From: Nisaea sp.
GTDB lineage: Bacteria > Pseudomonadota > Alphaproteobacteria > Thalassobaculales > Thalassobaculaceae
Direction of reading: 5' to 3'
Assembly: GCF_017640745.1 (NCBI RefSeq)
Contig: NZ_JAEPQA010000015.1
Location: forward strand, 1 to 64,000
DNA: 64,000 bases
The position numbers were made by a program, and so were the translations under genes. The notes beneath the pieces were generated by a model. It was not told where the DNA came from. It was given only the letters and a program-made list of their open reading frames with translations, and searched no databases. Positions 1 through 64,000 of this stretch are shown in pieces. Each line of letters opens with the position of its first letter. The first letter of the stretch is position 1.

Positions 1-741
1 ATCTGCGTCATCCTCATCCTCGGGCCACAGCTTTTCCGTTCCTTTCCGGCCGGTTTCAAGACCGAACGCCTGCAATTGCACGGCCTGAGGGTCGGGTTTT
101 CCCTGCTCGCCATGGCTGCGGGCTTCACCGCCGTGATCTACATGCCGCTGGCGCAAGTCACGGCGATCTCCTTCGCACGCACCCTGTTCATTACATTGCT
201 CGCGGTTCTCATCCTGAAGGAAGTGGTCGATCTCAAGCGCTGGGGGGCGACCCTGTTCGGATTTGCCGGGGTGCTGATCGTCCTGCAACCGAGCTTCGAC
301 GGTATCGATTTCTATGCCGGTCTTGCGATGGCATCCGCGGTCTTTGTCGCCGCCGTCATGATCCTGACGCGGATTCTGACGAAGACAGAATCGCCGATGA
401 CGATCATGACCTATCAATCCTTCGGATTGACGATCGCCTTCGCCATTCCGGCCATTCTGTTCTGGGAAACGCCGACCTATGAGGAAGTGGCGATGATGGT
501 GCTGACCGGCGTTCTGATGTCGCTGGCGCAATATTCCAACATCAAGGCCTACAAGCATGGCGAGGCCTCCGCCGTGCAACCGATGGAATATACCCGCCTC
601 GTCTTCGCCGGCCTGATCGGTGTGATGTTCTTCCAGGAGATTCCCAGCCTCTGGACAATTGTCGGTTCGATCGTGATTTTTGTCGGCGCGATCTATTCCG
701 TCAGGGAAATGCGCCGCAACCGATCCGTCCCGGAAGATTGA
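1..741 (+). CDS. DMT (EamA/RhaT) family inner-membrane transporter, 5'-truncated by window edge
   Basis: The frame is open from base 1, so the gene begins upstream of the window; the visible part is 246 residues. It is strongly hydrophobic with about eight membrane-spanning stretches arranged as two EamA-like repeats. The second repeat holds the typical run that ends in a short Arg-rich cytoplasmic tail (REMRRNRSVPED). Family members are drug/metabolite transporters of the inner membrane. The substrate cannot be read from the sequence. It converges on the hybrid kinase gene with only 14 bases between the stops. Confidence 0.88.
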   Translation: MCVILILGPQLFRSFPAGFKTERLQLHGLRVGFSLLAMAAGFTAVIYMPLAQVTAISFARTLFITLLAVLILKEVVDLKRWGATLFGFAGVLIVLQPSFDGIDFYAGLAMASAVFVAAVMILTRILTKTESPMTIMTYQSFGLTIAFAIPAILFWETPTYEEVAMMVLTGVLMSLAQYSNIKAYKHGEASAVQPMEYTRLVFAGLIGVMFFQEIPSLWTIVGSIVIFVGAIYSVREMRRNRSVPED

Positions 742-755
742 GAGATTTAACCCAC

Positions 756-3700
756 TCATTTCCCGCTGGCGTTCGGCATCAGACCGCGTTCGTAAAGGCC
801 TGCAATCAAGAGCCGCAACCGCGGCCAGTCTACCGGCTTGGTTTCGAACTCCGTCAACCCTGCTTCCATGTATTTCATCCGGTGTTCGGGCATCGCATCG
901 GCGGATAGTCCAATGATCGCAGTATTCCGGTTCGGACCGGTTCCTGCACGGATCTCCCGCGTCGCGTCCGGTCCGTCCAGCTCCGGCATCTGCATATCCA
1001 TCAGGATAAGATCGAACCGCGTCTCTTCAGCCTTGCGCACGGCTTCCAGGCCGTCGGACGCGATCTCCGTCCTGTGCCCCCACTTGCCGAGCATCATCGC
1101 AATCAGATCCGCGTTGAGCGCATTGTCTTCCGCAAGAAGAATATCAATGCCCGGCATTTTCTTCGGATCAGCCTCCGTCACCCGACTTTCGTCGCGATCG
1201 GCCGCTTCAGAATTTCCGGCAGCATCCTGCCGGCTTCCGGCTGCTTCGAACTTCAACTCGAAACTGAACCTGCTGCCTTTCCCCACCTCGGATTCGACGC
1301 TGATGCTGCCGTCCATGGCAATAGCGAGCCTGCGGCAGATCGCCAGCCCGAGCCCCGAGCCTCCGAATTTGCGGGTCGTCGAAGTATCGACCTGGTCAAA
1401 CTGATTGAACAGCCGAGGCATGGCCTCTTCCGGGATTCCCATCCCGGTATCCGAGACACTCCCCCGAACGATCAGAGCGCCGTCCTCGAGGGATGACCCG
1501 AGGCGCAGTTCGACCTTGCCTTCCGCGGTGAACTTGACCGCGTTGCTGACAAGGTTCGCCAGTATCTGCTTGAACCGCAAGGGGTCGCCGCGCAATCTTC
1601 CGACGGTGTGCGGTTCGACCGACAAGAGAAGTTTGATGCCTTTGTCGGCCGCAGCGCTTTGAAAAAGATCGACCGTTTCGCGCGCCGTCTTCGCGAGATC
1701 GAACTCAATCGACTCGAGCTTGAGCTGCCCGGCTTCGATCTTCGACAGATCCAGAATGTCGTTCAGCAAATTCTGCAAGGTTCTGGCACACTGCCCGAGA
1801 ACGTCGAGATATCCCTGCTGAGACTCGTTCAGCTTTTCCGCCCGCAGCATCTCGACCATGCCGAGGAGTCCGGTCATCGGCGTGCGGATTTCATGGCTCA
1901 TCATCGCCAGGAACTGGGACTTGGCCTCGTTGGCGGCTTCCGCCGCGACACGGGCGGCGTCGAGGTCGGCCGCAAGCTTTTCGAGAGCATCATGCTGTTC
2001 GGATAACTGCGCGTGCGCGCTCTCAAGCGCTGTCTCGCGGCGCTTCAGATCGGTTACATCGGTTACCGTCGAGACCGTTCCGCCGTCTTTGGACGCGCGT
2101 TCGGCGATCAGGAAGACGCGGCCGTCGGGAACGTCGACAAGGATCGGGTCCTCTCCGGGATGGCGATGCCATTCCATCCGTTCCCGGATCCAACTCTCTG
2201 AATTGTCGACATCTTTCGGAAGCAGACCGTGCTTCTGCAGGAGGCGCAAATAGTCCTCGAACAGCAGTCCCGGCACGACGTGCTCGGCAATTTCCGGGCG
2301 CAGTTTGCGATAGGTGTCGTTGAAAATCACGAGCCTGTCGGCCGCGTCGTAATATGCGAAGGCCTCGTCGATCGCTTCGATGGCGTCATTGAGCCGCCGC
2401 TCGCTCTGTTGGATGCGCTCCTGCGCTTCCTTGATCTCTGTAACATCGACCAGCACACCCGTCAGATCGGTCCTCTCTTCGGAAACCGAAACGACCTGTG
2501 ACATGCTGCGTATCCAGCGGATCCCCCTGAGCGGCAGTTCGTAACGCGCTTCGAAGCGCACCTGGTCACCGGTCCGCAGGTTGCGCTCCAGCACCTCCCT
2601 GACGGTCGCCAGATCGTCTTCGACCGGCACCAGACCGTCTGTCACACCGATGGGGCTTGAATCCTCGAAACCGAAGATTTCCTCGGCCTTCGGACTGACA
2701 TAAGTGAAGAATGGCTGCTTGTCCTTGCCCAACGACCACTGGCAGAGCACGCCCGGGACGGTGCGAGCGATGTCGCGCAAGCGGGCTTCGCTACGCGCAA
2801 CACGCTCCTGGTCGATCTTGCGCCGTGTCGTATCGACGATGGATCCGACGATCCGTTCTACGGATCCGCTTGAGTCCCTGATCGCCCGGGCGCGCCAATG
2901 AACCCAGTTCACGCGTCCGTCGCGCGAAACGACACGCACCTCGATGTCCATCATCGCGCGATGCGCGATGCAGGCCCGGAACTGCCCCCTGAAATGGGCA
3001 AGATCCTCGGCATGCACAATCCCGATCAGGGCATCCAGTGCACTCGGCGGCTCCTCCAGTCCTCCGGTCAGAATATCGGAAGCAAAGTCCGACCAGAAAA
3101 AACCGTCGCCGTCGATGTCATATTCCCAAACGCCGATCCCACCGGCAAAAACCGCCAGTTCATAGCGCTCCTTGACCTTTTCCAGTTCCTCGCTGGCTGC
3201 ACGGGTCTCGGTGACGTCCCGACGCATGGTGATCAGAGCGCCCGTTTCGGTGCGGAACTCGTGCGCCGAATACCAGTGCCCGCTCTTGTGCAGGCGCACG
3301 CCGAGGTCCGATACACCGGCCCGACGCGCCGCAATGCGTTGAGCCACGTAAGCCTCCGGATCGTTCAACGCCAGCGGGCTGTCGATGACGCGGTTCTTGA
3401 GGCTGATGCGGAGCACCTCTTCGAAGGTCATGCCCTCGAGGTTATCGATGTCTTTCAGATAGGGGAAAAGTTCGAAATATTTCGGGTTTGCATATACATA
3501 CCTGTCGTCTGGATCATATATGCTGACCGCCTCGTCGAGCGCGTCGATGGTCTGGCGCAGCAGTTCGTTGACACGACGTGCCTGCTCGACATCGCGGCGC
3601 TGAGAGATATCCAGGAAAACCCCGATGACCGCGACGACCTTGCCGCTGCTGTCCAGCTCGGGCGTCCCGCGTGAAACAACATTGCGGACCTCGCCATCGG

Positions 3701-4067
3701 GACGGCGAATTCGCAGCGAGAACTCGAACGGTTGCGCGTTTTCGATACAGCGGCGGACTTCGCTTTCGACCTTCGCGCGGTCCTCGGGAACATAGGCATT
3801 CAACGCCGTCTCGAGATTCGGCGGACCCGCTGACGGATCGCGGCCGTGGATCCGGAAAACCTCATCGGACCAGAAGATCGAGCCTGAACCGAGATCCAGC
3901 CGCCAGTAGCCGAACCGGGCAAGCCTTTCGGCCATCTGCAATAAGTCGGCCTGCGATTCGGAGCTCAGTTCGGTCATGTCGCCGGCAGCTTTTTGCTGAG
4001 CGGCCTTTGATGAGCACATAACGTCGGACGCTCCTCGGCGCGAAGCATTTTGCCGAGCGGAAGGCAC
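756..4067 (-). CDS. Cytoplasmic multi-PAS hybrid sensor histidine kinase with C-terminal receiver
   Basis: The 1103-residue protein has no membrane segment. In order I see about five PAS-type domains (roughly residues 45-160, 170-290, 300-420, 425-560, 565-680), a coiled coil and a HisKA box (FLAMMSHEIRTP, about residue 740). A HATPase_c domain follows with NLVSNAVKF and DTGMGIPEE / GGSGLGLAI. The C-terminal receiver has its phospho-acceptor Asp in LMDMQMPELDG. It is expected to sense a soluble or redox signal and phosphorelay through its own receiver. The start is uncertain: the GTG at 4067 or an ATG at 3977, which would give MTELSSESQ just before the first PAS. No response regulator gene lies nearby, so its partner is unknown. 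Confidence 0.9.
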   Translation of the reverse strand: MPSARQNASRRGASDVMCSSKAAQQKAAGDMTELSSESQADLLQMAERLARFGYWRLDLGSGSIFWSDEVFRIHGRDPSAGPPNLETALNAYVPEDRAKVESEVRRCIENAQPFEFSLRIRRPDGEVRNVVSRGTPELDSSGKVVAVIGVFLDISQRRDVEQARRVNELLRQTIDALDEAVSIYDPDDRYVYANPKYFELFPYLKDIDNLEGMTFEEVLRISLKNRVIDSPLALNDPEAYVAQRIAARRAGVSDLGVRLHKSGHWYSAHEFRTETGALITMRRDVTETRAASEELEKVKERYELAVFAGGIGVWEYDIDGDGFFWSDFASDILTGGLEEPPSALDALIGIVHAEDLAHFRGQFRACIAHRAMMDIEVRVVSRDGRVNWVHWRARAIRDSSGSVERIVGSIVDTTRRKIDQERVARSEARLRDIARTVPGVLCQWSLGKDKQPFFTYVSPKAEEIFGFEDSSPIGVTDGLVPVEDDLATVREVLERNLRTGDQVRFEARYELPLRGIRWIRSMSQVVSVSEERTDLTGVLVDVTEIKEAQERIQQSERRLNDAIEAIDEAFAYYDAADRLVIFNDTYRKLRPEIAEHVVPGLLFEDYLRLLQKHGLLPKDVDNSESWIRERMEWHRHPGEDPILVDVPDGRVFLIAERASKDGGTVSTVTDVTDLKRRETALESAHAQLSEQHDALEKLAADLDAARVAAEAANEAKSQFLAMMSHEIRTPMTGLLGMVEMLRAEKLNESQQGYLDVLGQCARTLQNLLNDILDLSKIEAGQLKLESIEFDLAKTARETVDLFQSAAADKGIKLLLSVEPHTVGRLRGDPLRFKQILANLVSNAVKFTAEGKVELRLGSSLEDGALIVRGSVSDTGMGIPEEAMPRLFNQFDQVDTSTTRKFGGSGLGLAICRRLAIAMDGSISVESEVGKGSRFSFELKFEAAGSRQDAAGNSEAADRDESRVTEADPKKMPGIDILLAEDNALNADLIAMMLGKWGHRTEIASDGLEAVRKAEETRFDLILMDMQMPELDGPDATREIRAGTGPNRNTAIIGLSADAMPEHRMKYMEAGLTEFETKPVDWPRLRLLIAGLYERGLMPNASGK

Positions 4068-4119
4068 ACAACCAGGAAATCGGTTGCGTTCCGGCGGCCT
4101 CGGCTGCTCCGGAACGACC

Positions 4120-5172
4120 CTAGCTTACCGCACCGACCTTCTGCTCGATATCCTTGATCCGCTTGAGGCCGGGTTTGATTTCGGAATTGATGAATTCCAG
4201 ACGCTTCACCGGTCCGCCGCCATGGTTCGGAAAGCGCGCCTCGTAGAGATTCAGTTTCACGGCCAGACCGCAAAGAACGGCACCGATGCTCACATGGTGC
4301 GCGGTAACCAGCTCCTGGAAGGACTGGAACGAATCGGCGCTGATATTTTCCCAGAACGCGTGCGAGCGGTGATTGAAATATTCAAACCGGCCAACGAGAG
4401 AGGTCGAAATCTCATTCAGATCCGACTCGATATCCATCAACACCTTCAGCTGCGCCCGGTCGTTCTGGATCTGGTAGTTGCTGTGCAGCTCTTCCATCCA
4501 GCTGATGAAGGACGGAAGCTGCGACATGATCTTGTCGAGACAGCTGCGGAAATAGGAGAGCGACAGAAAAATGTCGCCATAGCGCTCGAGGAACTTGGGG
4601 ACCTCGGTCAGTTCGGTATTAAGTTCCTCGGCAAGCCGCTTCAGCTGCGCCACCGCTTCGTTCCGGTTCGGCGAGGCGACCATCTTGATGATCTGCCCGA
4701 CGTCGCTGATCTCTTCCGACTTGTCGCCGCCATAGACACGCTGGATGAGAGGCCGCGTGAAGGCTCGCATGTATTCGGTGAGTTCCGCGCGCTTGGCGTC
4801 GGAAAGCTGCAATGCCGAATAATCCTCGAACCCGATCTCGAGGTTTCTGAGCTCAAGGCGCAGGGAATAAACGTCGAAAGATTCGAGAGTCGAAAGCTTT
4901 TCAAGAATGATCAGGTCGTGCGAGAGCGCGCCGCCGACATCCTGAAAATAGCCATGCAGCTCCTTCGGCTCGACCTGACCGCTGCCAGACGTGCCGTCAC
5001 GAAACAATTCGATCGCACTTTCGAGGCGCGCATTCTTGATCATGAAGGCTTTCTTGAGCCCTGGAGTCTGCAGAGGAATGATCGACAAAGGCATGGTGTG
5101 AAGCGAATCAAGCGCTTCTTCGTCCACCTTGGCTTTGGCCGATGATTTCTTTTCCTGCACTTCGACGCTCAT
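4120..5172 (-). CDS. Conserved-looking protein of unknown function, 350 aa, mostly helical
   Basis: I do not recognise this protein. The preferred start is the ATG at 5172 (MSVEVQEKKSS), because codons upstream of it lie in AT-rich sequence that does not look coding, although the frame is open to 5376. The product is soluble and predicted mostly alpha-helical, with a charged Lys-rich N-terminus and heptad-like stretches around the middle and C-terminus (KRIKDIEQKVGAVS at the end). No signal peptide, transmembrane segment or enzyme motif is visible. It sits between two sensor kinase genes, 52 bases downstream of the hybrid kinase start region and transcribed in the same direction. A role in that signalling context is possible but unproven. 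Confidence 0.7.
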   Translation of the reverse strand: MSVEVQEKKSSAKAKVDEEALDSLHTMPLSIIPLQTPGLKKAFMIKNARLESAIELFRDGTSGSGQVEPKELHGYFQDVGGALSHDLIILEKLSTLESFDVYSLRLELRNLEIGFEDYSALQLSDAKRAELTEYMRAFTRPLIQRVYGGDKSEEISDVGQIIKMVASPNRNEAVAQLKRLAEELNTELTEVPKFLERYGDIFLSLSYFRSCLDKIMSQLPSFISWMEELHSNYQIQNDRAQLKVLMDIESDLNEISTSLVGRFEYFNHRSHAFWENISADSFQSFQELVTAHHVSIGAVLCGLAVKLNLYEARFPNHGGGPVKRLEFINSEIKPGLKRIKDIEQKVGAVS

Positions 5173-5651
5173 TCGAACCAGCTCGTTCAGGTTTCGTCTC
5201 GGGAGGCATAATCCCTCATTGTGCTTAAGAATTAATAAACATAATTCGGAGCGACGTAAAAAATCGCAGGATCTCCGCAGCGACATACCGGCAAAATCCC
5301 GGCCGCTCCGCGGGTTTTCATGCCTTTCCGAACTGAAAGCAGAATCCGGAACCACGTTCGATAAGCTCATTCCCATTTCCCCGAAAGTTGCCGCGGCAGG
5401 CCAAACTCTTTTCAGAGTTCACACTCTTTTTGACGCAAATAAGTATGCATTACAGAAACAAAAGAAGAACATAAAGAAAACACACCCGATTCCAATAAAA
5501 AAAATATGCCAAATTGGGGAAATTTATCTCAATTCGATTCACGAGCGATTCACGATTTCCCGCTTAAAATTCAATCGGCAGGCTCATCCAGACGCGGTGG
5601 AGTTCTGTTTTTGGATAGGACATGCAGTCGTAAATCGGCTCGGAGTGATCG
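5173..5651. other. AT-rich divergent intergenic region
   Basis: About 480 bases separate two divergently transcribed unknown genes. The stretch 5210-5570 is clearly richer in A and T than the rest of the window (for example the poly-A runs near 5450-5510). Apart from the tandem 10-mer listed separately I see no gene, tRNA or terminator here. It most likely carries the promoters of both flanking genes. Confidence 0.6.
5535..5555. repeat. Tandem direct repeat CGATTCACGA x2, 11-bp period, candidate operator
   Basis: Two perfect copies of CGATTCACGA lie at 5535-5544 and 5546-5555, separated by one base. The period of 11 places both copies on the same face of the helix, as is common for response-regulator or MarR/OmpR-type direct-repeat operators. 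They sit about 97 bases upstream of the start of the 132-residue protein gene. Confidence 0.4.
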
Positions 5652-6050
5652 ATGCTCGAAAGTTTAGAATTGAACAATCGGGACCCGCGGGACCGCGAGC
5701 TTTACGTTCGCCACCAGCAAGTATACTCACTGCTTGAACTCAACGTCCGCTTGGCGCAGCTCCGCAAGATTGGAGCCGATGCTGGCGAGATCGACCGTGC
5801 GGCGGAGGACCTTTCGGCTCTGATATCGGACATCGTGACCCGTTACGAGGAAGCCACGGCGCCGCGGCGAGAGGCCCCGGTCTATTCGGACAGTCAAATC
5901 TCGAAACTGGAAAAGGCCCTGAAGGCGCTGAAGCAGCTATGCGAAGATCATGCGCCGATTTCACACCTCATGCGGGCTGCGAGAAATGTCGTGACGGCAG
6001 GCTCCCTGCCGCGCTTCGATCCGCCGAAATTGATTGTTTCGAACATTTAG
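5652..6050 (+). CDS. Small protein of unknown function, 132 aa
   Basis: I do not recognise it. The start ATG has GGAGTGAT just upstream. The protein is soluble and charged. Two helical segments with coiled-coil character (about residues 15-65 and 80-100) are split by a Pro/Arg-rich linker (TAPRREAP). The C-terminus is LPRFDPPKLIVSNI. No catalytic motif is visible. It is preceded by the AT-rich region with a tandem 10-mer, which suggests dedicated regulation. The tRNA-Thr gene follows 113 bases downstream in the same direction. Confidence 0.7.
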   Translation: MLESLELNNRDPRDRELYVRHQQVYSLLELNVRLAQLRKIGADAGEIDRAAEDLSALISDIVTRYEEATAPRREAPVYSDSQISKLEKALKALKQLCEDHAPISHLMRAARNVVTAGSLPRFDPPKLIVSNI

Positions 6051-6163
6051 AGCCGGCTGTCGGAATACATGACGTGCCCGGCCTGCGCCCCATGCAGGCG
6101 TCCCGCCAACCGTCTCTGTTGACTGCCGGCGCCGCAGGCTGTATCCCGCAGAAATCTGAGGAT

Positions 6164-6239
6164 GCCGGTTTAGCTCAGTTGGTAGAGCATCTGATTTGTA
6201 ATCAGAGGGTCGGGGGTTCAAGTCCCTCAACCGGCACCA
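6164..6239 (+). tRNA. tRNA-Thr(TGT)
   Basis: This is a 76-nt cloverleaf including an encoded CCA end. The acceptor arm GCCGGTT pairs with AACCGGC and the discriminator is A at 6236. The D-loop has AGCTCAGTTGGTAGAG. The anticodon stem TCTGA/TCAGA encloses the loop TTTGTAA, with anticodon TGT at 6197-6199. The T-arm has GGGGGTTCAAGTCCCTC. Confidence 0.97.
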
Positions 6240-6249
6240 TTTCCCTGTC

Positions 6250-8271
6250 CTAATGACCGATGCTTCGATTTGTCGGGAAGGCAAGATCGACCGTCGTTCC
6301 CTGGCCGAGAACGCTCTGAAGATCGACCACACCGCCGTGCAGCTCGACGAAACGTTTCACGAGCGACAAGCCGAGGCCCGAGCCCTCGTGGCTGAGCAGG
6401 GCTGTTTCCCGTACCTGAACGAACGGTTCCAGAACACGGGCAAGGTGCTCTTCCGGGATTCCGATCCCCGTATCCCGGACCTTGATATGGATGCATCCCG
6501 CATCGTCCCGCTCCGACAGGATCCGGACCTTCCCGCCACGATCGGTGAACTTGATCGCATTGGAGACGAGATTCATCACCATCTGCCGGATCAGCCTGGT
6601 ATCCGCGCGCAAACAAGCGGCATCCTTGCCGACGTCGAGCTCGATCGAGATCCCCCGCGATTCCGCGAGGCGCCGGAATCCACGGCAGACGAAATCAAAA
6701 GCAGTCGCCAGTTCGACCTCGTCCTCGGAGAGTTCGAATGTGGAGGACTCGATTTTGGAGAGATCCAGCACGTCGTCCACGAGCGACAGGAGATGCCGGC
6801 CCGAGGTCACGACATCGTTCGCATATTCGACATATTGCGGTTTTCCGACCGGCCCAAGCATCTGATCACGGATAATTTCCGAAAAGCCGATGATCGAATT
6901 GAGCGGCGTCCTCAGCTCATGACTCATGCCGGCGAGAAAATTGCTTTTCGCCCTGTTGGCCGCCTCGGCGTGCTCCCACGCCTTCCGCAACCGGCGTTCG
7001 GTCGCCACCTGTTCGTCGATGGAGCGGTCCGCGCCGCGATAGCCGATGAAACGTCCGCTTGAGCTATAGAGCGGCTTTCCGGATGAGGAGATCCAGCTTT
7101 TCGTCCCGTCCGGACGCTCCACGAAGAAAACGAAATTTGTAAACGGACTCTGTTGTCCCATGGTCGCGCTGTGCTCGCGCAACGCCGCTTCCGACATGCC
7201 GCTCACGTCGCATTCAGACAATCGACGGCCGAGGAAATCCGATGCAGGACGACCGACGATTTTTTCGAACGCCCCCGACACATAGGTAAACCTCTGATCT
7301 GCATCGGTTTCCCACAGATAATCGAAGGCGATCTCCGCATGATCCCGGAAGCGTGCCTCGCTTCGGGCCAGCAAGCCGATCTGGCGAAGCGCAAGGAAGA
7401 GCGCACCGGCAAACAGGATATTGACGAAAAGCACGGGCATCATCGGACTAACGAGACCCGGGCTTGAGCCATGCGCCCTCACCTCCAGTCGATACACCTG
7501 GTCGAGAATCTTCAGTTCGTGAGACAGGCTGGAGACGGCCGGCGTATCCGGGGTATTCGACTGTTCGGCAACCAACGCGTCTCCATGGTAGAGACCGACC
7601 GACAACCGGCCGCGCGGATCGAGCGCTGCGATGCTTTCGACGAGGTCGTTAAATCGAAAAACGACATTGACCAGCCCCAGCATCTCGCCGCTGCGGACAA
7701 GGGGGAAATAACTCGCGAACCCGATTCCCCCCTGCAGCAAGGTTATCGGACCCGTCGCATGCGGCAGGCCATCCCTGCGAGCCGCCGCGATAACGCTTCC
7801 GGGTCCATCGAGCGCACTCAGGTCCCTGTCCTTGACCGCCTCGTTCCCTTCAAGCGGAACGATCCAGCGCGCCACACCGTGGCGATCGATCCAGTTAACA
7901 GCCTGCACACCATCGAAATCTTCGTGAAACCGCCGGGCCAGCGCCTCGAATTCCGCCTCTTTGACCGCGTCTTCGGACATCGCCAATTGTGCAACCAGCC
8001 CGTCGATCGACCGAAACCGCGCATCGAGATAGTTCTGCAGGTTCTGGGAGATGTGGGCACGGGCAAATTCATGCTGCGCGGCACGCTCCTCGTTATCGCG
8101 CGCCTCGATCATGAGTTGCGCATAAAGGGCGGCTGCCAGAACGACAATGAAAGCAATTGCTGAGGCGACTGCCGGGGCGAGAGTCAACCGCTCGCCGACG
8201 AGCGAAAAGAGCACATTCTTATGCTTGGTTTGACCTGGCACGATCGCGAGCTTTCCGTTCCTGCAGACCAA
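6250..8271 (-). CDS. Membrane sensor histidine kinase, CHASE-PAS-HisKA-HATPase
   Basis: The protein is 673 residues. The N-terminus has a transmembrane helix (about 33-52), then a periplasmic CHASE-type domain containing the typical D-G-V-Q-A-V-N-W-I-D-R-H motif region. A second transmembrane helix near 275-295 follows. The cytoplasmic part has a PAS domain (YVSGAFEKIVGRP), a HisKA box (FLAGMSHELRTPLNSIIGFSE) and HATPase_c motifs (NLVSNAIKF, DTGIGIPEE, GSGLGLSL). CHASE domains bind small extracellular ligands in characterised kinases; the ligand here is unknown. There is no receiver domain and no response regulator gene nearby. It converges on tRNA-Thr. Confidence 0.92.
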   Translation of the reverse strand: MVCRNGKLAIVPGQTKHKNVLFSLVGERLTLAPAVASAIAFIVVLAAALYAQLMIEARDNEERAAQHEFARAHISQNLQNYLDARFRSIDGLVAQLAMSEDAVKEAEFEALARRFHEDFDGVQAVNWIDRHGVARWIVPLEGNEAVKDRDLSALDGPGSVIAAARRDGLPHATGPITLLQGGIGFASYFPLVRSGEMLGLVNVVFRFNDLVESIAALDPRGRLSVGLYHGDALVAEQSNTPDTPAVSSLSHELKILDQVYRLEVRAHGSSPGLVSPMMPVLFVNILFAGALFLALRQIGLLARSEARFRDHAEIAFDYLWETDADQRFTYVSGAFEKIVGRPASDFLGRRLSECDVSGMSEAALREHSATMGQQSPFTNFVFFVERPDGTKSWISSSGKPLYSSSGRFIGYRGADRSIDEQVATERRLRKAWEHAEAANRAKSNFLAGMSHELRTPLNSIIGFSEIIRDQMLGPVGKPQYVEYANDVVTSGRHLLSLVDDVLDLSKIESSTFELSEDEVELATAFDFVCRGFRRLAESRGISIELDVGKDAACLRADTRLIRQMVMNLVSNAIKFTDRGGKVRILSERDDAGCIHIKVRDTGIGIPEEHLARVLEPFVQVRETALLSHEGSGLGLSLVKRFVELHGGVVDLQSVLGQGTTVDLAFPTNRSIGH

Positions 8272-8379
8272 AACGATGGATCGACAAAGATCGCGATGTT
8301 GTCTGCCTTTTCAACTATCTACGTAGAAGCTTAACGAAAGGTTTTCCAACCGGGACTGGCACGTCGGTTTTTCGACATC

Positions 8380-10317
8380 TCAGCCAAGAAAAGCATCCAG
8401 GCGCCCTTGGCGAAAGGCCCGAACGGCAAAACGCGCCGGGTCGCCGGCCAGCCCCGCCGCCATCTCAAGCGGCCAAACCTCCCCGAACAGCCTTGCCGCG
8501 AGCAATTCAGCCGCCAACGGCGCGGTGACGAACCCGCGCGAGCCGAGCCCACCGAGCACGAGAATGTCCGATGCCGGAAGGAGAGGTCCGCCGCGCGGAA
8601 CCGGCTTTGCGAAAGCCGACCGTAGATCCACTCCGTCCGGCAGCGCTCCGAATAGCGGCACGCGGTCCGGCGTCACGGCCCGCAGCCGCGCACGGCCAGT
8701 CCAGGCCGCGTCCGGAGTGGCGACAAAATCCGCCAGACAGGGCGGAAGGTTGGAGTGGTTGCGCCGGTGATCCTCATAGGTCACCGCATCGTCCCACCCC
8801 GGGCCGATCCGGTTCACCGGATCGTGCGTCGCCCCCAGAAAACGGATGCCGTCCCGCACCGGCGACAGATAGCCGCCCCAGGAAAGCGCGCATCTCAGAG
8901 GGTCGTCTTGTCCGAGCGCCGGGACCATGGAGAGCTGACCGCGCACTGGCGCGAGCGGAAGCCAGTCACCCGCGGAAAAGCTTCCATTGCCAATACCTGC
9001 AGCAAGAATCACCGTGTCGGCTTCACCCAGAACATCGCCATGATCGTCAAGCAGCCTCAAGCCGCTTCCGGTCCGCGCCAGACCGGCGACGCAGCGCCCG
9101 ACACATGGAGCCCCGTCGATCCATTCGCGGAGCAGCTTTTCGGTCCCGAGAAGTCCTGCATCGGCATGGAAAAGTCCCGGGCAGTTCAACTCCACTCCGG
9201 CAACATCGCTTGCCGTCCGGGCGTCCAGGAGTTCGGCGCGGGCGGCCGGATTCCAGTCATGTCCGCGTGCCTTTTCCGCCCGGACGAGCGATGCCTCCTG
9301 CTCAAGCATGACAAGAACGCCGACCGGGTCCCAGGCTTCGCTTCTGCCATATTGCTCGATCGCATAACGGTAGGCCGCCGCATGGAATCTGGCGGCCGGA
9401 CTGTCGCCCGCATCCATGCGCGGCATGACGAGCGCCAGGGGATTTCCCGAAGCACCCGATCCGATGCCTCCGCCATCGTAGAGCTCCGGCGTAACGCCTC
9501 GCCGCCGAAACGCGCGGACCAGCGACGCGCCGGCAATGCCGCCCCCGACGATGGCGATACGGGCGTTCCGGCCACGCTCGGCCACCGGCGCCGCCAGCCG
9601 CGCAAATTCGGGGCGTTCATCAGGCACATTCTCTTGCTTTCGGGCCACCGACATCTCGCGCTTGCGCCCGAAGCCCGGCATTTTGGTGACTTCGAATCCG
9701 GCCGCGGCCAGCCCCCGGCGCACCGCCCCCGCCGACGTGAAGGTCGCGAGCGTACCGCCCGCGACGGTGAGACGCCCGATCCCCGTCAGAACCTCCTCAC
9801 GCCACATCTCCGGATTTCGGGACGGAGCGAAACCGTCGAGAAACCAGGCATCGATGCGGGCCTTCAATTTCGAAAGCAAGTCCCCCGCCTCGCCGATTGC
9901 GAGTGTCAGGACAATCCCCCATTCCTCGAAATGAATGCGGTGCAGCCCCGGCACCGGATCGGGATAGCGTTCGGCCAGCGCCCCGGCGACCTCGCCGATT
10001 TCGGGCCAGCGTTCGAGCGCGCGGCGGCACTCCCCGGCAGAGAGCGGAAACCCCTCGATGCTCACATAATGCAGAAGCGCGCCGGTCGGCCGTGTCCGGC
10101 GCCACAGATCGGCGACAGCACAGAAATTGAGACCGGTCCCGAACCCGGTCTCGCCGATCGTGAAGGTCTCCCGCCCGGCCCAGGCTTCGGGAAGGCCGTT
10201 CCCTGCGAGAAAGACGTGGCGGGTCTCGGCGAGACCGTCCTCGGCGGAAAAATAGACGTCGCCGAACCGCTCCGAAAACGGGAGCGATCCGTCCTGCCAG
10301 CTCAGGTTCTGGGATAT
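8380..10317 (-). CDS. mnmC: Bifunctional tRNA mnm5s2U34 biosynthesis protein MnmC, without a canonical start codon
   Basis: This is a two-domain enzyme that completes mnm5s2U at tRNA wobble position 34. The C-terminal FAD domain removes carboxymethyl from cmnm5s2U, and the N-terminal SAM domain methylates the resulting nm5s2U. The N-terminal part has QDGSLPFS, GDVYFS and the SAM-binding GETGFGTGLNF. The FAD Rossmann motif VGGGIAGASL follows in the second half. The first canonical start codon in frame is a GTG at 10065, inside the methyltransferase domain. Clear MnmC homology continues upstream to about 10317. AAGGAGG at 10326-10332 sits 8 bases before an ATA codon (10315-10317), my proposed start, giving 645 residues. 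One base change would make it ATG followed by TCC CAG AAC. Confidence 0.9.
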   Translation of the reverse strand: MSQNLSWQDGSLPFSERFGDVYFSAEDGLAETRHVFLAGNGLPEAWAGRETFTIGETGFGTGLNFCAVADLWRRTRPTGALLHYVSIEGFPLSAGECRRALERWPEIGEVAGALAERYPDPVPGLHRIHFEEWGIVLTLAIGEAGDLLSKLKARIDAWFLDGFAPSRNPEMWREEVLTGIGRLTVAGGTLATFTSAGAVRRGLAAAGFEVTKMPGFGRKREMSVARKQENVPDERPEFARLAAPVAERGRNARIAIVGGGIAGASLVRAFRRRGVTPELYDGGGIGSGASGNPLALVMPRMDAGDSPAARFHAAAYRYAIEQYGRSEAWDPVGVLVMLEQEASLVRAEKARGHDWNPAARAELLDARTASDVAGVELNCPGLFHADAGLLGTEKLLREWIDGAPCVGRCVAGLARTGSGLRLLDDHGDVLGEADTVILAAGIGNGSFSAGDWLPLAPVRGQLSMVPALGQDDPLRCALSWGGYLSPVRDGIRFLGATHDPVNRIGPGWDDAVTYEDHRRNHSNLPPCLADFVATPDAAWTGRARLRAVTPDRVPLFGALPDGVDLRSAFAKPVPRGGPLLPASDILVLGGLGSRGFVTAPLAAELLAARLFGEVWPLEMAAGLAGDPARFAVRAFRQGRLDAFLG

Positions 10318-10325
10318 GGCCAGGC

Positions 10326-10332
10326 CCTCCTT
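10326..10332 (-). promoter_or_regulatory. Shine-Dalgarno AAGGAGG that decides the mnmC start
   Basis: A full AAGGAGG lies on the minus strand, 8 bases upstream of the ATA at 10317 and only 2 bases upstream of a CTG at 10323. The spacing favours ATA as the initiation point. No ATG, GTG or TTG lies in frame between the upstream cupin stop and 10065. Confidence 0.6.
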
Positions 10333-10354
10333 GTCCGGCGGGCCGCGCGCCCGG

Positions 10355-10750
10355 TCAGCTTTCGGGCGCGTCGACTTCGTAAGTCTTGAAATTCGCCGGC
10401 GCTACGACCTCGATCAGTTCGAGGTCCTCGGAATGTTCAATTTCGCGATGTTTGATCATCGGCGGCTGCAAAACGCAATCGCCCTCCTTGATCATGTGCA
10501 CGCCCTGGCCCTCGTATTCGAACTTCGCCCAGCCTTTCAGGACGTAGAACATCTGGAACTTGCAGTCGTGCACGTGCCAGGCACCGGTCGCGTTATGTCC
10601 GTCGCGTGCCTTGATCACGTGAGACACCACATCGCCCTTGGAGGCATCTTCGATTCCGAGGTCGCGATATTCGAAATAGCTCCGGAGCCCGCGCGCAACG
10701 AACGGATGCTCATCCCCGACGTGATGCAGGAACTCGTGCTTTTCAGTCAT
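10355..10750 (-). CDS. Single-domain cupin protein
   Basis: The protein is 131 residues, a small cupin_2-type beta barrel. Metal-binding His positions are visible in WHVHDCKFQMFYVLKGWAKFEYEG (cupin motif 1) and in the second conserved box around PPMIKHREI. Cupins of this size can be sugar or acid isomerases, dioxygenase-like or purely ligand-binding; the substrate is not evident. It lies directly upstream of mnmC (stop to SD about 22 bases) and is probably co-transcribed with it. It is divergent from the 81-residue protein gene. Confidence 0.82.
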   Translation of the reverse strand: MTEKHEFLHHVGDEHPFVARGLRSYFEYRDLGIEDASKGDVVSHVIKARDGHNATGAWHVHDCKFQMFYVLKGWAKFEYEGQGVHMIKEGDCVLQPPMIKHREIEHSEDLELIEVVAPANFKTYEVDAPES

Positions 10751-10865
10751 GTTTTTCCTCCCACTGACTTTGGAATCAGTCTAGCGTTCGCTCGGTGCCG
10801 GCCTCAAGCGAAGCCGCATCGAATAAAGCCCTTCGGGCGGGAACAATAAAAAGTCGGAGAATGAT

Positions 10866-11111
10866 ATGTCGGACTCGGATGCGGGAGTTCTGCCGGACGA
10901 CGAACAGAAACGCGTCGCGCTGAAACTCATCCTCGAGGCCTGGGACGAAGCGGTCGACCAGGGCTGCGCACCGGAGATGGTCGCCTCATCCGCAATCTTT
11001 GCGGCCCTGACCGATATGATCGAGAATTACGGCGAGCAGGCCGTTGCGGACATGGTGGCCGAATGGCCCGACCGGATCCGTGAGGGAGAATTCACGCTCG
11101 CCTCGAAGTAA
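10866..11111 (+). CDS. Small acidic protein of unknown function, 81 aa
   Basis: The start ATG follows a GGAGA Shine-Dalgarno. The protein is acidic and predicted helical (LKLILEAWDEAVDQG, FAALTDMIENYGEQAVADMVAEWPDRI). There are no membrane segments or cysteine clusters besides a single Cys. I recognise the style of a small conserved alphaproteobacterial protein but cannot name a family. The SDR gene follows after about 57 bases. Confidence 0.68.
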   Translation: MSDSDAGVLPDDEQKRVALKLILEAWDEAVDQGCAPEMVASSAIFAALTDMIENYGEQAVADMVAEWPDRIREGEFTLASK

Positions 11112-11168
11112 CATCGGACCAGCCAACGAGTCCGGATTGCACATAAAAAAGGCTTGGGGAGAAGCACA

Positions 11169-11921
11169 TTGAAGGATGGGGATTTTACCGGTCGCGCGGC
11201 GATCGTGACGGGCGGCGCGAAAGGCATCGGCCTTGCCGTTGCAAAACGCATTCTGGAACGTGGTGGCAAGGTCGCCCTCTGGGACGTGGATGCGGAGGCG
11301 CTCGCGGCCAGGGTCTCGGAACTCGGAAATCCTTCGGGTCTGTCGGCAGCAACCGTCGATGTCAGTTCGGAAGCGAGCGTCGCAGTGGGTCATGCCAATT
11401 CGGTCGGCGCCATCGGCCCGATCGACCTGCTGGTCAACAGCGCCGGCATCATCGGTCCGACAGTTCCGACCACCTCCTACGCGCTGCCGGACTGGAAGCG
11501 GGTCATCGACATCGACCTGACCGGCGTCTTCCTCTGCTCCAAGACCGTCGCGCCGGGCATGGTTGATCGCGGCTATGGGCGGATCGTGAATATCGCCTCG
11601 ATCGCCGGCAAGGAAGGCACGCCGAACGCCCCTGCCTACAGCGCGGCAAAAGCCGGCGTGATCGCCTTCACCAAGGCGATGAGCAAGGAACTCGTGAATA
11701 CCGGCGTCCTCATAAACTCCATCGCACCCGGACCAATCGAAACCGAGATGGTTGCGAACGCGGACCCGAAACATGTCGAGGTGATGATCTCGAAATGTCC
11801 AATGGGGCGTCTCGGCACCGTCGCGGAAGTCGCCACCATGGTGTGCTGGCTGCTGTCGGAGGAATGTACCTTCAATACCGGCGCCTGCTTCGACCTGTCC
11901 GGCGGCCGCGCCGTCTACTGA
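11169..11921 (+). CDS. SDR-family NAD(P)-dependent oxidoreductase
   Basis: The protein is about 250 residues, a classical short-chain dehydrogenase. The cofactor loop TGGAKGIGLA, the NSAG motif (LLVNSAGI) and the catalytic Ser-Tyr-Lys set (NIASIAG, then YSAAKAG) are all present, so it should be active. The start is taken as TTG 11169, which has GGGGAGAAG just upstream; a TTG at 11154 would place the SD inside the gene. The substrate is unknown, and FabG-like or sugar/hydroxyacid dehydrogenases are all possible. It begins a same-strand series with the SCP2-like protein, alpha/beta hydrolase and YcgN-like protein. Confidence 0.88.
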   Translation: MKDGDFTGRAAIVTGGAKGIGLAVAKRILERGGKVALWDVDAEALAARVSELGNPSGLSAATVDVSSEASVAVGHANSVGAIGPIDLLVNSAGIIGPTVPTTSYALPDWKRVIDIDLTGVFLCSKTVAPGMVDRGYGRIVNIASIAGKEGTPNAPAYSAAKAGVIAFTKAMSKELVNTGVLINSIAPGPIETEMVANADPKHVEVMISKCPMGRLGTVAEVATMVCWLLSEECTFNTGACFDLSGGRAVY

Positions 11922-11937
11922 TCCGGAGAGAGACACC

Positions 11938-12312
11938 ATGTTCGACTGTCTGACGGACGCTGTCGCCAGCCGCCCGCACCTGCGCCACATCGGCCGCTAC
12001 ATGCGTTCCGCCTTTCTGCTCGAGGTCGGCGACACGCCCTATCATGTCACGGTCGAGAACGGCGCCGTCAGCGCCGTCGAGGTCGGACCGTTCAAGATGC
12101 GGAGCTGGGACTTCGCCATCCGAGCGCCGAGGGAGGTCTGGGAGACTTTCTGGTCCGACGCACCGCCACCGGGCTACCAGGACCTCTTCGCCATGACGCG
12201 CTACGGGCATGCCCGGCTCGAAGGCAACACCGCGCCGCTGCTGCACAATCTGCGCTACGTGAAGGAACTGCTCGCCCTCCCCCGGACCCTGCGTCAGGAG
12301 GCGGGGAAATGA
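11938..12312 (+). CDS. Small SCP2-like protein of unknown function
   Basis: The protein is 124 residues. The pattern, with LLEVGDTPYHVTVENGAV followed by a Trp-rich FAIRAPREVWETFW stretch, resembles small sterol-carrier (SCP2-like) domains that accompany hydrolase genes. I see no catalytic residues. It starts 16 bases after the SDR stop, and its stop overlaps the ATG of the alpha/beta hydrolase by four bases. A function tied to the hydrolase substrate, such as presenting a hydrophobic ligand, is likely but inferred. Confidence 0.72.
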   Translation: MFDCLTDAVASRPHLRHIGRYMRSAFLLEVGDTPYHVTVENGAVSAVEVGPFKMRSWDFAIRAPREVWETFWSDAPPPGYQDLFAMTRYGHARLEGNTAPLLHNLRYVKELLALPRTLRQEAGK

Positions 12313-13160
12313 GCTCAAGGATCGAGCCGATTACCGGGCGCTACGTGCATCTCGAGATCGAGGGCCGTCCCTACCGGATCTATTTCGAGGAGGCCGGCAG
12401 CGGCATTCCCCTGCTCTGCCTGCACACCGCCGGTGCGCATTCGAGCCAGTACCGGCACCTTATGTGCGACAGTGCCGTCACCGACCGGTTCCGCGTCATC
12501 GCTTTCGATCTGCCGTGGCACGGCAAGTCCAACCCGCCGGAAGGCTGGCAGGACGAGGAATACAAGCTGACGAGCAGTTTCTACGTCGCTGCGGTAGAAG
12601 CCTTCTCCGAAGCGCTCGACCTCGACCGGCCGGTGGTGATGGGCTGCTCCATGGGCGGCCGGGTCGTCGTCCGGTTGGCGCTGGAGAAAGGCGCCGCGCT
12701 ACGGGGCGTCATCGGCCTCGAGGGCTCCGACCATCCCTCGCCCTGGTACGACAACAGCTGGCTGGAGAGCCCGGAGTTCCTGCGCGGCGATTTCTGCGCC
12801 GCCCTCGTCTCCGGCCTCGTCGCGCCGCAAAGTCCGGACGAGTTCCGTTGGGAAACGCTCTGGCACTATTACCAGGGCGGTCCGGAGGTCTTTAAGGGCG
12901 ACATGCATTTCTACCGGACCGACAGCGACTACGCACGGGATAGCAGCACGATCGACACCGGCGCCTGCCCAGTCTTCCTGATGACCGGCGAATACGACTA
13001 TTCCTGCACGCCGGAGAACACGATCGAGACCGCAAAACGCATTCCCGGCGCCGAAGCGATCATCATGAAGGAGATGGGGCACTTCCCGATGTCGGAAAAT
13101 CCCGCAGCCTTCCGCGAACAGCTGCTGCCCGTTCTGGCGCGGATCGCCGGCAAGGACTGA
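12309..13160 (+). CDS. Alpha/beta hydrolase
   Basis: The protein is 283 residues. The nucleophile elbow GCSMGG (Ser) lies after beta-5, an oxyanion-region LHTAGAHS sits near the N-terminus, and the acid is probably in MTGEYDYSC. The catalytic His is in [11 protein letters not shown]. All three triad members can be placed. It overlaps the upstream SCP2-like gene by ATGA and precedes the YcgN-like gene by one base, so the set is translationally coupled. The substrate is unknown; the C-C hydrolase/esterase branch of the fold fits by length. Confidence 0.88.
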
Positions 13161-13161
13161 G

Positions 13162-13623
13162 ATGACGGCTGAGAGCGCCACGTCCAACCTTCCATACTGG
13201 AAGACCACGCCGCTGGAGCAGATGAGCGGCGAGCAGTGGGAGGCGCTCTGCGACGGCTGCGGAAAATGCTGTCTGGTGAAGCTGATCGACGATGTGACCG
13301 ACGACCTGCATTACACCGACGTCGCCTGCAAGTTGCTCGACGGACAGTCCTGCCGCTGCAAGGACTATTCGAACCGGAAGGCCAAGGTGCCGGATTGCGT
13401 GATCCTGACGCCGAAGCTTCTCGAGGATCTGGTCTGGATGCCCTCGACCTGCGCCTACCGGCTGGTCAAGGAAGGCAAGGATCTGCCGTTCTGGCACCCC
13501 CTTGTCTGCGGCGACCCGGAGATGGTGCATGAAGCCGGGATATCGGTCCGGGGACGCGCCGTTTCGGAGGATCTGGTGCCGGACGAGCAGTTGATCGATC
13601 ACATCGTCGAATGGGCCGAATGA
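13162..13623 (+). CDS. YcgN-family (UPF0260) cysteine-cluster protein
   Basis: The protein is 153 residues. The N-terminal cluster is CDGCGKCC (C30, C33, C36, C37), with further cysteines in [14 protein letters not shown] and in PDCVIL and STCAYRL, as in the UPF0260 family. The pattern suggests a bound metal or Fe-S cluster, but the family has no assigned reaction that I know of. It starts one base after the alpha/beta hydrolase stop and is followed by a candidate terminator, marking the end of this operon. Confidence 0.9.
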
Positions 13624-13631
13624 CCGAAGTC

Positions 13632-13650
13632 GGGGCAAACGCCCCCTTTT
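13632..13650 (+). terminator. Rho-independent terminator candidate after the YcgN-like gene
   Basis: GGGGC, the loop AAAC, GCCCC, then C and TTTT form a short GC-only hairpin with a T-run, placed 9 bases after the stop codon. The stem is only five base pairs, so termination may be partial. Confidence 0.5.
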
Positions 13651-13698
13651 ATCATCGGTGACGTGACCCCACTTTTGGACGGGAGAAAGGGGGCTGAT

Positions 13699-13890
13699 AT
13701 GAGCCGAGGCATGTGGATACTGGCCGCGTTGCTGGCCGTGATCGTGATGGCGACGATCTATCAGGAGGAGTTCGGCGGCGGCGTCGACCGGCCATGGGCG
13801 GCCTGCAAGGAAAGCATGGTCCAGCAATGGCTTTCGGGAGACTGCACTCCCAGAGACGGCGCACAGATCAATATCCAGCCGCAAAACTGA
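13699..13890 (+). CDS. Small single-span membrane or secreted protein, 63 aa
   Basis: The start is taken at ATG 13699, preceded by the purine-rich GGGAGAAAGGGGG. An N-terminal hydrophobic helix (MWILAALLAVIVMATIY) acts as a membrane anchor. It is followed by a short extracytoplasmic tail with two cysteines (AACKES and GDCTPRD) that could form a disulfide. The function is unknown. It lies between the YcgN terminator and the Zur box of the zinc cluster and is probably a separate unit. Confidence 0.6.
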   Translation: MSRGMWILAALLAVIVMATIYQEEFGGGVDRPWAACKESMVQQWLSGDCTPRDGAQINIQPQN

Positions 13891-13922
13891 ACCCGGAGCC
13901 CCGATAGTATCTGGCGAAGTTG

Positions 13923-13948
13923 ATATGTTATGTTATAATATTTCAAAC
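13923..13948. promoter_or_regulatory. Probable Zur box upstream of the Zrg-type zinc cluster
   Basis: The AT-rich imperfect palindrome contains ATGTTATAATAT (13931-13942). From memory of alphaproteobacterial Zur boxes (ATGTTATAATATAACAT), 14 of 17 positions match in 13931-13947. It sits about 30 bases upstream of the DUF2796 gene start, where repressor binding would block transcription. The cluster content (zinc-related) and a zur gene elsewhere in the window support the call. Confidence 0.62.
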
Positions 13949-13976
13949 TTAACTCATCGCTCCCGGAGCTCCAAAA

Positions 13977-14516
13977 ATGATCCGTTCCGCATCCGCCGCC
14001 CTTCTGCTTGCTGCCCTGGCCGCATCACCCGTCGCCGCGAGCGAAACACGTTCCTCCGGCGCCCATGAGCATGGCCATGGACAGCTGAACATCGCGATCG
14101 AAGGCAACAGCGTGCTGATGGAGCTCCAAATTCCCGGTGCGGATATCGTCGGCTTCGAGCACGAGGCGAAATCCGATGCCGACAAGGCTGCGATGATCGA
14201 CGCGGAGAAGAAGCTGAAGGACGGCGCCGCGCTCTTCAGTTTCCAGGGAGCCACCTGCACTTTCGAGCAGGCGCATGTCGAAGACGGCCACGACGATCAC
14301 GGCAAGCAGTCCGCCTCCCAGGAAGCGGAGCATTCCGAGTTCCACGTGGCCTATGAAATCTCCTGCGACGACACGTCCCGGCTGTCGGGAATCGAGTTTC
14401 CCTTTTTCGCCGTCTTTCCGCATAGCGAGGAACTCGACGTGACGGTTCTCGGCGCGCGGGGTCAGTTCAAGTATGAGGTGGAGCGCGATACGCCTATGCT
14501 CTCCCTCAAGAACTGA
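13977..14516 (+). CDS. ZrgA-like periplasmic zinc-related protein (DUF2796)
   Basis: The protein is 179 residues with a Sec signal peptide (about residues 1-22, ending VAASE). The mature part has the DUF2796 hallmark HEHGHGQLNIAIEG and a central His/Asp-rich loop (HVEDGHDDHGKQ), consistent with zinc binding in the periplasm. In Vibrio, the zrg cluster with the same gene order is reported to be zinc-regulated and to aid zinc acquisition. Here it is first of four co-directional genes and carries the Zur box, so it should be induced under zinc starvation. Confidence 0.88.
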   Translation: MIRSASAALLLAALAASPVAASETRSSGAHEHGHGQLNIAIEGNSVLMELQIPGADIVGFEHEAKSDADKAAMIDAEKKLKDGAALFSFQGATCTFEQAHVEDGHDDHGKQSASQEAEHSEFHVAYEISCDDTSRLSGIEFPFFAVFPHSEELDVTVLGARGQFKYEVERDTPMLSLKN

Positions 14517-14539
14517 ACACCTCTATCCCGGAACGAACC

Positions 14540-15259
14540 GTGGCAGCGCCCCATCCCCGACCAGACGACAGTTCGCCTGCGATTGCCCTCTCCGGCGTGC
14601 AATTCGAGTGGAAAGGGACCGGCTTCCGCATCGCCGTCGACGCTTTTCAGGTTGCGCGGGGCGAGCGGGTTCTGCTGCTCGGCCCATCCGGCGGCGGCAA
14701 GTCGACCCTGCTGGGGTTGATCTGCGGAATCTCGACGCCGGCCGAGGGAAAGATCGAAATCCTCGGGACGGATCTCTCCACCCTCTCATCGGCGCAGCGG
14801 GACCGTTTCCGGGCGGAGCATATCGGCGTGATCTTCCAGATGTTCAATCTGCTGCCCTATGCCTCGGCGCTGGAAAATGTGCGCCTCGGCCTTGCCTTCG
14901 CCCCCGGACGCGCGCGCCGCGCAGGCGGGGATGCGGACGCCGCCGACGTACTGCTGACCCGACTGGACCTGCCGGAAGGCAAGATGCGGCATCGTCCGGC
15001 CTCCGGCCTCAGCACCGGCCAGCAGCAGCGCGTCGCCGCCGCGCGCGCGCTGATCGGCGGCCCGGAACTCATCGTCGCGGACGAGCCCACCTCGGCGCTC
15101 GACGGCTCCAGCCAGGAGCGTTTCCTCGACCTCCTCTTCGCGCAGCTCGACAGTCTCGGTGCGAGCCTGCTGATGGTGAGCCACGACGAACGCCTCGCAT
15201 CGCGCTTCGACCGCGTCGTCCGCACGACCGACGTTCTCAGAACGGAGGCGGCGGCGTGA
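14540..15259 (+). CDS. ABC transporter ATP-binding protein of the Zrg-type cluster (MacB/LolD class)
   Basis: The protein is 239 residues from GTG 14540. Walker A is GPSGGGKS, the Q-loop is QMFNLL, the ABC signature is LSTGQQQR, Walker B is LIVADEPTSALD and the H-loop is VSHDER. Sequence class and the FtsX-type partner indicate a mechanotransmission-type ABC system rather than a classical importer. It overlaps the permease start by four bases (GTGA), so the two are translationally coupled. It presumably works with the DUF2796 protein in zinc handling. Confidence 0.92.
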   Translation: MAAPHPRPDDSSPAIALSGVQFEWKGTGFRIAVDAFQVARGERVLLLGPSGGGKSTLLGLICGISTPAEGKIEILGTDLSTLSSAQRDRFRAEHIGVIFQMFNLLPYASALENVRLGLAFAPGRARRAGGDADAADVLLTRLDLPEGKMRHRPASGLSTGQQQRVAAARALIGGPELIVADEPTSALDGSSQERFLDLLFAQLDSLGASLLMVSHDERLASRFDRVVRTTDVLRTEAAA

Positions 15260-16515
15260 TTCTGCTGAGACTTACGGGGCGTTCCATTGCCAACAGGTGG
15301 GCGACAGCATTGCTCACCGTGCTCGCCCTCGCGGTCAGCATCGCGCTGTTCCTTGGGGTGGAACGTGTCCGCACCGGGGCCCGCACAAGCTTCGGCAGCA
15401 CCATCTCCGGCACGGACCTGATCGTTGGCGCGCGCAGCGGCGGCGTCCAGCTCATGCTCTATTCCGTGTTCCGCATCGGCAATGCCACCAACAACATGAC
15501 CTGGGAAAGCTACCGGGACATTGCCGGGCAGCCCGAGGTCGCCTGGACCGTACCGCTCTCCCTCGGCGACAGCCATCGCGGGTTCCGCGTGCTCGGCACC
15601 ACGGAGGCCTATTTCGAGCATTACCGCTTCCGCGGTGGACAAAAGCTGACCATGCGCGCTGGGGAACCGTTCAGCGACCTGTTCGATGCGACCCTCGGCG
15701 CGGACGTGGCAGAGACACTCGGCTACAAGGTCGGCGATCCGATCGTGGTCGCCCATGGGCTCGGCGCGATCGGCTTTACGCGGCATGAGGACATGCCATT
15801 CCGGGTGTCCGGTATTCTCGAGAAGACCGGCACCCCGGTCGACCGGACGGTGCATGTCAGCCTCGCCGCAATCGAGGCGATCCATGTCGACTGGCAAAGC
15901 GGCGCCCGCATTCCTGGTCAGTCGACCGGCGCAGACGCGGTCCGGCAGATGGATCTGACTCCGAAATCGATCACCGCGGCTCTGGTCGGCGTGACCTCGA
16001 AACTGAAGACCTTCAAGCTCCAGCGCTTCATCAACGAGTACCCGGAAGAGCCGCTGCTCGCCGTGCTGCCCGGCGTCGCGCTCCAGGAGCTCTGGTCGCT
16101 CATCGGCGTGGCCGAGACCGCTCTTGCAGGTGTTTCCGCGATGGTCGTCCTGACCGCCGTCATCGGGATGATGGCAGCCATTCTCTCCAGCCTTGCGGAA
16201 CGGCGTCGGGAAATGGCGATCCTGCGGTCCGTCGGCGCAGGCCCCGGCACTATCGCGCTGCTGACCGTGCTCGAGGCCGCCCTGCTCTCGCTCGCAGGCG
16301 CGGTTGCCGGAACCGCCCTGTTTCTGACCGGCTTGGCGGTCGCCGGACCTCTCGCCGACCAGGCCTTCGGGCTCTACCTGCCCTTCACGCTTCCGACCGC
16401 GCGCGAAGCGGCGATCTTGGGAATATTCGTTCTCGCTGGTATCGTTGCAGGGCTGTTTCCCGCCCTGCGCGCATACCGGATATCTCTCGCGGACGGCATG
16501 ACGATCCGGCAATAG
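15256..16515 (+). CDS. FtsX/MacB-type ABC transporter permease of the Zrg-type cluster
   Basis: The protein is 419 residues, starting at the GTG that overlaps the ATPase stop. It has one N-terminal transmembrane helix (WATALLTVLALAVSIALFL), a large periplasmic domain (about 60-265), then three C-terminal helices forming an FtsX domain that ends in FPALRAYRISLADGMTIRQ. The coupling segment SLAERRREMAILRSVGA is typical. It pairs with the preceding ATPase. Confidence 0.9.
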   Translation: MILLRLTGRSIANRWATALLTVLALAVSIALFLGVERVRTGARTSFGSTISGTDLIVGARSGGVQLMLYSVFRIGNATNNMTWESYRDIAGQPEVAWTVPLSLGDSHRGFRVLGTTEAYFEHYRFRGGQKLTMRAGEPFSDLFDATLGADVAETLGYKVGDPIVVAHGLGAIGFTRHEDMPFRVSGILEKTGTPVDRTVHVSLAAIEAIHVDWQSGARIPGQSTGADAVRQMDLTPKSITAALVGVTSKLKTFKLQRFINEYPEEPLLAVLPGVALQELWSLIGVAETALAGVSAMVVLTAVIGMMAAILSSLAERRREMAILRSVGAGPGTIALLTVLEAALLSLAGAVAGTALFLTGLAVAGPLADQAFGLYLPFTLPTAREAAILGIFVLAGIVAGLFPALRAYRISLADGMTIRQ

Positions 16516-16524
16516 GAGGCTGGT

Positions 16525-17052
16525 GTGAGCAACTCTCTGGTTCTTTCCCGCAGATCTTTCCTCGCACTCGCGGGATCTGTTCCGGCAATGGCAGGCTTGC
16601 CGGTAATCGCCCGAGCTTCGGAGACACCGCGCGACATTCTCTGGGAAGATCTCATCCCGAATGCGGACGAGCGCCTGCAGGCGACCATGAACCGTCTCGG
16701 AGTGGTCCAGCACGGGGGCGCTCCGGCGCAGACCAGCGACGATTACGGCAAGGATCTGGTAAAGGAATTGATCGGTCAGAACATCCGCATCGCCGGCTAC
16801 ATTATCCCGCTCGACTATGAAGGCGTCGGGGTCAAGGAACTGATCCTGGTGCCCTATGTCGGCGCCTGCATCCACGTACCCCCGCCGCCACCGAACCAGC
16901 TTATCCTCGTCCGCACGGAACAGCCTTACGACCCGCGGGAAATGTTCGAACCGGTGCATGTCGCCGGCACGCTCGGCATCCTGAACGAGACGAACGACCT
17001 GGCGGAAGTCGGGTACTCCCTGCAGGCGGATTCGATCGCGCCCTATCAGTAG
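16525..17052 (+). CDS. Tat-exported DUF3299 protein of the zinc cluster
   Basis: The protein is 175 residues, with GTG start 16525 and AGGAGG just upstream. The N-terminus has a twin-arginine signal (SRRSFLALAGS, cleavage near ARASE). The mature part carries the DUF3299 pattern: DILWEDLIP, RIAGYIIPLDYEG and the Cys-Pro-His cluster CIHVPPPPPNQL. The family is found with DUF2796 and FtsX-type ABC genes and is thought to be periplasmic. The single conserved Cys/His region suggests metal binding. Last gene of the Zur-box cluster. Confidence 0.88.
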   Translation: MSNSLVLSRRSFLALAGSVPAMAGLPVIARASETPRDILWEDLIPNADERLQATMNRLGVVQHGGAPAQTSDDYGKDLVKELIGQNIRIAGYIIPLDYEGVGVKELILVPYVGACIHVPPPPPNQLILVRTEQPYDPREMFEPVHVAGTLGILNETNDLAEVGYSLQADSIAPYQ

Positions 17053-17119
17053 GCGACAAAGGCAATCCCCGAATTGCGCCGGCCAGGTGAAGAGTCCTAG
17101 ACTTGGCTTCCCACCTTAC

Positions 17120-17148
17120 CGGTGACGCACGCCGTTCGAGCGTCACCG
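17120..17148. terminator. Hairpin between the zinc cluster and the VOC gene
   Basis: CGGTGACGC and GCGTCACCG form a perfect 9-bp inverted repeat with an 11-base loop, located 68 bases after the DUF3299 stop. There is no T-run, so it may be a rho-assisted terminator or an mRNA-stability hairpin. Confidence 0.4.
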
Positions 17149-17174
17149 CATCACATTCGGGAGTCGCCGCCGCC

Positions 17175-17558
17175 ATGCCGTCCGTCGGGCAAATGCTGTC
17201 TTTCATCTACACCGGTGACCTCGCTTCGGCTTCGGCCTTCCTCGGCGAGACACTCGGGTTCCGGCTGGCGCTGAACCAGAACGACCATTGCCATATCTAC
17301 GAAGTGGCGCCGAACGCCTTCCTCGGGGTCTGCACCAACCGCCCGCCCTCGGCCGATCCGGCGGTAACGATTTCCTTCGTCTCCGACGATGTTGACGGCT
17401 TCTACGACGAGATGAAGGCCAAGGGCGTCAGCTTCGACGGAGCTCCTGCCTACAGCGAGAAGTTCAACGTCTATTCCGCCTTCTTCCGCGGCATCGGCAA
17501 CTACCGTTTCGAGATTCAGGAATTCCGCGATCCGTCCTGGCCGAAACCGGTCAAGTGA
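17175..17558 (+). CDS. VOC-family (glyoxalase/bleomycin-resistance fold) protein
   Basis: The protein is 127 residues, with ATG start 17175 and GGGAGTCG upstream. The beta-alpha-beta-beta-beta repeats are visible, for example IYTGDLASASAFLGETLGF at the start and SFVSDDVDGFYDEMKAKGV mid-protein, with EIQEFRDP near the end. Metal ligands (a His near NDHCHIYEV and a Glu in FEIQEF) are plausible. The exact reaction is unknown. It ends 30 bases before the amidase gene and may be co-transcribed with it. Confidence 0.85.
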   Translation: MPSVGQMLSFIYTGDLASASAFLGETLGFRLALNQNDHCHIYEVAPNAFLGVCTNRPPSADPAVTISFVSDDVDGFYDEMKAKGVSFDGAPAYSEKFNVYSAFFRGIGNYRFEIQEFRDPSWPKPVK

Positions 17559-17588
17559 AGCGGCCCGAAAGATACTGGAGAACACGAC

Positions 17589-18986
17589 ATGAGCCGTGAA
17601 ATCGCGATGATGAGCGCGACCGATCTTATCCGCTCCTATGCCGCCGGAACCCTCTCTCCGGTCGAGGCGACGGAAGCCGCTCTCGGCGCCATCGAGCGCC
17701 ACAATGCGAAACTGAACGCCTTCGTCCATATCGATGCCGAGGGTGCGCTTGAGGCGGCGAAGGAGTCCGAGGCACGCTGGCTGAAGGGGCGCCCGGTCGG
17801 GCTCGTGGACGGCGTTCCGACGACCATCAAGGATCTTGCGGACGTGAAGGGACTGCCGACCCGGCGCGGCTCCAAGACGACCGATCCCGATTACAGGGCG
17901 CCTGAGGACGCACCGTTTGTCGCGCGGCTCCGCGATCACGGTGCCGTTTTCCTCGGCAAGACCGCGACCCCCGAAATCGGCTGGAAGGGCGTCACCGACA
18001 GCCCGCTGACCGGGGTTACCCGCAACCCCTGGAACCCCGAGAAAACACCCGGTGGCTCTTCGGGCGGCGCCGCGGCCTGCACCGCGACCGGTATGGGCGC
18101 ACTGAATCAGGGCACCGACGGCGGCGGCTCGATCCGGATTCCCGCAGCCTATACGGGCATTTACGGCATCAAGCCGACCTTCGGCCGGGTTCCGCAATAT
18201 CCCGCAAGCGCGATGGGAACGGTCTCCCATGTCGGCCCGATGACCCGGACCGTCGCGGACGCCGCGCTGATGCTGCAGGTGATGAGCGGGCCGCATGTCG
18301 CGGACTGGTACACCGCACCCGACGATGGACGCGATTTCCGCCGATTCTCCGCCATCTCCGTCCGCGGCATGCGGATCGCCTTCAGCCCGGATCTCGGTTT
18401 CGCGAAAGTCGATCCGGAAATCGCGAACCTCGTCGAGGCCGCAGTCCGCCGCTTCACCGAACTCGGCGCCCATGTCGAGCATGTGGAATTGAACCTCGCC
18501 TCGTCGGCGGAAACCTTCCGGGCGCACTGGTTCACCGGCGCGGCCAACGCCTACAGGGCCCTCACGCCGGCCCAGCGCGAACTGCTCGATCCCGGCCTCG
18601 CCGAAGTCTGCCTCGAAGGGCTCGAGATCACCCTTCCCGAATACCAGGACGCGATCCGGGCGCGGGAAAAGCTCGGTTACGATATGAACCAGCTTCTGGA
18701 CCGCTATGACCTGCTGATGACGCCAGCCATGCCGACGGCGGCTTTCGACGCCGGCACGGACGTTCCGGCGGGGTCTGGCATGCGGCGCTGGACCGAGTGG
18801 ACACCCTTCTCCTACCCGATCAACCTGACGCAGCAACCGGCCGCCTCCGTGCCCTGCGGCTTCACAGCCGAAGGCCTGCCGGCGGGTCTGCAGATTGTCG
18901 CGGCAAAGTTCCGCGAAGATAAAGTTTTCGCTGCGAGTGCCGCCTACGAAGCACTTTGTCCGTTTAAAATGCCAATTTCTGATTGA
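17589..18986 (+). CDS. Amidase-signature family amidase
   Basis: The protein is 465 residues, normal for the family. The Ser-cisSer-Lys triad can be placed: Lys in PTTIKDLADVKG, and the Gly/Ser-rich core GGSSGGAAACTATGMGAL followed by GTDGGGSIRIPAAYTG. The C-terminal part has PFSYPINLTQQPAASVPCG and LPAGLQIVA, typical of the fold. It hydrolyses an amide to acid plus ammonia; the substrate cannot be read. No GatB or GatC gene is adjacent, so a GatA role is less likely. Confidence 0.92.
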   Translation: MSREIAMMSATDLIRSYAAGTLSPVEATEAALGAIERHNAKLNAFVHIDAEGALEAAKESEARWLKGRPVGLVDGVPTTIKDLADVKGLPTRRGSKTTDPDYRAPEDAPFVARLRDHGAVFLGKTATPEIGWKGVTDSPLTGVTRNPWNPEKTPGGSSGGAAACTATGMGALNQGTDGGGSIRIPAAYTGIYGIKPTFGRVPQYPASAMGTVSHVGPMTRTVADAALMLQVMSGPHVADWYTAPDDGRDFRRFSAISVRGMRIAFSPDLGFAKVDPEIANLVEAAVRRFTELGAHVEHVELNLASSAETFRAHWFTGAANAYRALTPAQRELLDPGLAEVCLEGLEITLPEYQDAIRAREKLGYDMNQLLDRYDLLMTPAMPTAAFDAGTDVPAGSGMRRWTEWTPFSYPINLTQQPAASVPCGFTAEGLPAGLQIVAAKFREDKVFAASAAYEALCPFKMPISD

Positions 18987-19070
18987 TCCGCGTCAACCTA
19001 CTCCCTGTACAGATCGCCGGGCTTCGGCAATAGTTTTCGGGAGTCAGATACAACCTCGATGAGGTGACGT

Positions 19071-19547
19071 GTGACAGCAGGTGCAGCTCCACGGCCGGAA
19101 GGCTCCAAGCCCGTCTCCGAGGGTCTCGCTGGCCTTCAGGTGAGCGTTGAACGCATTCTCGCGACAATGACAGACGATCAACTGGCGGCAGAATTGGCCG
19201 ACATCCTGCATGACATCGCCGCGCTCAGGCTCTATGTGGACATGCCGAAGGAAGGGGACCGGCGCCGGGATCTGAGAGAACCACGCCGTGATATCTCGAT
19301 CTTCAGAATCGACGGTCAGGACGTTGATTGCGCGATCCAGGATCTCTCGATCGGCGGCGCCTATATCGTCGCCGATCTGCCGGTCGAGCCGAACAGCGAA
19401 ATCGCGCTGAACATTCCCGAAGCCGGCAATGTGACCGCCCGGGTCGTCCGGCAAACCGACACCGGGGTCCATGTCCAGTTCGAGAAACTGACGGACCAGC
19501 AGATCATCGCCATAACCGAAAGCCTGCAGGCGCACTACACCCGCTAG
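19071..19547 (+). CDS. PilZ-domain protein, probable cyclic-di-GMP receptor
   Basis: The protein is 158 residues from GTG 19071. The N-terminal third is a short helical region (LQVSVERILATMTDDQ). The PilZ domain follows with the c-di-GMP motifs: an Arg-rich RRRDLREPRRD and DLSIGGAYI (D-x-S-x-x-G). The presence of both motifs suggests it can bind c-di-GMP. No effector domain is fused, so it should act through protein contact, perhaps on motility or polysaccharide export. It is convergent with the deacylase gene. Confidence 0.9.
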   Translation: MTAGAAPRPEGSKPVSEGLAGLQVSVERILATMTDDQLAAELADILHDIAALRLYVDMPKEGDRRRDLREPRRDISIFRIDGQDVDCAIQDLSIGGAYIVADLPVEPNSEIALNIPEAGNVTARVVRQTDTGVHVQFEKLTDQQIIAITESLQAHYTR

Positions 19548-19557
19548 CCGCAAACGG

Positions 19558-21015
19558 TCAGGCCGCGAGCGTCGCACCGCGCCGGAGCGCCCTGCCCGGC
19601 CGCGCGCCGGTATGGGCGCCGCCGCCCCAGACCATGCGGCCATTGACGAAGACGCTCTCGATCCCGCCTGCAGGTGCTGTCGGGTGGTCGAAATCCGCCC
19701 GGTCGATGACCGTCTTCTCGTCGAAGACGCAGAGATCGGCATAGTTTCCTTCGGCCACCGTACCGCGGCCTTTCAGGCCGAACTTTTGCGCCGAAAGACC
19801 GGTCATGCGCCGCACCGCCTCTTCCAACGGGAAAAGCTCGAGATCGCGGCAATAGTGGCCGAGCACGCGCGGGAATGTGCCCCAGAGCCGAGGATGCGGA
19901 AACTCGTCATGCGGCAGCCCGTCGGAGCCGATCATGGCGTGTTCGAACTTGAGGATGCGCTGCACGTCCTCTTCGCTCATGGAGAAATAGATCGCCCCCG
20001 CCGGCTGCAGCTGTTCCGCCGCCTCGTAGATGTCGCAACCGAGTTCCTTCGCGATATCCGCGAGATCGCGTCCGGCGAGATCGGGCCGTGCCTTCGACCA
20101 GGTGATCTTCACCCGTTCGGAGAGGGCGATGGAATCCGGCTTCAGCACCGTCGAGGAGGCGCAATAGGGATAGATATCGAGACCGATATCCTGATGGTGC
20201 ATATGCTTCTCGAAGCAGGCGAGCGTCTCGCAGCTGCGCCCAAAATTGTGTTTCCCCTGCACCTTGTGGTGCGAGACGATCACCGGGCAATCGGCTTCGC
20301 GGCCGATCGTGAAGGTTTCCTCCAGCGAGTCCATGATCTCGTTGGACTCGTTCCGCATATGCGTGACGTAGCGCGCACCGAAGGCCTTCAGGCTGCGCGA
20401 CAGCTCTATGACCTCTTCGGTCGGCGCCTTATGGGACGGCGCATAGAACAGGCCTGTCGAGAACCCGACAGCGCCGGAATCCAGCGCTTCCTCCAGGAGG
20501 CCGCGCATCTGCTTGATCTCTTGTCCCGTCGCCGCCCGGTCGAGCCGGTCCATCGTCCCGACACGGAGCGTGGAATGGCCGACCAGGAAGGCCGCGTTCA
20601 CCGACGCCGGTGCCTGCTCCACAGCAGAGAGGAAGCTGTCGAAAGTCCGGAACTTGTACCAGTCGGGATCGCCGATCAGGTCGAGCGGCGGTGGCGGCGC
20701 AACGTCGAGGACAAGCGGCGCGAGACTTATACCGCAATTGCCGACCACCACCGTGGTCACGCCCTGACTCACCTTGGCGTCGAAATCGGGCTGCGAGAGC
20801 AGCATCCGGTCGTCGTGGGTATGCACATCGATGAAGCCGGGGGCGACGATGCGGTTGCTGACATCCACTCGCTTGCCCGCCTCGGCCCCCGAGAGATCAC
20901 CGACCGCGGCGATTTTCTCGTCGCGGATCCCGACATCGGCGCGCCGGCGCGGCCCGCCGGTTCCGTCAACGACGTCACCGCCCTCAAGCACGATATCGTA
21001 GGCAGCCGCAGCCAT
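19558..21015 (-). CDS. N-acyl-D-amino-acid deacylase (D-aminoacylase family)
   Basis: The protein is 485 residues from ATG 21015 (MAAAAYDIVLEGG), preceded by AAGGGG; the longer frame to 21081 adds non-conserved residues. The amidohydrolase metal motif GFIDVHTHDDRM and the D-aminoacylase features VVVGNCGIS, HMRNES and IVSHHKVQG are present, with SDGLPH and PRLWGTFPRVLG later on. It removes the N-acyl group to release free D-amino acids. It is divergent from a DauA-like D-amino acid dehydrogenase, which could consume the product. Confidence 0.92.
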   Translation of the reverse strand: MAAAAYDIVLEGGDVVDGTGGPRRRADVGIRDEKIAAVGDLSGAEAGKRVDVSNRIVAPGFIDVHTHDDRMLLSQPDFDAKVSQGVTTVVVGNCGISLAPLVLDVAPPPPLDLIGDPDWYKFRTFDSFLSAVEQAPASVNAAFLVGHSTLRVGTMDRLDRAATGQEIKQMRGLLEEALDSGAVGFSTGLFYAPSHKAPTEEVIELSRSLKAFGARYVTHMRNESNEIMDSLEETFTIGREADCPVIVSHHKVQGKHNFGRSCETLACFEKHMHHQDIGLDIYPYCASSTVLKPDSIALSERVKITWSKARPDLAGRDLADIAKELGCDIYEAAEQLQPAGAIYFSMSEEDVQRILKFEHAMIGSDGLPHDEFPHPRLWGTFPRVLGHYCRDLELFPLEEAVRRMTGLSAQKFGLKGRGTVAEGNYADLCVFDEKTVIDRADFDHPTAPAGGIESVFVNGRMVWGGGAHTGARPGRALRRGATLAA

Positions 21016-21188
21016 GTTCAATCCCCTTATGATCCCTGTTCGTCTATTGCGATCGGACTGCGTCATGCCGGGTCCTGTCAACGCCCCTCCCGGAACGAAT
21101 GCGCTGGCCGCCCGGAACCATTGCCCCCCTTGAGCCGCTCCGCCGCATGGGCGTAAGGTCCGGGTCCCACCTTCGGAACACCAGCATC

Positions 21189-22352
21189 ATGACCAACACG
21201 ATTCAGCACGCGGATTTCCTCATCATCGGGGCCGGGATGGCCGGCGCTTCCTGCGCCTATTTCCTCGCGCCGCACGGCTCCGTCATCCTATTGGAACGCG
21301 AGGATCAGCCCGGCTACCATACGACCGGCCGCTCCGCCGCGCTCTATATCGAGAGCTATGGCAATGCCGCGATCCGCGCCCTGAACCGTGCCGGAAAACC
21401 GTTCTTCCTCAACCCGCCCAAGGGCTTTGCGCAAGATCCGATCCTGACCCCACGCGGGTCGCTGACCATTGCCGAAGCCGATCAAGTGGACGCGCTCGAG
21501 GCGGCCTACGCGGAACAGGCCGCGACGATCAAGGGCCTTGAAATCGTCGAGGGCCAGCGCCTGCTCGATCTCTTCCCCGCCATCGATCCGGAAAAGACGG
21601 TGCGCGGCCTCTACGATCCGAACGACATGGACATGGATGTGCACGCCCTACACTGGGGCTTCATCCGGGGCATGCGGGACAAGGGCGGTAAGCTCGTCAC
21701 CGACGCCGATGTCCGCGGCCTGACGCGTAGCCCCGACGGCTGGAGTGTCGAGACCCGGGCGGGAACCTTCACGGCCCCGGTCGTCATCAACGCCGCCGGC
21801 GCCTGGGCCGACGAGATCGGCAAGATGGCAGGCGCGAAACCGATCGGCCTGGTGCCGAAGCGCCGCACCGCCTTCACCTTCGATCCGCCGGAAGGGCTCG
21901 ATCCTGACAAGCTGCCGGCTGTCGTCAACGTGAACGAGGATTGGTACGTCAAACCCGAAGCGGGCCGCTTCATGGGCTCTCCCGCGGACGAGACCCCGTC
22001 CCTGCCGACAGACGCGCAGCCGGAAGACCTCGATCTCGCCATCGCCGTCGATCGGATCGAGAACGCGACGACGCTCAAGGTCGGCCGCTTCCACAGCCGT
22101 TGGGCGGGCCTCAGGTCCTTCGTCTCGGACAAGACCCCGGTGGTTGGCTTTGAGCCCGGTCTCGAGGGCTTTTTCTGGCTCGCAGGCCAGGGCGGCTACG
22201 GCATCCAGACCTCGGCCGGCCTCGGCATGACCTCCGCCGCGCTCGCCCGCGGCGCGGCGCTACCGGAAGAGGTTTCCTCTCAAGGCCTGAAAGCGAGCGA
22301 TCTCGCACTCGACCGCCCGGCTCTGGCGAACGCGGTCTATTTCACCGGATAA
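21189..22352 (+). CDS. FAD-dependent D-amino acid dehydrogenase, DauA (D-arginine dehydrogenase)-like
   Basis: The protein is 387 residues from ATG 21189. The FAD-binding Rossmann motif is FLIIGAGMAGAS. The active-site loop GYHTTGRSAALY (H44, T46) matches the DauA loop GYHSTGRSAA as I remember it. Further matches are VINAAGAWADEI, GLVPKRRTAF and FFWLAGQGGYGIQTSAG near the C-terminus. DauA deaminates D-arginine and other D-amino acids to keto acids. The divergent D-aminoacylase gene makes a D-amino acid catabolic pair likely. The specific substrate preference is inferred. Confidence 0.85.
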   Translation: MTNTIQHADFLIIGAGMAGASCAYFLAPHGSVILLEREDQPGYHTTGRSAALYIESYGNAAIRALNRAGKPFFLNPPKGFAQDPILTPRGSLTIAEADQVDALEAAYAEQAATIKGLEIVEGQRLLDLFPAIDPEKTVRGLYDPNDMDMDVHALHWGFIRGMRDKGGKLVTDADVRGLTRSPDGWSVETRAGTFTAPVVINAAGAWADEIGKMAGAKPIGLVPKRRTAFTFDPPEGLDPDKLPAVVNVNEDWYVKPEAGRFMGSPADETPSLPTDAQPEDLDLAIAVDRIENATTLKVGRFHSRWAGLRSFVSDKTPVVGFEPGLEGFFWLAGQGGYGIQTSAGLGMTSAALARGAALPEEVSSQGLKASDLALDRPALANAVYFTG

Positions 22353-22433
22353 GCTCCCCGCGCCGGAACAATGTTTCGCCGTTCCGTCCAAGACAAAGGT
22401 CAGGCTTTCGCCTGAAGCTGCAAATACGTGACA

Positions 22434-22452
22434 GGAACGTGCAAATCGTTCC
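22434..22452. promoter_or_regulatory. Palindrome GGAACG-N7-CGTTCC upstream of cysD
   Basis: This is a perfect 6-bp inverted repeat with a 7-base spacer in the 186-base gap before cysD, 87 bases upstream of its start. The size and position suit a dimeric regulator. Whether it serves the cys operon is not known. Confidence 0.35.
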
Positions 22453-22538
22453 CGATACCCTTTTGCGCTTTTGACAAGTCGCCATATGGGGCCTAGAAAC
22501 CGCGCTCCACTTGGAATTGAAACGGAAACACCGGCCCG

Positions 22539-23333
22539 ATGGATCATCTCGACGCGCTGGAAGCGCAGAGTGTCTACATTCTGCGCGAGGCTTTTAACAA
22601 GTTCGACCGCATGGGCATGCTCTGGTCACTTGGCAAGGACTCGAACGTCATGGTCTGGCTCGCCCGAAAGGCGTTTCTCGGCCATGTCCCCTTCCCGCTG
22701 ATGTTCTGCGACACCGGCAAGAAGTTTCCCGAGATGTACGCTTTCCAGAAGAAGTACGCCGCCGAGTGGGGCGTGAACCTAATCGTGAAGGACTGCCCGC
22801 CGATCGAGGAGATCGATCCGACGCTGCCGCCGGCGACCCGTTCCGCCGCGCGCAAGACCGAGGCCCTGAAGCGGCTGATCGCCGAACGCGACATCCAGGC
22901 CGTCATCGCCGGTATCCGCCGCGACGAGGAAGCGACGCGCGCCAAGGAGCGCGTCTTCAGCCCGCGCGGTGAGAACGCGGAATGGGACTTCCGCGACCAG
23001 CCGCCGGAATTCTGGGACCAGTTCAAGACCGACTTCGCCCCGGGCACGCATATCCGCATCCATCCGATCCTGCATTGGACGGAGCTCGATATCTGGCGCT
23101 ACATCCAGCGCGAGAACATTCCAATCGTGGATCTCTATTTCTCGAACAACGGCAAGCGCTACCGCTCCCTCGGCGATCAGGACATCACTTTCCCGATCCA
23201 GAGCGAGGCCAGCACGATCGAGGAGATCATCGCCGAACTGGAAGCGACGACGATCGCCGAGCGCAGCGGCCGGGCCATGGATCACGAGGCGGAAGACGCC
23301 TTCGAACGGCTCCGCACCGCGGGCTACATGTAA
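22539..23333 (+). CDS. cysD: Sulfate adenylyltransferase subunit 2
   Basis: The protein is 264 residues. CysD makes adenosine 5'-phosphosulfate from ATP and sulfate together with the GTPase subunit CysN, the first step of assimilatory sulfate activation in the cytoplasm. The PP-loop nucleotide motif is SLGKDS at residues 30-35. LMFCDTGKKFPEMYAF, AVIAGIRRDEEATRAKE and HPILHWTELDIWRYI are typical. It is followed after 39 bases by cysNC. A palindrome at 22434-22452 lies upstream. Confidence 0.95.
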   Translation: MDHLDALEAQSVYILREAFNKFDRMGMLWSLGKDSNVMVWLARKAFLGHVPFPLMFCDTGKKFPEMYAFQKKYAAEWGVNLIVKDCPPIEEIDPTLPPATRSAARKTEALKRLIAERDIQAVIAGIRRDEEATRAKERVFSPRGENAEWDFRDQPPEFWDQFKTDFAPGTHIRIHPILHWTELDIWRYIQRENIPIVDLYFSNNGKRYRSLGDQDITFPIQSEASTIEEIIAELEATTIAERSGRAMDHEAEDAFERLRTAGYM

Positions 23334-23372
23334 ATCGCGGCACGCGTCAGAACCGCACAAAGAGATTTTCCG

Positions 23373-25259
23373 ATGACCCTCTCCTCCGAAAGCCCCGCTC
23401 TCAAGCTCGTCGTGGTCGGCCACGTCGATCATGGCAAGTCGACCCTGATCGGTCGCCTGCTGCACGACACCGACTCCCTGCCCGACGGCAAGGCCGAGGC
23501 GGTGATCAAGATGTCCGAACGGCGAGGCATGCCGGTCGAATGGGCCTTCGTGCTCGACGCCCTGCAGGCCGAACGCGACCAAGGCATCACCATCGACACG
23601 ACGCAGATCTTCTTCAATACCGATAAGCGCAACTACGTCATCATCGACGCGCCCGGTCACAAGGAGTTCCTGAAGAACATGGTCTCCGGCGCCGCGCTTT
23701 CCGACGCGGCCCTGCTGGTGATCGACGCCAAGGACGGGATGCAGGAACAGTCCCGCCGCCACGGCTATATCCTGCACCTGCTCGGCGTCCGTCAGGTTGC
23801 GGTCGTGATCAACAAGATGGATCTCGTGGAGTATCGCGAGGAGCGCTATCAGGAACTGACCGGCGAGATCCGCAAGTATCTCTCCGGTCTCGGCCTCGAA
23901 GCCGCCGCCATCGTCCCGATCTCCGCCCGCGAAGGCCAGGGCATGGTCGCGCGTCCGGACCGGATGCCGTGGTACGAGGGCCCGCACCTTGTCGAGGTGC
24001 TGGACGGCTTCAATCCGCCGGTACTGCCGACCGACCGTCCGCTGCGCCTGCCCGTGCAGGACGTCTACAAGTTCGACGAGCGCCGCATCATCGCCGGCCG
24101 CATCGAGAGCGGCCGCATTCATACCGGCGACCGGATCCTGATCTCGCCCTCGAACAAGACCGTCACGGTCAAGAGCATCGAGAGCTGGAACGTGAAGGAC
24201 CCCGCGCTCGGCGCGTCTGCGGGCCAGTCCGTCGGCATCACTCTTTCCGAGCAGCTCTTCATCGAGCGCGGTCAGGTGATCAGCCACGAGAGCAACCCGC
24301 CGATCGAGACCAACGTGTTCCGCGCCCGGATCTTCTGGCTCGGCAAGAAGCCGCTCGAAGTCGGCAAGCGCTACAAGCTGAAGCTCGCGACCAACGAGCA
24401 GACGGTCGAAGTGCAGTCGATCGAGACCGTGATCGACGTCGAGAACCTGACCTCGAGCGCGGGCGACAAGCTCGAGCGCAACGGGATCGGCGAGGTCACG
24501 CTGCGCGCCCGCGCCATGCTGGCGCTCGACGAATTTGCCGAGAACCCGAAGACCGGCCGCTTCGTTCTGGTCGACGAGTACGACACGGTCGGCGGCGGCA
24601 TCATCTTCATGGAAGGCTATCCGGACCAGCGGGCCCGGGGCGACGTCCGTTCGACCAACATCACCGCGGTCGAGCATCGGGTGACGCCGGATCTGCGCGC
24701 CCGCGCCAACGGCCACGAGGGCGGCATCCTCTGGCTGACCGGCCTCTCCGGCGCCGGCAAGTCGACGCTCGCCATCGAGGCGGAACAGCAGCTCTTCGCA
24801 AAGGGCTATCAGGTCTATGTGCTGGACGGCGACAATATCCGCTTCGGGCTCTCCTCCGATCTCGGCTTCGCGCCGGAAGACCGGGCGGAGAATATCCGTC
24901 GCGTCGGCGAGGTGGCGAAGCTCTTCGCCAGCGCGGGCGTTCTGGTCTTGACCGCCTTCATCTCGCCCTACCGCGCAGACCGTGACCGCGCCCGCTCGAT
25001 CGCACCCGACCTGTTCCACGAGGTCTATGTCGCCGCCGATGTCGCGACCTGCGAGGGTCGCGATCCGAAAGGCCTCTACAAAAAGGCGCGGGCCGGAGAA
25101 ATCAAGGACTTCACAGGCGTTTCGGCCCCCTATGAGGAGCCGGTGACGCCGGAGCTGACGGTCGATACCTCCGACAAGACGGTGAACGAGTCGGTGGCGG
25201 AGCTGCTCGCCTATGTCGAGGAAAATTTCAGCCTGACGCGCAACGGCGGTGGGCGTTGA
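23373..25259 (+). CDS. cysNC: Bifunctional sulfate adenylyltransferase subunit 1 / adenylylsulfate kinase
   Basis: The protein is 628 residues. The N-terminal EF-Tu-like GTPase has GHVDHGKST (residues 16-24), DAPGHKEF and NKMD; it activates CysD. Beta-barrel domains II/III follow. From about residue 450 an APS kinase domain begins ([11 protein letters not shown], about residue 455), which phosphorylates APS to PAPS. The CysN-CysC fusion is well known in alphaproteobacteria and rhizobial NodQ. A weak hairpin terminator is just downstream. Confidence 0.96.
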
Positions 25260-25273
25260 CGGACGATTAGCAG

Positions 25274-25295
25274 ACGCCCAAGTAGCCGGGCGTTT
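25274..25295 (+). terminator. Weak terminator-like hairpin after cysNC
   Basis: ACGCCC, an 8-base loop, then GGGCGT and TTT form a 6-bp stem 14 bases after the cysNC stop. The T-run is only three or four bases, so this is a weak candidate. Confidence 0.38.
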
Positions 25296-25331
25296 GCCCT
25301 TAAAGGAATTATTTTCGTGATCGCGATATTT

Positions 25332-25348
25332 CCGGGATGAAATCCCGG
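25332..25348. repeat. Perfect hairpin CCGGGAT-GAA-ATCCCGG in the leader of the redoxin/2OG gene
   Basis: A 7-bp perfect stem with a 3-base loop lies about 44 bases upstream of the oxygenase gene start. It could be an operator, an mRNA hairpin, or a weak attenuator. No T-run follows. Confidence 0.4.
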
Positions 25349-25391
25349 CGCGGCTCCGTATCCGATTTAGTTGAGTCGGGATACGAGCAAA

Positions 25392-26567
25392 ATGACCTTC
25401 CCCCTTTTGTCTGAAAGCCTAACCCATATGCTGCCGGGAGATCCCGCGCCGGGATTCTCGCTACGAACCGTCAAACACGCGAAATTCGCGCTCGAAAGCA
25501 TGGGCGGGCGCTACCTCGTTTTGTGTTTTTTCGGCAGTGCCTCCGAAAGCCATGCACAGCGCGCCTGCAAAGCAGCATATTCCCGTCCGGACCTTTTCGA
25601 CGACAAGCATGCCAGCTTCTTTGGCGTAAGCATCGACCCGACGGACGAAAGCGAGGCCCGGCTTACCCACCGGAGTCCGGGTCACAGGCATTTCTACGAT
25701 TTCGATCTCAAGGCAGCGAAGCTTTACGGCGCATTGCCCCGTACGGCGAGCCCGACCAACGCCCTGGACGGTCTGATGCGCCAGTGGGTAATCATCGACC
25801 CGACAATGCGGGTGATCGCAGCGATCCCGTTCCAGGCGGATCAAGGCGACATCATCGCGACCATCTCGCTCGTCGAGGGACTGAACCCTCCGGCGCGCTT
25901 CGCCGGGACCGAGCTGATGGCGCCTATCCTCTACCTGCCCCGGGTCTTCGAGCCCGAGCTCTGCCGGCACCTGATCGGGGTCTATGAGGCAGAGGGAGGG
26001 AAAGAAAGCGGCTTCATGCGCGAGGTCGAAGGGCGAACGCTGGGTGTGCTTGACCCACGCTTCAAGCGGCGCAAGGACGTCACCCTGAAAGACGACAGGC
26101 TGATCCGGGAATTGCAGATGCGGTTCGTTCGCCGGGTTGTCCCAGAAATCGCCAAGGTGCATCAGTTCAAGGTGACACGGATGGAGCGCAATATCGTTGC
26201 CTGCTATGCGGCCGAAGACGGGGGGCACTTCTCGGCGCACCGGGACAACGATTCGAAGGGCACGGCCCACCGGCGTTTCGCCGTCTCGGTCAATCTGAAT
26301 GACGACTTCGAGGGTGGCGAAGTGAGTTTTCCCGAGTACGGATCCCGCTCCTACAAGGCCTCTCCGGGTGGCGCAGTCGTGTTCTCCTGCTCGCTTCTGC
26401 ACAAGGTCAGCAAGGTGACCCAAGGGCAGCGGTACGCGTTCCTGCCCTTCCTCTATGATGATGCCGCTGCGCGCATCCGGAAGGAAAACGCCCACTTCAT
26501 CGGACCGGAAAAGACCCAGCCCGGCGACACCGAGGCCGAAGCGCAACCGGCCGAGGCCGTAGCGTGA
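25392..26567 (+). CDS. Redoxin-like domain fused to a 2-oxoglutarate/Fe(II) oxygenase
   Basis: The protein is 391 residues from ATG 25392. The N-terminal ~160 residues look like an AhpC/TSA thioredoxin fold (PGDPAPGFSLRTV, then YDFDLKAAKLYGAL), but where a peroxidatic TxxC motif is expected the sequence reads FFGSASESHAQRAC, so peroxidase activity is doubtful. The C-terminal half is a prolyl-4-hydroxylase-type double-stranded beta helix: the HxD iron ligands are in SAHRDND, the distal His is in LLHKVSKV, and the 2OG-binding Arg is in QGQRYAFLP. The downstream ECF sigma gene begins 18 bases after its stop, so the genes are likely one operon. Confidence 0.85.
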   Translation: MTFPLLSESLTHMLPGDPAPGFSLRTVKHAKFALESMGGRYLVLCFFGSASESHAQRACKAAYSRPDLFDDKHASFFGVSIDPTDESEARLTHRSPGHRHFYDFDLKAAKLYGALPRTASPTNALDGLMRQWVIIDPTMRVIAAIPFQADQGDIIATISLVEGLNPPARFAGTELMAPILYLPRVFEPELCRHLIGVYEAEGGKESGFMREVEGRTLGVLDPRFKRRKDVTLKDDRLIRELQMRFVRRVVPEIAKVHQFKVTRMERNIVACYAAEDGGHFSAHRDNDSKGTAHRRFAVSVNLNDDFEGGEVSFPEYGSRSYKASPGGAVVFSCSLLHKVSKVTQGQRYAFLPFLYDDAAARIRKENAHFIGPEKTQPGDTEAEAQPAEAVA

Positions 26568-26585
26568 AATTTGACGGACATACGA

Positions 26586-27128
26586 ATGAGAGGTGACAAA
26601 ATCGACATCGTGGGACAGATCGACATCCTTAGGAGGTATGCCCGGGTTTTGACCCGGAACGCCTCGGCTGCGGACGATCTTGTCCAGTCGACGTTCTTGC
26701 GGGCACATGAACGAGCTGCGACCTTCCGTCAAGGCGCGGATGAGCGCGTCTGGCTGATGTCGATCCTGCACAACATCTTCATCGACGAACGCCGCAGCGC
26801 GAGGGCGAGCCAGGCCAGAGAACGCGCTTGGATGGACCTTAATCCCGGTTTCAGTGCACCGAGCGGTGAACCGGCCGCAAGGCTGCGACAGATCAGGGAA
26901 GCTTTCCTTTCGCTCTCACAGGAGCAGAGAGAAGCGCTCCATCTGGTTGGCGTGGAAGGGTTTGAACTGGCAGAAGCGGCGAAAATCCTCGGCGTACCGA
27001 CAGGGACCGTCATGTCCCGGGTGGGCCGTGCACGGGAAGCTTTGAGAGATTTCGAGACATCCGGCCGAAAAGGCCTCAAGGCGCGCAGCTTCAAGATCGT
27101 AGGAGGACATAATGAGCGATCAGACTGA
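26586..27128 (+). CDS. ECF-type RNA polymerase sigma factor
   Basis: The protein is about 180 residues from ATG 26586 (a TTG at 26571 is the alternative). Sigma region 2 is seen in the RYARVLTRN and DDLVQSTFLRAHE area with WLMSILHNIFIDERR. Region 4 is LSLSQEQREALHLVGVEGF followed by the helix-turn-helix EAAKILGVPTGTVMSRVGRARE. It overlaps its presumed anti-sigma factor by 17 bases (27112-27128). Target promoters are unknown; there is no NepR/PhyR neighbour, so it is not the general-stress EcfG type. Confidence 0.92.
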   Translation: MRGDKIDIVGQIDILRRYARVLTRNASAADDLVQSTFLRAHERAATFRQGADERVWLMSILHNIFIDERRSARASQARERAWMDLNPGFSAPSGEPAARLRQIREAFLSLSQEQREALHLVGVEGFELAEAAKILGVPTGTVMSRVGRAREALRDFETSGRKGLKARSFKIVGGHNERSD

Positions 27129-27879
27129 GGCTCCGCGTGAAATCGAAGCAGATCTTCTGGCGTTTTTGCAGGGACGGCTCGATGCGGAGCGCGCATATAT
27201 CGTCGCGGACCATCTGGCCGACAATCCGGAGCGCGCGGCGGAAATGCTTGCGGACGCACGGAACATTGAAGGACTGAGGCTGTCGCTATCAGAGCTGGAC
27301 ACGCCCCCGTCCGCAGCGATCCTTGCCGGGGCTCGCCGTCTGGAAGGCCGCCTGCAGAGACGTCACGCGTTGCACCGGTTCGCCCCGATCGCAGCGTCGC
27401 TCTTCATTTTCGCCGCCGGCTGGTCTACCAACACGGTGCTGCAGACTTTCGGAACCGCCAATGCTCATCCACTGATAGAAGCAGCCCTCGACGCTCAGGC
27501 CGCACTGGATCTCCGGCACTGGATGGTCTCGCAGCCTGAAAGCACGGATCTCAACACGGCGGAAATCGTCGGTGCGCTCGGTATTAAATTGCCGGCCCTA
27601 CCCACGGGCTGGATCGTTCGCGATGTCCAGGTTGTGTCTTCGCCCGAGCGCCCGGGCGTTGCAATCGATCTCGACACGCCTGAGTTCGGACGCATACTGC
27701 TATTCGCGATCGCGAGAGATGCAAACGGAAGCGACACCTCGCTCACTGCATTCGACTATCAGGGAAAATCCGTCGCACTCTTCACTAGCGGACGTTCGGC
27801 TTTTGTCCTGGTCGACGAGTCCGGTCATCCGGAACAGATCACGGACGGAGCCAGGCAACTTCTCAGTCTGATGCACTGA
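27112..27879 (+). CDS. Membrane-anchored anti-sigma factor
   Basis: The protein is 255 residues. The N-terminal ~90 residues form the sigma-binding cytoplasmic part (LLAFLQGRLDAERAYIVADHL, an anti-sigma zinc-finger-like helix set without the usual HxxxC). A single transmembrane helix lies about residues 92-106 (FAPIAASLFIFAAGW). The rest is extracytoplasmic. It is translationally coupled to the ECF sigma gene. Signal-dependent proteolysis of such factors usually releases the sigma factor. Confidence 0.85.
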   Translation: MSDQTEAPREIEADLLAFLQGRLDAERAYIVADHLADNPERAAEMLADARNIEGLRLSLSELDTPPSAAILAGARRLEGRLQRRHALHRFAPIAASLFIFAAGWSTNTVLQTFGTANAHPLIEAALDAQAALDLRHWMVSQPESTDLNTAEIVGALGIKLPALPTGWIVRDVQVVSSPERPGVAIDLDTPEFGRILLFAIARDANGSDTSLTAFDYQGKSVALFTSGRSAFVLVDESGHPEQITDGARQLLSLMH

Positions 27880-27921
27880 CCAGTGCATCCAAAGGCCCCG
27901 TGCCGGAAAGCAAGGAATTGC

Positions 27922-28176
27922 TCAGAGATGCTTCCCGCGCTCGAGAATCTCGAGCACATATTCCCGGTAGGTCATGCCGAGTTCCTTCGCTCGCTTGATG
28001 CGGCGCTGGAGGATCAGCCGGTCCGGCGTCTCCCAGGCCTTGGCGCTTGCCTTCTTCCAGTGCGTCTTGTGCCAGACATTGCTGAGCGGCGGCCCCTGAT
28101 TGTGGCCGATGCCAATGGGAACCGGTTTGCGCAGGCCGACCAGCGCGGAAACCTTGTGCCGTTTGATGCGATTCAT
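27922..28176 (-). CDS. Small basic protein of unknown function, 84 aa
   Basis: I do not recognise it. It is basic (many Arg/Lys), with a Pro/Gly-rich N-terminus (KPVPIGIGHNQGPPLSNVWHK) and a C-terminal helix (RRIKRAKELGMTYREYVLEIL). Its ATG overlaps the stop codon of the SufR-like regulator gene (four bases), so it is translated as part of that operon. Nucleic-acid binding is possible given the charge; this is only an inference. Confidence 0.6.
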   Translation of the reverse strand: MNRIKRHKVSALVGLRKPVPIGIGHNQGPPLSNVWHKTHWKKASAKAWETPDRLILQRRIKRAKELGMTYREYVLEILERGKHL

Positions 28177-28832
28177 TTGGGCGTGATCCGATAGGCGCAG
28201 CGCCGCGCCCCCGAAAGAATGTGGTCAGTGCGCTCTACCACGCAATCCGGCCCGAGAACATCCTGAAACAGCTCCAGTTCGGCCCGGCACAGCCCCTGGC
28301 ATTCGGCAGCGGCCGCGCAGACCGGACAATGATTTTCGACAAGCAGGTACCCGCCGTCTTCCGTCCCGGAACATTCGGCCATGTAGCCTTCGCGATCGCG
28401 CAGACCAACCAGCCGCTCGAGCTTCTGGCGAAGGGTGGATGCCTCCGAGACCTCTGCCTTGTAGGCCGCAAGATTTTCCGCGCGGCGCTTCTCGATCAGG
28501 CGGTCGAGACCGGTCTCGCCGAACAGGTCGCGGACCGACTGGAGCAGGTCGACGGTGAGCTGCGCGTGACTGTCAGGAAACCGTGCATTGCCCTCTTCCG
28601 TCAGCGCCCAGTAGCGCTTGGGCCGACCGCGGCCCTCGGGCCTGTCCTCATGTCTGACCAGACCGGCGTCGGCCAGCTTGGCGAGATGCTGGCGCGCCGC
28701 CTCCCCGGTCATGGAGAAGCGCGCGCCGAGTTCCCCGATGGTCTGAGGACCCCGGGTCTTCAGCTGAAAGAGAATACGGTCTGCGGCGCGGTCATTCATC
28801 TCGGATTCCAACAGGTTATCCGTTTTTATCAA
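28173..28832 (-). CDS. SufR-like winged-helix regulator with C-terminal cysteine cluster
   Basis: The protein is 219 residues. The N-terminal winged helix (residues 14-75) has TIGELGARFSMTGEAARQHLAKLADAGLV and the wing RPEGRGRPKRYWALTEEG. A helical linker leads to a C-terminal domain with Cys in AECSGTED, NHCPVCAAAAECQGLC, GPDCVV and RRCAY. The pattern resembles SufR, in which Cys residues hold an Fe-S cluster that controls DNA binding. The target is unknown; no suf genes are in the window. It overlaps the 84-residue gene by ATGA. Confidence 0.82.
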   Translation of the reverse strand: MIKTDNLLESEMNDRAADRILFQLKTRGPQTIGELGARFSMTGEAARQHLAKLADAGLVRHEDRPEGRGRPKRYWALTEEGNARFPDSHAQLTVDLLQSVRDLFGETGLDRLIEKRRAENLAAYKAEVSEASTLRQKLERLVGLRDREGYMAECSGTEDGGYLLVENHCPVCAAAAECQGLCRAELELFQDVLGPDCVVERTDHILSGARRCAYRITPK

Positions 28833-28868
28833 GAAACGGCTTGGGTTGGAAGCGCGCGTACCCGCTGT

Positions 28869-30446
28869 TCAGACGATCAGCTTCTCGAGGCTCTCCAGCC
28901 GGTCCGCCTCCTCCACAGGCTTGTCCCAGCGGATGCGGTGGAACCGCGGAAAGCGCATGGCAACGCCGCTCTTGTGGCGGGACGAGCGATGCACGCTGTC
29001 AAAGGCGACCTCCACGACGAGGCCATGCGCGACTTCGCGGACCGGCCCGTAGCGCTGCACGGTATTATCCCGCACCCACTTATCGAGCCGCTTCAGCTCC
29101 TCGTCGGTGAAGCCGGAATAAGCCTTGCCGACCGGCACCAGCTCCGGCCCGCCTTCTCCCTCGCGCCAGGCACCGAAGGTGAAGTCGGAATAGAAGGACG
29201 AGCGCTTGCCGTGCCCGCGCTGGGCATACATGACGACGGTGTCGAGGGTGAGCGCGTCGCGCTTCCACTTGAACCAGGGTCCCTTCGGGCGGCCGGCGAT
29301 ATAGACGCTGTCCCGCCGTTTCAGCATCAACCCTTCGAGCTGTTCGCCGCGGCAGGCATCGCGAAGCGCTTCCAGCGCCTCCAGATCCTCGAAGTTCACG
29401 ATCTCCGACAGGTCCGTCCGCTCGGGCTGCTCGCGCTCGAGGAAGCGCTCCAGCCGGCCCCGGCGCTCCGTGAATGGCAGCGATCGCAGATCCTCGTCAC
29501 CGTCGAACAGGATATCGTAGAGGCGGATATGCGCCGGATGGTCCTGCAGCATACGGCGCGTCACGCGCTTGCGGTTGAGACGCTGCTGCAGATCGTTGAA
29601 CGGCGCCACCTCACCGTCACGCTGAACCAGCAGTTCGCCGTCGAGTACGCCTTCGAAGGACACTAAATCGACGATGTCGGGAAAGGCTGCGGAGATATCG
29701 TCGCCGGTCCGCGAATAGAGTCTCACCTCGCCACCGCGGGACGCGATCTGCACCCGGATGCCATCCCATTTCCATTCCGCGACATATTGCGAGAGATCGA
29801 GACGGGCAAGATCGCCCTCCTCCAGCGGATTGGCGAGCATCAATGGCCTGAAGACCGCGCGCTGGCTCATGTCCGGCTGATCGGATTGCCCCTCAAGCCA
29901 GTCGAAGAGCTCGCCGTAAGGAGGCTCGAGCCCGTGCCAGATCTCCTCAATCTCGTCGACCTCGCGGCCGAAGGCCTCGGCAAGCGCGGTCTTGGCGAGG
30001 CGTGCGGACACACCCACCCGCATTCCACCGGTCACCAGCTTCAGGAGCGCCCAGCGTCCGGTCGCGTCCAACGTGTCGAGCCAGCTTTCGATGACTTCGG
30101 AAGCGGCCGCCGCACTTAGCCCGTCGAGTTCCGACGGAATCTCGCCAAGCGCGGGCGCCGCCCGGTTGGTCGGGCGCTCGGGCCAGATCAGCGCCGTGGT
30201 CTCCGCGAGATCGCCGACGAAATCGTAGGACCAGCCGAACAACTCGGGATCGACCCGCTGCATCACCAGCGCCCGGATCATTGACGGCTTGGCGCTCTTT
30301 ACTTCGAGCGCGCCCGCCAGCGCCGCGAGCGCGATGCCCCGGTCCGGATCCGGTGCCGAGCGGAAGTAATCGGCCATCAGCTTCAGCTTGGTATTGCGCT
30401 GGGGCGCGTAGAGCAGACGGTCGAGCAGATGGGCGAAGCGCAACAT
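28869..30446 (-). CDS. Ligase-associated ATP-dependent DNA ligase
   Basis: The protein is 525 residues, typical for the class that travels with an MBL exonuclease and an Lhr-like helicase. The N-terminal ~190 residues form the DNA-binding domain. The adenylated lysine is K226 in EWKWDGIRV, followed by YSRTGDD and DGELL. The OB-fold C-terminal region has KYDGEG-type DALTLDTVVMYAQRGHGKR and FTDEELKRLDKWV. It joins nicked DNA using ATP. Start and stop overlap the exonuclease gene by one base. It belongs to the four-gene ligase-associated repair set in this window. Confidence 0.93.
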   Translation of the reverse strand: MLRFAHLLDRLLYAPQRNTKLKLMADYFRSAPDPDRGIALAALAGALEVKSAKPSMIRALVMQRVDPELFGWSYDFVGDLAETTALIWPERPTNRAAPALGEIPSELDGLSAAAASEVIESWLDTLDATGRWALLKLVTGGMRVGVSARLAKTALAEAFGREVDEIEEIWHGLEPPYGELFDWLEGQSDQPDMSQRAVFRPLMLANPLEEGDLARLDLSQYVAEWKWDGIRVQIASRGGEVRLYSRTGDDISAAFPDIVDLVSFEGVLDGELLVQRDGEVAPFNDLQQRLNRKRVTRRMLQDHPAHIRLYDILFDGDEDLRSLPFTERRGRLERFLEREQPERTDLSEIVNFEDLEALEALRDACRGEQLEGLMLKRRDSVYIAGRPKGPWFKWKRDALTLDTVVMYAQRGHGKRSSFYSDFTFGAWREGEGGPELVPVGKAYSGFTDEELKRLDKWVRDNTVQRYGPVREVAHGLVVEVAFDSVHRSSRHKSGVAMRFPRFHRIRWDKPVEEADRLESLEKLIV

Positions 30447-31471
30447 CAGCCCTCCTCCTCGTAACCGAGCAGTCTGAGAGCCTTGGCCTCGATCCCCTTT
30501 TGCCGTGCCGCATGAACCAATGCTTCCTCACGCCCGTGCGTCACCCAGACTTCCGGCGCGCCGACATCGTCGAGCGTCTGCAACAGCTCGTCCCAATCGG
30601 CATGGTCCGAGATCACCAAAGGGAGTTCGACGCCGCCCTGCTTCGCCCGCTGCTTCACCCGCATCCAGCCGGACGCCATGGCAACGACAGGATCCGGCAG
30701 GCGCCGCGCCCAGCGATCGGCGATCGCCGATGGCGGCGCGAGCACGATCTCGCCGGAAAGATCCGCGCGCGGCTTGCCCTTCTCCCCCGCCGTAGCCGGC
30801 AACAGCTCGCCGAGATCGACGCCATGCGCCTGATAGAGATCGCAGAGCGGGATCAGGGCGCCATGCAGATAGAGCGGCCTGTCGTATCCCGCCGCCCGGA
30901 TCAGCGATATCAGCCGCTGCGCCTTGCCAAGCGAATAGGTGCCGATGACGTGACAGCGCTCCGGAAAGAGACGCCGCGAATGCATCAACGTCGCGATTTC
31001 ATCTTCGTCCGGCGGGTGACGGAAGACAGGCAGCCCGAAAGTCGCCTCGGTGACGAAGACGTCGCACGGTACCGGCTCGAACCCCGCGCAGGTGCGGTCG
31101 GGACGGCGCTTGTAGTCGCCGGAGACAACGACCCGCTCGCCCTTGTATTCGAGCACCACCTGGGCGCTGCCGAGCACATGGCCGGCCGGCACGAGGCGCA
31201 CCGAAACGCCGTTTATAGAAATCGTCTCGCCGAAAGCCAGCGGCTGACCGGTGCCGAACGGCGTCTCCCCATACCGGGTCCGCATGATCGCGAGGGTCGC
31301 GGGCGTCGCCGCGACCGCGCCGTGACCCGGCCGCGCGTGGTCCGCATGACCATGGGTGATGACCGCACGCTCGACGGCGCGGGTCGGGTCGACATAGAAG
31401 CCGCCCGGCTCGACAAGCAGGCCCTCCGGTCGGACCCTGATCCAGCTTGCCCTGCGTGCGGCTCTTGCCAT
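30446..31471 (-). CDS. Ligase-associated DNA exonuclease, MBL fold
   Basis: The protein is 341 residues. The metallo-beta-lactamase metal motif is ITHGHADHARPGH. Further motifs are VSGDYKRRPD, TEATFGLPVF and ISDHADWDELLQTL, the beta-CASP-like arrangement of nucleases such as Artemis/SNM1. The family (TIGR04122 type) is found adjacent to ATP-dependent ligase and an Lhr-like helicase. Its start is two bases from the SIS isomerase stop, and it is translationally coupled to the ligase downstream. Confidence 0.92.
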   Translation of the reverse strand: MARAARRASWIRVRPEGLLVEPGGFYVDPTRAVERAVITHGHADHARPGHGAVAATPATLAIMRTRYGETPFGTGQPLAFGETISINGVSVRLVPAGHVLGSAQVVLEYKGERVVVSGDYKRRPDRTCAGFEPVPCDVFVTEATFGLPVFRHPPDEDEIATLMHSRRLFPERCHVIGTYSLGKAQRLISLIRAAGYDRPLYLHGALIPLCDLYQAHGVDLGELLPATAGEKGKPRADLSGEIVLAPPSAIADRWARRLPDPVVAMASGWMRVKQRAKQGGVELPLVISDHADWDELLQTLDDVGAPEVWVTHGREEALVHAARQKGIEAKALRLLGYEEEG

Positions 31472-31473
31472 TC

Positions 31474-32079
31474 CTACTCGATATTGTCCGTGCGTGCCTG
31501 CTTACCGAGATAGCCGCCGTGATGGCGAAGTCCATATTCGTGCCGCGTCACGCCCTTGCGCTCCATCAGCACAAGCGCCAGCGCGTCGCTCACCGCCGCC
31601 ATCACCGCCATGCTGGCAGAAGGGGTCAGGCCGAGCGGACAGGGCTCCTTGATCACCCCCATGTCGATGATCACGTCCGCCAGATCGCGCAACCCACTGT
31701 CGGGGTGCGAGGTGATGCCGATCACCTTGCCCGCATCGACATGGCGGCTGAGCTCAATGAATTCCAGGACCTCGCGGGTCTTTCCGCTTGTCGAGAAGGC
31801 GACGATGCAATCGCCCGGCGCGACCATGCCGAGATCGCCGTGCGCCGCCTCGCTCGGATGGATGAAAAACGCGGGAGACGCCGTCGAACTCAGGATCGCC
31901 GCGAACTTGTGCGCGATGAAACCCGCCTTGCCCATGCCCGTCGTGATGATCTTGCCCGGCGTGGTCTGCAGGATGTCGAGGGCCCGCTCATAGGTATCGT
32001 CGACCCGGATCGCGTTGATGGCCGCGGCTTCCGCATCGAGGATCATCTTGATGCGGGACTTGATGTCGGAACTGTTCAA
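31474..32079 (-). CDS. KpsF/GutQ-type SIS sugar-phosphate isomerase, no CBS domains
   Basis: The protein is 201 residues. The SIS domain matches D-arabinose 5-phosphate isomerases: TTGMGKAGFIAHKFAAIL, SEAAHGDLGMV, FSTSGKTREVLEF, and the C-terminal PLGLTPSASMAVMAAVSDALALVL. The usual tandem CBS domains (about 120 residues) are absent, so it is a SIS-only form. The expected reaction is interconversion of ribulose 5-phosphate and arabinose 5-phosphate, needed for KDO. It lies upstream of the exonuclease gene, with two bases between, in the same operon as the repair genes. Confidence 0.88.
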   Translation of the reverse strand: MNSSDIKSRIKMILDAEAAAINAIRVDDTYERALDILQTTPGKIITTGMGKAGFIAHKFAAILSSTASPAFFIHPSEAAHGDLGMVAPGDCIVAFSTSGKTREVLEFIELSRHVDAGKVIGITSHPDSGLRDLADVIIDMGVIKEPCPLGLTPSASMAVMAAVSDALALVLMERKGVTRHEYGLRHHGGYLGKQARTDNIE

Positions 32080-32306
32080 GGAAGGCCTCGGGGTTTCGGA
32101 ATCTGAAGCTGCCGGAACTTACCCGACCGGAGCCCGAGACTCCAGCACGAGATACCTGAAGAAACACAAATCAACGCGCCACACCTCGCCCTCATTATGC
32201 ACGATATGAGATCAATGCATTGCTGCACTGCAGCATTCTCAATTCCATCCGCTCACACAATCTCCTAAATCTGCAATGACTGATTATTCAGAGTTGGATC
32301 CGGAAA

Positions 32307-32477
32307 ATGATCATCGAAAACAACAAGCATCCGCGGGTCTATTTCGAGAACATGCAGCGGAAATGGTCGGTTCTTCAGGCCGGCGCGGCCCAGGACATGA
32401 TCGACGGAATGTCCCGCCACGGCGAGGACGCGGACCCGCTGGGCGACCTGAGACAGGGCCAGGCGAAAGCAGCCTGA
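32307..32477 (+). CDS. Small protein of unknown function, 56 aa, with its own terminator
   Basis: The ATG at 32307 opens a 56-residue frame with codon usage like its neighbours (mostly G/C at third positions). Residue features are VYFENMQRKWSVLQAGAAQ, then an acidic middle DGMSRHGEDADPLGD and a basic end. A GGATCCGGA stretch lies just upstream. It stands alone, and a textbook rho-independent terminator follows 23 bases after the stop, which supports a transcribed unit. I recognise no family. Confidence 0.62.
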   Translation: MIIENNKHPRVYFENMQRKWSVLQAGAAQDMIDGMSRHGEDADPLGDLRQGQAKAA

Positions 32478-32500
32478 CACTTCGCAAGCGCACAAACAAG

Positions 32501-32535
32501 ATAGCCGGACACATCCTGTGTCCGGCTATTTTTTT
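32501..32535 (+). terminator. Strong rho-independent terminator after the 56-aa gene
   Basis: ATAGCCGGACAC pairs perfectly with GTGTCCGGCTAT (12 bp) around the 5-base loop ATCCT, and a run of seven T follows. This is the best intrinsic terminator in the window. Confidence 0.9.
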
Positions 32536-32635
32536 GATTATGATCAGCAACATAGGGGTTGGAGCCTAGCCGTTCCGAGCTTAGTCTGGATCTCCCAGAT
32601 CCGAAAGCTCATCCCAGACAGCAGAGAGCCCCCCC

Positions 32636-33433
32636 ATGTCCGACCCCGTCGTCCTGCTTTCCAAAGATCCGCGCGGCGTCGCGACCGTCACAATCAACCG
32701 TCCCGAGGTGAACAACGCCTATAACGGCGATGTCATCCAGGGCATGATCGACGCGCTGGAGGAGTGCGGCGCGGACGAGAAGGTGCGGGTTGTCGTGCTG
32801 CGCGGCAACGGCAAACATTTCCAGGCCGGAGCCGATCTGCGCTGGCTGAACGAGATCGGTGCGCTTTCCCCGGAAGAGAACGTCGCGGTCTCCCGCCGTA
32901 CCGCTTCCGCCGTCTGCGGCCTCAATGATTTCCCGAAACCGACAATCGCGCTGGTGCATGGCGGATGCTTCGGCGGCGGCGTCGGCATTGTCGCGGCCTG
33001 CGACGTCGTGATCGCCAGCGAGGATGCGATCTTCGCCATCACCGAGGCGCGCTGGGGCGTGATGGCCGGCATCATCGTTCCGCATCTGAATGCCGCGATG
33101 GGCCCGCGTAACGTCCGGCGCTACGCCCTGACCTGCGAGCGCTTCGGCGCGGCCAAGGCGGCCGAAATGGGTCTCGTGCACGAGGTCTGCCCGACAGGAG
33201 GTCTCGACGCCGCGGCGGCTCCCGTGATCGACCAGCTTCTACTCTCGGCACCAATCGCAATGACCGAGACCAAACAGGTCATTCTCGACCATGCGAACAT
33301 CACGCTCTCCGACGAGTATTTCGAGGAACTGGTCGCCCAGCATGCGGCCAAGCGCCAATCGGACGAGGCCGCCGAAGGGCTGAAGAGTTTCGCGGAGAAG
33401 CGGAACCCGTCCTGGTACACTGGCACGGCCTGA
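32636..33433 (+). CDS. Enoyl-CoA hydratase/isomerase family protein
   Basis: The protein is 265 residues with a crotonase fold. The CoA and oxyanion-loop region is GKHFQAGADLRWL, and the second oxyanion loop is HGGCFGGGVGIVAACDVVIAS; Glu in FAITEARWGVMAG is placed at one of the two catalytic Glu positions. Sequence class is close to methylglutaconyl-CoA hydratase-type enzymes, but substrate assignment is uncertain. A Pro-rich CCCCCC just before the ATG weakens the SD. The 146-residue gene follows after 19 bases. Confidence 0.88.
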   Translation: MSDPVVLLSKDPRGVATVTINRPEVNNAYNGDVIQGMIDALEECGADEKVRVVVLRGNGKHFQAGADLRWLNEIGALSPEENVAVSRRTASAVCGLNDFPKPTIALVHGGCFGGGVGIVAACDVVIASEDAIFAITEARWGVMAGIIVPHLNAAMGPRNVRRYALTCERFGAAKAAEMGLVHEVCPTGGLDAAAAPVIDQLLLSAPIAMTETKQVILDHANITLSDEYFEELVAQHAAKRQSDEAAEGLKSFAEKRNPSWYTGTA

Positions 33434-33452
33434 GCGATGTTGCGGGCGCGCC

Positions 33453-33893
33453 ATGCCCAGGATTGAACAAAGCCCGCTCCCGCAGCGGAAGTCGAAGAAC
33501 GTCATCTGGTCGGTCGACCCGGAACGCAAGCTGCTGTTCATCGAGCTCCGCGGCGGCGTCTCCGATTACGATCTGCTGAAAGACATTCCCCAGATCTGGA
33601 AAGACTATCCCGACATCGTCTGGTTCAACGTGATCGTCGATGTGATGGAAGACCGGGGCTCGGGGAACTGGACCTGGGGCGCGTTGCAGCAGATCGCGAA
33701 GGAATGGAAAGAGGTCGAGCAATTTCGGAATCCCGACAAGCGCGTCGCGATCCTGACCGACAATTACTGGATCACCCAGCTCGTCAACAGAGCCTTCGGC
33801 TTTCTCTTCCGGGGCGAGCGGTTCCGTTGCTTCGAGGACCAAGAAGCGGCGACCGCCTGGGCCGCCTGCGCGCCGGTCGACGCCGCCGATTAA
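33453..33893 (+). CDS. Unknown protein, possible STAS/SpoIIAA-like fold
   Basis: The protein is 146 residues, soluble. The alternating pattern VIWSVDPERKLLFIELRGGVSDYDLL, a middle WFNVIVDVMEDRG, and RVAILTDNYWITQLVNRAF resembles the SpoIIAA-like STAS arrangement (beta-alpha repeats around a conserved Asp). I do not recognise a named family with certainty. It lies between the hydratase and the Lhr-like helicase gene, 39 bases upstream of the latter. Confidence 0.7.
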   Translation: MPRIEQSPLPQRKSKNVIWSVDPERKLLFIELRGGVSDYDLLKDIPQIWKDYPDIVWFNVIVDVMEDRGSGNWTWGALQQIAKEWKEVEQFRNPDKRVAILTDNYWITQLVNRAFGFLFRGERFRCFEDQEAATAWAACAPVDAAD

Positions 33894-33932
33894 CCCCTTG
33901 CCGCGCGCCCGGACGACCGCCACTTTTGCACA

Positions 33933-36410
33933 ATGCCGGACGCCGCCGCTACATCCCCGATAGCCACCCCCAACCTGCCCCAGAGCTTTCGCGACTGGTT
34001 CGACGAGAAAGGCTGGCATCCGCACCCTCATCAGATCGAGATGCTGGACGCGGCGCGGCAGGGACGACACGCCCTACTCATCGCGCCGACCGGCGGCGGC
34101 AAGACGCTCGCCGGCTTCCTGCCGAGCCTGATCGAGCTCGCGGAAGCGCCCCACGAAGGCCTGCACACGCTCTACATCTCGCCGCTGAAGGCGCTCGCAG
34201 TCGATATCCACCGCAACCTTCTGCTGCCGATCGAGGAGATGGACCTTCCGATCACGGCAGAAACCCGGACGGGCGATACGTCCCAGTCGAAGAAACAGCG
34301 CCAGCGCGGCACCCCGCCGAACATCCTGCTCACCACGCCGGAGAGCCTCGCCCTCCTGCTCTCCTACACCGACGCACAAAAAATATTTGGACGCCTGCGC
34401 ACCATCGTCGTCGACGAGCTGCATGCCCTCGCCCCGAACAAGCGCGGCGAGCTGCTGGCTCTCGGCCTTGCCCGGCTGGCGCGGCTGGCACCGGATGCGC
34501 GGCGTGTCGGCCTCTCGGCAACCGTCGCCTATCCGGAGGCGCTCGAAGCCTATCTCTCGCCCACGGGACGCGCCGGCCAGTCCGATGTCGCCCGGGTAAC
34601 CGGCGGCGGCGCTGCCGCGGCGGAGGTTAAGATCATGATCGGCCGGGGTCATTTCCCCTGGTCCGGCCATATGGGGACCTATGCGGTCGAGGATATCTAC
34701 GAGCAGATCTGCGGCGCCGAGACCACGCTCGTCTTCGTCAACACGCGGGCGCAGGCGGAGATCCTCTTCCAGGCGCTCTGGCGGGTGAACGAGCAGAACC
34801 TGCCGATCGCCCTGCATCACGGTTCGCTCTCTGCGGAGCAGCGGCGCAAGGTCGAGGCGGTGATGGCCAAGGGCGGACTCCGGGCCGTTGTCGCCACCTC
34901 CTCGCTCGATCTCGGCATCGACTGGGCGGCTGTCGATCTGGTCATTCAGGTCGGGGCACCGAAGGGCTCCTCCCGGCTGCTGCAGCGGATCGGCCGGGCA
35001 AACCACCGGCTCGACCAGCCAAGCCGCGCGATCCTGATTCCGGCCAACCGTTTCGAGGTGCTCGAATGCCAGGCGGCGATCGACGCGGTGAAGGAGATGA
35101 CGCTCGACGGCGACCTGCCGAGCGACGGCGCGCTCGACGTGCTGGCGCAGCATATCCTCGGCACCGCCTGCGCCGGGCCGTTCCATCCGGACCGGCTCTA
35201 TCAGGAAGTCCGCACCGCCGCGCCCTACGCCGATCTGCCGCGCGAGGATTTCGACGCCGTGCTGCGCTTCGTCACCGACGGCGGCTACGCGCTCCGCACC
35301 TACGACCGCTTCCGCCGGCTGAGGCCGACGTCCGAAGGATTGCTCTCGGTGGTCAATGAGAGAGTTGCACGTGCCTACCGGATGAATGTCGGCACCATCG
35401 TCGAGGCGGTGACATTGAAGGTGCGGATGCGGCGCGGGCGCTTCCTCGGCGAGATAGAGGAATATTTCGTCCAGGGCCTGACACCGGGCGACACTTTCCT
35501 CTTCGCCGGCCAGCTCCTGACCTTCGAAGGTGTGCGCGAGACCGTCGTAGAGGTCAGCCCAGGCGGCGACGGGGAGCCTGAAGTCCCAGCCTATATGGGC
35601 GGGCGCCTGCCCTTCACGACCCATCTCTCCGACCGGGTCCGTGTGATGCTGGAGGACGACCGAGACTGGCCGGCATTGCCGGCGCCGGTCGAGGACTGGC
35701 TCCGCATGCAGCAATGGCGCTCGGTCATGCCGAAGCGCGACCGCCTGCTGGTCGAGATCTTCCCGCGCTCCGGCAAGTTCTATCTTGTCGCCTACTGTTT
35801 CGCCGGGCGGAACGCGCACCAGACCCTCGGCATGCTGCTGACCCGCCGCATGGAGCGTGCCGGACTAGACCCGCTCGGCTTCGTCGCGAGCGACTATGTG
35901 ATCGCGGTTTGGGGACTGGAGGAGCCGCGCCGGGAGGATGTAGAGGCCCTGTTCGACCAGGACATGCTCGGCGACGATCTCGAGGAGTGGATGGCTGAGT
36001 CGACGCTGCTGAAGCGCACCTTCCGCAATGTCGCGGTGATCGCCGGGCTGATCGAGCGCAAGCTGCCGGGACACGAGAAGACCGGCCGGCAGGTCACCTT
36101 CAGCGCCGATCTCATCTACGATGTCTTAAGAAGCCACGAGCCGGACCACGTGCTGCTGAAGGCGACGCGCGCCGACGCGGCGCGCGGCCTCACCGACATC
36201 CGCCGTCTGGCGGACCTTCTCGTTCAGGTTCAGGGAAAGATAGACGTCCGCGCTCTGGATCGGGTCTCGCCCCTGGCGGTCCCGATCCTGCTGGAGATCG
36301 GCAAGGAGCAGGTTTACGGCGGCGCCGTCGATAGCCTGCTGGAGGAGGCCGAAGCGGAGCTGGTGGCCGAGGCCACGGGCGGCAACATGCAGGCCCAGTT
36401 GCCGATCTGA
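33933..36410 (+). CDS. Ligase-associated Lhr-like DEXH-box DNA helicase
   Basis: The protein is 825 residues. Motifs: Walker A PTGGGKT (residues 52-58), SPLKALAVD, TTPESLALLLSY, DELHALAPNKRGELL (DEXH), LSATVA, then LVFVNTRAQAEILF, SSLDLGIDWAAVD and LLQRIGRANH in the second RecA domain. The C-terminal region has the Lhr-core winged-helix and the extra domain typical of the ligase-associated type (TIGR04121). It is expected to unwind DNA with ATP during a repair pathway with the exonuclease, ligase and PdeM. It is convergent with the 59-residue gene. Confidence 0.93.
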   Translation: MPDAAATSPIATPNLPQSFRDWFDEKGWHPHPHQIEMLDAARQGRHALLIAPTGGGKTLAGFLPSLIELAEAPHEGLHTLYISPLKALAVDIHRNLLLPIEEMDLPITAETRTGDTSQSKKQRQRGTPPNILLTTPESLALLLSYTDAQKIFGRLRTIVVDELHALAPNKRGELLALGLARLARLAPDARRVGLSATVAYPEALEAYLSPTGRAGQSDVARVTGGGAAAAEVKIMIGRGHFPWSGHMGTYAVEDIYEQICGAETTLVFVNTRAQAEILFQALWRVNEQNLPIALHHGSLSAEQRRKVEAVMAKGGLRAVVATSSLDLGIDWAAVDLVIQVGAPKGSSRLLQRIGRANHRLDQPSRAILIPANRFEVLECQAAIDAVKEMTLDGDLPSDGALDVLAQHILGTACAGPFHPDRLYQEVRTAAPYADLPREDFDAVLRFVTDGGYALRTYDRFRRLRPTSEGLLSVVNERVARAYRMNVGTIVEAVTLKVRMRRGRFLGEIEEYFVQGLTPGDTFLFAGQLLTFEGVRETVVEVSPGGDGEPEVPAYMGGRLPFTTHLSDRVRVMLEDDRDWPALPAPVEDWLRMQQWRSVMPKRDRLLVEIFPRSGKFYLVAYCFAGRNAHQTLGMLLTRRMERAGLDPLGFVASDYVIAVWGLEEPRREDVEALFDQDMLGDDLEEWMAESTLLKRTFRNVAVIAGLIERKLPGHEKTGRQVTFSADLIYDVLRSHEPDHVLLKATRADAARGLTDIRRLADLLVQVQGKIDVRALDRVSPLAVPILLEIGKEQVYGGAVDSLLEEAEAELVAEATGGNMQAQLPI

Positions 36411-36418
36411 AACGCCGG

Positions 36419-36598
36419 TCAGTTAATGACGATCCTCGGAGCGTCTCCGCACATCTCGGAGATGAGATGGCGGGCATGTTCGATCATTTTCGGGTTTTCG
36501 GAGCCGTCGATCGAGAAGACCTTCTCGCCGCCCGTGCGGGAAAAGGAGACGTAGTTGTGCAGTCCGTAATTCGTCAGGAAGTTCGTTTCGTAATTCAT
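36419..36598 (-). CDS. Small protein of unknown function, 59 aa
   Basis: The frame runs from ATG 36598 (AAGGTG a few bases upstream) to TGA at 36419. The product is MNYETNFLTNYGLHNYV at the start, then TGGEKVFSIDGSENPKMIEHA, and a Cys-containing tail EMCGDAPRIVIN. It reads like a genuine coding frame (sensible codon choice), but nothing else supports it. It converges on the helicase stop with 8 bases between. The 253 bases 36599-36851 between its start and PdeM hold no other gene that I can see. Confidence 0.45.
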   Translation of the reverse strand: MNYETNFLTNYGLHNYVSFSRTGGEKVFSIDGSENPKMIEHARHLISEMCGDAPRIVIN

Positions 36599-36851
36599 AG
36601 TCACCTTGCAAATGTTGCGCAGCGTCCTGGACCGCAGACGGTCCGGCGCGATTGAAATCCGTTCGTTTTGTCGGGGAAGAGAACTCTGGCGACCGCCGTT
36701 GCGGTCCTTGGGTCTTTTTACATCGACTTCTAAACGTACCGAACAGATGGGGAGTTTCGACCGGAATACAAGGTCCGGTTCTGCGGCCTGCGGCTGATAC
36801 GGTCTCCGGCACAGCCTTGACCCCGTAGAGCGGATCGGCGAAAGCAGCAGC

Positions 36852-37523
36852 ATGTCCGTCGAAACCTTCCACCTCAACGGCGTCGCCCTGACCGCGGATC
36901 CTGCCGGAATCCTGTTCTGGCCGGAGCGCTCCCTGCTCGTCGTGTCCGATCTGCATTTGGAGAAAGGCTCGAGCTACGCCGTGCGCGGGGTGCATCTGCC
37001 GCCATACGACACGGCCGAGACCCTGAAACGGCTTGCTTTGCTTGTGTCGGCCTACGCGCCCGAGCGGGTGATCTGCCTCGGGGACAATTTCCATGATCTG
37101 GGTGGTCCCGGGCGGATGTCGGAGAGCGACCGGAATGCCCTCGCCGCCCTGGTTGCCGGTCGCGACTGGTGCTGGGTTACCGGCAATCATGACCCGGACC
37201 TGCCGGAGGATCTTCCCGGGCGCAACAGCCTCGAAGAAACGGTCGGCGCACTCACCTTCCGCCACGAGAGCAACCGCAACGGCATTGGCGAGATCAGCGG
37301 CCATTTTCACCCGTCGGCACGGGTGAAGACCCGACAGCGCCACCTGTCCGGCCGTTGCTTCGCACATAACGGCCAGCGCCTTATCATGCCGGCTTTCGGC
37401 ACCCTCACCGGTGGGCTCAGCGTGCGCGACCCGGCGATCGGAGCGGTCCTCGGCCGATCCTTCGAGATTCTGTTTCTCGGCCCGCGCCGCCTCTACCGGT
37501 TTCCGAGCAAGGCCGTCGCTTGA
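36852..37523 (+). CDS. pdeM: Ligase-associated DNA damage response endonuclease PdeM
   Basis: The protein is 223 residues, a calcineurin-type metallophosphoesterase. Metal-binding motifs are SDLHLEKG, LGDNFHD, GNHDPD, GHFHP and the C-terminal His. The family (TIGR04123) belongs to the set that includes the ATP-dependent ligase, MBL exonuclease and Lhr-like helicase; its substrate is a DNA or nucleotide phosphodiester. It is preceded by about 250 bases with no same-strand gene and followed by the photolyase promoter. Confidence 0.92.
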   Translation: MSVETFHLNGVALTADPAGILFWPERSLLVVSDLHLEKGSSYAVRGVHLPPYDTAETLKRLALLVSAYAPERVICLGDNFHDLGGPGRMSESDRNALAALVAGRDWCWVTGNHDPDLPEDLPGRNSLEETVGALTFRHESNRNGIGEISGHFHPSARVKTRQRHLSGRCFAHNGQRLIMPAFGTLTGGLSVRDPAIGAVLGRSFEILFLGPRRLYRFPSKAVA

Positions 37524-37530
37524 GTCAAAG

Positions 37531-37560
37531 TGATCCGCCTGCCGTCGCCTGCCGTATCGC
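37531..37560 (+). promoter_or_regulatory. Candidate ECF-type promoter TGATCC-N18-TATCGC before photolyase
   Basis: TGATCC at 37531-37536 is followed after exactly 18 bases by TATCGC at 37555-37560. An almost identical arrangement, TGATCC-N18-TAACGC, precedes the DUF6134 operon at 46522-46493. TGATCC is the -35 element I remember for the Rhodobacter RpoE (ChrR) singlet-oxygen regulon. A start at 37587 (TTG) gives a 5' leader of about 20 bases. Confidence 0.55.
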
Positions 37561-37586
37561 CACAGCAGCAAATTACGGGTGGCATT

Positions 37587-39044
37587 TTGTCCGAGAAACC
37601 AATCCTTGTCTGGTTCCGCCAGGACCTGCGGCTTAGCGATAATCCGGCTCTGACGGCCGCTGTGGACTCTGGTGCGCCGGTCCTTCCCGTCTATGTTCTG
37701 GATGACGAAACGCCGGGCAGATGGGCGCCGGGCGGCGCATCGCGCTGGTGGCTGCATCACAGCCTCGCCGCGCTCTCCGAAAGACTTGAAAGGCGCGGCG
37801 CCACGCTGCATCTGGTCCGCTCGAAGAACGCGGCTGAGACCATCCGCACCCTCGCATCCGAGATCGGCGCCGGCGCGGTCCATTGGAACCGCTGCTACGA
37901 GCCGTTCGCCATAGCGCGCGACAAGAATCTGAAACAGGCCCTGAAAAGCGACGGGATCGGAACGGAAAGCTTCAATGCCTCACTTCTGTTCGAACCGTGG
38001 GCAGTGAAAACGAAATCCGGTACGGCCCCGAAGGTTTTCTCGCCCTACTGGCGTGCCCTGCGCGCGCTCGGCGATCCGGCGGAGCCGCTCCCCGCGCCCG
38101 AGCATATCCGTGGCGCCATGGCTTCCACGGAGGGCGAAAAGCTCGAGGACTGGAACCTGTTGCCGACAAAGCCCGACTGGGCATCCGGCTTCAACAAGCA
38201 CTGGAAACCCGGCGAGGCCCACGCCCAGGCCCGGCTGGACTGGTTCCTCGAAACTGCGCTGGAAGACTATAAGGACGGCCGGAACTTCCCGGCGAAGCCC
38301 TACGTATCGCGCCTCTCCCCGCATCTCCATTTCGGCGAGATCGGACCGAGGCAGATCTGGCATCGTACGATCGCCTTTTGCCATGCCGAGGACCGCAATC
38401 CCTTTGCCGGATCGGCGGAGCATTTCCTGAAAGAACTGGTCTGGCGGGAGTTTTCCTACTCCCTGCTCTACCACAATCCGGACCTTCCCGAGGCCTGTCT
38501 GCGCCCGGAGTTCGAGCACTTCCCCTGGGACAGGTCGGACAAGGCGCTAAACGCATGGCAGCGCGGGCAGACCGGGATTCCCATTGTCGATGCCGGCATG
38601 CGCGAACTCTGGCAGACCGGCTACATGCACAACCGGGTGCGGATGATCTGTGCCTCCTTCCTGATCAAGCACCTGATGGTGGACTGGCGCGAGGGCGAAG
38701 CGTGGTTCTGGGACACCCTGCTGGACGCCGATCTCGCGAACAATTCGGCTTCCTGGCAATGGGTGGCCGGATCCGGAGCGGATGCCGCCCCCTATTTCCG
38801 CATCTTCAATCCGGTCCTGCAGGGCGAGAAATTCGATCCGGACGGCGACTATACCCGCCGCTGGGTGCCGGAACTTGCCGACGTGCCCGACCGCTGCCTG
38901 CAAAAGCCCTGGGAAGCGCCCGGAGACCCGGCGCCCGACTATCCTGACCCGATCGTCGATCTCGCCGCCGGTCGCGATCGCGCCCTCGCCGCCTACAAGA
39001 ATCTGGGCGATGCGGAACCCGAAAAGGTAGCCGCGTGGGGTTAA
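37587..39044 (+). CDS. phrB: DNA photolyase (CPD class I, cryptochrome/photolyase family)
   Basis: The protein is about 485 residues from TTG 37587; a GTG at 37530 is possible but lies inside the proposed promoter. It has the N-terminal alpha/beta antenna domain (ILVWFRQDLRLSDNPAL) and C-terminal FAD domain with GIPIVDAGMRELWQTGYMHNRVRMICASFL and DADLANNSASWQWVAGSG. The end has PYFRIFNPVLQGEKFDPDG. These are standard light-dependent repair features. It heads the run leading to the amine-oxidase, CFA-like and GPH genes. Confidence 0.92.
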   Translation: MSEKPILVWFRQDLRLSDNPALTAAVDSGAPVLPVYVLDDETPGRWAPGGASRWWLHHSLAALSERLERRGATLHLVRSKNAAETIRTLASEIGAGAVHWNRCYEPFAIARDKNLKQALKSDGIGTESFNASLLFEPWAVKTKSGTAPKVFSPYWRALRALGDPAEPLPAPEHIRGAMASTEGEKLEDWNLLPTKPDWASGFNKHWKPGEAHAQARLDWFLETALEDYKDGRNFPAKPYVSRLSPHLHFGEIGPRQIWHRTIAFCHAEDRNPFAGSAEHFLKELVWREFSYSLLYHNPDLPEACLRPEFEHFPWDRSDKALNAWQRGQTGIPIVDAGMRELWQTGYMHNRVRMICASFLIKHLMVDWREGEAWFWDTLLDADLANNSASWQWVAGSGADAAPYFRIFNPVLQGEKFDPDGDYTRRWVPELADVPDRCLQKPWEAPGDPAPDYPDPIVDLAAGRDRALAAYKNLGDAEPEKVAAWG

Positions 39045-39108
39045 CCACAGCGAAATGCTGCACATGCCGCACAATTCAGAATAGAGTTTGCCCCGGGGGA
39101 GTGAGTGG

Positions 39109-40455
39109 ATGCGTATAGCTGTTGTCGGAAGCGGAATCGCCGGACTCGGCGCGGCTTGGCTGTTGTCATCGCGCTATCAGGTGACCGTCTACGAAGCCAA
39201 TGATCGACTGGGCGGACACAGCAATACGGTAACCGTCGATTACGACGGCCAGGCTGTTCCCGTCGATACCGGCTTCATTGTCTACAACGAGGCGACCTAC
39301 CCGAACCTGATCGGAATGTTCGACTGGCTCGGCGTCAGGACCAAGCCGAGCGACATGTCCTTCAGCGTCTCGGTCGGCGATGGCGCGCTCGAGTACGAGG
39401 GCTCGCTCCGGGGGCTCGTCGCCCAGCCGACGAACCTCCTGAAACCCGGCTATTACCGGATGCTGGCCGACGTCGCCCGATTCTTCGCAGCGGCTCCACG
39501 CCTTCTTGACGAACCGCACGACCCGGACATCACTCTCGGCGCCTTCCTGGAGCGCGAGGGATACGGCGACGGATTTCTCTACGATCATCTCTTGCCGATG
39601 GCGGCCGCGATCTGGTCCTGTCCGGTCGAGACCATGCTCGCCTTCCCGGCCCGCAGCTTTGTTCGTTTCTTCGTCAATCACGGCCTTCTGAAACATATGA
39701 ACCGGCCGCAATGGTTCACCGTCGACGGCGGCTCGCAGAGCTATGTGCGCCGGCTTGCGGAAGAGATCGAACAACGCGGCGGTCAGATCCGTATCGGCCA
39801 TCCGGTACGCGAGATTCGCCGCCTCGAGAGCGGCGTCATGGTGAAGGAGCCGGACGGTTCGGAGACCTTCTACGACCAGATCGTGATCGGCGCCCATGGC
39901 GACGAGGCACTCTCCATGCTGAGCGATGCGGACAGCGCTGAGCGCAATCTGCTCGGCTGCTTCAGCTATCAGGACAATGTCGCGGTGCTCCACCGGGACC
40001 GCAGCCTGATGCCGAGAAGGCGTGCGGCCTGGGCCTCCTGGAACTATCTCGCCGAGGGCCGGCGGAACATGGACCGGGCCGTCGCACTCACCTACTGGAT
40101 GAACCGCCTCCAGAGCATCGACGAAGGACTGCCGCTCTTTGTCACAATGAATCCGCTGCGCGAGCCGGATCCCGCGCTTGAGTTCGCGCGCTTCAACTAT
40201 ACCCATCCGGTCTTCGACAGCGCCGCCGTGCGTGCGCAGTCCGATCTCGGAACCATACAAGGTAGCCGCAATACCTGGTTCTGCGGCAGCTACTGCGGCT
40301 ATGGCTTTCATGAGGACGGCCTCAAAGCCGCGATCGCCGTTGCGCGCGGTCTAGGGATCACGGTTCCCTGGAACACCACGGTCGAGCCCGCGAGCCAGAT
40401 TTGGCTGGCGCGGCAGAATTCCGAAGCAGCGGCACTTGCGACGGGAGACGATTGA
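39109..40455 (+). CDS. FAD-dependent, flavin amine oxidase-like oxidoreductase of the photolyase-CFA operon
   Basis: The protein is 448 residues from ATG 39109, with GGGGGAGTG upstream. The Rossmann motif is VVGSGIAGLGAAWLL, and LGGHSNTV is the second nucleotide contact. It matches the COG2907-type NAD/FAD-binding proteins usually followed by DUF1365 and a CFA-like gene. In Rhodobacter such genes lie in a singlet-oxygen-responsive operon and have been linked to fatty-acid modification. The reaction is not established here. It begins 64 bases after the photolyase stop. Confidence 0.88.
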   Translation: MRIAVVGSGIAGLGAAWLLSSRYQVTVYEANDRLGGHSNTVTVDYDGQAVPVDTGFIVYNEATYPNLIGMFDWLGVRTKPSDMSFSVSVGDGALEYEGSLRGLVAQPTNLLKPGYYRMLADVARFFAAAPRLLDEPHDPDITLGAFLEREGYGDGFLYDHLLPMAAAIWSCPVETMLAFPARSFVRFFVNHGLLKHMNRPQWFTVDGGSQSYVRRLAEEIEQRGGQIRIGHPVREIRRLESGVMVKEPDGSETFYDQIVIGAHGDEALSMLSDADSAERNLLGCFSYQDNVAVLHRDRSLMPRRRAAWASWNYLAEGRRNMDRAVALTYWMNRLQSIDEGLPLFVTMNPLREPDPALEFARFNYTHPVFDSAAVRAQSDLGTIQGSRNTWFCGSYCGYGFHEDGLKAAIAVARGLGITVPWNTTVEPASQIWLARQNSEAAALATGDD

Positions 40456-40456
40456 G

Positions 40457-41281
40457 ATGGACGACGGGGCAGAACGGATCGCCTCCGCATCCTGCCTCTA
40501 TCGCGGGGCGGTCATGCATGCGCGCCTGCTGCCTTTCCGGCACCGCTTCGTCTACCGCGTGTTCTCGATGCTGGTGGATCTCGACGAGCTCGACGAGCTT
40601 TCCTCCGGGTTGCGCTTCTTCTCGCGCAACCGCTTCAACCTGTTCTCCTATTTCGACCGGGACCACGGCAGCCGCGACGGCATGCCGGTGGCGGGCTGGG
40701 TCCGCGCCCAGCTCCAGGCCGCAGGCTTCGAATCGGGCGAAGGTCGCATTACATCACATTGTTTTCCAAGAATTCTCGGTTTCGTCTTCAACCCGCTGAC
40801 GATCTACTTCTGTCACCACCGGGACGGGCACCTGCAGGCAGTTCTCTATGAGGTGAAGAACACGTTCGGACAGCAGCATTGCTACCTGATCCCCGTCGAG
40901 GACGCGCACGAATCCGAGAGCGCGATCCTGCAGAGCTGCGACAAAGGCTTCTACGTTTCGCCTTTCATGGAGATGAAATCGACCTACCGCTTCCGGCTGA
41001 AGGAACCCGGCGAGAAACTCTCGATCCTGATCCGTCAGGAAACACCGGCCGGAGAGACTCTGATCGCGACCCATACGGGGCGCCGAGAGACGCTCACCGA
41101 CGGCTCGATCCTGAAGATGGCAGCCCTCTATCCGCTCCTCACTCTGAAGGTCGTCACCGGGATCCATTGGGAGGCTCTGAAGCTTTGGGTCAAGGGCGCG
41201 GTCTTCCATGAGAGGCCGGCCGAGCCGGAAAATGCCGTAACCGTGATCGGCAAATCATCCGCCGGGCGGCATGCAGCGTAA
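40457..41281 (+). CDS. DUF1365 family protein
   Basis: The protein is 274 residues from ATG 40457, one base after the oxidoreductase stop. It begins with SCLYRGAVMHARLLPFRHRFVYRVFSM and has LFSYFDRDHG, NPLTIYFCHH and EVKNTFGQQHCYL motifs that define DUF1365. The family occurs with FAD oxidoreductase and CFA-like genes and is thought to act in the same lipid modification; its chemistry is unknown. It has no clear transmembrane helix except a short stretch at the C-terminal third (MAALYPLLTLKVVTG). Confidence 0.9.
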   Translation: MDDGAERIASASCLYRGAVMHARLLPFRHRFVYRVFSMLVDLDELDELSSGLRFFSRNRFNLFSYFDRDHGSRDGMPVAGWVRAQLQAAGFESGEGRITSHCFPRILGFVFNPLTIYFCHHRDGHLQAVLYEVKNTFGQQHCYLIPVEDAHESESAILQSCDKGFYVSPFMEMKSTYRFRLKEPGEKLSILIRQETPAGETLIATHTGRRETLTDGSILKMAALYPLLTLKVVTGIHWEALKLWVKGAVFHERPAEPENAVTVIGKSSAGRHAA

Positions 41282-41311
41282 GCAAGAAGATTGAGAATGG
41301 GGCGAGCTGGA

Positions 41312-42553
41312 ATGACTGATCAAAAGACGGCCGACTATCCGCTTCCGATGACCGGCCTGAGACCGAAACGAACCGACATGCTGATGCCGTGGACCCGGGC
41401 CCTGCTCATCATGTTGAGGGCAGTGCGGATCGGCACGCTGACCGTGCATGCGCCCAATGGCGAGAGCTATCGCTTCGAAGGCCAGACTCCCGGCCCCCAC
41501 GCGGAAGTCAGACTTTCCTCCGACGATGTCAGCCGGAAGCTTCTGCTCGGCGGCGACGTGCGCTTCGGCGAAGCCTACATGGAAGGCGGCTGGGATACCC
41601 CAGATCTCCCCGCCCTGATCGAATTCGGCGCGCAGAACCAGCGCGCCCTCTCCCGCGCCATCGACGGTACCCGCATCGGGCGTTTCTTCAAGTCGCTGCA
41701 GCATTTCGCCAACCGCAACACGAAACGCGGCAGCCGGCGCAACATCGCGCACCATTACGACATCGGGAACGCGTTCTACGGCAAGTGGCTCGACCCGAGC
41801 ATGACCTATTCGGCCGCCGTCTTCGAGGCGGGCGAGGAAGACCTGGAGCCGGCGCAAAGGCGCAAGTACCGGCGGATCGCGGACATGCTGCGCCTCGAGC
41901 CCGGCCAGACCGTGCTGGAGATCGGCTGTGGCTGGGGCGGCTTTGCCTCGGTCGCGGCGCGCGAATACGGCGCCCGGGTGGTCGGCCTGACGCTTTCCCA
42001 GGAACAGCACGATTACGCCATCGAGCGCGCGAAGCGCGAGGGCATCTCCGACAAGGTCTCGATCCAGCTCTGCGACTACCGCGACGTGGACGGACGCTTC
42101 GATCATATCGCCTCGATCGAGATGTTCGAGGCGGTCGGCGAGAAGTACTGGCCGACCTTTTTCGATCAGGTCCGCGCACGTTTGACAGACACGGGCCATG
42201 CCGCGATGCAGATCATCACCATCGACGACGAGGGCTTCGAGACCTACCGGAGAAACCCCGACTTCATTCAGAAATACATCTTCCCGGGCGGCATGCTGCC
42301 CTCTGTCGGCAAACTGACCGAGCACATTGAAGCCTCGGGCCTCGAATGTTTCGCCAATGACGGGTTCGGCAGCCACTATGCGCGCACCCTCGCCATGTGG
42401 CGGGAACGCTTCCACGCGCGCTGGCACGAGATCGCCCCACTCGGCTTCGACGAACGCTTCCGGCGGATGTGGGACTATTACCTCTGCTATTGCGAGGGTG
42501 GCTTCCGCGCGGGCCATATCGATGTCCGGCAGATCGCGCTGAAGCACGCGTGA
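41312..42553 (+). CDS. CFA-synthase-like SAM-dependent fatty-acyl methyltransferase with altered active site
   Basis: The protein is about 413 residues from ATG 41312. The SAM-binding motif is EIGCGWGG (203-210) and E273 (MFEAVGEKYW) matches the catalytic Glu of E. coli Cfa. Two other Cfa active-site residues differ: the Cys of YSC is Ala (Y166-S167-A168-A169) and the His of the LHTIG motif is Gln (Q300 in MQIITI). C139 and H266 in E. coli Cfa line the bicarbonate site. This suggests methyl transfer without ring closure, as in the methyltransferase of furan fatty acid synthesis, rather than a standard cyclopropane synthase. Operon context agrees. Confidence 0.88.
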   Translation: MTDQKTADYPLPMTGLRPKRTDMLMPWTRALLIMLRAVRIGTLTVHAPNGESYRFEGQTPGPHAEVRLSSDDVSRKLLLGGDVRFGEAYMEGGWDTPDLPALIEFGAQNQRALSRAIDGTRIGRFFKSLQHFANRNTKRGSRRNIAHHYDIGNAFYGKWLDPSMTYSAAVFEAGEEDLEPAQRRKYRRIADMLRLEPGQTVLEIGCGWGGFASVAAREYGARVVGLTLSQEQHDYAIERAKREGISDKVSIQLCDYRDVDGRFDHIASIEMFEAVGEKYWPTFFDQVRARLTDTGHAAMQIITIDDEGFETYRRNPDFIQKYIFPGGMLPSVGKLTEHIEASGLECFANDGFGSHYARTLAMWRERFHARWHEIAPLGFDERFRRMWDYYLCYCEGGFRAGHIDVRQIALKHA

Positions 42554-42557
42554 GGGC

Positions 42558-43928
42558 ATGACGGCAGAAACCGCTGCTTCGCCCTTCTCGCGGCTGAAGC
42601 TCCTCGCCTACGGCTTTCCCGGGCTGCCCCTCGCCGCGCTCGGCGTTCCGCTCTTCATCTTCCTGCCGTCCTTCTACGCGCAGGACCGGGGGCTCAGTCT
42701 TGCCGCGGTCGGTCTCGTCCTGCTGGCGGCCAGGCTCTGGGATGCGGTCACGGATCCTGTCATCGGCCTGCTGAGCGACCGGATCGCGACCCGGTTCGGC
42801 CGCCGCAAACCCTGGATCCTCGCCGGTACCCCGCTGACCTGCCTTGCCGTCTATATGCTCTTCGTTCCGCCGGACGGTGCCGGCGTGCTCCATCTCTTCG
42901 CCTGGAGCGCGGTGCTCTATCTCGGCTGGACCATGGTGCAGCTGCCCTATACGGCTTGGGGCGCCGAGCTCTCCGGCGACTATCACGAGCGCTCCCGGAT
43001 CACCGCGTTCCGCGAAACAATGGTTGTGTTCGGCACTTTGCTGGCCTCCGGCATGCCAGCCGCGATCGCGGCCTCCGGCGGCCAAAATGATCTGGGTGAG
43101 GTCCTCACGGCGCTCGCCGTTTTCCTGATCCTCGCCTTACCGCTTTCGGTTCTGCTGGCGGCAGGGCTGGTCGCGGAAACACCTCCGGGACCAGCCCCGG
43201 TTCGAAAGACGGTGGATAACTGGCGTGCCGGCGCCGCCCTGCTCATCCGCAACAAGCCCTTTCTGCGCCTGATCCTCTCGTATCTGCTGAACGGGCTGGC
43301 CAACGGGCTGGCGGCGACCCTCTTCGTCCTGTTCGTCCAGAAGGGTCTCGCCTTGCCGGAGGCCGTCGACACGCTCCTGCTCACTTACTTCCTGCTAGGC
43401 ATCGCGGGTGTGCCGCTCTGGCTCTTCGTGAGCCACCGGCTCGGAAAGCACCGGACCTGGATCGTCGCAATGCTGCTGAACAGCGCGATCTTCGCCACCG
43501 TGCCGCTGCTCGGACCCGGCGACTATTTCGCCTTCCTCGCCATCTGTGTCGGCACCGGCCTCTGTCTCGGCGCCGATCTCGTGCTGCCGCCCTCGATGCA
43601 GGCCGACGTTGTCGATGTCGATACAGCCGAGGGCGGAGGCGCGCGCACCGGGCTCTATTTCGCGCTCTGGGGCATGGCGACAAAACTCGCACTGGCGCTC
43701 GCCGTCGGCATCGCCTTTCCGGTGCTGGAGATAGCCGGGTTCGATGCCGCGGGCGAGAACGACGCCGAAGCTCTTCTCACGCTCTCCCTGCTCTACGGCG
43801 CCGCACCGGTGGTCCTGAAGCTCGCGGCCATCGCAATCATGCGCGGCTTTCCGGTCACCGCCGAGAAGCAGGCCGAGCTGCGCCGGAAAATCGACCTGAA
43901 ATCCGCAGAAACCAGTCCCGGGAGTTGA
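42558..43928 (+). CDS. GPH/MelB-type MFS transporter of the photolyase-CFA operon
   Basis: The protein is 456 residues with about twelve transmembrane helices. The early loop DRIATRFGRRKPWILAGTPL is the GPH-family (sugar:cation symporter) signature, and VQLPYTAWGAELSGDYHERSRITAFRE is typical of its second half. The position between a lipid-modification methyltransferase and a DUF3833 lipoprotein, and similar order in Rhodobacter, suggest a lipid-related role rather than sugar uptake. It starts 4 bases after the methyltransferase stop. Confidence 0.9.
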   Translation: MTAETAASPFSRLKLLAYGFPGLPLAALGVPLFIFLPSFYAQDRGLSLAAVGLVLLAARLWDAVTDPVIGLLSDRIATRFGRRKPWILAGTPLTCLAVYMLFVPPDGAGVLHLFAWSAVLYLGWTMVQLPYTAWGAELSGDYHERSRITAFRETMVVFGTLLASGMPAAIAASGGQNDLGEVLTALAVFLILALPLSVLLAAGLVAETPPGPAPVRKTVDNWRAGAALLIRNKPFLRLILSYLLNGLANGLAATLFVLFVQKGLALPEAVDTLLLTYFLLGIAGVPLWLFVSHRLGKHRTWIVAMLLNSAIFATVPLLGPGDYFAFLAICVGTGLCLGADLVLPPSMQADVVDVDTAEGGGARTGLYFALWGMATKLALALAVGIAFPVLEIAGFDAAGENDAEALLTLSLLYGAAPVVLKLAAIAIMRGFPVTAEKQAELRRKIDLKSAETSPGS

Positions 43929-43931
43929 TCC

Positions 43932-44504
43932 ATGATCCGCCGTCTTCCGTACATTCTAGTGGTTCTCCTGACCCTCGGAGCCTGCTCGAACATGCAGATC
44001 GAAGATTTCGCCGGAACCGGACCGGAACTGAAACCCGAAGAGTATTTCGCGGGCCAGACCAAGGCCTGGGGAATCTTCGAGGACCGGTTCGGCAACCTGA
44101 AACGGGAGTTCCTCGTCGACATCAAGGGCGACTGGGATGGGACCACGCTGACGCTAACCGAGGATTTCAACTATAGCGACGGCGAAAAGGAGCAGCGTAT
44201 CTGGCACATTATGAAGTCCGGAGACGGGCTCTATGAAGGCCGCGCCGACGACGTGGTCGGTGTCGCCAAGGGTGTTGCCAGAGGCAAAGCCCTCAACTGG
44301 TCCTACGACCTGATGCTAAAGGTCGGGGACAACACGATCAAGGTGCGGTTCGACGACTGGATGTTCCTGCAGCCCGGCGGGGTGATGATCAACAAGGCCG
44401 AAGTCTCGAAATTCGGCATCACCATCGGCACCGTCACCCTGTTCTTCGCCAAGAATGCGGTCAATCGCACGGGATCATTCGGCGGGCGTAAATCGGCGGC
44501 CTAG
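43932..44504 (+). CDS. DUF3833 lipoprotein
   Basis: The protein is 190 residues. The signal peptide ends in a lipobox LGAC at about residues 15-18, so the mature protein is membrane-tethered by Cys18. The DUF3833 pattern is visible: EDFAGTGPELKPEEYFAGQTKAWGIFEDRFG and WIMKSGDG-type IWHIMKSGDGLYEG. It begins 3 bases after the GPH transporter stop. Its 3' end overlaps the convergent NTF2-like gene by 30 bases. Confidence 0.9.
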   Translation: MIRRLPYILVVLLTLGACSNMQIEDFAGTGPELKPEEYFAGQTKAWGIFEDRFGNLKREFLVDIKGDWDGTTLTLTEDFNYSDGEKEQRIWHIMKSGDGLYEGRADDVVGVAKGVARGKALNWSYDLMLKVGDNTIKVRFDDWMFLQPGGVMINKAEVSKFGITIGTVTLFFAKNAVNRTGSFGGRKSAA

Positions 44505-44918
44505 CCAGCGGAGCACCGGCCCCAGAACGGGCACCAGCCCGAACACCTGCGAGGCGGCGTCCCAGTGGTCGATATGGCTGGAGACGAGGCCGTCATCGTC
44601 GAATTCGATCTCGCTCAGGCCGACGATCTCGATCTCCCGGTCCCCGGCCGCCTTCACCCGTCCGGTCATGCGCCATTTGAGATAGCAGGCCCTCTCTCCG
44701 GAAACCCGGTCGAGCACTTCGAAAGCCGGCGCGTCCATCGCCTCGAACATATGCCTGAAGATCGCAATGACCTTGCCGCGCCCGGTGACATCGCTGAACG
44801 GGTCCCTGAAACGGACATTCTCAGCGAGCAACGCGGCAAGCGCTCCGAGGTTTTGTTCCGTCAGCGTCTCGTAGCAGCGGGCATAGGCCGCCAGCCGATC
44901 TTCAGCCAATCCTGTCAC
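44475..44918 (-). CDS. NTF2/SnoaL-like protein
   Basis: The protein is 147 residues. NTF2-like features: an N-terminal helix (YARCYETLTEQNLGALAALL), the strand FRDPFSDVTGRGKV, and DDDGLVSSHIDHWDAASQVF with the His-Asp-Trp typical of polyketide cyclase-like members. Small NTF2 proteins are commonly found with SDR and DUF6134/CFA genes in this kind of cluster. It is translationally coupled (four-base overlap) to the upstream SDR. It overlaps the convergent DUF3833 gene. Confidence 0.88.
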   Translation of the reverse strand: MTGLAEDRLAAYARCYETLTEQNLGALAALLAENVRFRDPFSDVTGRGKVIAIFRHMFEAMDAPAFEVLDRVSGERACYLKWRMTGRVKAAGDREIEIVGLSEIEFDDDGLVSSHIDHWDAASQVFGLVPVLGPVLRWLGRRFTPAE

Positions 44919-45664
44919 TTGCCCGTGCCCCGCTTCACCAGCCCGAAATAGAGACTGTATGGCAAAGCGTTCAAGAGCTTGAGAATGATCGCGAAACGGC
45001 GCGGAAAGGTAATTTCGAACCGATCGGACTGCAGGCCCTTGTAGAACGCTTCCGCGGCGTCCTCCGGCTCCATCAGGAACGGCATCGGGAACGGGTTCCT
45101 GTCTGTCAGCGGCGTCCGGACGAAGCCCGGGCAGACCAGCTGGGTCTTCACGCCATATCGGTCGAGATCGAACTTCAGCGCCGCCGTCATGTTATTGAGC
45201 GCGGCCTTTGTGCCACCGTAGGCTGCCGCCGTCGGCAGCCCGCCATAACCCGCGACGGAGGACACCACGGCGATGTGGCCCTTGCGGGCAGAGATGAAGC
45301 CGGGCACGACGGCCGCGAGACAGTTCACCACGCCCATCAGATTGACCTCGAGCAAGGTCCGGAACGGCTTCGTCTCGAGTTCCTCGATCTCGACCGGCAG
45401 GTGAGTTCCTGCCGCAAGGACCGCCAAGTCGAGACGACCCCGCTCTTCACGAATGCGCGCCACGGTCTCCTTCGCCGCCGCCTCGTCCGTCACGTCGAGC
45501 GGATAGGCGAAGAATTTTTCCGGGTGCCGCTTTTCCAGTTCCGCCATCGCCTCTGCGGACCGCGCCGAACCAGCGACGGTCCAGCCGTCCCGCATCATGC
45601 GTTCGGCCAGCGCAAGACCGATCCCGGAACTGGCACCGGTGATCCAGACACAGCGCGCGCTCAT
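44915..45664 (-). CDS. SDR-family oxidoreductase of the photolyase-associated cluster
   Basis: The protein is 249 residues. The cofactor loop is TGASSGIGLALA, and the catalytic set is Ser in VVSSVAGYGG with Tyr/Lys in AAAYGGTKAALNN (a canonical YxxxK). C-terminal PFPMPFLMEPEDAAEAFY marks the classical class. Both ends overlap neighbours by four bases, indicating one operon DUF6134-SDR-NTF2. Substrate unknown. Confidence 0.9.
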   Translation of the reverse strand: MSARCVWITGASSGIGLALAERMMRDGWTVAGSARSAEAMAELEKRHPEKFFAYPLDVTDEAAAKETVARIREERGRLDLAVLAAGTHLPVEIEELETKPFRTLLEVNLMGVVNCLAAVVPGFISARKGHIAVVSSVAGYGGLPTAAAYGGTKAALNNMTAALKFDLDRYGVKTQLVCPGFVRTPLTDRNPFPMPFLMEPEDAAEAFYKGLQSDRFEITFPRRFAIILKLLNALPYSLYFGLVKRGTGK

Positions 45665-46437
45665 TCGAGGTCCTCCAGCACGACCCGGACGGTCTCGGAA
45701 CCCGCACTCTTCACCGCGTCCAGCTCGATGAAGCGGTCCCTGTCCCCTGCGCGTGGCGCGACGCGGACATATTCGAACGCGGCACCGTCATGCACGAAGG
45801 TCATTTTCACCCACTCGCCGTTACGGCCGTACCAGATGTCGAGGTCCAGCTCGCCCCGCATCCGGTAATGCAGAGCGTCGATTTCCCTACCTTCCGCAAG
45901 GATGGTCTCCTGACCGACCTCGGTCATGGTAATGTTCCGCAGCCGCCCGTATTGCAGGTCGATCAGCTTGGTCGCGTCCGTCAGGGCGAAATTCCAGTAG
46001 GTCGACGGAACCGACTCGCCGGGTGGCGCCACATGCTCCCCCTCGCGCCCGGAAAAGCGGAACCCTTCCGGGGCGGACTCACCGTCGACGATAAAGACAT
46101 CTCCGTCGTCATTCACCACTCCGCGGGCGCGCAGAAGCTTGTTCCCGTCCCACTCGTCCTGCGCCCGCAGAGCGTAGTAATAGAGCGTAAACGGCCCTAT
46201 TCTGAAATCGAATAATGTCTGTGTATCAACAAGATATTTTCCGTCTTTGATGTCAAATCTTAACATGACGACACCAAGCGGATCGCCCTCGCGATAGACC
46301 TTGAACTTGATCAGCCCATCCTCCGCCCAGCCCTTCGGAACGAGACTGGACGCGGTGACGGCGTTGGGCAGCAGGAGGCCCGTAAGGATCAGCGCCGGTG
46401 CGATCAGCGCCAGCAAGCGGGCGCAAAACGGTTTCAT
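45661..46437 (-). CDS. DUF6134 family secreted protein
   Basis: The protein is 258 residues with a Sec signal peptide (MKPFCARLLALIAPALILTG, cleavage near VTASS). The rest is a beta-rich periplasmic domain (WAEDGLIKFKVYREGDPLG at the start, RMRGELDLDIWYGRNGEWVKM near the end) that matches DUF6134. The family accompanies CFA-like/SDR genes in oxidative-stress operons. It leads a three-gene operon and has the second TGATCC-N18-TAWCGC element 56 bases upstream. Confidence 0.82.
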   Translation of the reverse strand: MKPFCARLLALIAPALILTGLLLPNAVTASSLVPKGWAEDGLIKFKVYREGDPLGVVMLRFDIKDGKYLVDTQTLFDFRIGPFTLYYYALRAQDEWDGNKLLRARGVVNDDGDVFIVDGESAPEGFRFSGREGEHVAPPGESVPSTYWNFALTDATKLIDLQYGRLRNITMTEVGQETILAEGREIDALHYRMRGELDLDIWYGRNGEWVKMTFVHDGAAFEYVRVAPRAGDRDRFIELDAVKSAGSETVRVVLEDLE

Positions 46438-46492
46438 CTTTCCATCCCAGCATGCGAGGCCGGATGAGGTCGCATCCGAACCAGCCTATCCT

Positions 46493-46522
46493 GCGTTACG
46501 GCGGCAGCAGGGAACCGGATCA
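46493..46522 (-). promoter_or_regulatory. Candidate ECF-type promoter TGATCC-N18-TAACGC before the DUF6134 operon
   Basis: On the minus strand TGATCC (46522-46517) and TAACGC (46498-46493) are separated by exactly 18 bases. This is the same arrangement as before the photolyase gene and lies 56 bases from the DUF6134 start. Shared elements on two convergent operons point to joint control by one sigma factor, probably an RpoE/ChrR-like ECF factor outside the window. Confidence 0.55.
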
Positions 46523-46549
46523 TCCCGATCCTTGGATCGTGGATATGAA

Positions 46550-46566
46550 ACATTATACTATTGCAT
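46550..46566. promoter_or_regulatory. Probable Zur box upstream of zur
   Basis: ACATTATACTATTGCAT matches 12 of 17 positions of the remembered alphaproteobacterial Zur consensus ATGTTATAATATAACAT. It lies 34 bases upstream of the proposed zur start, so autoregulation is plausible. Confidence 0.5.
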
Positions 46567-46600
46567 CAGAGACACTTCGACTGCGACGGATGCCACACAG

Positions 46601-47113
46601 GTGCACAAGCCCGACGAAAGCTTTCCGAGTCCGGACCACGATCACGGCCAATGCCTCGACGACGCGCTGAGCGCGGCCGAGCGGCTTTGCGCGGAGCGTG
46701 GCGCCCGCATCACGCCGGCCCGCCGCCGCGTGCTGGAACTGGTCTGGCAGCGCCATGCGCCGGTCGGCGCCTACGATATCCTCTCTGAGATGCAGAAAGA
46801 CGCGGACCGGGACGGCAAGGCGAGCACCAAGATCGCCCCGCCGACCGTCTACCGGGCGCTTGAGTTCCTGATGGAGCAGGGGCTCGTGCACAAGGTCGAG
46901 TCGCAGAATGCCTATATCGGCTGCAGCCATCCCGAGGCGGGCCACGATTGCGGGTTCCTGATCTGCCGGGAGTGCGGCGCCGCGCTCGAGGTCGAGGACG
47001 AGGAACTGAGCGCTCTGCTCACCGCCCTCGCCCGACGTCACGGCTTCAAGGCAGAGGAAAGCACGGTGGAGATCAAGGGGCTGTGTCCTGCCTGCAAATC
47101 GGCCGCGGCCTGA
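46601..47113 (+). CDS. zur: Fur-family zinc uptake regulator (Zur)
   Basis: The protein is 170 residues from GTG 46601, the first in-frame start after the Zur box. The winged-helix DNA-binding part has ITPARRRVLELVWQRHAPVGAYDIL and PPTVYRALEFLMEQGLVHKVES. The dimerisation domain has His/Glu ligands and two CxxC pairs (CRECG and CPAC), which bind structural zinc in Fur proteins. The immediate downstream znuC and CobW genes indicate zinc rather than iron sensing. A His-rich N-terminal PDHDHGQ may add metal binding. Confidence 0.88.
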   Translation: MHKPDESFPSPDHDHGQCLDDALSAAERLCAERGARITPARRRVLELVWQRHAPVGAYDILSEMQKDADRDGKASTKIAPPTVYRALEFLMEQGLVHKVESQNAYIGCSHPEAGHDCGFLICRECGAALEVEDEELSALLTALARRHGFKAEESTVEIKGLCPACKSAAA

Positions 47114-47116
47114 ATC

Positions 47117-47902
47117 ATGCTCGACAGGACATCGCCGCTTCTCGACATCGCGAACCTCAGCATCGACCATAACGGCCGTGCGGTTCTGCAGGATGTCAGC
47201 TTCGCCCTTGGACGGGGCGAGATCATCAGCGTGATCGGCCCGAACGGCGGCGGCAAGACCACCCTGCTTCGGGCCATCCTCGGCCTGGTGCGCCCGGGCA
47301 GCGGCAGCGTGACGCTCGCCGCCGGCACGAGCATCGGCTACGTGCCGCAAAAACTCGCGATCGACGCGACCATGCCGCTCACCCCGCGCCGCTTCCTGAC
47401 CCTCGGCATGAAGGGCGTGCGCGGACGCGTCGCGGAGGTCGCGGAGCGGACCGGGATCAGCCACCTGCTCGACCGCCAGCTTGCCGCGCTTTCCGGCGGC
47501 GAGACCCAGCGGGTCCTCCTCGCCCGCGCGATCCTGAAAAAACCGTCCCTCCTGGTGCTCGACGAGCCGACCCAGGGCATGGACGTCGCCGCGCAGTCGG
47601 AACTGTTCCGGCTGATCGAGGCGATCCGGGCCGAAACCGGCGCCGCGGTGATCATGGTCTCGCACGACCTGCATCTCGTGATGCGCGGCACCGACCGGGT
47701 GCTCTGCCTCAACGGCCATATCTGCTGCACCGGCCATCCGGCGGAGGTCGAACGCGACCCGAGTTTCCGCTCGCTCTTCGGACGCTTGGACGAAGCGGCC
47801 GTCGTGCCCTATCGTCACGACCACGACCACACGCATGACGGCGCCTGCGATCACAACCACGACCATGGGCACGATCACGGGCATCACCACCACCATCATT
47901 GA
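47117..47902 (+). CDS. znuC: Zinc ABC transporter ATP-binding protein ZnuC
   Basis: The protein is 261 residues. Walker A GPNGGGKTT, signature LSGGETQR, Walker B LLVLDEPTQGMD and H-loop VSHDLH are intact. A His-rich C-terminal tail (HDHDHTHDGACDHNHDHGHD and a final run of His) is well suited to zinc binding. It is preceded by zur (3-base gap). The usual partners znuA and znuB are not in the window. Confidence 0.93.
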   Translation: MLDRTSPLLDIANLSIDHNGRAVLQDVSFALGRGEIISVIGPNGGGKTTLLRAILGLVRPGSGSVTLAAGTSIGYVPQKLAIDATMPLTPRRFLTLGMKGVRGRVAEVAERTGISHLLDRQLAALSGGETQRVLLARAILKKPSLLVLDEPTQGMDVAAQSELFRLIEAIRAETGAAVIMVSHDLHLVMRGTDRVLCLNGHICCTGHPAEVERDPSFRSLFGRLDEAAVVPYRHDHDHTHDGACDHNHDHGHDHGHHHHHH

Positions 47903-47929
47903 CCAACCCACGCCAGAACGGGCGGAACC

Positions 47930-49027
47930 ATGACCGATACGACCAGCGAACCGGACCGGCTTCCGGTCTCCATCCTCACCGGCTTCCTCGGCAGCGGGAA
48001 AACCACCCTGCTCTCGAAACTGATGCGCCACCCGGAGATGGACCGCATCGCCGTCATCGTGAACGAATTCGGCGAGGTCGGGCTCGACGACGCGCTTGTG
48101 ATGGAGTCGAACGAGGACGTGGTGCTGCTGAACAGCGGCTGCCTCTGCTGCACCGTGCGTGGCGATCTGGTGGACACGCTGAAGCGACTGTTCAAGGACC
48201 GCGCGAAAGGCCTGATCCCGGACTTCGACCGCATTGTGGTCGAGACCACCGGCCTCGCCGATCCGGCGCCGATCCTGCACACGATGATGGCAGATCCGTT
48301 CCTGGTCACGCGCTTCCGCCTCGACGGGGTGATCACGGTGGTCGACGCGCACCATGCGATGGAGCAGTTCGACAAGCAGTTCGAGAGCGTGAAACAGGCC
48401 GCCGTCGCCGACCGTATCGTGCTGACCAAGACGGACGTTACCGACGCCGAGCAGGTCGCGAAGGTCGAGGCACGGCTCGCGGAACTCAATCCGGCGGCGC
48501 CGGTGATCAAGGCCGTGCAGGGTGACGTGTCCCCGTCCGTGCTCTTCAACGCCGGGCTCTACAATCCGAAAACCAAGAGCACCGACGTCTCCCAATGGCT
48601 CCGCGAGGAGGCCTACCGGGCGACCGAAGGCCATGTGCATCACCACGACCATCATCATGATCACGGCCACGATCATGACCACGGGCACCATCATCACGAT
48701 GTGAGCCGGCACGACGATCATATCCATTCCTTCGTGCTCTATTTCGACGAGCCGCTGGAGTGGAACCGGATCGCCGGCGCGCTCGACATGATGGCGCAGA
48801 CCCACGGCGCGAATATCCTGCGCATCAAGGGTCTGCTGAACCTGAAGGAACTGGAAGACGAGCCGGTCGTGGTCCATGCCGTGCAGCACATGTTCCATCC
48901 GCCGGCCAAGATCGAGAAATGGCCAAACGAGGACCGCCGCTCCCGCCTCGTCTTCATCGTCCGCGACCTCGACAAGAAGACAATCGAGAGCGTGATGAAC
49001 TCCTATCTCGCCCTCGAATTCGCATGA
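47930..49027 (+). CDS. CobW-family GTP-binding metallochaperone (zinc-regulated type)
   Basis: The protein is 365 residues. The G1 loop is GFLGSGKTT, the switch region has NEFGEVGLDDAL, the metal motif is GCLCC (CxCC) in NSGCLCCTVRGDL, and the G4-like NKxD element is TKTD. A His-rich segment links the GTPase and CobW-C domains. In zinc-limited bacteria, Zur-controlled CobW/ZNG1-type GTPases move zinc to essential enzymes. It follows znuC by 28 bases and overlaps the next gene by four bases. Confidence 0.93.
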   Translation: MTDTTSEPDRLPVSILTGFLGSGKTTLLSKLMRHPEMDRIAVIVNEFGEVGLDDALVMESNEDVVLLNSGCLCCTVRGDLVDTLKRLFKDRAKGLIPDFDRIVVETTGLADPAPILHTMMADPFLVTRFRLDGVITVVDAHHAMEQFDKQFESVKQAAVADRIVLTKTDVTDAEQVAKVEARLAELNPAAPVIKAVQGDVSPSVLFNAGLYNPKTKSTDVSQWLREEAYRATEGHVHHHDHHHDHGHDHDHGHHHHDVSRHDDHIHSFVLYFDEPLEWNRIAGALDMMAQTHGANILRIKGLLNLKELEDEPVVVHAVQHMFHPPAKIEKWPNEDRRSRLVFIVRDLDKKTIESVMNSYLALEFA

Positions 49028-50154
49028 GCCACGCGTTCAAAGCCGCGGTTCTGAGGGCGCCGAACCCGGCGCGTCCATACGCCGAGCACAAGCCGCTCTC
49101 GCTCGAGACCGTCAGCGTCCCCGCGCCTGGCGAAGGCGAGGTCCTGGTGAAGATCGCCGCGGCAAGCCTCTGCCGCTCGGATCTTTCAGTGATCAATGGC
49201 GTCCGCGCCTGGCCGATGCCGATTGTTCCCGGTCACGAGGCGAGCGGAACCGTGGTCGAGACCGGGCCCGGAGTTGGCTCGGTCGGCACCGGTGATCCCG
49301 TGGTGCTGGTCTACCAGCCGCAATGCGGCGCCTGCCCTGCCTGCCTCGATGGCGAAGCCCATCTCTGCGGACCGGGGCTCGCGGCAAACCGCAAGGGCGA
49401 GCTGCTCTCCGGCGGCCCGCGTCTCTCGCTCGACGGCACGCCGGTGCATCATCACATGGGCCTCTCCGCCTTTGCCGAATACGCGCTGGTTTCCGAGAAA
49501 TCCGTGGTCCGGATCCCGAAAGACCTGCCGCTCGACATCGCCGCGCTCTTCGGCTGCGCTGTGATGTGCGGCGCGGGAACCGTTCTGAACACCGCCGCGA
49601 TCAGAGCCGGCGATACGGTTGTTATTGCCGGCGCCGGCGGAGTCGGGCTCAGCGCCCTTCTCGGCGCCCGCGCCGCCGGGGCCTCGCAGATCATCGCCGT
49701 CGATCCGGATCCGGCGAAGCTGGAGCACGCGACACGCCTCGGCGCGAGCAACGTGATCCATTCCGGCGATCGCAGCGCGGCGGCCGAGGTTATGGACCTG
49801 ACCTCGGGCGGCGTCGATATCGCCTTTGAGACTGCAGGAAAGCTCGGCGCCTTCGAGATCGCCTACGACAGCGCAAGGCGCGGCGGCACGGTGGTCTCGG
49901 TCGGTCTGGTCGATCCGAAGACGCCGTTCCAGCTCGACGTGGCCGCGCTCGTCACCGGCGCCAAGACCGTGAAGGGTTCCTACGTCGGAAGCTGCAATCC
50001 GCGCACCGACATCCCGCGCTTCATCGCCATGCACCAGCGAGGCCTGCTGCCGGTCGAGGACCTGATCACCCACCGGATGCCGCTTTCCGAGGTCAACACC
50101 GCGCTCGACCGCATGGAAGACGGCACGGCGATCCGGCAGATCCTGACGCCGTAA
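49024..50154 (+). CDS. Zinc-dependent alcohol dehydrogenase (MDR superfamily)
   Basis: The protein is 376 residues; its ATG overlaps the CobW stop. Catalytic-zinc ligands: Cys in SLCRSDLS and His-Glu in PGHEASG. The structural-zinc lobe Cys residues are in CGACPACLDGEAHLC. The Rossmann motif is GAGGVGLSAL. The sequence class is class III-like with GMGC-type FGCAVMCGAG. The zinc-bearing enzyme lies in the zinc operon, so it may be a client of the CobW protein. Substrate unknown. Confidence 0.9.
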   Translation: MSHAFKAAVLRAPNPARPYAEHKPLSLETVSVPAPGEGEVLVKIAAASLCRSDLSVINGVRAWPMPIVPGHEASGTVVETGPGVGSVGTGDPVVLVYQPQCGACPACLDGEAHLCGPGLAANRKGELLSGGPRLSLDGTPVHHHMGLSAFAEYALVSEKSVVRIPKDLPLDIAALFGCAVMCGAGTVLNTAAIRAGDTVVIAGAGGVGLSALLGARAAGASQIIAVDPDPAKLEHATRLGASNVIHSGDRSAAAEVMDLTSGGVDIAFETAGKLGAFEIAYDSARRGGTVVSVGLVDPKTPFQLDVAALVTGAKTVKGSYVGSCNPRTDIPRFIAMHQRGLLPVEDLITHRMPLSEVNTALDRMEDGTAIRQILTP

Positions 50155-50160
50155 GCGTCC

Positions 50161-51057
50161 TCAGCCGGCCTTCCCGGAAAGCTCCAGAACGAGATAGAGC
50201 AGGCCCGGCATGGTCAGGAAGCCGAGCACCGTCGAGACGATGACGCAGCCCGCGATGGTCTCCGGTTCCCGGTTGTAACGGACCGCGAACAGGTAGGGGA
50301 AAATCGCGACCGGCATGCTGGACATCAGGATGACGACGCCTGTTTCCATCTCGCTGGTCCCGAGCACCCAAGCCGCGAACACACCGGCGCCGAAGCCGAC
50401 CACCAGCCGCAGCAAGGCCACCCCGAGACTGTCAAGCAGGTTGGAAAGCCGCAGCTTGGCGAGCGACACGCCGAGCGTCATCAGCAGCAGCGGAATGCAC
50501 ATGCCGCCCATCAGGTCGGCGGTGTCGATGATCCATTTCGGCACGTCGATCCCGCCGAAGATGCAGACCAGCGCGGCCGCGACGGAGTAGATGATGGGAT
50601 TGCGGGTCAGCGATCCGATGCCGAATTTCCCGGACGCGATCCCGTTGCCGACGGTGAACATGGTGACCGCCTGCACGGCGAAATAGGAAATCCCCAGCGC
50701 CAGGCCTTCCTGGCCGAAAGCGAAGAGGCAGAGCGGCAGGCCGATATTTCCGACATTCGGGAACATTAGGGCCGGAAGGTAGGCGCGCTGAGATTTCCGC
50801 CAGAGAAAGAGTGCCGGCACGATCACGGCCACCGTCACCGCGACAACCAGGGCGCTGCCCGCGCCGATCCGCAGCAGAGAGTCGATGGAGAGCTCCAGGC
50901 CGACCAGGGTTCCGAAGACCAGGCAGGGCGTACCGATCAGGGTCACCATGGAGGTGACGGACTCATTGTCGAAAGGCAGCTTCAAACGTGCCCAGACGAT
51001 GCCGAAGGCCGAGCAGATGAAAACCGGGGCGATGATCGCGAACAGCTGGTAGAGCAT
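50161..51057 (-). CDS. AEC-family (auxin efflux carrier-like) transporter
   Basis: The protein is 298 residues with about ten transmembrane helices. Start region is FAIIAPVFICSAFGIVWARLKLP; mid-protein has YLPALMFPNVGNIGLPLCLFAFGQEGL (the conserved NxGNxGLP motif) and CIPLLLMTLGVSLAKL. AEC proteins export or facilitate organic anions. The substrate is unknown. It is convergent with the alcohol dehydrogenase gene, 6 bases between stops. Confidence 0.9.
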   Translation of the reverse strand: MLYQLFAIIAPVFICSAFGIVWARLKLPFDNESVTSMVTLIGTPCLVFGTLVGLELSIDSLLRIGAGSALVVAVTVAVIVPALFLWRKSQRAYLPALMFPNVGNIGLPLCLFAFGQEGLALGISYFAVQAVTMFTVGNGIASGKFGIGSLTRNPIIYSVAAALVCIFGGIDVPKWIIDTADLMGGMCIPLLLMTLGVSLAKLRLSNLLDSLGVALLRLVVGFGAGVFAAWVLGTSEMETGVVILMSSMPVAIFPYLFAVRYNREPETIAGCVIVSTVLGFLTMPGLLYLVLELSGKAG

Positions 51058-51102
51058 GGGCGGGTCCGGGAAATGCAGGCAGCGCGCTAGATAGACCAGC
51101 CG

Positions 51103-52362
51103 TCAGGCAGGGTCCAGAAAACCTTTTCGCGCGAGAACCGAGGGCGCCGGCACGCCGAAGCCGTGCGCATGGGCGTAGAAATCGTGGTTGTCCCTCTGCA
51201 TGACCGGATCGGCCATCAGCCGCTGTTCGTATGCCAGACCGAGTTCCCGGAAGCTATCGAGCGCTTCGGCATCCGCGGTGACATCCGTCCCGTCTCGATC
51301 GCGGTCGATCATGCTCCGGGCCGCTTCCTCAAGCTCACCCTCGTCGTTCTCGCGGATCTCGACGCCCATCTTCGCGAAGACCTCGCCGCTCCCCACTGCC
51401 GGAAGACCCCGTTCCAGGATCTCCCGATAGGACAGCCGCATTCCGTTGGCGGACGAGACATAGTCCTTGAAGAGCAGCAGGTCGTTCTTCAGCGGCAGGC
51501 GCAGGAGTTCATAGACGAGATTGACCGTCGCGGCCGGGCGGCCGAAGGCGCGGACCAGCGCTTCCGGCCCTGAGGCCTGATTGAAGGCGAAGGCACAGCG
51601 GGCGGAAAGGAAGATGTCCAGCGCCTGGCTGTAGGCCGGATGCAGGAACGCGTCGAGCGCCTCGCGCGGGGCGCCTTCCATCGGAATGCTGTTCCGGTCC
51701 CCGAGGCGGAACACCCAGTAACCCGCCTCGGTGAAGCGCCGGATCGCCTGTCTGTAGGTGCGGATATCGGCGCAGCGGAAGGCATGATGCGCCTTCTCCG
51801 GAAGATAGCTCATGTCACGGGTATGGAGCATGACGAAGGGATTTCCCTCCGGCATACCGGACGCGGCCAGAAACGCCTCACCGCGCTCCCGGATATCGTC
51901 CGGAAGCTCGTAATAGCGGATCTCGCCGCCTGCGACGGCGTGACGCCCGAAGTCGCGGACCACGCGCTGCGGCGAGGCGAGGCAAAGATGGAAAAGCTTC
52001 AGGTCGAGGATACCGCCGTCGAGAAAGCCGAGCAGCGGCAGGATCGGATCGGCCGTCGGAACGTGAACGAACTCCGGTCCCGGGCATTGCAGGATGAACG
52101 GATTGTAGCCGGCACCGCTCCCCTCCCCGGTCACCAGAAGGATGCGGTCGTAATGCGGACCGTAGAGGCTTTTCACGAAGAACGGCTCCATCGCCGTGTG
52201 CCCGATGCGGTCGACCTGCGCCAGGATGTAGACCAGCGTCCGCCGCCCCTCTTCGATATGGGGCAGGACGGTCTGGAAGAGCCGCTGCATCGTCTCCTGC
52301 TTGCCGAACTCGGCGCGCAGGTTTTCCAGCAGCCTCGCATCCTCTTCCGGAAACGTCGTCAT
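51103..52362 (-). CDS. TIGR04372-like putative glycosyltransferase
   Basis: The protein is 419 residues, soluble. The central region contains HTRDMSYLPEKAHHAFRCAD, RTYRQAIRRFTEAGYWVFRLGD and a later NQASGPEALVRAFGRP, which I associate with the TIGR04372 family. Such proteins are GT-B-like and occur in surface polysaccharide clusters, but no other glycosyltransferase is nearby. The start ATG has GGAGGAG upstream. Activity is inferred, not shown. Confidence 0.65.
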   Translation of the reverse strand: MTTFPEEDARLLENLRAEFGKQETMQRLFQTVLPHIEEGRRTLVYILAQVDRIGHTAMEPFFVKSLYGPHYDRILLVTGEGSGAGYNPFILQCPGPEFVHVPTADPILPLLGFLDGGILDLKLFHLCLASPQRVVRDFGRHAVAGGEIRYYELPDDIRERGEAFLAASGMPEGNPFVMLHTRDMSYLPEKAHHAFRCADIRTYRQAIRRFTEAGYWVFRLGDRNSIPMEGAPREALDAFLHPAYSQALDIFLSARCAFAFNQASGPEALVRAFGRPAATVNLVYELLRLPLKNDLLLFKDYVSSANGMRLSYREILERGLPAVGSGEVFAKMGVEIRENDEGELEEAARSMIDRDRDGTDVTADAEALDSFRELGLAYEQRLMADPVMQRDNHDFYAHAHGFGVPAPSVLARKGFLDPA

Positions 52363-52501
52363 ATCCGCTCTCCTCCGGGCGAAGCGGTATCATGATACGG
52401 GTCGGCAGGGAATGGCACCCGTTCAGGCGCGCCCCGTTGCGCGCCCTCCGGCTTTGTGGCATTCCGCTCTGGCTTACACGCGACAGGGAGGAGCGAGGCG
52501 C

Positions 52502-53116
52502 ATGTTTTTCGAGCCGGGCAAGCACAAGGAACACGGTTTCACCTTCGATCCGTTCAAGGCGACGATCTCGCCGCGGCCGATCGGCTGGATCTCGACACTG
52601 GACGAGAACGGTGTGACCAACCTCGCGCCCTATAGCTTCTTCAACGCGGTCTCCTGGGCCCCGCCCTGCGTGATCTTCTCAAGCGGCTCGCGGCCAGACG
52701 GCTCGCCGAAGGACAGCCAGATGAATGCCGAGAAGACCGGGGAGTTCGTCTGCAACATCGTCGGCGCCGCACAGGCGAAGCAGATGAACGAAACAGCAAT
52801 CCACTTTCCGCACGGCAAGGACGAGATGCAGCATGCCGGCCTCGAAGGCCTGCCCTCTCAGTATGTGAAGCCTCTCCGGGTGAAGGACGCGCCGGTGCAT
52901 CTCGAGTGCAAGTACCTGCGCACCATCGAGCTTCCGTCGGCGAGCGACACCGCGCGCAACTGCATCATCCTTGGCGAGGTCGTCGGCATCCATATCGACG
53001 AGAAATACGTCGCCGACGGCCGTCTCGACGTCACCAAGTACCAGCCGGTCGGCCGCCTCGGATACATGGATTACTGCGCCGTTTCCGAAGTCTTCGAGAT
53101 GAACCGCCCGGACTGA
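52502..53116 (+). CDS. Flavin reductase-like domain protein
   Basis: The protein is 204 residues from ATG 52502, with GGGAGGAGCGAGG upstream. The FMN-binding split barrel is visible: FKATISPRPIGWISTLDENGVTNLAPYSFFNAVSWAPP is the canonical N-terminal motif, with LGEVVGIHID and LGRLGY-type VGRLGYMDYC near the end. It reduces flavins or acts as a flavoprotein with an unknown partner. It precedes the 729-residue unknown gene by about 100 bases. Confidence 0.9.
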   Translation: MFFEPGKHKEHGFTFDPFKATISPRPIGWISTLDENGVTNLAPYSFFNAVSWAPPCVIFSSGSRPDGSPKDSQMNAEKTGEFVCNIVGAAQAKQMNETAIHFPHGKDEMQHAGLEGLPSQYVKPLRVKDAPVHLECKYLRTIELPSASDTARNCIILGEVVGIHIDEKYVADGRLDVTKYQPVGRLGYMDYCAVSEVFEMNRPD

Positions 53117-53219
53117 CCGTCCCGGCCGCACCGCGGCCGCGAGGAACGACTTCACATTGACCGCTTCTCACGCGTCGACCTGATACCGCGACCGGCAGCC
53201 TCCGGCGCGGCCGGGGACA

Positions 53220-55409
53220 ATGCGGAGACGGAGCAGTCGCGTGAGGAAAATCTCGGTCGATCACAAACGCAGTCTGGACAGCGCGGTCACGGGCCAGCTT
53301 CTCAAGATCAAGCCGATCCGGAACGAGCTCGAGACCTACACCACCGCCTTCATCAAGGCGTTCAACGCGGACACGGTGCCTCTCTTCCCGGCGCCGGCCA
53401 AGCAGGTCACGCTCGCGAAGCTGACCTCGCTCAGCGTCAAGGGCGGTCTCGGGATCGAGAACCTCGAAGCCCAGGCAACCCAGAACCCGCCGAACCGGCT
53501 GGTCTGGAACAATTATGCGGGCGACGCGGACTTCAATCTGCTGATCGAGAAAGAAGCCTATCCGCCCGGCCTCACCACCGGCGCGGTGATGGCCTCCGTC
53601 GCGCAGCGCATCAAGATGCTGCTGGCCGAGACCATCGGCACGACGCGCTTCGCCAACCTCACCCAGATCCTCTCGAACCAGGCCCTCCAGGCCCCGCTCT
53701 ATCTCTGCAATCAGGTCGAGGCACTCTCCCACCTTGTCGACTTCCTCTCCCAGGACCTGACGCCGCCGATCGACGGCGCGAACTACCCGGTGAACGCCGA
53801 CGCCCTGACCATCGCCAAGTGCCTGTCCGGGCTCGAACCGGCGCTTTCGGGGATCCGCGGCCCGGACATCCAGCGGGCCTTTCAGGCAATCACCGCCAGC
53901 TCCGGCAACCAGTTGCTGGTCTATCGCGACCGGGACGAGAAACTGTTCTTCGTCTCCGATGTCGGCCGGGTGAAGTCGGAGTGGTTCGACGTGGACTACA
54001 GCTTCTTCCCCTATGCCCCCGGCCGCATGGACAGCCTCGGCTTCGAGGTGACGGAGCTGGCGATCGCGCAACAGCAGGCGCGTGAGGTCAACCGAACCAA
54101 GCTGCCCTATGACATCTTCAAGGTCGTGACGTCGGACTTCACCTACACCGAGTCCGAACGCACGCTGAAGGAGCTCGGGCCGTTCGACGATTTCCTCTAC
54201 ACGGCCGAATTCGAGACCCGCGAGCAGAAGCGTCCGAAATCGCCCTACAACCTCTCGCTCTACGCCAACAACCTGATCGACGATTTCGATCTGATCCGCA
54301 CGGCCCTGAGGTTTCCGGGCATCTCGGTCAGCCAGCCGAAGGACATCGCCAAGGACGATTACCGGGCCGATGTCGGACACGGCGCAGCGAAATGCGAGTT
54401 CGTCGACGTCGCCATACCGCGCATCGCCTCGCCCGAATGGTTCTACCTGCAGGACCGGGTCTATTACGACAAGATCCCGGCGAACCCGCAGCAGAATCAG
54501 GCCTACGTCAAGGTCTGCAACTGGGAATACCAGTGCGAGGAGAACCTCAATCTTCTGATCGAGCTCGCGGCGGGCCAGAGCCACAGCGCTCACAAGTCCG
54601 GCAAGCGGATCGACCGGCTGATCACGGCCTGGAACCATTGCAACATGGCGGCGGTCTTTCCGCGCCCCGGCGGTAACGCAAAGCTGCCCAACGACATCCC
54701 CTTCGAAGCGCCGGGCCTGCTCGTTTCCAACTTCGCCGACGATTACGAACGGCTCTACGGGTTCCACCCGCTGCCCGACGATTTCTACGTGCAGGTCTTC
54801 GAACCGTTGTTCCTTTTGCATCAGGCGCTCGCGACCAGCCAGATCAAGCCGAACGACACGACGAGAAAAGCCGTCGTCACTGCCGCCGGCGTGCTGGGTC
54901 AGACAGGTCTCGGCAAGATGGTTTGCGGCGCACTGACCGCCGAAGCGCCGATCGTGTCCGGCCTGCGGACGCTTGTGGATGCGGAGCAGCTCTCATGCGA
55001 CTGGGCTCTGGCTGCGCTGCTGACGCTGAAGGCGAGCCGGATCGGCGACAGGATCTGGTTTCCCGTGACCATGAAAGCCGAAGTGAAGGACGCCAATGCC
55101 GTCAACAACGCCAATCTGGGGCTGCCGCAGGCCAATGACGGCGATCTCATCATTGCCACCCGTAACGGCGGCCTGCCGAGCCAGTGGCTTACCCTGACCC
55201 TCATACCGCAAGGCATCGACGGCACGACCCCGATCGACTTCACCGGCCCGCTCGTCCGTGCGAACCAGCGTCTGATCAACAAGGTGCGGGAGAACCTGCT
55301 GCATTCGAACAACCAGATGCTGCGCATCGCCTACGGGCAGATCCTGAACGTCCTGCTGCGGGCAAACGCTGACAGCTATCTCGACAATATCATCCCGCTC
55401 GACGGCTGA
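53220..55409 (+). CDS. Large protein of unknown function, 729 aa
   Basis: I do not recognise any domain in it. It is soluble with no signal peptide or membrane segment. Composition is ordinary, with Asn/Leu-rich helical parts (for example LTSLSVKGGLGIENLEA, NNLIDDFDLIRTAL) and Trp/Tyr-containing strands (WFDVDYSFFPYAP, WFYLQDRVYYDKIP). The last 150 residues (QGLPQAND-like GLPQANDGDLIIATRNGGLPS) seem a distinct domain. Two starts compete, ATG 53220 and GTG 53241. It stands apart from its neighbours, convergent with the SCO operon. Confidence 0.75.
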   Translation: MRRRSSRVRKISVDHKRSLDSAVTGQLLKIKPIRNELETYTTAFIKAFNADTVPLFPAPAKQVTLAKLTSLSVKGGLGIENLEAQATQNPPNRLVWNNYAGDADFNLLIEKEAYPPGLTTGAVMASVAQRIKMLLAETIGTTRFANLTQILSNQALQAPLYLCNQVEALSHLVDFLSQDLTPPIDGANYPVNADALTIAKCLSGLEPALSGIRGPDIQRAFQAITASSGNQLLVYRDRDEKLFFVSDVGRVKSEWFDVDYSFFPYAPGRMDSLGFEVTELAIAQQQAREVNRTKLPYDIFKVVTSDFTYTESERTLKELGPFDDFLYTAEFETREQKRPKSPYNLSLYANNLIDDFDLIRTALRFPGISVSQPKDIAKDDYRADVGHGAAKCEFVDVAIPRIASPEWFYLQDRVYYDKIPANPQQNQAYVKVCNWEYQCEENLNLLIELAAGQSHSAHKSGKRIDRLITAWNHCNMAAVFPRPGGNAKLPNDIPFEAPGLLVSNFADDYERLYGFHPLPDDFYVQVFEPLFLLHQALATSQIKPNDTTRKAVVTAAGVLGQTGLGKMVCGALTAEAPIVSGLRTLVDAEQLSCDWALAALLTLKASRIGDRIWFPVTMKAEVKDANAVNNANLGLPQANDGDLIIATRNGGLPSQWLTLTLIPQGIDGTTPIDFTGPLVRANQRLINKVRENLLHSNNQMLRIAYGQILNVLLRANADSYLDNIIPLDG

Positions 55410-55415
55410 GCGGGT

Positions 55416-55988
55416 TCAGCCGGAGAGATACTTCCGCAGGACCTCGGTCATCCGCGCCGGCGTGGTGCCGCGCGGGAACATGGTAACGAACCGGCCGTCC
55501 GGGCCCATCAGGTAGGTCAGGGTCGAATGGTCGACGAGGTAATCGTCCTCAGACGCGCCGTCGAGCCGGAATTTCCGACGATGCACCCGGTAGGCTTTCG
55601 CAGCAGCCGCGACTTCCGCCTCGGTTCCGGTCAGGCCCACCAGGGCGGGATGAAAGGCATCGGTGAAAGCGGCGAGCGACTCCCACCTGTCGCGCTCGGG
55701 ATCGACCGAGATCAGAAGGGGCTGCACCCGTTCCACCAGCGGCCCGAGACTGTCCAGCGCCTGCCCCACCACGGCGAGGTCTGTCGGACAGATGTCGGGG
55801 CAATAGGAATAGCCGAAATAGACCAGCATGAACTTTCCGGCATAACTGTCCGGTGCGACCCTCGCGCCGGTCTCGTCGATGAGCGAGAACGGGCCGCCGA
55901 ACAGCGACGGCAGGTCCGCACTGCGAGCCGCGGATGCTGCGAACAGCACAGCCAGTGCCAAAGAAGCAGCAAGGAGAAACCGCGTCAC
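55416..55988 (-). CDS. SCO1/SenC-family copper chaperone
   Basis: The protein is 190 residues from GTG 55988 (AGGGG upstream), with a cleavable N-terminal signal (LLAASLALAVLFAASAARS). The thioredoxin fold carries the copper motif YCPDIC (C63, C67) and the third ligand H154 in VDHSTLTYLM. SCO proteins load copper into cytochrome oxidase or other periplasmic enzymes. It is last of three co-directional genes whose other members are Cys-rich secreted proteins. Confidence 0.93.
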   Translation of the reverse strand: MTRFLLAASLALAVLFAASAARSADLPSLFGGPFSLIDETGARVAPDSYAGKFMLVYFGYSYCPDICPTDLAVVGQALDSLGPLVERVQPLLISVDPERDRWESLAAFTDAFHPALVGLTGTEAEVAAAAKAYRVHRRKFRLDGASEDDYLVDHSTLTYLMGPDGRFVTMFPRGTTPARMTEVLRKYLSG

Positions 55989-55996
55989 AGCAGCCC

Positions 55997-56521
55997 CTAT
56001 TCGGCAGGCGGCGGGACCAGATCCGGCCGCCCGACCTTGCCGTAGGTGCCGATGACCTCCCCGATATGCGGATCGCGGCGGAACCAGCGCTTGGCGTCCG
56101 TCGTGCCGTTGCGCTTCTTCCAGTCCTTCGCGAAGGCGGTCGCCTGGATCCAGTCGACCGCGCCGGGCTTGCGGTGTTTCTGCAGCATGTAGATGACCAT
56201 CGAGGGATGGGTGATGATCAGTCCGTCGACCTCGACCCGCCCGCCGCAATAGGGCAGCAGATCGAGCGTCGCCCCGGCGAAGAGCGTGTTGCTCTTCACC
56301 GCCATCAGCAGCCGCCCGTCGTCCCGCAGCAAACCGAGCTGGCGCTTGCCGCCGCCGCAATTCTCCGGGCAGTCTCCGCTCAGCTCGCAGAGCATGTCGA
56401 CGACCTTCGCCTCGAACTGCGCCGTCATTTCGCCGTCGATGCCCCATTTCTGTGCCGCGTGCGACGGCATGGAAACGGCGAGAAGGAACGGCAGGAGAAG
56501 CAGCAGAAGGTGCCGGGCCAT
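55997..56521 (-). CDS. Cys-rich secreted protein A, paired with SCO chaperone
   Basis: The protein is 174 residues from ATG 56521, with a signal peptide (LLLLLLPFLLAVSMPSHAAQ). The mature protein has C45, C51, C55 and C92 in the layout VVDMLCELSGDCPENC and LPYCGGRVEVDGLI. Its layout (ExxVD..C, CxxxC, DGxL, VDGxLI) parallels the next protein upstream. Trp/Arg-rich KKRNGTTDAKRWFRRDP marks the C-terminal part. The function is unknown; metal or heme binding in the periplasm is suggested by the SCO neighbour. Confidence 0.78.
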   Translation of the reverse strand: MARHLLLLLLPFLLAVSMPSHAAQKWGIDGEMTAQFEAKVVDMLCELSGDCPENCGGGKRQLGLLRDDGRLLMAVKSNTLFAGATLDLLPYCGGRVEVDGLIITHPSMVIYMLQKHRKPGAVDWIQATAFAKDWKKRNGTTDAKRWFRRDPHIGEVIGTYGKVGRPDLVPPPAE

Positions 56522-56523
56522 GC

Positions 56524-56958
56524 TCACATCCCCCATGGCTGGATGCCGAACTTCTCGTGCGTGAGATCGACCACGCCGTCGTCGTCCGCCACCTGCGTCA
56601 CCAGCAGGTAATTCACCCCGTCCCGCCGGATCAGGTCTCCATCGACCGTGACCTTGTGGCTCTGGATCTTCACCATCGAGGGATTGGAGACGTTTTGCGT
56701 GTCGGCCTCGACACGGAGCACGACATAGAGCGTGCCGTCCTCGGCCCGGATGCTGACCGGAATGCCGCCGACCGCACACCAGACCGCACACTGATAATGC
56801 GCCGAGCCGCGCGCATACATGATCTCGGTGACGTAGCACCAGGTATCGATCAGCTCTCCCTCGACGCGGATCCGCTCGACCTGCCCGGCGCGCGCACTCT
56901 GCATCGCGGCAGAGGCGACGAGGAAAACGGCAAGAATGAAGCTGGCGAACCTCGACAT
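56524..56958 (-). CDS. Cys-rich secreted protein B, paired with SCO chaperone
   Basis: The protein is 144 residues with a signal peptide (MSRFASFILAVFLVASAAMQ). The conserved block is ELIDTWCYVTEIM then SAHYQCAVWCAVGGIP, placing C41, H54, C57 and C61 as potential metal ligands. IRAEDGTLYVVLRVEAD and KVTVDGDLIRRDG match the layout of the downstream protein. I know this motif as a widespread uncharacterised periplasmic domain. It leads the operon B-A-SCO with only two bases between B and A. Confidence 0.78.
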   Translation of the reverse strand: MSRFASFILAVFLVASAAMQSARAGQVERIRVEGELIDTWCYVTEIMYARGSAHYQCAVWCAVGGIPVSIRAEDGTLYVVLRVEADTQNVSNPSMVKIQSHKVTVDGDLIRRDGVNYLLVTQVADDDGVVDLTHEKFGIQPWGM

Positions 56959-56980
56959 TGGGACTCCGGACCTCGAACGG

Positions 56981-57002
56981 CCCGCCCGGAAGACCGGGCG
57001 GG
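56981..57002. terminator. Perfect 9-bp GC hairpin between the hydantoin run and the SCO operon
   Basis: CCCGCCCGG, loop AAGA, CCGGGCGGG. No proper T-run follows on either strand, though TTATT follows on the plus strand. It lies in the gap between two minus-strand operons, so a terminator of the hydantoin run or a stability hairpin is plausible. Confidence 0.45.
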
Positions 57003-57083
57003 TTATTGATCTATGGTGCCAGGACTATAGCGCCAAGTCCGCCTCACCCAAGGTGACGAGCACGTGAAGGCGATGTGCCCGCC

Positions 57084-58031
57084 CTACTCCGCCGCGTCGG
57101 CAAGCTCGGGCGGCAGTTCGACACCGGTTTGGCTCGCGATGATCCCGTAATGCTCGATCCGCCGGTGCTTGGCGTAGTTGAACACCGTCTCCTTGCCCAT
57201 CTTGGCGAGGTCGAGATCGGCCGCATAGGTGATCAGCTCGTCATCCACCGAGGAGACCTGGGAAACGATCTCGCCCGACGGCTGGATGATGCAGGAGCCG
57301 CCGATCAGCATGCAGCCGTCCTCCATCCCCGCCTTGGCGACGCCGACGACGAAGCAGGAATTCATGTAGGCATTCGCCTGCATGGTCAGATGGTTGTGGA
57401 ACATGCGCAGATGGTTCGGCTCAAAGGCCGAGGTGTTCACGTCCGGCGTGTTGTAGCCGAGCACGATCAGCTCGGCGCCCTTCAGGCTCATCACCCGGTA
57501 GGTCTCCGGCCAGCGGCGATCGTTGCAGATCGCCATGCCGATGATACCGCCCTGCTGGCGCCAGACCCCGAAGCCGAGATCGCCCGGCTCGAAGTAGCGC
57601 TTCTCGAGATGCTGCCAGGGCCGTTTCGGATCGTATTCCGAGTGCCCTGGCAGATGCACCTTGCGGTACTTGCCGGTGATCTTGCCGGTCTCGTCGACCA
57701 GGATCGCGGTGTTGTAGCGGTGCCCGTCCGGCGTCAGTTCGGCATAGCCGAGATAGAAACCGATGCCGCGCTTGGAGGCTTCCTCGAACAGCGGCCGGGT
57801 CTCCGGCCCCGGCATCTCGCGCTCGAAATGGTGGTCCATCTTCGAGATGTCTTCCTCGTAGTAGCGCGGGAAGAAGGTGGTGAGCGCGAGCTCCGGGAAG
57901 ACGACGAAATTGCAGCCGCGGTCGCCCGCCTGCTTCAGCAGCTCGATCATGCGCTTGACGGCGCTGGCGCGGGACTCCTCCGGCGCGATCGGGCCGAGCT
58001 GTGCGGCGCCGATGGTCAGGATGCGGGACAT
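57084..58031 (-). CDS. N-carbamoyl-D-amino acid hydrolase
   Basis: The protein is 315 residues from ATG 58031 (GAGGAG about eight bases upstream). Nitrilase-fold triad: E47 in FPELALT, K124 in YRKVHLPG and C169 in MAICNDRRWPE, the last matching D-carbamoylase rather than beta-ureidopropionase. It hydrolyses N-carbamoyl-D-amino acids to D-amino acid, CO2 and ammonia. The D-hydantoinase gene is directly upstream (36 bases), completing the D-hydantoin pathway. Confidence 0.93.
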   Translation of the reverse strand: MSRILTIGAAQLGPIAPEESRASAVKRMIELLKQAGDRGCNFVVFPELALTTFFPRYYEEDISKMDHHFEREMPGPETRPLFEEASKRGIGFYLGYAELTPDGHRYNTAILVDETGKITGKYRKVHLPGHSEYDPKRPWQHLEKRYFEPGDLGFGVWRQQGGIIGMAICNDRRWPETYRVMSLKGAELIVLGYNTPDVNTSAFEPNHLRMFHNHLTMQANAYMNSCFVVGVAKAGMEDGCMLIGGSCIIQPSGEIVSQVSSVDDELITYAADLDLAKMGKETVFNYAKHRRIEHYGIIASQTGVELPPELADAAE

Positions 58032-58067
58032 CAAAGTGCTCCTCTGTTCGAAACTTATTCTGACTGA

Positions 58068-59525
58068 TTATTCCATAACCTTTCCGGCGACCGGATCAAA
58101 CGGTGTCGGAAACTCCCCGCGCGGCTTGATATAGTCGTACGGCTCCCTCGCGAGGAACTTGCCGAAGCCGGGCTCGCACATGTCCTTGCCGTCCTGCCAG
58201 AGGACCGAGCCGCGTGCGATGGTCGCCGCCGGCCAGCCGGTGACTTCCATGCCCTCGTAAGGCGTGTAGTCGGTCGCGTGGTGCAGGATGTCCTGGGTGA
58301 TCGTGGTCTTCTTCTCCGCGTCCCAGACCACGATGTCGGCATCGGCGCCGACCGCGATCGCGCCTTTCTGCGGATGCAGGCCGAAGAGCTTCGCGGCGTT
58401 GGTCGAGGTCACTGCGACGAACTCCTGCAGGCTCAGCCGCCCCTTCACCACGCCCTCGTGGAAGACAATCGGCATCCGGGTCTCGAGCCCCGGCACGCCG
58501 TTGGCGATGCGACTGAACGGCGCGTTGTCGCCGGCCCAGAACTTACCGTCCGGATCGTTGATATTGTAGGGCGCGTGATCCGAGGTGACGTTGCCAAGGG
58601 TGCCGGAGCGCACATATTCCCAGAGCGCCTCCTGCTCCGCCTCGGTGCGCGGCGCGGGCGAACAGAGGTACTTCGCCCCTTCCCGCGCATCGCGGTCGAG
58701 ATCCTTCTCGGTCAGGACGAAATATTGCGGGCAGGTCTCGGCGAAGACCTTGAGGCCGCGCTGCTGCGCCCGGCGGATCTCCTCCGCCGCCTCGCCGCAG
58801 GTGACGTGGAAGATCTGGATCGGCTGGTCCATCAACTCCGCCAGCGCGATCATCCGGTAGGTCGCCTCGCGCTCGACCAGGGCCGGCTTGCACCAGGAAT
58901 GGTACTTGGTGCCGTTCAGACCCGCCGCGAGCAGCTTCTCGGTCATGAACATGATCGCGTCGTGGTTCTCGGCATGGACGCAGACCAGCGCCTGGTTGCG
59001 CCGCGCGACCTCCAGGATGCGCAGGATCTGCCCGTCATCGACCCGGTTGCTGGCATAGGTCATGAAGAGCTTGATCGAGCGGTGACCCTCGCCGATCAGC
59101 TTCGGCAGGTCCTCGCCGACGACCGCGTCGTTCGGATCGTTGATGACGATGTGGAAACTGTAATCGATGCAGGCGCTCTTCGCCCGCTGGTGATAGGCGG
59201 CGACGCCGTCGGCGAGGCCGACGCCCTTCTGCTGCGGGGCGAAGCAGATCACCGAGGTGGTGCCGCCGCAGGCCGCAGACCGGGTCGCGCTCTCGAAGGT
59301 CTCCGCGTTGCGCCCGCCGGTGCTGGAAGGCTGGTCGATATGGCAGTGGCTGTCGACGCCGCCCGGCATCACCAGCCGGCCCGACGCATCGACTTCCTTC
59401 GCGCCGGCCCCGAGCTTCTCGCCGAGGGCGACGATGCGTCCGCCCTTCACGCCGACATCGGCCTTCACGATATCCGAGGCGTTGACGACGGTACCGCCGC
59501 GGACGACCAGATCATATTCGCTCAT
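58068..59525 (-). CDS. hydA: D-hydantoinase / dihydropyrimidinase
   Basis: The protein is 485 residues. The metal motif GGVDSHCHIDQPS, the carbamylated Lys in RSIKLFMTYASN, and the later His/Asp positions (HAENHDA, VTCGEAAEE, SDHAPYNIND) match the cyclic amidohydrolase superfamily. It opens 5-substituted hydantoins or dihydropyrimidines to N-carbamoyl amino acids. GAGGAGCGG lies upstream of the ATG. It is followed by the N-carbamoylase gene. Confidence 0.94.
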   Translation of the reverse strand: MSEYDLVVRGGTVVNASDIVKADVGVKGGRIVALGEKLGAGAKEVDASGRLVMPGGVDSHCHIDQPSSTGGRNAETFESATRSAACGGTTSVICFAPQQKGVGLADGVAAYHQRAKSACIDYSFHIVINDPNDAVVGEDLPKLIGEGHRSIKLFMTYASNRVDDGQILRILEVARRNQALVCVHAENHDAIMFMTEKLLAAGLNGTKYHSWCKPALVEREATYRMIALAELMDQPIQIFHVTCGEAAEEIRRAQQRGLKVFAETCPQYFVLTEKDLDRDAREGAKYLCSPAPRTEAEQEALWEYVRSGTLGNVTSDHAPYNINDPDGKFWAGDNAPFSRIANGVPGLETRMPIVFHEGVVKGRLSLQEFVAVTSTNAAKLFGLHPQKGAIAVGADADIVVWDAEKKTTITQDILHHATDYTPYEGMEVTGWPAATIARGSVLWQDGKDMCEPGFGKFLAREPYDYIKPRGEFPTPFDPVAGKVME

Positions 59526-59536
59526 GTGTCCGCTCC

Positions 59537-60988
59537 TCAGTGCGCGTCGGGATAGCTCATCGGCGACAGCGTCTCGATCGGGCGCTGGGCCCAGTCGCGC
59601 TGGCGCACGGTCGACATGGTGATCTTCTGGTACTCGGTCATCTTCGCGGCCGCTTCCGCGACATCGATGGTGACGACCTCGCCGTTATCGACCACGCGTT
59701 TGCCGTCGACATAGACATGTTTCACCGCCCGGTCGCCGGCGGAATAGAGCAGGCTGCGGAGCGGATCTCGCACCGGCTGCATGTAGGCATGGTCGAGATC
59801 GACCATCACCAGGTCCGCCTTGCAACCGACCTCGAGCCGGCCGATATCGTCGCGGCCGAGGGTCTTGGCGCCGCCGATCGTGCCGGCGTCGAAGATCTCC
59901 TCCGTCGTCGCGTTGTTGTAATCGCCGGACATGATGCGGCCGACGATCATCGCGACTTCGAGCTCGTGAATGAAATTGTGCGGGAAGGTGTCGGTGCCGA
60001 GGCCGAGCGGGATGCCCGCCTTCACGTAGCGGCCGACATGGTTGAGCGCGATGCCACGGCGCCAGAACACGGTCGGACAGTGCGCGACATTGGCACCGGA
60101 CTTCACCAGCAGATTGAAGTCGTCCGCCTGCGGCCAGTGCAGCCAGGGATGGTCGTTCAGGAAGATGCAGTGGCCGATGATCGTGGTCTCGTCCAGCACG
60201 CCGAGGCTGTCGAGCCATTCGAGCGGCGTCAGGCCGTGGCGTCGGGTGATCTCGTTGAACTCGACCACGCTCTGCGCGGCGTGGATCTGCATCTTGATGC
60301 CGCGCCTTTTGGCCTCCTCGTGCGAGGCCTTGATCAGCTCGGGCGTGCAGGTATCGATCTGGGACGGGCCCATCATGCCGGAGATGCGGCCGGAGGGATG
60401 CTTGTCCGCCTCCTCGATGATCTCGATGGCGCGTTCCATCGCCTTCTCGCCGGCCTTGGTGTCCCAGTCATAGACCACCGAATGCCCGTCCTTGGTCGAC
60501 CAGACGGCGTCCCGGTACATCGGACAGAGCACGGCGCGGATACCCGTGTCGGCGACGTCCTCGACCCAGGTGTCCCGGGCGCCGGAGAGATCGGCGAAGG
60601 TGGTGACGCCGCTCTTCAGCATCTCGTGAATGGCGTAGCGCGTCGTATAGGGCGCGGCCTCCGGGAGAATCCGGAAGACCGGCATGTATTCGTAAAGCCC
60701 GCTCTGCCCGAGCTTCGGACTGCCGAGTTCCTCATTCAGCCCCTTGTTGCCGGGCTCGGAAGTCGGGTGGTTGTGGATTGAGACGAAGCCCGGCATAACC
60801 ATCATCCGGCTGCCATCGACGGTCTCGTCCGCCGTGCCCTCGAAACCGGGGCCGACATGGATCAGCGTGCCGTCCCTGAAGGCGACGTCGGCATCGTGGA
60901 AGAATCGGTGTCCGGCCGCGCTGCCGTTCGCCCCGGCCTGCCAGCCGATCACCCAGGCCGCGTTCTTGATCAAAGTGGTCTTCGACAT
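59537..60988 (-). CDS. Amidohydrolase family protein (metal-dependent, ATZ/TRZ-like)
   Basis: The protein is 483 residues from ATG 60988 (MSKTTLIKNAAW). Metal ligands: HNHPTSEPG at the first His pair, IHAAQSVVEF and GHCIFLND for the middle His residues, and LGLGTDTFPHN for the Asp. It resembles chlorohydrolase/deaminase-type amidohydrolases (AtzA/TrzA/SsnA class). Substrate is unknown. It lies in the same operon, 11 bases upstream of the hydantoinase gene, so it may act on related heterocycles. Confidence 0.9.
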   Translation of the reverse strand: MSKTTLIKNAAWVIGWQAGANGSAAGHRFFHDADVAFRDGTLIHVGPGFEGTADETVDGSRMMVMPGFVSIHNHPTSEPGNKGLNEELGSPKLGQSGLYEYMPVFRILPEAAPYTTRYAIHEMLKSGVTTFADLSGARDTWVEDVADTGIRAVLCPMYRDAVWSTKDGHSVVYDWDTKAGEKAMERAIEIIEEADKHPSGRISGMMGPSQIDTCTPELIKASHEEAKRRGIKMQIHAAQSVVEFNEITRRHGLTPLEWLDSLGVLDETTIIGHCIFLNDHPWLHWPQADDFNLLVKSGANVAHCPTVFWRRGIALNHVGRYVKAGIPLGLGTDTFPHNFIHELEVAMIVGRIMSGDYNNATTEEIFDAGTIGGAKTLGRDDIGRLEVGCKADLVMVDLDHAYMQPVRDPLRSLLYSAGDRAVKHVYVDGKRVVDNGEVVTIDVAEAAAKMTEYQKITMSTVRQRDWAQRPIETLSPMSYPDAH

Positions 60989-61038
60989 GTCCCTGCTCTC
61001 TCTGTTCCGGGCCGGCTTCCGGCTCTGCTTTGCTGACT

Positions 61039-62667
61039 TCAGGCCGCCTCGCCCAGGCGGTCGTGCATGATATCCCCGCCGACGATGGTGAGATCGGCGT
61101 TGGCCTCGAGGATCTCCTCCGGCTCGATCGCGAAGAGGTCGCGGTCGAACACGGTGACGTCGCCGAGCTGCCCCGGCGCCAGCGTCCCCTTGATGTCCTC
61201 CTCGAAGGAACCGTAGGCACCGCAATAACTGTAGCAATGCAGCGCCTCTTCAAGGCTCACCCGCTGGTCGGCCCCGAGCACGGTGCCGCGCTTGGTCTTG
61301 CGGGTGATCATCGAATAGATGTTCTGGAACGGATTGGTCGAGGAGACCGGCGCGTCCGAACTCGCCGAGGGATGGACGCCCGCGTCAAGGAAGGAGCGCA
61401 GCGGATAGGCTTTGGCCGCCAGGTCCTCGCCCAGCACGTCGACATAGAGATCGCCGAACTCGTACATGAAGATCGCCTGCGGCGCCGGCAGCACGCCGAT
61501 CCGCTTCATGCGGGCGAGCTGCTCCGGTGACAGGAAGCCGCAATGCTCGATCCGGTGACGGCGGTTGCCCTGGCTCTCGACGTCGTTGCCGATCGCCAGC
61601 TCGTAGGCAGTCAGGATCTGCTCGATCGCACGGTCGCCGATGGCGTGGGCCGCAACCTGGTAACCGCGGTCGTGATAGTCCTTCACATAGTCGAAGAGCT
61701 GCCGGTCCTCGTAGATCATGATGCCGAGATTTTCCGGCTCATTCAGATAGGGGCTGAACATTGCCGCGGTCTTGCCGCCGGCGCTGCCGTCGGTGAAGAG
61801 CTTCATCGGGCCGACGCGGAGCCACTCGTCTCCGTCCCCGGTCATCAGGCCGAGATCGATCGCCCGGTCGGGCCAGCCGCTGGCGCCGGCAAGCGGCATC
61901 AGATGCATGCGGAGGCCGAAGCCGCCCTGGCGCTTCAGCTGCTGGTAGGCGAGCCACTCGTCATAGCCCTGGCGCAAACCGACGCCCGGATCGGTGACGC
62001 TGGTGAAGCCTAGAGAAAGATTGTGCCGCTGTCCGGCGCGCACGCCTTCGGCCAACGCGTCGATCGTGTGATCGCTGAGCACCGCGGTGATGTTTTCCTG
62101 CGCCCGCTCCTGCAGCAGACCGGTCAGCTTGCCGTTCTGGCTCTCGATATGGCCGCCCTCGGGCTGAGGCGTCGACTCGTCGATCCCTGCCAGGGACAGA
62201 GCGGCGCTGTTGGCGACGCCCATATGGCCGCAGGTGCGCTTCACATAAACGGGGTTGTTCGGCGCCACCTGATCCAGTTCCTCGCGGAACGGATGACGCT
62301 TGGCATCGAGCTCGAAATGGTCGTAGCCGCGGCCGAAAATCCACTCGCCGGGCTTCGCCTTCGCCGCCCGCTCCTTCACCTTCGCCAGCAGGTCCTGCAG
62401 GCGGGTGTCCTTCTTGCAGTCGATCTCCGAGAGGCCCAGCCCGACCGAGAGCAGATGCTGGTGCGCGTCGTTCAAGCCCGGCGCCGCGAGACGGCCGCCG
62501 AGATTCACGACTTTCGTCCCGTCGCCGACCAGCCCGTCCAGTTCGGCATCCGAGCCGTGGGCGATGACCTTGCCACCCCAGATTGCCACCGATTCGGCAA
62601 ATCCGGCACCGCGGCCGAGAAACACATTGCCCCCGCGCAATACCAGATCCGCTTTCGCCGTAACCAT
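61039..62667 (-). CDS. YtcJ-like amidohydrolase (imidazolonepropionase-like fold)
   Basis: The protein is 542 residues. The family shows LAAPGLNDAHQHLLSVG at the metal site, then AHAIGDRAIEQIL and HRIEHCGFLSPEQLARM, and SSDAPVSSTNPFQNIYSM. The fold is that of YtcJ/N-substituted formamide deformylase-type enzymes. Start ATG has AAGGA nine bases upstream. It is the first gene of the four-gene minus-strand run, with the three others downstream. The natural substrate is unknown. Confidence 0.9.
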   Translation of the reverse strand: MVTAKADLVLRGGNVFLGRGAGFAESVAIWGGKVIAHGSDAELDGLVGDGTKVVNLGGRLAAPGLNDAHQHLLSVGLGLSEIDCKKDTRLQDLLAKVKERAAKAKPGEWIFGRGYDHFELDAKRHPFREELDQVAPNNPVYVKRTCGHMGVANSAALSLAGIDESTPQPEGGHIESQNGKLTGLLQERAQENITAVLSDHTIDALAEGVRAGQRHNLSLGFTSVTDPGVGLRQGYDEWLAYQQLKRQGGFGLRMHLMPLAGASGWPDRAIDLGLMTGDGDEWLRVGPMKLFTDGSAGGKTAAMFSPYLNEPENLGIMIYEDRQLFDYVKDYHDRGYQVAAHAIGDRAIEQILTAYELAIGNDVESQGNRRHRIEHCGFLSPEQLARMKRIGVLPAPQAIFMYEFGDLYVDVLGEDLAAKAYPLRSFLDAGVHPSASSDAPVSSTNPFQNIYSMITRKTKRGTVLGADQRVSLEEALHCYSYCGAYGSFEEDIKGTLAPGQLGDVTVFDRDLFAIEPEEILEANADLTIVGGDIMHDRLGEAA

Positions 62668-62825
62668 ATCGCAATGTCCTTTCGGTGATGGCCCGGTAAA
62701 ACCGCAAGGACTGCGCGGCGGGCCTCAGATGAGAGCCCAAGAGTGCGGCTGCGAAGAAGCTCTGTCAACGGCTCGCCCCGTGCCGTTTCAGCCTTTCACC
62801 GTTGCAACATCATCTAGGGGTCGAG

Positions 62826-62854
62826 TTGACACTAAAGCCAAGATATTGGATATT
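62826..62854 (+). promoter_or_regulatory. Candidate sigma-70 promoter TTGACA-N17-GATATT
   Basis: A perfect -35 TTGACA at 62826-62831 is followed after 17 bases by GATATT at 62849-62854. It lies 53 bases before the lipoprotein start on the same strand. The surrounding bases are AT-rich compared with the average. Confidence 0.5.
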
Positions 62855-62907
62855 TTTCCGGCTATTGACCCGGGGTGCGGCGCCCCTTTCAGGCGACGAA
62901 AAACACG

Positions 62908-64000
62908 ATGCGGCTACTCTCCCGACGTCTTCTTCCCCTGGCCCTGATCGGCATGCTTTCCGCGTGCTCGTTCGAGATCCCCGATTTCGGCATTTTCAGC
63001 GCGGACGAGGCGCTTCCGGCGAAGGAACCGCTCGCCCAGCTGCCGCCGGCGCCGAAGCCGCTCTATCAACCTGGCGACACCTACGTTTTCAACGATGACG
63101 GCACTGTCGTGCAGGAGCAGGTTGTCGGCGTCACTCCCGACCGGGTGACCTGGACAAACGATTCCGGGCTGATCTGGACCACCACGAACGAACTCGTCAC
63201 GCCGCAACTGTCCTGGTCCTCGCATCCGGAACTTGGACGCGGCCGGCAGACCGTGATCGGCAATCCCGGGACCCTGTTCCCGCTGCAGGAAGGCAATATC
63301 GTCGCCTTCGGCATCCGCGGAAACAGCGAGAAGGTGCCGACCGGCTGGGAAGACGAACTACGCTGCGTCGTCGCCGGGCAGGAAGACGTCACGGTCCCCG
63401 CCGGGACCTTCACCACCTTCCGGATCGACTGCAAGCGCAAGGATGTGGAGACGAGCCTCTATTACGCGCCCGTGGCCCAGAACTACGTGCTGCGCGAGCG
63501 GATCTTCGCGAACTCGCGTTCCCGCAAGGAGCTGATGTCCGTCAATCTCGCGGACAACCGAACGGCCAGCATGCCGGTGACGGTCGAACAGCCGACGCAC
63601 AAGACCGACGTCGTCAATCCGAGGATCGCCGCAGCAGACAAGATGCAGGCGGAGACCCCGATGGCGGGAACCGACGACAGGATGGCCAAGGCGGAGGAGC
63701 GTGGCGAAAGCATGCCAGCCATGGACGATACGCGTCTGGTGATGCTTATTTCGCGGCTCGAATCCGTCGTCTCCAAGCTGGAGACCATGACGGAAGACAA
63801 GGTAATGCCTCCGAAAGAGGCCGCCGCCGAAGAGAAGATGGAAAAGCCCGAGACCGGCATGACCGCGCCGAGCGCGACCGGAAAATGGGGCATCCACCTC
63901 GAATCCTACCGCACCCAGAGCGGTGCCCGTCGCGGCTGGACGGCATTGCAGAAGCGCTATCCGGACGATCTCGGCGCGCTTGAACTCAAGACCATCGAGT
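62908..64000 (+). CDS. Lipoprotein with a SPOR-like C-terminal domain, truncated by window edge
   Basis: The frame is open from ATG 62908 to the end of the window (364 residues, incomplete). The signal peptide ends in lipobox LSAC (residues 17-20), so it is a tethered periplasmic lipoprotein. A beta-rich domain with WTNDSGLIWTTTNELV and two Cys (DELRCVVAG, FRIDCKRKD) follows. Then comes a Met/Glu/Lys-rich linker with coiled-coil character (LVMLISRLESVVSKLETM), then GKWGIHLESYRTQSGARRGWTAL, which looks like the start of a peptidoglycan-binding SPOR domain. Confidence 0.85.
   Translation, partial: MRLLSRRLLPLALIGMLSACSFEIPDFGIFSADEALPAKEPLAQLPPAPKPLYQPGDTYVFNDDGTVVQEQVVGVTPDRVTWTNDSGLIWTTTNELVTPQLSWSSHPELGRGRQTVIGNPGTLFPLQEGNIVAFGIRGNSEKVPTGWEDELRCVVAGQEDVTVPAGTFTTFRIDCKRKDVETSLYYAPVAQNYVLRERIFANSRSRKELMSVNLADNRTASMPVTVEQPTHKTDVVNPRIAAADKMQAETPMAGTDDRMAKAEERGESMPAMDDTRLVMLISRLESVVSKLETMTEDKVMPPKEAAAEEKMEKPETGMTAPSATGKWGIHLESYRTQSGARRGWTALQKRYPDDLGALELKTIE

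What the first reader, a model, noticed from the sequence alone, without database searches (positions are those of the whole stretch)
37531..46522. Two convergent operons share a TGATCC-N18-TAWCGC element
TGATCC-N18-TATCGC lies before the photolyase gene (37531-37560) and TGATCC-N18-TAACGC lies before the DUF6134-SDR-NTF2 operon (46522-46493, minus strand). Both have identical -35 hexamers, identical 18-base spacing and a TAWCGC -10 region, and both sit 20-60 bases from a start codon. The -35 resembles that of the Rhodobacter RpoE-ChrR singlet-oxygen regulon. The enclosed genes (photolyase, FAD oxidoreductase, DUF1365, CFA-like methyltransferase, GPH transporter, DUF3833) match that regulon's contents. 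No ChrR-like anti-sigma gene is in the window. The ECF pair at 26.6-27.9 kb is of a different type.
Basis: partly seen in the sequence, partly recalled or inferred. Interest (0 to 1): 0.75.

Follow-up and report, generated by a model that had tools for sequence, protein, structure and literature searches.

The report
Singlet-oxygen stress regulon with zinc-less ChrR
The two shared promoter elements are real and almost certainly switch on a known bacterial singlet-oxygen defence programme; the surprise lies elsewhere in the genome, where the protein that should hold this switch off has lost the zinc site that others proposed as its oxygen sensor.

Summary
Both elements are present and have the form of ECF11 (RpoE-ChrR) promoters, better written TGATCC-N16-CGTAW. 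In relatives the spacing is sharply selected upstream of both operons (29 of 56 and 19 of 34 loci at one spacing, at most 2 at any other). Before the furan-fatty-acid (ufa) operon the motif is found only in genomes where chrR was found (29 of 43 against 0 of 11). The window is from the genus Nisaea. Its genome has rpoE-chrR on another contig with the same promoter and a second rpoH with one. The genes are the R. sphaeroides photolyase and furan-fatty-acid set in two convergent units. Additions: (1) a third site overlapping the DUF3833 start; (2) DUF6134 as a new regulon candidate; (3) in 5 of 5 Nisaea genomes ChrR lacks all four zinc ligands of its anti-sigma domain but keeps the cupin H-H-E-H site. 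That zinc finger is a proposed singlet-oxygen sensor whose role is debated, so Nisaea offers a natural test. No expression data were available. The promoter class is known; the zinc-less switch is a new variant.

The parts
37531..37556 (+). ECF11-type promoter TGATCC-N16-CGTA of the photolyase-ufa operon (-35 at 37531-37536, -10 from 37553); expected 5' end about 37564-37566
   Evidence: same site in 5 of 5 Nisaea genomes
37587..39044 (+). photolyase-family protein (counterpart of RSP_2143); subclass not settled, no NCBIfam model over its cut-off
   Evidence: PF03441/PF00875; the TTG start at 37587 is my reading
39109..40455 (+). FAD amine-oxidase-type protein, UfaD-like (counterpart of RSP_1091)
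   Evidence: PF01593; role from PMC7380195 passages
40481..41281 (+). DUF1365 protein, UfaO-like (counterpart of RSP_1090)
   Evidence: PF07103 274.8 bits
41291..42553 (+). CFA-synthase-like SAM methyltransferase, UfaM-like (counterpart of RSP_2144)
   Evidence: PF02353
42558..43928 (+). GPH/MFS_2-type transporter (counterpart of RSP_1089)
   Evidence: PF13347
43926..43951 (+). third ECF11-type site TGATCC-N16-CGTA, overlapping the GPH stop and the first seven codons of DUF3833; expected 5' end about 43959-43961
   Evidence: in 12 of 12 loci of genera g1, g2, g5 and g12 in which DUF3833 was detected
43932..44504 (+). DUF3833 lipoprotein (counterpart of RSP_1088)
   Evidence: PF12915; lipobox LGAC read by eye
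44475..44918 (-). SnoaL/NTF2-like protein, last gene of the convergent operon
   Evidence: PF12680
44915..45664 (-). short-chain dehydrogenase (counterpart of RSP_1087)
   Evidence: PF00106
45661..46437 (-). DUF6134, apparently secreted beta-barrel-like protein, first gene of the convergent operon
   Evidence: PF19630; model pLDDT 88.6, best solved match 6ntr EipB/DUF1849; signal peptide judged by eye
46497..46522 (-). ECF11-type promoter TGATCC-N16-CGTA of the DUF6134-SDR-NTF2 operon; expected 5' end about 46489-46487

Best explanation
The two elements, a third inside the operon, and the promoters of rpoE-chrR and of a second rpoH elsewhere in the genome are targets of one ECF11 sigma factor, RpoE, held inactive by ChrR. 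Singlet oxygen or organic peroxides release RpoE, which transcribes photolyase, the furan-fatty-acid enzymes UfaD/UfaO/UfaM, the transporter and the DUF3833 lipoprotein from one strand, and DUF6134, an SDR and an NTF2-like protein from the other. RpoE also transcribes its own operon and the second rpoH. Shown by sequence: the sites, their exact spacing, their conservation, their tie to chrR, the regulator and its own promoter, and the loss of the anti-sigma-domain zinc ligands in Nisaea ChrR. Inferred: that RpoE is the factor that reads the sites, the inducer, the product of the Ufa enzymes in this genus, and that the zinc-less ChrR still inhibits RpoE.
For: Two exact matches against zero expected. 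Spacing scan: TGATC-N17-CGTA in 29 of 56 ufa and 19 of 34 DUF6134 upstream regions, 0-2 at each of 15 other spacings. Motif before the ufa unit in 29 of 43 chrR+ and 0 of 11 chrR- genomes (p=4.7e-5); 28 of 36 and 0 of 8 among genomes at least 90% complete. rpoE-chrR in the same genome: ChrR 175 bits against a cut-off of 124.5; best PDB matches are 2z2s/2q1z, the solved ChrR-RpoE complexes. Motif before rpoE in 5 of 5 Nisaea genomes and 44 bases before the start of the same rpoH-type gene in 5 of 5 (the sigma-32 family was tested only for the window's own copy, the others share its N-terminus). Same promoter form in P. syringae by ChIP-seq and in S. oneidensis with mapped start sites. Gene content matches the R. 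sphaeroides targets RSP_2143-2144 and RSP_1091-1087.
Against: No expression data. 14 of 43 chrR+ genomes lack a strict match before the ufa unit and 11 of 30 before DUF6134; in the titled loci 11 of 36 with chrR in the locus lack it before ufa and 6 of 12 before DUF6134. The DUF6134 tie to chrR rests on only 4 chrR- genomes (p=0.03; p=0.10 among genomes at least 90% complete, 2 of them chrR-). Counts are not corrected for kinship. PMC5507510 reports P. fluorescens strains with the motif before phrB but no such sigma factor. The reversed-pattern control (58 sites against 3 over five genomes) is lenient because it contains CTAG, which I recall to be rare in bacteria; the spacing control is fairer. 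Other ECF sigmas of this genome were not surveyed.
Confidence: 0.93

Rival explanations
1. Another ECF sigma factor, such as the pair at 26.6-27.9 kb in the window, reads these promoters.
For: The pair is close by and is a genuine ECF sigma (NF009164, 206.3 bits, cut-off 185). Motif-bearing phrB genes without an ECF11 sigma are reported in P. fluorescens.
Against: The same motif precedes rpoE itself in 5 of 5 Nisaea genomes, and it is absent before ufa in all 11 testable chrR- genomes.
Confidence: 0.04
2. Zinc-less ChrR no longer inhibits RpoE, so the regulon is constitutively on in Nisaea and the locus is regulated in name only.
For: In R. sphaeroides zinc binding by the ChrR anti-sigma domain is needed to inhibit RpoE (PMC6852236 section 10). 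All four ligands are absent here.
Against: The anti-sigma domain stays conserved among Nisaea species (66-100% identity, against 36-87% in the linker). Sigma-binding domains of this class without zinc are known (PMC7406223 passages; RseA). The cupin ligands are kept in 21 of 21 sequences without the finger.
Confidence: 0.2
3. The third site at the DUF3833 start is a by-product of coding sequence and not a promoter.
For: It overlaps a start codon, so a transcript from it would lack the DUF3833 start and lipoprotein signal. ChIP-seq in P. syringae found 54 of 87 motif peaks inside coding regions.
Against: 12 of 12 loci in four genera in which DUF3833 was detected keep both boxes, while the residue before Tyr varies among P, A, S and T (always NCG). 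In other genera an equivalent site lies in the transporter's last codons: of 44 distinct segments 11 have TGATC and all 11 have CGTA at the right spacing; of the 33 without TGATC, 10 have Val at that place and none uses GTA, although GTA is 8.9% of Val codons in these genes. Related genomes share descent, so these are not independent counts.
Confidence: 0.35

Closest known systems
Rhodobacter sphaeroides RpoE(sigmaE)-ChrR regulon (ECF11)
   Same: Promoter form; rpoE-chrR; photolyase, UfaM, UfaD, UfaO, GPH transporter, RSP_1088 and SDR counterparts; an additional rpoH under the same promoter.
   Different: Photolyase and furan-fatty-acid genes are fused in one operon; the SDR is moved to a convergent unit with DUF6134 and an NTF2-like gene; rpoE-chrR lies apart; ChrR lacks the anti-sigma-domain zinc ligands; apparent non-phototroph.
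Pseudomonas syringae PSPTO_1043/1042 and Shewanella oneidensis RpoE2-ChrR
   Same: TGATCC-N16-CGTA-type promoters before the sigma gene and before the photolyase/cfa cluster (one base off in the P. syringae phrB site).
   Different: Different extended regulons; DUF6134 was not among the members in the passages that I saw.
Brucella EipB (DUF1849), solved as 6ntr
   Same: DUF6134's model gives 6ntr as best Foldseek match (E 2.7e-6, TM 0.51); EipB is periplasmic and DUF6134 looks secreted.
   Different: 10% identity over the alignment, a modest TM-score, other gene neighbourhood; function of both uncertain.
ZAS zinc-binding anti-sigma factors (ChrR, RsrA, RslA)
   Same: ChrR family model, domain order and cupin zinc ligands.
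   Different: The H/C-X24/25-H-X3-C-X2-C motif that defines ZAS is gone in Nisaea ChrR.

Membership tests
ECF11 (RpoE-ChrR) promoter | TGATCC, 16-base spacer, CGTA | tested here: met
ECF11 (RpoE-ChrR) promoter | cognate rpoE-chrR in the same genome, itself preceded by the motif | tested here: met
ECF11 (RpoE-ChrR) promoter | motif absent where the sigma/anti-sigma pair is absent | tested here: met
   0 of 11 chrR- genomes before ufa; for DUF6134 0 of 4, too few to weigh
ECF11 (RpoE-ChrR) promoter | transcription depends on RpoE and is induced by singlet oxygen | not testable with these tools
   no expression data
core RpoE-ChrR regulon | photolyase, UfaM, UfaD, UfaO, RSP_1088 and RSP_1087 counterparts under the motif | tested here: met
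   family; lists; correspondence by family, length and role, not by tree
furan fatty acid pathway | UfaM, UfaD and UfaO make 9M5-FuFA | not testable with these tools
   families present; product not assayed
ChrR family (TIGR02451) | score over the curated cut-off | tested here: met
   175 bits against 124.5
ZAS zinc-binding anti-sigma factors | H/C-X24/25-H-X3-C-X2-C in the anti-sigma domain | tested here: not met
   Nisaea residues Q/D/M, Q/M, R, L at the four places, 5 of 5 genomes
ChrR cupin-like domain | H-H-E-H zinc ligands | tested here: met
EipB/LolA-like fold (DUF6134) | confident structural match | tested here: inconclusive
   6ntr TM 0.51; LolA/LolB only at E 0.06 and above

The most novel reading that the evidence does not exclude
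In Nisaea, and apparently by further losses in other Alphaproteobacteria, ChrR controls a complete RpoE regulon without any anti-sigma-domain zinc. The zinc finger is then neither the obligatory singlet-oxygen sensor nor needed for inhibition, and sensing runs through the conserved cupin site and/or furan-fatty-acid breakdown. A linked bold reading: the internal site at the DUF3833 start makes an RpoE-dependent short transcript whose next in-frame ATG (43992, after GGAG at 43977) would yield a non-lipidated, cytoplasmic DUF3833.
Probability: 0.45. Interest if true: 0.75.

Novelty: new variant of a known kind. Interest (0 to 1): 0.55.

Why it matters
How ChrR senses singlet oxygen is open: one proposal puts the chemistry at the anti-sigma-domain zinc finger, perhaps together with the cupin domain (PMC6432622 passages), another stresses the cupin domain and a furan-fatty-acid signal (PMC6852236 sections 12-13). 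A genus that lost every ligand of the finger yet kept the cupin site, the FuFA genes, the promoter before rpoE and the one before rpoH separates the two by natural variation. It also adds DUF6134, a name found in no paper of the held library, and a possible internal promoter to a well-studied regulon.

Tried and rejected
Reading the element as N18-TAWCGC: rejected, because relatives conserve CGTA two bases earlier, and the third genomic N18-TAACGC copy (C66:75748) lacks CG and lies inside a reading frame that looks by eye like a transporter permease.

Counting reversed patterns as the main control: kept only as a side result, because the reversed pattern contains CTAG; the spacing scan replaced it.

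Other own-genome matches: of 10 TGATCC-N16-CGTA sites, seven fit a promoter or internal promoter (rpoE, phr, DUF6134, rpoH, DUF2256, an EAL protein, the DUF3833 site). C11 lies inside a reading frame that I recognise as RseP-like, and C12 and C52 lie against reading frames on the other strand; I treat those three as probable chance. DUF2256 recurs in 2 of 5 Nisaea genomes; for the EAL site I saw no similar spacer in the list.

Weak UfaO hits (10 genomes at E of 4e-41 or weaker) were fetched and kept in the counts; all 55 UfaO+ genomes are in them. One locus (L151, G022) was dropped because only 11 bases of upstream sequence were available; one search had counted it as chrR-, motif-. In one search L192 and L203 were dropped for the same reason.

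One-mismatch sites: they exist in five chrR+ regions that lack a strict site, but also in one chrR- genome and at some control spacings, so I do not count them as evidence.

Between-genus identity figures for the motif columns are 100% by construction, since rows were chosen by the motif; the fair statement is 12 of 12 loci with DUF3833 detected in those four genera. G005 (g2) showed no DUF3833 and is not in the 12. The peptide pattern missed at least two further loci with a site in the transporter (L151, L250).
Full report
What was checked first. The stated distances to starts are right if the photolyase begins at the TTG at 37587 and DUF6134 at the ATG at 46437.

Genes. Pfam gives, on the + strand from 36852: a metallophosphatase (PdeM by NCBIfam), photolyase, FAD amine-oxidase-type protein, DUF1365, CFA-like methyltransferase, GPH-type transporter and DUF3833; on the - strand: DUF6134, SDR and SnoaL/NTF2-like. 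In R. sphaeroides the RpoE targets include RSP_2143-2144 (photolyase, cfaS=UfaM) and RSP_1091-1087 (UfaD, UfaO, GPH symporter, RSP_1088, SDR), by passages and tables of PMC7380195 and PMC7074977 and section 17 of PMC5507510. So seven of the nine genes in the two operons are counterparts of known targets, merged and split in a different way; DUF6134 and the NTF2-like gene are additions. I infer correspondence from family, length and role, not from a tree.

Promoter form. Twenty operon regions of relatives were read first, then 35 more: 56 loci with the window, covering all 55 genomes of 98 with a UfaO hit. TGATC-N17-CGTA (that is TGATCC-N16-CGTA) is found upstream of the ufa unit in 29 of 56 and upstream of DUF6134 in 19 of 34; every other spacing from 10 to 25 gives 0-2. 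On the opposite strand of the ufa regions the same spacing gives 16 loci, all 16 with rpoE in the locus, as expected of divergent rpoE promoters. The known ECF11 form is the same: TGATCCn16CGTA in P. syringae (ChIP-seq, section 17 read), TGATCC and CGTATT/CGTAAT in S. oneidensis with mapped starts (passages).

Regulator. The genome holds one ChrR over the family cut-off, at C7:44499, right after an ECF sigma gene; best solved matches are the ChrR and RpoE chains of 2z2s/2q1z. Two weaker cupin matches were not pursued. TGATCC-N16-CGTATC lies before rpoE, and all five Nisaea genomes have the motif there, one with TGATCT. A further site lies 44 bases before the start of an rpoH-type gene in 5 of 5 genomes, a second rpoH besides one over the family cut-off (NF005693 389.9 bits for the window's copy). 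R. sphaeroides has the same cascade to RpoHII (section 15 of PMC6852236). The genus was read from a contig of identical length titled Nisaea nitritireducens DSM 19540, belonging to a genome of the same genus. No reaction-centre gene was found in 5 of 5 genomes.

Motif against chrR. Per genome, the motif precedes the ufa unit in 29 of 43 with chrR and 0 of 11 without; at 90% completeness or more, 28 of 36 and 0 of 8 (p=7e-5). For DUF6134: 19 of 30 and 0 of 4 (p=0.03); 18 of 25 and 0 of 2 (p=0.10). Against the reading: 14 and 11 chrR+ genomes lack a strict site. Five of those regions hold a one-mismatch site at the right spacing (G050, G069, G077 for ufa; G063, G092 for DUF6134), but so does one chrR- genome, G025, and some control spacings do as well.

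Titled loci. Of the 78 with enough upstream sequence, the motif precedes the ufa unit in 25 of 36 loci that also hold chrR, in 10 of 20 other loci without chrR nearby (chrR may lie elsewhere there), and in 0 of 22 Pelagibacter-type loci, none of which shows chrR within reach. Before DUF6134 it is found in 6 of 12 and 1 of 4 loci. Thalassospira and Kordiimonas show it at both operons.

Third site. TGATCC-N16-CGTA at 43926-43951 spans the transporter stop and the DUF3833 start. All 12 loci of genera g1, g2, g5 and g12 in which DUF3833 was detected carry it. The codon before Tyr is always NCG while its residue varies among P, A, S and T. In other genera a site sits in the transporter's C-terminal codons: of 44 distinct segments found by peptide pattern (one spurious pattern hit in L163 left out), 11 have TGATC and all 11 have CGTA at the right spacing; 33 have neither, and of the 10 of these with Val at that place none uses GTA, which is 8.9% of Val codons in these genes. 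I read this as an internal promoter for DUF3833 with moderate confidence. In Nisaea it would start a transcript after the normal start codon; GGAG at 43977 and an in-frame ATG at 43992 could give a form without the lipoprotein signal. That Met is common in the family even where the site is elsewhere, so this is speculation.

DUF6134. No paper of the held library contains the name. A model from the window protein and 15 relatives has pLDDT 88.6 and pTM 0.81. Best solved match is Brucella EipB/DUF1849, 6ntr (E 2.7e-6, TM 0.51); a sperm-axoneme chain and VioE also pass E 0.001, and LolA and LolB appear only at E of 0.06 and above. A review likens EipB's barrel to LolA/LolB and calls its role unsettled (passages of PMC10787603). 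A role in carrying or clearing membrane lipids is my inference.

Zinc-less ChrR. Aligned to 2z2s_B, the window genome's ChrR has Q36, R40 and L43 at the places of H31, C35 and C38, and Q11 at that of H6 by extension of the alignment and. The numbers H6, H31, C35, C38, H141 and H143 are partly recalled; E147 and H177 are. Of 92 ChrR reading frames in hand, 80 remained after identical cores were removed: 59 keep H-C-C at these three places (all 59 also H6), 21 do not, and all 21 keep the cupin H-H-E-H; of the 59, one has H-H-E-D and one shows no cupin part. The five Nisaea genomes read QQRL, QQRL, DQRL, MMRL and MMRL. On a tree of 79 built from residue 46 onward (so without the zinc-site columns), the label needs at least 8 changes; well-supported branches alone force 2, and Nisaea is one fully supported clade (quick method, many weak forks). 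The anti-sigma domain is still conserved in Nisaea (66-100% identity, linker 36-87%, cupin part 75-97%), and 17 of the 21 zinc-less loci keep a motif within 2 kb upstream; of the 4 without, L109 starts at a contig end. The sample is what was fetched here, not a random survey.

Meaning. In R. sphaeroides zinc in this domain is needed for inhibition (section 10 of PMC6852236), its role in the response is called unknown (section 13) or under debate, and a model peptide reacts fast with singlet oxygen (passages of PMC6432622). Cupin residues Glu147 and His177 are needed for the response (section 12). Zinc-free domains of this class are known and mixed with zinc-binding ones (passages of PMC7406223), so loss need not mean loss of inhibition. 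In three searches aimed at zinc-less ChrR or at Nisaea with ChrR no listed title or abstract start reports either; I did not read all listed papers, and the library holds open-licence papers only. Dufour 2008, which defined the core regulon, was not available and not read.

Verdict. The new parts are the zinc-less ChrR behind an intact set of promoters, DUF6134 as a regulon candidate, and the internal DUF3833 site.

Noticed in passing
window 46691-49027; loci L081, L082, L148, L149, L072, L188: Zinc-homeostasis genes (Zur, with ZnuC and/or a CobW GTPase) lie beside the DUF6134 operon in Nisaea and several other genera, next to a regulon whose ChrR lost a zinc site in Nisaea.
   Followed up: no
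L220, L258; probably L147, L201, L217: A ChrR-like gene with its own TGATC-N17-CGTA site close upstream and no rpoE detected between them (distance measured only for L220 and L258).
   Followed up: no
L272:1281-1466 (-) and L303: DUF2256 gene preceded by TGATCC-N16-CGTA in 2 of 5 Nisaea genomes; in L272 a photolyase-related PF04244 gene lies close by.
   Followed up: partly
L266:1501-2618: EAL-domain protein whose ATG lies 53 bases after the start of a TGATCC-N16-CGTATCC site, with a ribosome-site-like stretch between.
   Followed up: partly
window 26571-27879: ECF sigma (NF009164) with a partner protein that hits no NCBIfam model and looks membrane-anchored by eye; not of the ChrR type.
   Followed up: partly
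22 Pelagibacter-type loci between L218 and L264: SAR11 genomes carry UfaD-UfaO-UfaM-DUF3833 and an SDR with no chrR nearby and no same-strand motif before the unit (0 of 22; one opposite-strand match in L263), so the genes exist there apparently without this control.
   Followed up: no
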